Assembly: GCA_035527835.1 (NCBI GenBank)
Contig: DATKZS010000149.1
Coordinates: 1 to 5,933 of the forward strand
Length of the DNA: 5,933 nt
From: DATKZS01 sp035527835 [NCBI: bacterium]
GTDB lineage: Bacteria > RBG-13-61-14
Reading direction: 5' to 3'
A program made the position numbers and the translations under genes. Shown here piece by piece: positions 1-5,933 of this stretch; the first letter of the stretch is position 1; each line of letters starts with the position of its first letter. The notes beneath the pieces were generated by a model. It saw nothing but the letters and a program-made list of their open reading frames with translations. It had not been told where the DNA came from and ran no database searches.

Positions 1-201
1 CCCGTCAGCGGGTTCGCCAAGCAGGTTGGAGTCAAGGCGATGCGTCTTTTTCCGAGACTTGCCGCCAAGAAACATCCGGTTTTACTTGGCGAACCTTGGC
101 GCTCTTCGCGTCTTGGCGTTTTTCTTGATGTCTATTTTGGAGAAGTATGGCATTTTTGCATTCTCATCCGTGTTGATCCGTGTTCATCCGTGATTAAATA
201 A
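1..201. repeat. Repeat-rich non-coding stretch upstream of the TPR gene
   Basis: I see no convincing gene here. The word CGCCAAG occurs at 15-21 and 63-69, and its reverse complement CTTGGCG at 85-91, 95-101 and 112-118. Bases 11-21 (GGTTCGCCAAG) are an exact inverted repeat of 85-95. At 165-194 there are three tandem 10-base units built on ATCCGTG (CATCCGTGTT, GATCCGTGTT, CATCCGTGAT). From memory, similar phrases recur between genes in many environmental bacterial genomes, which suggests a dispersed intergenic repeat. Its function is unknown. One forward frame is open from base 1 to a stop at 199-201, but it runs through the repeats and has no good start. Confidence 0.5.
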
Positions 202-204
202 AAT

Positions 205-234
205 ATGACAACGCCCTCGCCCTGGTGTTAAAAT
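205..234 (+). promoter_or_regulatory. Possible sigma70-like promoter for the TPR/MBL gene pair
   Basis: ATGACA at 205-210 (one mismatch to TTGACA) lies 18 bases from TAAAAT at 229-234 (one mismatch to TATAAT), in a locally AT-rich patch. A start about seven bases further on would fall almost on the ribosome binding site and leave a leader of only about 11 bases. This is tight, so the call is weak. Confidence 0.3.
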
Positions 235-251
235 GAACTCGGAGGCGGAGG

Positions 252-1316
252 ATGAATAAATGCCGATACTGGTTGGTGCCGGCCATCATGGCCGCGGTCC
301 TGGCCGCCGGCGTGGCGAGGGCCCAGACCTGGACCGAGCTCGATCAGCGGGTCAAGGACCTTTATGCCCAGGGCAAGTACGATGAAGCCGTCGCCGCGGC
401 CAAGCAGGCAATCGCCTCCGCCGAGGAGACCTACGGCCCCGACCACCAGAACACCGCGAAATCGCTTTCCGACCTCGCCTTCCTCTATCGCAAGACCGGG
501 GCCCTGGACCAGGCCGTGCCCTTTTACGAGCGCGCGCTCAAGATCTGGGAGCGCAAGCTCGCCCCCGATGATCCCAACCTGGCCGCCACCATGCTCAACC
601 TGGCCGCGACTTACCAGGAGCTCGGCCGCTATGGCGAAGCCGCGCCGCTATATCAGAAGGCGCTGGAGATCATGGCCAAGGCCTACGGCGCGGACGGCAT
701 CAAGCTCGCGCCCGTCATGCTCGACCTGGCCGCCTGCGAAGAAAAACAGCAAAAATACGCCGACGCGGAAGCGCGTTACCGGCAGGCGCTGGCGGTCCTG
801 GAAAAAAAGCTGGGCCCGGTAAGCCCGGACGTGGCCGACGCGCTCGACCGGCTGGCCGCGCTTTACGTGGCCCAGCGCCGCTTCCCCGAAGCCGAGACGA
901 TCATTGCGCGCTCGCTGGAGATCAACCGGAATTACCGGGGCGGGAACAACGTCAAGGTCGCCGCCGGCCTGAACGAGCTGGCCGGCGTGTACAAGCAGGA
1001 GCGCAAGTGGGACCTCTCCGAGCAGGCCTATGGCCGCGCCATCGCCATCCAGGAAGCGGCCATGGGCAGGGACCATTACCTGGCCGGGGTGTACACCGGA
1101 AACCTCGCCGAGATGTTCCGCGCGCAAGGGCGCTACGCCGCGGCCGAGCCCCTGTTCGATCAGGCCCTGGCCATCCTTGAAAAAGCGCTCGGCAAGGACA
1201 AGCCCGAGGTCGCCGACGTCCTCGATAATTGGGCCAGGCTCTGCCACGATACCGGAAGGCTCCAGCAGGCCAGGAAGCTAGAAAAAAGGGCCGCCGCGAT
1301 CCGGGGCGGAAAATAA
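252..1316 (+). CDS. Exported tetratricopeptide-repeat (TPR) protein
   Basis: A 354-residue protein made almost wholly of TPR units. Residues 1-24 form a Sec-type signal peptide: basic start, hydrophobic core at about 8-21, and an A-R-A site before Q25. The mature protein should be periplasmic or secreted; the N-terminal Cys4 is not in a lipobox. About eight helical-hairpin units follow, at roughly 28-60, 69-102, 111-145, 153-187, 195-229, 237-271, 279-313 and 321-350. Their spacing is about 42 residues, the long form seen in kinesin-light-chain-like TPRs (TPR_10/TPR_12 type), with recurring patterns such as LAxxYxxxGRYxEAxPLYxxAL. No catalytic domain is present, so a scaffolding or protein-binding role is inferred and the partner is unknown. 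The start is supported by the purine-rich GGAGGCGGAG just before the ATG. The metallo-hydrolase gene begins one base after the stop, so the two are probably co-transcribed. Confidence 0.93.
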   Translation: MNKCRYWLVPAIMAAVLAAGVARAQTWTELDQRVKDLYAQGKYDEAVAAAKQAIASAEETYGPDHQNTAKSLSDLAFLYRKTGALDQAVPFYERALKIWERKLAPDDPNLAATMLNLAATYQELGRYGEAAPLYQKALEIMAKAYGADGIKLAPVMLDLAACEEKQQKYADAEARYRQALAVLEKKLGPVSPDVADALDRLAALYVAQRRFPEAETIIARSLEINRNYRGGNNVKVAAGLNELAGVYKQERKWDLSEQAYGRAIAIQEAAMGRDHYLAGVYTGNLAEMFRAQGRYAAAEPLFDQALAILEKALGKDKPEVADVLDNWARLCHDTGRLQQARKLEKRAAAIRGGK

Positions 1317-1317
1317 A

Positions 1318-1983
1318 ATGCCGCCGCCCATCGTGAGAGGCGTCTTCATGGTCGGTGGGTCGGCCCTTTCCGACGACAAGGACGCCGGCGTGTACCTGGT
1401 TGACGGCAAGGACGGCGCGGTGTTGATTGACGCCGGCGCCGGAGACGGGACCGGCGACATCGTCCGCAACATCGGGAAGGCGGGCGTGGACCCGGCACGG
1501 ATCAAGAGCCTCATCCTCACCCACTGCCACGTGGACCACTCCGGCGGCATCCCCGGCCTCCAGAAGCGGCTCGGCGTCCGCACCGTGAGCCACGCGCGCT
1601 GCGCCGAGATCCTCGCCCGCGGCAACGACCCGCGCACCGCCGCGGGCTGGTACGGCATGAAGCTCCCGCCCATCCTTATTGACGAGCCTTTTGACCAGGA
1701 CGAACTCCGGGTCCAACTCGGCGACACCGAGCTCATCTGCATCTTCACGCCCGGCCACTCGCCCGGCTCGATCTCCATCTACATGGACCGCGACGGCATG
1801 CGCGTGCTCTTCGGCCAGGACGTCCACGGCCCGCTCCATCCCGTGCTCGCCTCCGACGCCCGGCTCTACAAGCAAAGCCTCGCCCGCCTCATCGCCCTTC
1901 AGGCCGACGTGCTGTGCGAGGGCCACTTCGGCGTGTTCCGGCCCAAGGCCGAGGTCGAGAGATACATCAGGTCATACTTGTAA
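1318..1983 (+). CDS. Metallo-beta-lactamase-fold hydrolase
   Basis: A 221-residue protein of the MBL superfamily, which uses a one- or two-metal site (usually zinc) to hydrolyse thioesters, esters or lactams. The ligand set looks complete: D38 in LIDAG, H69-x-H71-x-D73-H74 in THCHVDHSGG, H147 in TPGHSPGS, D168 in GQDVHG and H203 in EGHFG. The length and motifs resemble glyoxalase-II-like, hydroxyacylglutathione-hydrolase-type enzymes, but the substrate cannot be read from sequence. There is no signal peptide, so it is probably cytoplasmic, unlike the exported TPR protein one base upstream. A second ATG at 1348 has a GAGAGG at 1335-1340. I keep 1318 because the N-terminal IVRGVFMVGGSALS stretch looks like the conserved first strand of this family. 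A thioesterase role linked to the downstream acyl-CoA operon is possible, but a promoter region separates the two units. Confidence 0.93.
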   Translation: MPPPIVRGVFMVGGSALSDDKDAGVYLVDGKDGAVLIDAGAGDGTGDIVRNIGKAGVDPARIKSLILTHCHVDHSGGIPGLQKRLGVRTVSHARCAEILARGNDPRTAAGWYGMKLPPILIDEPFDQDELRVQLGDTELICIFTPGHSPGSISIYMDRDGMRVLFGQDVHGPLHPVLASDARLYKQSLARLIALQADVLCEGHFGVFRPKAEVERYIRSYL

Positions 1984-2025
1984 CCATTCCTTATTAGATG
2001 GGATTCCATTTGCGGAAATAATCAG

Positions 2026-2054
2026 TTGACATCCGTTGCCACGATGTACTATTA
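2026..2054 (+). promoter_or_regulatory. Probable promoter of the thiolase/DUF35 operon
   Basis: A perfect TTGACA occurs at 2026-2031 in an AT-rich gap. Candidate -10 boxes are TACTAT at 2047-2052 (15-base spacer) and TATTAC at 2050-2055 (18-base spacer), each matching four of six consensus bases. The -35 is convincing and the -10 is ambiguous. The 183-base gap after the MBL gene supports an independent start of transcription here. Confidence 0.45.
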
Positions 2055-2111
2055 CTTAGACTAGTGTGTTGTGTTGATCGGATCGGGCCTGGAATCGGCG
2101 GTAAATTTAAC

Positions 2112-2152
2112 CGGGCATGGAAGTGCCCGCGGCCGGGAGCGCATTCCCGGCC
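2112..2152 (+). promoter_or_regulatory. Two tandem hairpins in the operon leader
   Basis: The first hairpin has a 6-bp stem, CGGGCA (2112-2117) with TGCCCG (2124-2129), and a 6-base loop. The second has a perfect 8-bp stem, GGCCGGGA (2131-2138) with TCCCGGCC (2145-2152), and the loop GCGCAT. One base separates them. The second ends one base before AAAGGAG (2154-2160), the ribosome binding site of thiolase-like gene 1, whose ATG is at 2167. No T-run follows, so these are not classical terminators. Roles in leader stability, translation control or protein binding are possible but not shown. Confidence 0.5.
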
Positions 2153-2166
2153 CAAAGGAGTGAATC

Positions 2167-3318
2167 ATGGCTGAAAGGGTCGCGATTGTGGGCTACGCTC
2201 AATCCCGGCACCAGTTCGACATGCAGATGACGCGTGAGGACATGGTGTTCGAGGTGTGCAAGGCCGCGCTCAGACACGCGGGCATTCTCCGGGAGGAGGT
2301 AGACACGGTGGTGACCGCGTCCACCGACTATTTGGACGGCCGCACCATCTCCAACGTGTTCCTGAGCATGGCGGTGGGCGCGTACTTGAAGGACGAGTCC
2401 AAGGTCGAGGAGGACGGGTCGTTCGCGGCGCTCTACGCGATGATGCGGATCATGTCGGGCGCGCACGAGGTGGCGGTGGTGGAGGCCCACACCCAGGCCT
2501 CGACCTTTAACCCGCACCAGGTGAGCTTCTACACCCTGGACCCGCTCTTTGACCGGCAGGTCGGCGTGATGAACGACGTGGCCGCGGCAGCGATCCAGGC
2601 CCGCATGTACATGGACCGGTTCGGGGCCACCGAGGAGGACCTGGCGATGGTGTCGGTCAAGAACCTGGGCAACGCCGCCTATAACCCCAACGCGCAGCGC
2701 AAGATGGCCGGCCTGTCCGTGGACGAGGTGATGGCGTCAAAGCTCTATTACGATCCGGTGCGCGAGCTGACCATGTCGCCGATCAGCGACGGCGCCTGCG
2801 CGCTGGTGCTGGCAACCGAAAAAAGGGCCCGGCAAATCACGGACCGGCCGGTGTGGATCCAGGGCGTGGGCTTCTGCCATGACGCCTACCTGCGCGACCG
2901 CGATCTCTCCGGGCTCGGCTCGCTTCAGATCGCCGCGGGCAAGGCCTATGACATGGCCGGGATCAAGGAGCCCATGTCCGAGCTCGACTTCGCCGAGGTC
3001 ACCGAGCGCTTCTCGCACGAGGAGCTGATGATCTACGAGGCCCTGGGCCTGTGCGACAAAGGCCGGGGCAAGGCGCTCATTCGATCAGGGGTCACTGACG
3101 CGGGCGGCGAGTTCCCGGTGAACCCGAGCGGGGGCGCGCTGGGGGCCGACCCGGTGTGCGCGACCGGGCTCATCCGGCTGGTGGAAGCGGCCAAGCAGAT
3201 CCGGGGCGAGGCCGACGGTTACCAGATAGAGGACGTGGGCCGAGCCATCGCTCACGGCCAGTTCGGGCTGTGCGCGCAGAAGAACGCCGTGTTTATCCTG
3301 GGAGGTGAGCCATGCTGA
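2167..3318 (+). CDS. Thiolase-like protein 1 (SCP-x/thiolase superfamily), catalytic Cys absent
   Basis: A 383-residue protein of SCP-x-type thiolase length. The fold is shown by the N-terminal VAIVGYAQSRH, the MSGAHEVAVVEAHT strand (about 96-109), SPISDGACALVLA (about 204-216), LDFAEVTERFSHEEL (about 273-287), NPSGGALGADPVCATG (319-334) and a C-terminal AIAHG with H363. True thiolases form an acyl-enzyme on a Cys about 16 residues before the conserved Ser-Gly, here S97-G98; that position is E81, in VEEDG. The histidine of the GHP motif is replaced by D328, and the HDCF-like motif reads TERF (279-282). Automatic annotation would call it acetyl-CoA acetyltransferase, which these changes make doubtful. 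It may be an aldolase-like C-C lyase or a structural subunit acting on an acyl-CoA. AAAGGAG lies six bases before the ATG. Its last seven bases overlap gene 2, so translational coupling is likely. Confidence 0.9.
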   Translation: MAERVAIVGYAQSRHQFDMQMTREDMVFEVCKAALRHAGILREEVDTVVTASTDYLDGRTISNVFLSMAVGAYLKDESKVEEDGSFAALYAMMRIMSGAHEVAVVEAHTQASTFNPHQVSFYTLDPLFDRQVGVMNDVAAAAIQARMYMDRFGATEEDLAMVSVKNLGNAAYNPNAQRKMAGLSVDEVMASKLYYDPVRELTMSPISDGACALVLATEKRARQITDRPVWIQGVGFCHDAYLRDRDLSGLGSLQIAAGKAYDMAGIKEPMSELDFAEVTERFSHEELMIYEALGLCDKGRGKALIRSGVTDAGGEFPVNPSGGALGADPVCATGLIRLVEAAKQIRGEADGYQIEDVGRAIAHGQFGLCAQKNAVFILGGEPC

Positions 3319-4556
3319 ACAATGCCGCGATCATCGGGTGCGGCCAGACCAGGCACTCGAGCAAGCATCGGGAGTGGAACCTGGCGGAGATGGTGGCCGA
3401 GGCCGCGTTCAAGGCCATGGAGGACGCGGAGGTCACGCCGAACGAGGTTGACGCCATCGTGGTCGGGAACATGCAGGGGTTCGGCGGAGTGGCGCAGCCG
3501 GAGATGTGGCTGGGCGACTGGGTCATGGGCGAGCACAAGCCGGTGCTGCGCATCACCACCGGCGGGACCACCGGAGGCTCGGTGGGGCAGGGCGCGTACT
3601 ACTCCGTGGCCTCCGGACTCTACGACACCGTGCTCGCGCTCGCCTGGGAAAAGCACTCGGACAGCAAGGAAGCGGGCGCCACCACCGGACTTTTGCACGT
3701 CGCTCTCGGCAACTTGTTCCACGCCTTTAACTGCGGACTCAGCTTGAAGACCCTGCTCGGCACCACGGCGGTGGGCGCGGCCGCCGGCGTGGCGCTGTAC
3801 CAGGCCAAGTTCTATATGCACCGCTCGGGCTGCCGCATCGAGCACCTGGACATGGTGGCGGCCAAGGCCAGGCGCAATGGGGCCAAGAACCCCTACGCGC
3901 ACCTGCAGATCCCCAACTGCACGCCGGAGGACATCGCGCGGACCGAGATGGTGGCGTACCCCTTCCGCTTCGGCCACATCTGCCCCGCTTCCGACGGGGC
4001 CTCCGCCATCGTGGTGGCATCGGAAAAAACCGCGCGCAAAAAGTGCCGCCAGCCCGCCTGGTTCAAGGGAGTCGCATCCTTCTCCGACGAGGAGAACCAG
4101 ATGCAGAGCGAGAACTACGGAGGCATCGGAGTGCTCGACGCCTCCGAGCAGATGGGCGCCCGCCTCTCCGCCCGGAAGGTCTACAAGCAGGCCGGAATCA
4201 CCGACCCGAAAAAGGAAATAGACCTCGCCGAAATCTACCAGCCCTTCCCCAGCCAGGAGCTCATCTTCGCCGAGAGGCTCGGGCTTTTTGACGAGGGACA
4301 GGCCTGGAAGGGGCTGGAAAAGGGGGAGACCGACATCGCCGGCCGCATCCCCACCGACCTCTCCGGAGGCGTCAACGCCACCAACGCCATCGGCTCCTCC
4401 GCCCTCCAGCGCATCCTCGAATGCGCCCTCCAGATCCAGGGCAAGGCCGGAGAGCACCAGGCCGGAAAAAAGGTCCACAACGCCATTGCCCACGGATGGG
4501 GCGGAGTCACCAACTACGTTACCGTTACCGTGCTGGGCGACCAGCCCAGGGGGTGA
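3312..4556 (+). CDS. Thiolase-like protein 2 (SCP-x/thiolase superfamily), catalytic Cys absent
   Basis: A 414-residue thiolase-fold protein, distinct in sequence from its upstream neighbour. Family landmarks are AAIIGCGQTRHS at the N-terminus, VASGLYDTVLALAWEKHSD (about 99-117), ICPASDGASAIVVASE (about 223-238), IDLAEIYQPFPSQEL (303-317), DLSGGVNATNAIGSS (349-363) and AIAHGWGG (391-398, H394) near the end. The nucleophilic-Cys position, judged by distance to S101-G102, is G85 in the glycine/threonine-rich TTGGTTGG. The GHP histidine is N358, and the HDCF-like motif reads YQPF (309-312). The C-terminal AHGWGG resembles the variant ending of SCP-x/Ltp-type proteins. Y309 is near the active site by motif position and could act in aldolase-like chemistry, but this is speculation. 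The gene starts inside the end of gene 1 with GGAGGTGA at 3301-3308 as ribosome binding site. It probably forms a hetero-oligomer with gene 1 and the DUF35 proteins. Confidence 0.9.
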   Translation: MLNNAAIIGCGQTRHSSKHREWNLAEMVAEAAFKAMEDAEVTPNEVDAIVVGNMQGFGGVAQPEMWLGDWVMGEHKPVLRITTGGTTGGSVGQGAYYSVASGLYDTVLALAWEKHSDSKEAGATTGLLHVALGNLFHAFNCGLSLKTLLGTTAVGAAAGVALYQAKFYMHRSGCRIEHLDMVAAKARRNGAKNPYAHLQIPNCTPEDIARTEMVAYPFRFGHICPASDGASAIVVASEKTARKKCRQPAWFKGVASFSDEENQMQSENYGGIGVLDASEQMGARLSARKVYKQAGITDPKKEIDLAEIYQPFPSQELIFAERLGLFDEGQAWKGLEKGETDIAGRIPTDLSGGVNATNAIGSSALQRILECALQIQGKAGEHQAGKKVHNAIAHGWGGVTNYVTVTVLGDQPRG

Positions 4557-4560
4557 GATC

Positions 4561-5070
4561 ATGAGCGACGGGAAAAAGAAAACTATCGAGACCATGGCCG
4601 TGGAAGGCGACTGGAACGTGGGCGCTTACCAGTTCAAGGCCCCCACGCTCCTGCCCGAGTTCGCGGCCGGGCTGAAGGAAGGAAAACTGATCGGCACGCT
4701 GTGCCGCGGCTGCGGCAAGGTGATCGTGCCGCCGCGCAACATCTGCGGCCGCTGCCACCGCCGCATGGAAGACCGGATCGTGGTCAGCGACAAGGGCACC
4801 ATCTCCGTGTTCGTGATGAGCGAGCCGGTGCAGAAGGACAAGTTCAAGTTGTTCGGCATGGACCCCATTGACATGGGCCTGCTCAAGGAAGGAGAGGTCA
4901 TCATGCCGGTGTTCGTGCGCTTCGACGGCTCCGACTCGAACGTGCACACCGTGCTGATCAACGCGGACCCGAAAGAGGTGCGCGTGGGCATGAGGGTCAA
5001 GGCCGTGTTCGCCAAGGAGCGCAAGGGCGCCTTGAGCGACCTGGAAGGCGTCGAGCCGCTCGAGGAATGA
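4561..5070 (+). CDS. DUF35 zinc-ribbon/OB-fold protein 1
   Basis: A 169-residue DUF35 protein. The usual layout is visible: an N-terminal helical lead (about 28-45, LLPEFAAGLKEGKLIGT), a zinc ribbon with C48-x2-C51 and C62-x2-C65 around the typical VPPRNICGRC, and an OB-fold (about 72-169, starting near SDKGTISVFV). DUF35 proteins partner thiolase-fold enzymes. Known cases are BbsA with the thiolase BbsB in anaerobic toluene degradation, the archaeal thiolase/HMG-CoA synthase complex, and the DUF35 part of ChsH2 with aldolase Ltp2. A role as the partner of one of the upstream thiolase-like proteins is therefore inferred. The frame is open upstream to an ATG at 4288, but that lies inside gene 2. 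The ATG at 4561 is preferred, four bases after gene 2's stop and with AGGGGGTGAG just ahead. Its stop overlaps an ATG at 5067. Confidence 0.92.
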   Translation: MSDGKKKTIETMAVEGDWNVGAYQFKAPTLLPEFAAGLKEGKLIGTLCRGCGKVIVPPRNICGRCHRRMEDRIVVSDKGTISVFVMSEPVQKDKFKLFGMDPIDMGLLKEGEVIMPVFVRFDGSDSNVHTVLINADPKEVRVGMRVKAVFAKERKGALSDLEGVEPLEE

Positions 5071-5081
5071 GGAGACAAGCC

Positions 5082-5549
5082 ATGGATAACATTTCCGAGA
5101 TCGTCAGGGTGCAAAGCATACCGTACACGGTAGGGTTCAACTGGTCGGTGGGCATTCCCATGGAGAAGTTCATCAAGGCGCTGGCCGACAAGAAAATCCT
5201 GGCCTCTAAATGCCCCGGCTGCGGCTATGTGTACACGCCGCCTCGGAACCGCTGCGGCAAGTGCGGCAAGGAAATCGGGACCGCCGACATCATCGAGCTC
5301 TCCGGACAGGCCACTCTCGCCGGCTATACCACCGCCCGGGTCGAGCTCGACGGCGCCGGCAACTGGAAGGACCTGGAAGCGCCGAAGATCATCGGCGCGA
5401 TCAAGCTCGAAGGCGCGGACTCCACCATCTTCATGCCTCTCGAGGGCGTCGCCGCCAAAGCCCTCAAACCGGGCCTCAAACTCAAGCCCGGATGGAGCGA
5501 AAAGACCGAGGGGAAAATCTCCGACCTCAAGTGCTTCAAGCCGGCGTAA
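5082..5549 (+). CDS. DUF35 zinc-ribbon/OB-fold protein 2
   Basis: A 155-residue second DUF35 protein. It has a helical lead (about 27-41, MEKFIKALADKKILA), a zinc ribbon with C44-x2-C47 and C58-x2-C61 (KCPGCGYVYTPPRNRCGKC), and an OB-fold from about 69 onward, ending ISDLKCFKP as is usual for the family. It differs from DUF35 protein 1 over most of its length, so it looks like an old duplicate or a separately recruited partner rather than a recent copy. I place the start at 5082, where AGGAG at 5070-5074 is seven bases upstream. An in-frame ATG at 5067 overlaps the previous stop as ATGA and would add five residues, but its only Shine-Dalgarno-like stretch abuts it. With two thiolase-like and two DUF35 genes in a row, each DUF35 may pair with one thiolase-like subunit. 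No clear terminator follows the stop. Confidence 0.92.
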   Translation: MDNISEIVRVQSIPYTVGFNWSVGIPMEKFIKALADKKILASKCPGCGYVYTPPRNRCGKCGKEIGTADIIELSGQATLAGYTTARVELDGAGNWKDLEAPKIIGAIKLEGADSTIFMPLEGVAAKALKPGLKLKPGWSEKTEGKISDLKCFKPA

Positions 5550-5605
5550 TAGTTGCCCGCAGACTGCAAGAAGCAAAGTGAAAAATTAGTGCTTGTAATG
5601 AAACG

Positions 5606-5798
5606 ATCCTTTTTCAGCGCCAAAGGCGCGGAATTCTCGCCTGGGGTGTGAACCCCAGGAAGGGAGGTCATTCAATCCTTTTTGAGCGCTGAAGGCGCGA
5701 CATAGAACAAGTCCTGACAGCAAGCGAGCTTTATTATGCCGCGCTTTCAGCGCTCTAATGGTTTCCCGACGACGTGTTCCTGGGGTTCACAACCCAGG
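5606..5798. repeat. Nested palindromic intergenic repeat
   Basis: Outer arms: CCTGGGGT-GTGA-ACCCCAGG at 5640-5659, a perfect 8-bp stem with a GNRA-type loop. It recurs in near-exact inverted form at 5779-5798 (CCTGGGGTTCACAACCCAGG). Inner arms: 5681-5704 matches the reverse complement of 5737-5760 at 21 of 24 bases, around the core GAGCGCTGAA. A further partial copy of the inner arm lies at 5606-5631 in direct orientation (22 of 26 bases match 5675-5700), with its own hairpin GCGCC-AAA-GGCGC at 5617-5629. This resembles the dispersed palindromic repeats of many environmental bacteria and may be a REP- or MITE-like element. That identity is inference from memory. Confidence 0.6.
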
Positions 5799-5806
5799 CT
5801 GGAGAA

Positions 5807-5933
5807 TGGTCCGATCCAGGTACATAGGTAACACAATGAACCAGGCACATGGGTTACACTCTCGGCATGATCAAGACAGGAGGTTTTGTCATGCCGTGGA
5901 AGGAGACATGTGCCATGGAAGAAAGAGTCAAGT
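5807..5933 (+). mobile_element. Left end of an insertion sequence, cut by the window edge
   Basis: A 19-base direct repeat, 5816-5834 and 5841-5859, agrees at 16 positions (CCAGGTACATAGGTAACAC against CCAGGCACATGGGTTACAC), at a 25-base period. It sits just ahead of a transposase start. Such repeated end motifs with GTACATxGGTxACAC-like words are, as I recall, typical of IS481-like/integrase-core elements and would be transposase-binding sites. The outer boundary near 5807 is approximate, because no target duplication can be checked without the right end. Confidence 0.6.
5891..5933 (+). CDS. Transposase N-terminus (IS481-like integrase family), partial
   Basis: Only the first 14 codons are present, reading MPWKETCAMEERVK, before the window ends. 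AGGAGG at 5878-5883, seven bases before the ATG, is a strong ribosome binding site. The MPWKETC-x-M-[DE]-E-R opening is, from memory, the usual start of a group of helix-turn-helix/DDE integrase-core transposases of the IS481/IS3-like type, in which the N-terminal HTH binds the element ends. The direct repeats just upstream agree with this. Whether the gene is intact cannot be judged here. Confidence 0.65.
   Translation, partial: MPWKETCAMEERVK

What the first reader, a model, noticed from the sequence alone, without database searches (positions are those of the whole stretch)
2167..5549. Two thiolase-fold plus two DUF35 genes as one coupled operon: candidate four-subunit acyl-CoA enzyme
The order is thiolase-like, thiolase-like, DUF35, DUF35, with a 7-base overlap and gaps of 4 and 11 bases. 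Known systems (BbsAB, archaeal thiolase/HMG-CoA synthase, Ltp2-ChsH2) generally use one DUF35 per complex. A doubled set with both fold members lacking the Cys could be an undescribed carbon-carbon bond-cleaving or -forming complex. No CoA ligase, dehydrogenase or hydratase lies in this window, so the pathway is unknown.
Basis: partly seen in the sequence, partly recalled or inferred. Interest (0 to 1): 0.65.

Follow-up and report, generated by a model that had tools for sequence, protein, structure and literature searches.

The report
Conserved four-gene probable acyl-CoA aldolase
Four adjacent genes, kept together in several bacterial and archaeal groups, probably encode one enzyme complex related to a two-protein sterol side-chain aldolase, and it may cut branched acyl-CoA compounds and release a free beta-keto acid.

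Summary
In detail: two thiolase-fold genes (THA, THB) and two DUF35 genes, with a 7-base overlap and gaps of 4 and 11; both thiolase-fold proteins lack the thiolase catalytic residues. The set is a real unit: 22 close relatives (47-85% identity per subunit) were found in Dehalococcoidia, proteobacteria-like bins and archaea, and all 19 not cut by a contig end hold all four genes (archaeal ones in a cyclic permutation). Ten of ten fetched, more distant loci of an archaeal phylum do too. By tree and motifs THA goes with Ltp4 and THB with Ltp3, published as a heteromeric aldol-lyase for C24-branched sterol side chains; beside that pair lies a DUF35-DUF35 fusion. So a doubled DUF35 set has a precedent, and this is a split variant of a known kind. 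[quoted passage not shown] in 0 of 11 other loci, the window included. Both enzymes act on free beta-keto acids. Best reading: a retro-aldolase yielding acyl-CoA plus a free beta-keto acid. Complex formation, activity and substrate are untested.

The parts
2167..3318 (+). THA: thiolase-fold subunit on the Ltp4 side, no thiolase catalytic residues; E81, D83, G84 and D328 invariant in 16 tier-1 rows
   Evidence: AlphaFold2 model pLDDT 66.6, pTM 0.75; the 50 listed solved structures, all thiolase-type folds by title, at Z 24-32
3312..4556 (+). THB: thiolase-fold subunit on the Ltp3 side (best NCBIfam model PRK08313, 445 bits, below its cut-off of 514); Tyr309 of YQPF lies in the HDCF-His column, where Ltp2 and CtSal have their catalytic Tyr; Gly85 in the nucleophile-Cys column
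   Evidence: role of the Tyr from PMC12329534 section 9
4561..5070 (+). DUF35-A: zinc ribbon (C48, C51, C62, C65) plus OB fold
5082..5549 (+). DUF35-B: zinc ribbon (C44, C47, C58, C61) plus OB fold
2154..2160 (+). Shine-Dalgarno-like AAAGGAG ahead of THA
   Evidence: read directly from the sequence

Best explanation
The four genes encode one hetero-oligomeric retro-aldolase of the Ltp3-Ltp4 kind: a THA-THB thiolase-fold heterodimer in which each subunit is capped by its own DUF35 protein. THB is the likely catalytic subunit: its Tyr309, in the place of Ltp2 Tyr294 and CtSal Tyr302, would deprotonate a beta-hydroxyl (probably tertiary) of an acyl-CoA, and the alpha-beta carbon bond would break without a Cys acyl-enzyme. 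THA would be a structural or substrate-binding partner. The most likely products are an acyl-CoA and a free beta-keto acid, as HMG-CoA lyase makes acetoacetate; the substrate would be a 3-hydroxy-3-(carboxymethyl)acyl-CoA or similar. The keto acid would then be put back on CoA by BKACE (beta-keto acid + acetyl-CoA -> acyl-CoA + acetoacetate) or by a 3-oxoacid CoA-transferase. Shown here: conservation of the block, kinship with Ltp3/Ltp4-like rows, loss of thiolase residues, conserved Tyr, adjacency of BKACE or CoA-transferase in one class. Inferred: complex formation, division of labour, reaction, direction, substrate, and that the same reaction holds outside that class (the window included).
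For: Block: 20 of 23 tier-1 loci (window included) have all four genes; the other 3 end at a contig edge inside the block. L020, L021, L081 and 10 of 10 fetched tier-2 loci of the archaeal phylum have DUF35B-THA-THB-DUF35A, a cyclic permutation. Subunit distances correlate among 18 tier-1 loci, r 0.69-0.93, with 0 of 2000 permutations as high for each of six pairs. Tree: THA and Ltp4-like rows on one side (99/97); THB and Ltp3-like rows together (89/95). Tyr in the HDCF-His column and Asn in the GGH-His column in 29 of 29 THB and 4 of 4 Ltp3-like rows. BKACE within about 110 bp on the same strand in 9 of 23 tier-1 loci, from two BKACE groups 34-38% identical, one upstream and one downstream; for the first 15 genomes 0.019 such cases expected (taking one gene per 1000 bases), 5 seen. 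In 3 loci a 3-oxoacid CoA-transferase A+B (L007's both over their curated cut-offs; L008 and L011 87-96% identical to it) lies 36 bp downstream instead; those 3 genomes gave no BKACE, the other 12 of 15 did, 1 of 14 control genomes did. L007 and L077 are nearest kin in the tree and keep the same downstream acyl-CoA dehydrogenase (89%), yet one has the CoA-transferase and the other BKACE.
Against: All 12 adjacent BKACE or CoA-transferase cases are in one class (Dehalococcoidia, the class of G007); 11 of 23 tier-1 loci, the window and its nearest relative L009 among them, have neither (some have short flanks: the window 384 bases downstream; L016, L017, L019, L102 on one or both sides). In phloroglucinol clusters BKACE and a CoA-transferase occur together around acetoacetate (PMC10470551), so the link could be to acetoacetate, not to the block's own product. 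No carboxylase that would make a carboxymethyl branch was seen among 40 flanking proteins scanned. THB has Pro where CtSal has its catalytic Cys, and an equivalent of Ltp2 Tyr344 was not sought. In Mycolicibacterium neoaurum single deletions of ltp3 or ltp4 did not stop 4-HBC formation from phytosterols (PMC10398937, passage), which sits badly with an indispensable role of that pair there. The THB model was poor (pLDDT 42), so the active site was not examined in 3D.
Confidence: 0.45

Rival explanations
1. Retro-aldolase of the same kind, but the product is a plain ketone or aldehyde plus acetyl- or propionyl-CoA, as with Ltp2 and Sal; BKACE and CoA-transferase belong to neighbouring acetoacetate metabolism.
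For: Ltp2 and Sal, whose Tyr position THB shares, release a ketone or aldehyde (PMC12329534; PMC6678751). Acyl-CoA dehydrogenases lie near several blocks; two of the four scanned score best, though far below cut-off, with the pimC large-subunit model. BKACE and CoA-transferase co-occur around acetoacetate elsewhere.
Against: In Dehalococcoidia BKACE and CoA-transferase stand in for one another beside the block instead of occurring together; what they share is a free beta-keto acid substrate.
Confidence: 0.28
2. Condensing enzyme: the complex runs in the synthetic direction and adds an acyl-CoA enolate to a ketone or keto acid without a Cys.
For: DUF35 proteins also serve condensing partners in archaeal thiolase/HMG-CoA synthase and PhlABC (PMC12329534). 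The fold comparison of THA ranks 7yvy, 6esq/6et9 and PhlC-type acylases highest, differences in Z being small.
Against: Near genes (acyl-CoA dehydrogenase, CoA ligase, BKACE) look catabolic; those condensing enzymes use a Cys (recalled) that is lost here.
Confidence: 0.12
3. Ordinary thiolysis of a 3-ketoacyl-CoA with an unusual nucleophile.
For: Fold and family matches to thiolases.
Against: All three catalytic positions are lost in both subunits in the tier-1 and tier-2 rows and kept in 4 of 4 reference thiolases.
Confidence: 0.05

Closest known systems
[quoted passage not shown] 2012, not held; seen through passages of PMC6678751, PMC6273163 and PMC4761994), with the neighbouring two-domain DUF35 protein seen in L003, L004, L006
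   Same: Two Cys-less thiolase-fold paralogues on the same two sides of the tree; Ltp3-like rows share YxPF and the Asn with THB, Ltp4-like rows share the VExD stretch with THA; two DUF35 units; per the review the cleavage leaves a free carboxylate that must be put back on CoA.
   Different: There the DUF35 units are fused and the N-terminal copy has lost the CxxC pairs; gene order differs; aerobic sterol context. Here two separate DUF35 genes with both zinc ribbons intact, in presumably anaerobic bacteria and archaea, in one class next to BKACE or CoA-transferase.
Ltp2-ChsH2(DUF35) and CtSal-CtShy(DUF35) steroid aldolases (6ok1, 9myr)
   Same: Thiolase fold without the nucleophile (Gly in its place in CtSal), Tyr in the HDCF-His column, DUF35 partner.
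   Different: One kind of thiolase-fold subunit (dimer) and one kind of DUF35, attached to a hydratase; YDHF or YDCY instead of YQPF.
BbsA-BbsB benzoylsuccinyl-CoA thiolase; [quoted passage not shown] PhlABC acylase
   Same: Complexes of thiolase-fold and DUF35 proteins.
   Different: They keep a catalytic Cys (recalled) and have one kind of DUF35.

Membership tests
Ltp3-Ltp4 kind of heteromeric aldolase | two paralogous subunits, one on the Ltp3 side and one on the Ltp4 side of the tree | tested here: met
   THA with Ltp4-like rows 99/97; THB with Ltp3-like rows 89/95, under the program's starred level; the actinobacterial rows are called Ltp3/Ltp4 from gene order, not from an accession of the studied proteins
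Ltp3-Ltp4 kind of heteromeric aldolase | no thiolase nucleophile in either subunit; YxPF in the Ltp3-like one | tested here: met
   29 of 29 THB rows and 4 of 4 Ltp3-like rows have the Tyr; 0 thiolase Cys in the column
Ltp3-Ltp4 kind of heteromeric aldolase | two DUF35 units encoded beside the pair | tested here: met
   separate genes here, fused in L003, L004, L006
Ltp3-Ltp4 kind of heteromeric aldolase | heteromer formation and aldol cleavage | not testable with these tools
   needs protein work
Ltp2/Sal aldolase | YDHF or YDCY motif | tested here: not met
   THB has YQPF, THA TERF
NCBIfam PRK08313 / PRK07937 / PRK06066 (thiolase-domain proteins) | score over the curated cut-off | tested here: not met
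   THB 445 of 514 for PRK08313; THA 248 of 516 for PRK06066, 209 of 419 for PRK07937
degradative thiolase (SCP2 or BbsB type) | nucleophile Cys, HDCF Cys, GGH His | tested here: not met
   both subunits
DUF35 (zf-ChsH2 / OB_ChsH2_C) | zinc ribbon CxxC-CxxC and OB fold | tested here: met
   ribbon in 29 of 29 DUF35-A and 28 of 28 DUF35-B; zf-ChsH2 over cut-off, OB domain just under its cut-off

The most novel reading that the evidence does not exclude
A new class of cofactor- and Cys-independent, four-subunit HMG-CoA-lyase-like aldolase that releases free beta-keto acids from carboxymethyl-branched acyl-CoAs, coupled to BKACE or to a 3-oxoacid CoA-transferase that replaces it: an undescribed route for degrading branched acids in uncultured Dehalococcoidia and archaea. 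BKACE would also be a model for the re-thioesterification step that is postulated, without an enzyme, after Ltp3-Ltp4.
Probability: 0.3. Interest if true: 0.75.

Novelty: new variant of a known kind. Interest (0 to 1): 0.55.

Why it matters
From the passages seen, Ltp3-Ltp4 is known from genetics and its reaction is proposed. A compact, strongly conserved four-gene version in uncultured bacteria and archaea gives a tractable system to test a hetero-oligomeric thiolase-fold aldolase with two DUF35 proteins. The BKACE/CoA-transferase swap gives a testable prediction of the product (a free beta-keto acid) and points to an unassigned route for branched acids.

Tried and rejected
Thiolase reading: rejected because all three catalytic positions are lost in both subunits. 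Chance neighbours: rejected by conservation. Phloroglucinol-type pathway: considered because the nearest NCBIfam model for the L012 BKACE is the 3,5-dioxohexanoate enzyme (361 bits, below its cut-off of 430); not adopted, since that pathway needs a thiolase and this block has no Cys. Viral contigs: 2 pattern matches, none a relative. Structure: alignments of 16 and 14 close rows were too shallow; the THB model (pLDDT 42) was not used further; the THA model (66.6) was compared with solved structures. Promoter scan found none; terminators 4 against 3.6 in shuffles. Pfam scans covered 40 chosen flanking proteins, not all neighbours; other neighbour labels come from BLAST to a small reference set. 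An early note placed E81 at the nucleophile column; the wider alignment puts Gly84 there (corrected). Presence counts are lower bounds, because in most genomes only the top 4-8 candidates were scored, and the groups were sampled.

Papers: PMC12329534 abstract and sections 5, 9 and 11 (part 1 of 2); PMC6678751, PMC6273163, PMC10398937, PMC4761994, PMC6429209, PMC11961710 passages; PMC10470551 passages and its discussion; Wilbrink 2012 not held. For such a block in print I ran and saw none in the titles and abstracts listed; the library lacks most subscription journals. The names Rv3520c-Rv3523 come from a table passage of PMC6429209; that Rv3521 itself has two DUF35 domains, and that L004 is the same region, is inference.
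Full report
Observation. The four genes, their order, the 7-base overlap and the gaps of 4 and 11 bases are as described. Pfam confirms two thiolase-fold and two DUF35 proteins. The window's genome is not held; its nearest relative in the tree is L009, a metagenome assembly titled Deltaproteobacteria bacterium RBG_13_61_14.

Conservation of the unit. A scan of genome contigs with THA gave 15 relatives at 65-79% identity: 8 titled Dehalococcoidia or Dehalococcoidales, 5 titled delta- or Proteobacteria, 2 archaeal. Searches of whole genomes added 7 close ('tier-1', about 690 bits or more) loci and a more distant tier (437-457 bits). Tier 1: 10 of 343 genomes of the class of G007, 3 of 3 of the phylum of G003, 1 of 28 of the phylum of G014, 2 of 227 of the phylum of G015, to which the Jordarchaeia bin L021 belongs, 4 of 395 of the phylum of G004 (one search returned the same four among 297). 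Tier 2: 1 of 343 and 26 of 227; 11 of these 27 were fetched. With the window, 23 tier-1 loci were examined: 20 hold all four genes and 3 (L014, L015, L017) end at a contig edge inside the block. All 10 fetched tier-2 loci of the archaeal phylum hold four genes, in the order DUF35B-THA-THB-DUF35A; L082 has a four-gene set in another order. Subunit distances correlate among 18 tier-1 loci (r 0.69-0.93). A looser four-gene set exists in a Cupriavidus plasmid (L001; 38, 35, 27 and 30-32% identity).

Kinship. THB scores highest with NCBIfam PRK08313 (445 bits, cut-off 514); THA scores 209-248 bits with five thiolase-domain families, PRK07937 among them, all far below cut-off. A tree of 64 rows puts THA, THA-like rows of other sets, one Cupriavidus row and the actinobacterial Ltp4-like rows on one side (27 rows, 99/97), and THB with Ltp3-like rows in a group of 30 (89/95). 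The first subunits of two haloarchaeal pairs (L002, L095) do not join THA but fall beside the thiolases (86/83), and several long branches are unsure, as the program warns. The actinobacterial rows are called Ltp3/Ltp4 from gene order: a two-DUF35 protein, then two thiolase-domain proteins, in L004 next to a crotonase, an AMP-binding protein and an F420-dependent oxidoreductase, as in Rv3515c-Rv3523 (table passage). In the fused proteins the N-terminal DUF35 has no CxxC pair in 3 of 3; the C-terminal one keeps both pairs in 2 and only the first in L004.

Active site. With four ordinary thiolases as reference, the nucleophile-Cys column is Gly in THA and THB; the HDCF Cys is Arg or Lys in tier-1 THA and Pro in THB; the GGH His is Asp in tier-1 THA and Asn in THB. 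THB has Tyr in the HDCF-His column in 29 of 29 tier-1 and tier-2 rows, as do 4 of 4 Ltp3-like rows; Ltp2 Tyr294 and CtSal Tyr302 sit in this motif and are essential (PMC12329534, section 9), and CtSal also has Gly in place of the nucleophile (section 11). CtSal's second catalytic residue, Cys304, is Pro in THB. Tier-1 THA has Ser or Thr in the Tyr column, while three THA-like rows of other sets (L008, L080, L082) have Tyr and keep the GGH-column His, so which subunit works may differ between lineages. Both DUF35 proteins keep their zinc ribbon (29 of 29 and 28 of 28).

Context. BKACE (PF05853) adjoins the block in 9 of 23 tier-1 loci: downstream in L012, L018, L077, L078, L079, upstream in L013, L014, L015, L080, on the same strand and within about 110 bp. 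The two BKACE groups are 34-38% identical, so the link probably arose at least twice. In L007, L008 and L011 a 3-oxoacid CoA-transferase pair takes the downstream place; a BKACE search of those three genomes found none (they are small assemblies, so the absence is weak). All 12 cases lie in Dehalococcoidia (12 of 12 loci of that class); none of the other 11 tier-1 loci, the window included, has either next to the block, though some flanks are short. Looser cases: L020, 5.5 kb away on the other strand, and 3 of 10 tier-2 loci (L084, L085, L090), about 1.2-1.8 kb away (coordinates). BKACE occurs in 12 of the 15 first block genomes and in 1 of 14 control genomes. A simple estimate gives 0.019 expected adjacent cases in those 15 genomes against 5 seen; relatives are not independent. 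Acyl-CoA dehydrogenases and CoA ligases lie near several blocks.

Mechanism. BKACE turns a beta-keto acid plus acetyl-CoA into an acyl-CoA plus acetoacetate (PMC11961710 and PMC10470551 passages); a 3-oxoacid CoA-transferase also takes a free 3-oxo acid (family name; established knowledge). The shared substrate class suggests that the complex makes (or uses) a free beta-keto acid. This fits what is proposed for Ltp3-Ltp4: after carboxylation at C28 and hydration, aldol cleavage leaves a carboxylate whose thioesterification 'should be mandatory' (PMC6678751). That this carboxylate is a beta-keto acid is my deduction from the chemistry. I therefore propose an HMG-CoA-lyase-like retro-aldolase. 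Reaction, direction, partner roles and substrate are inferred. Against it: the link is seen in one class only, BKACE and CoA-transferase are also found together around acetoacetate, and single deletions of ltp3 or ltp4 in M. neoaurum did not stop 4-HBC formation from phytosterols (PMC10398937).

Verdict. A real, conserved four-gene block, most likely one enzyme; a new variant of the Ltp3-Ltp4 kind, not a categorically new system. I saw no description of its association with BKACE or CoA-transferase in the listings.

Noticed in passing
window 5891-5933: An open frame beginning MPWKETCAMEERVK runs off the window end; it looks like the start of an IS481-type transposase (recalled, not tested).
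   Followed up: no
window 5606-5799: Two inverted-repeat pairs (arms of 23 and 24 nt, 96% and 88% complementary) and a 25-nt direct repeat between the block and the presumed insertion element.
   Followed up: no
window 252-1983: A TPR protein and a metallo-beta-lactamase-fold protein (best NCBIfam score 102 against a cut-off of 240) follow each other directly upstream.
   Followed up: partly
L080 334-8237: Two different four-gene sets side by side with a BKACE between them.
   Followed up: partly
L077 2195-3664: An HpaB-family protein (a superfamily that also holds 4-hydroxybutyryl-CoA dehydratase, recalled) lies upstream of the block.
   Followed up: no
L012 2187-6872: A BadF/BcrA-type ATPase, a CoA-enzyme activase with an HgdD match and a succinyl-CoA-ligase-like protein lie 3-8 kb from the block.
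   Followed up: no
L003 3925-4944, L004 5996-6925, L006 4083-4982: In the fused DUF35-DUF35 proteins the N-terminal copy lacks the zinc-ribbon cysteines.
   Followed up: partly
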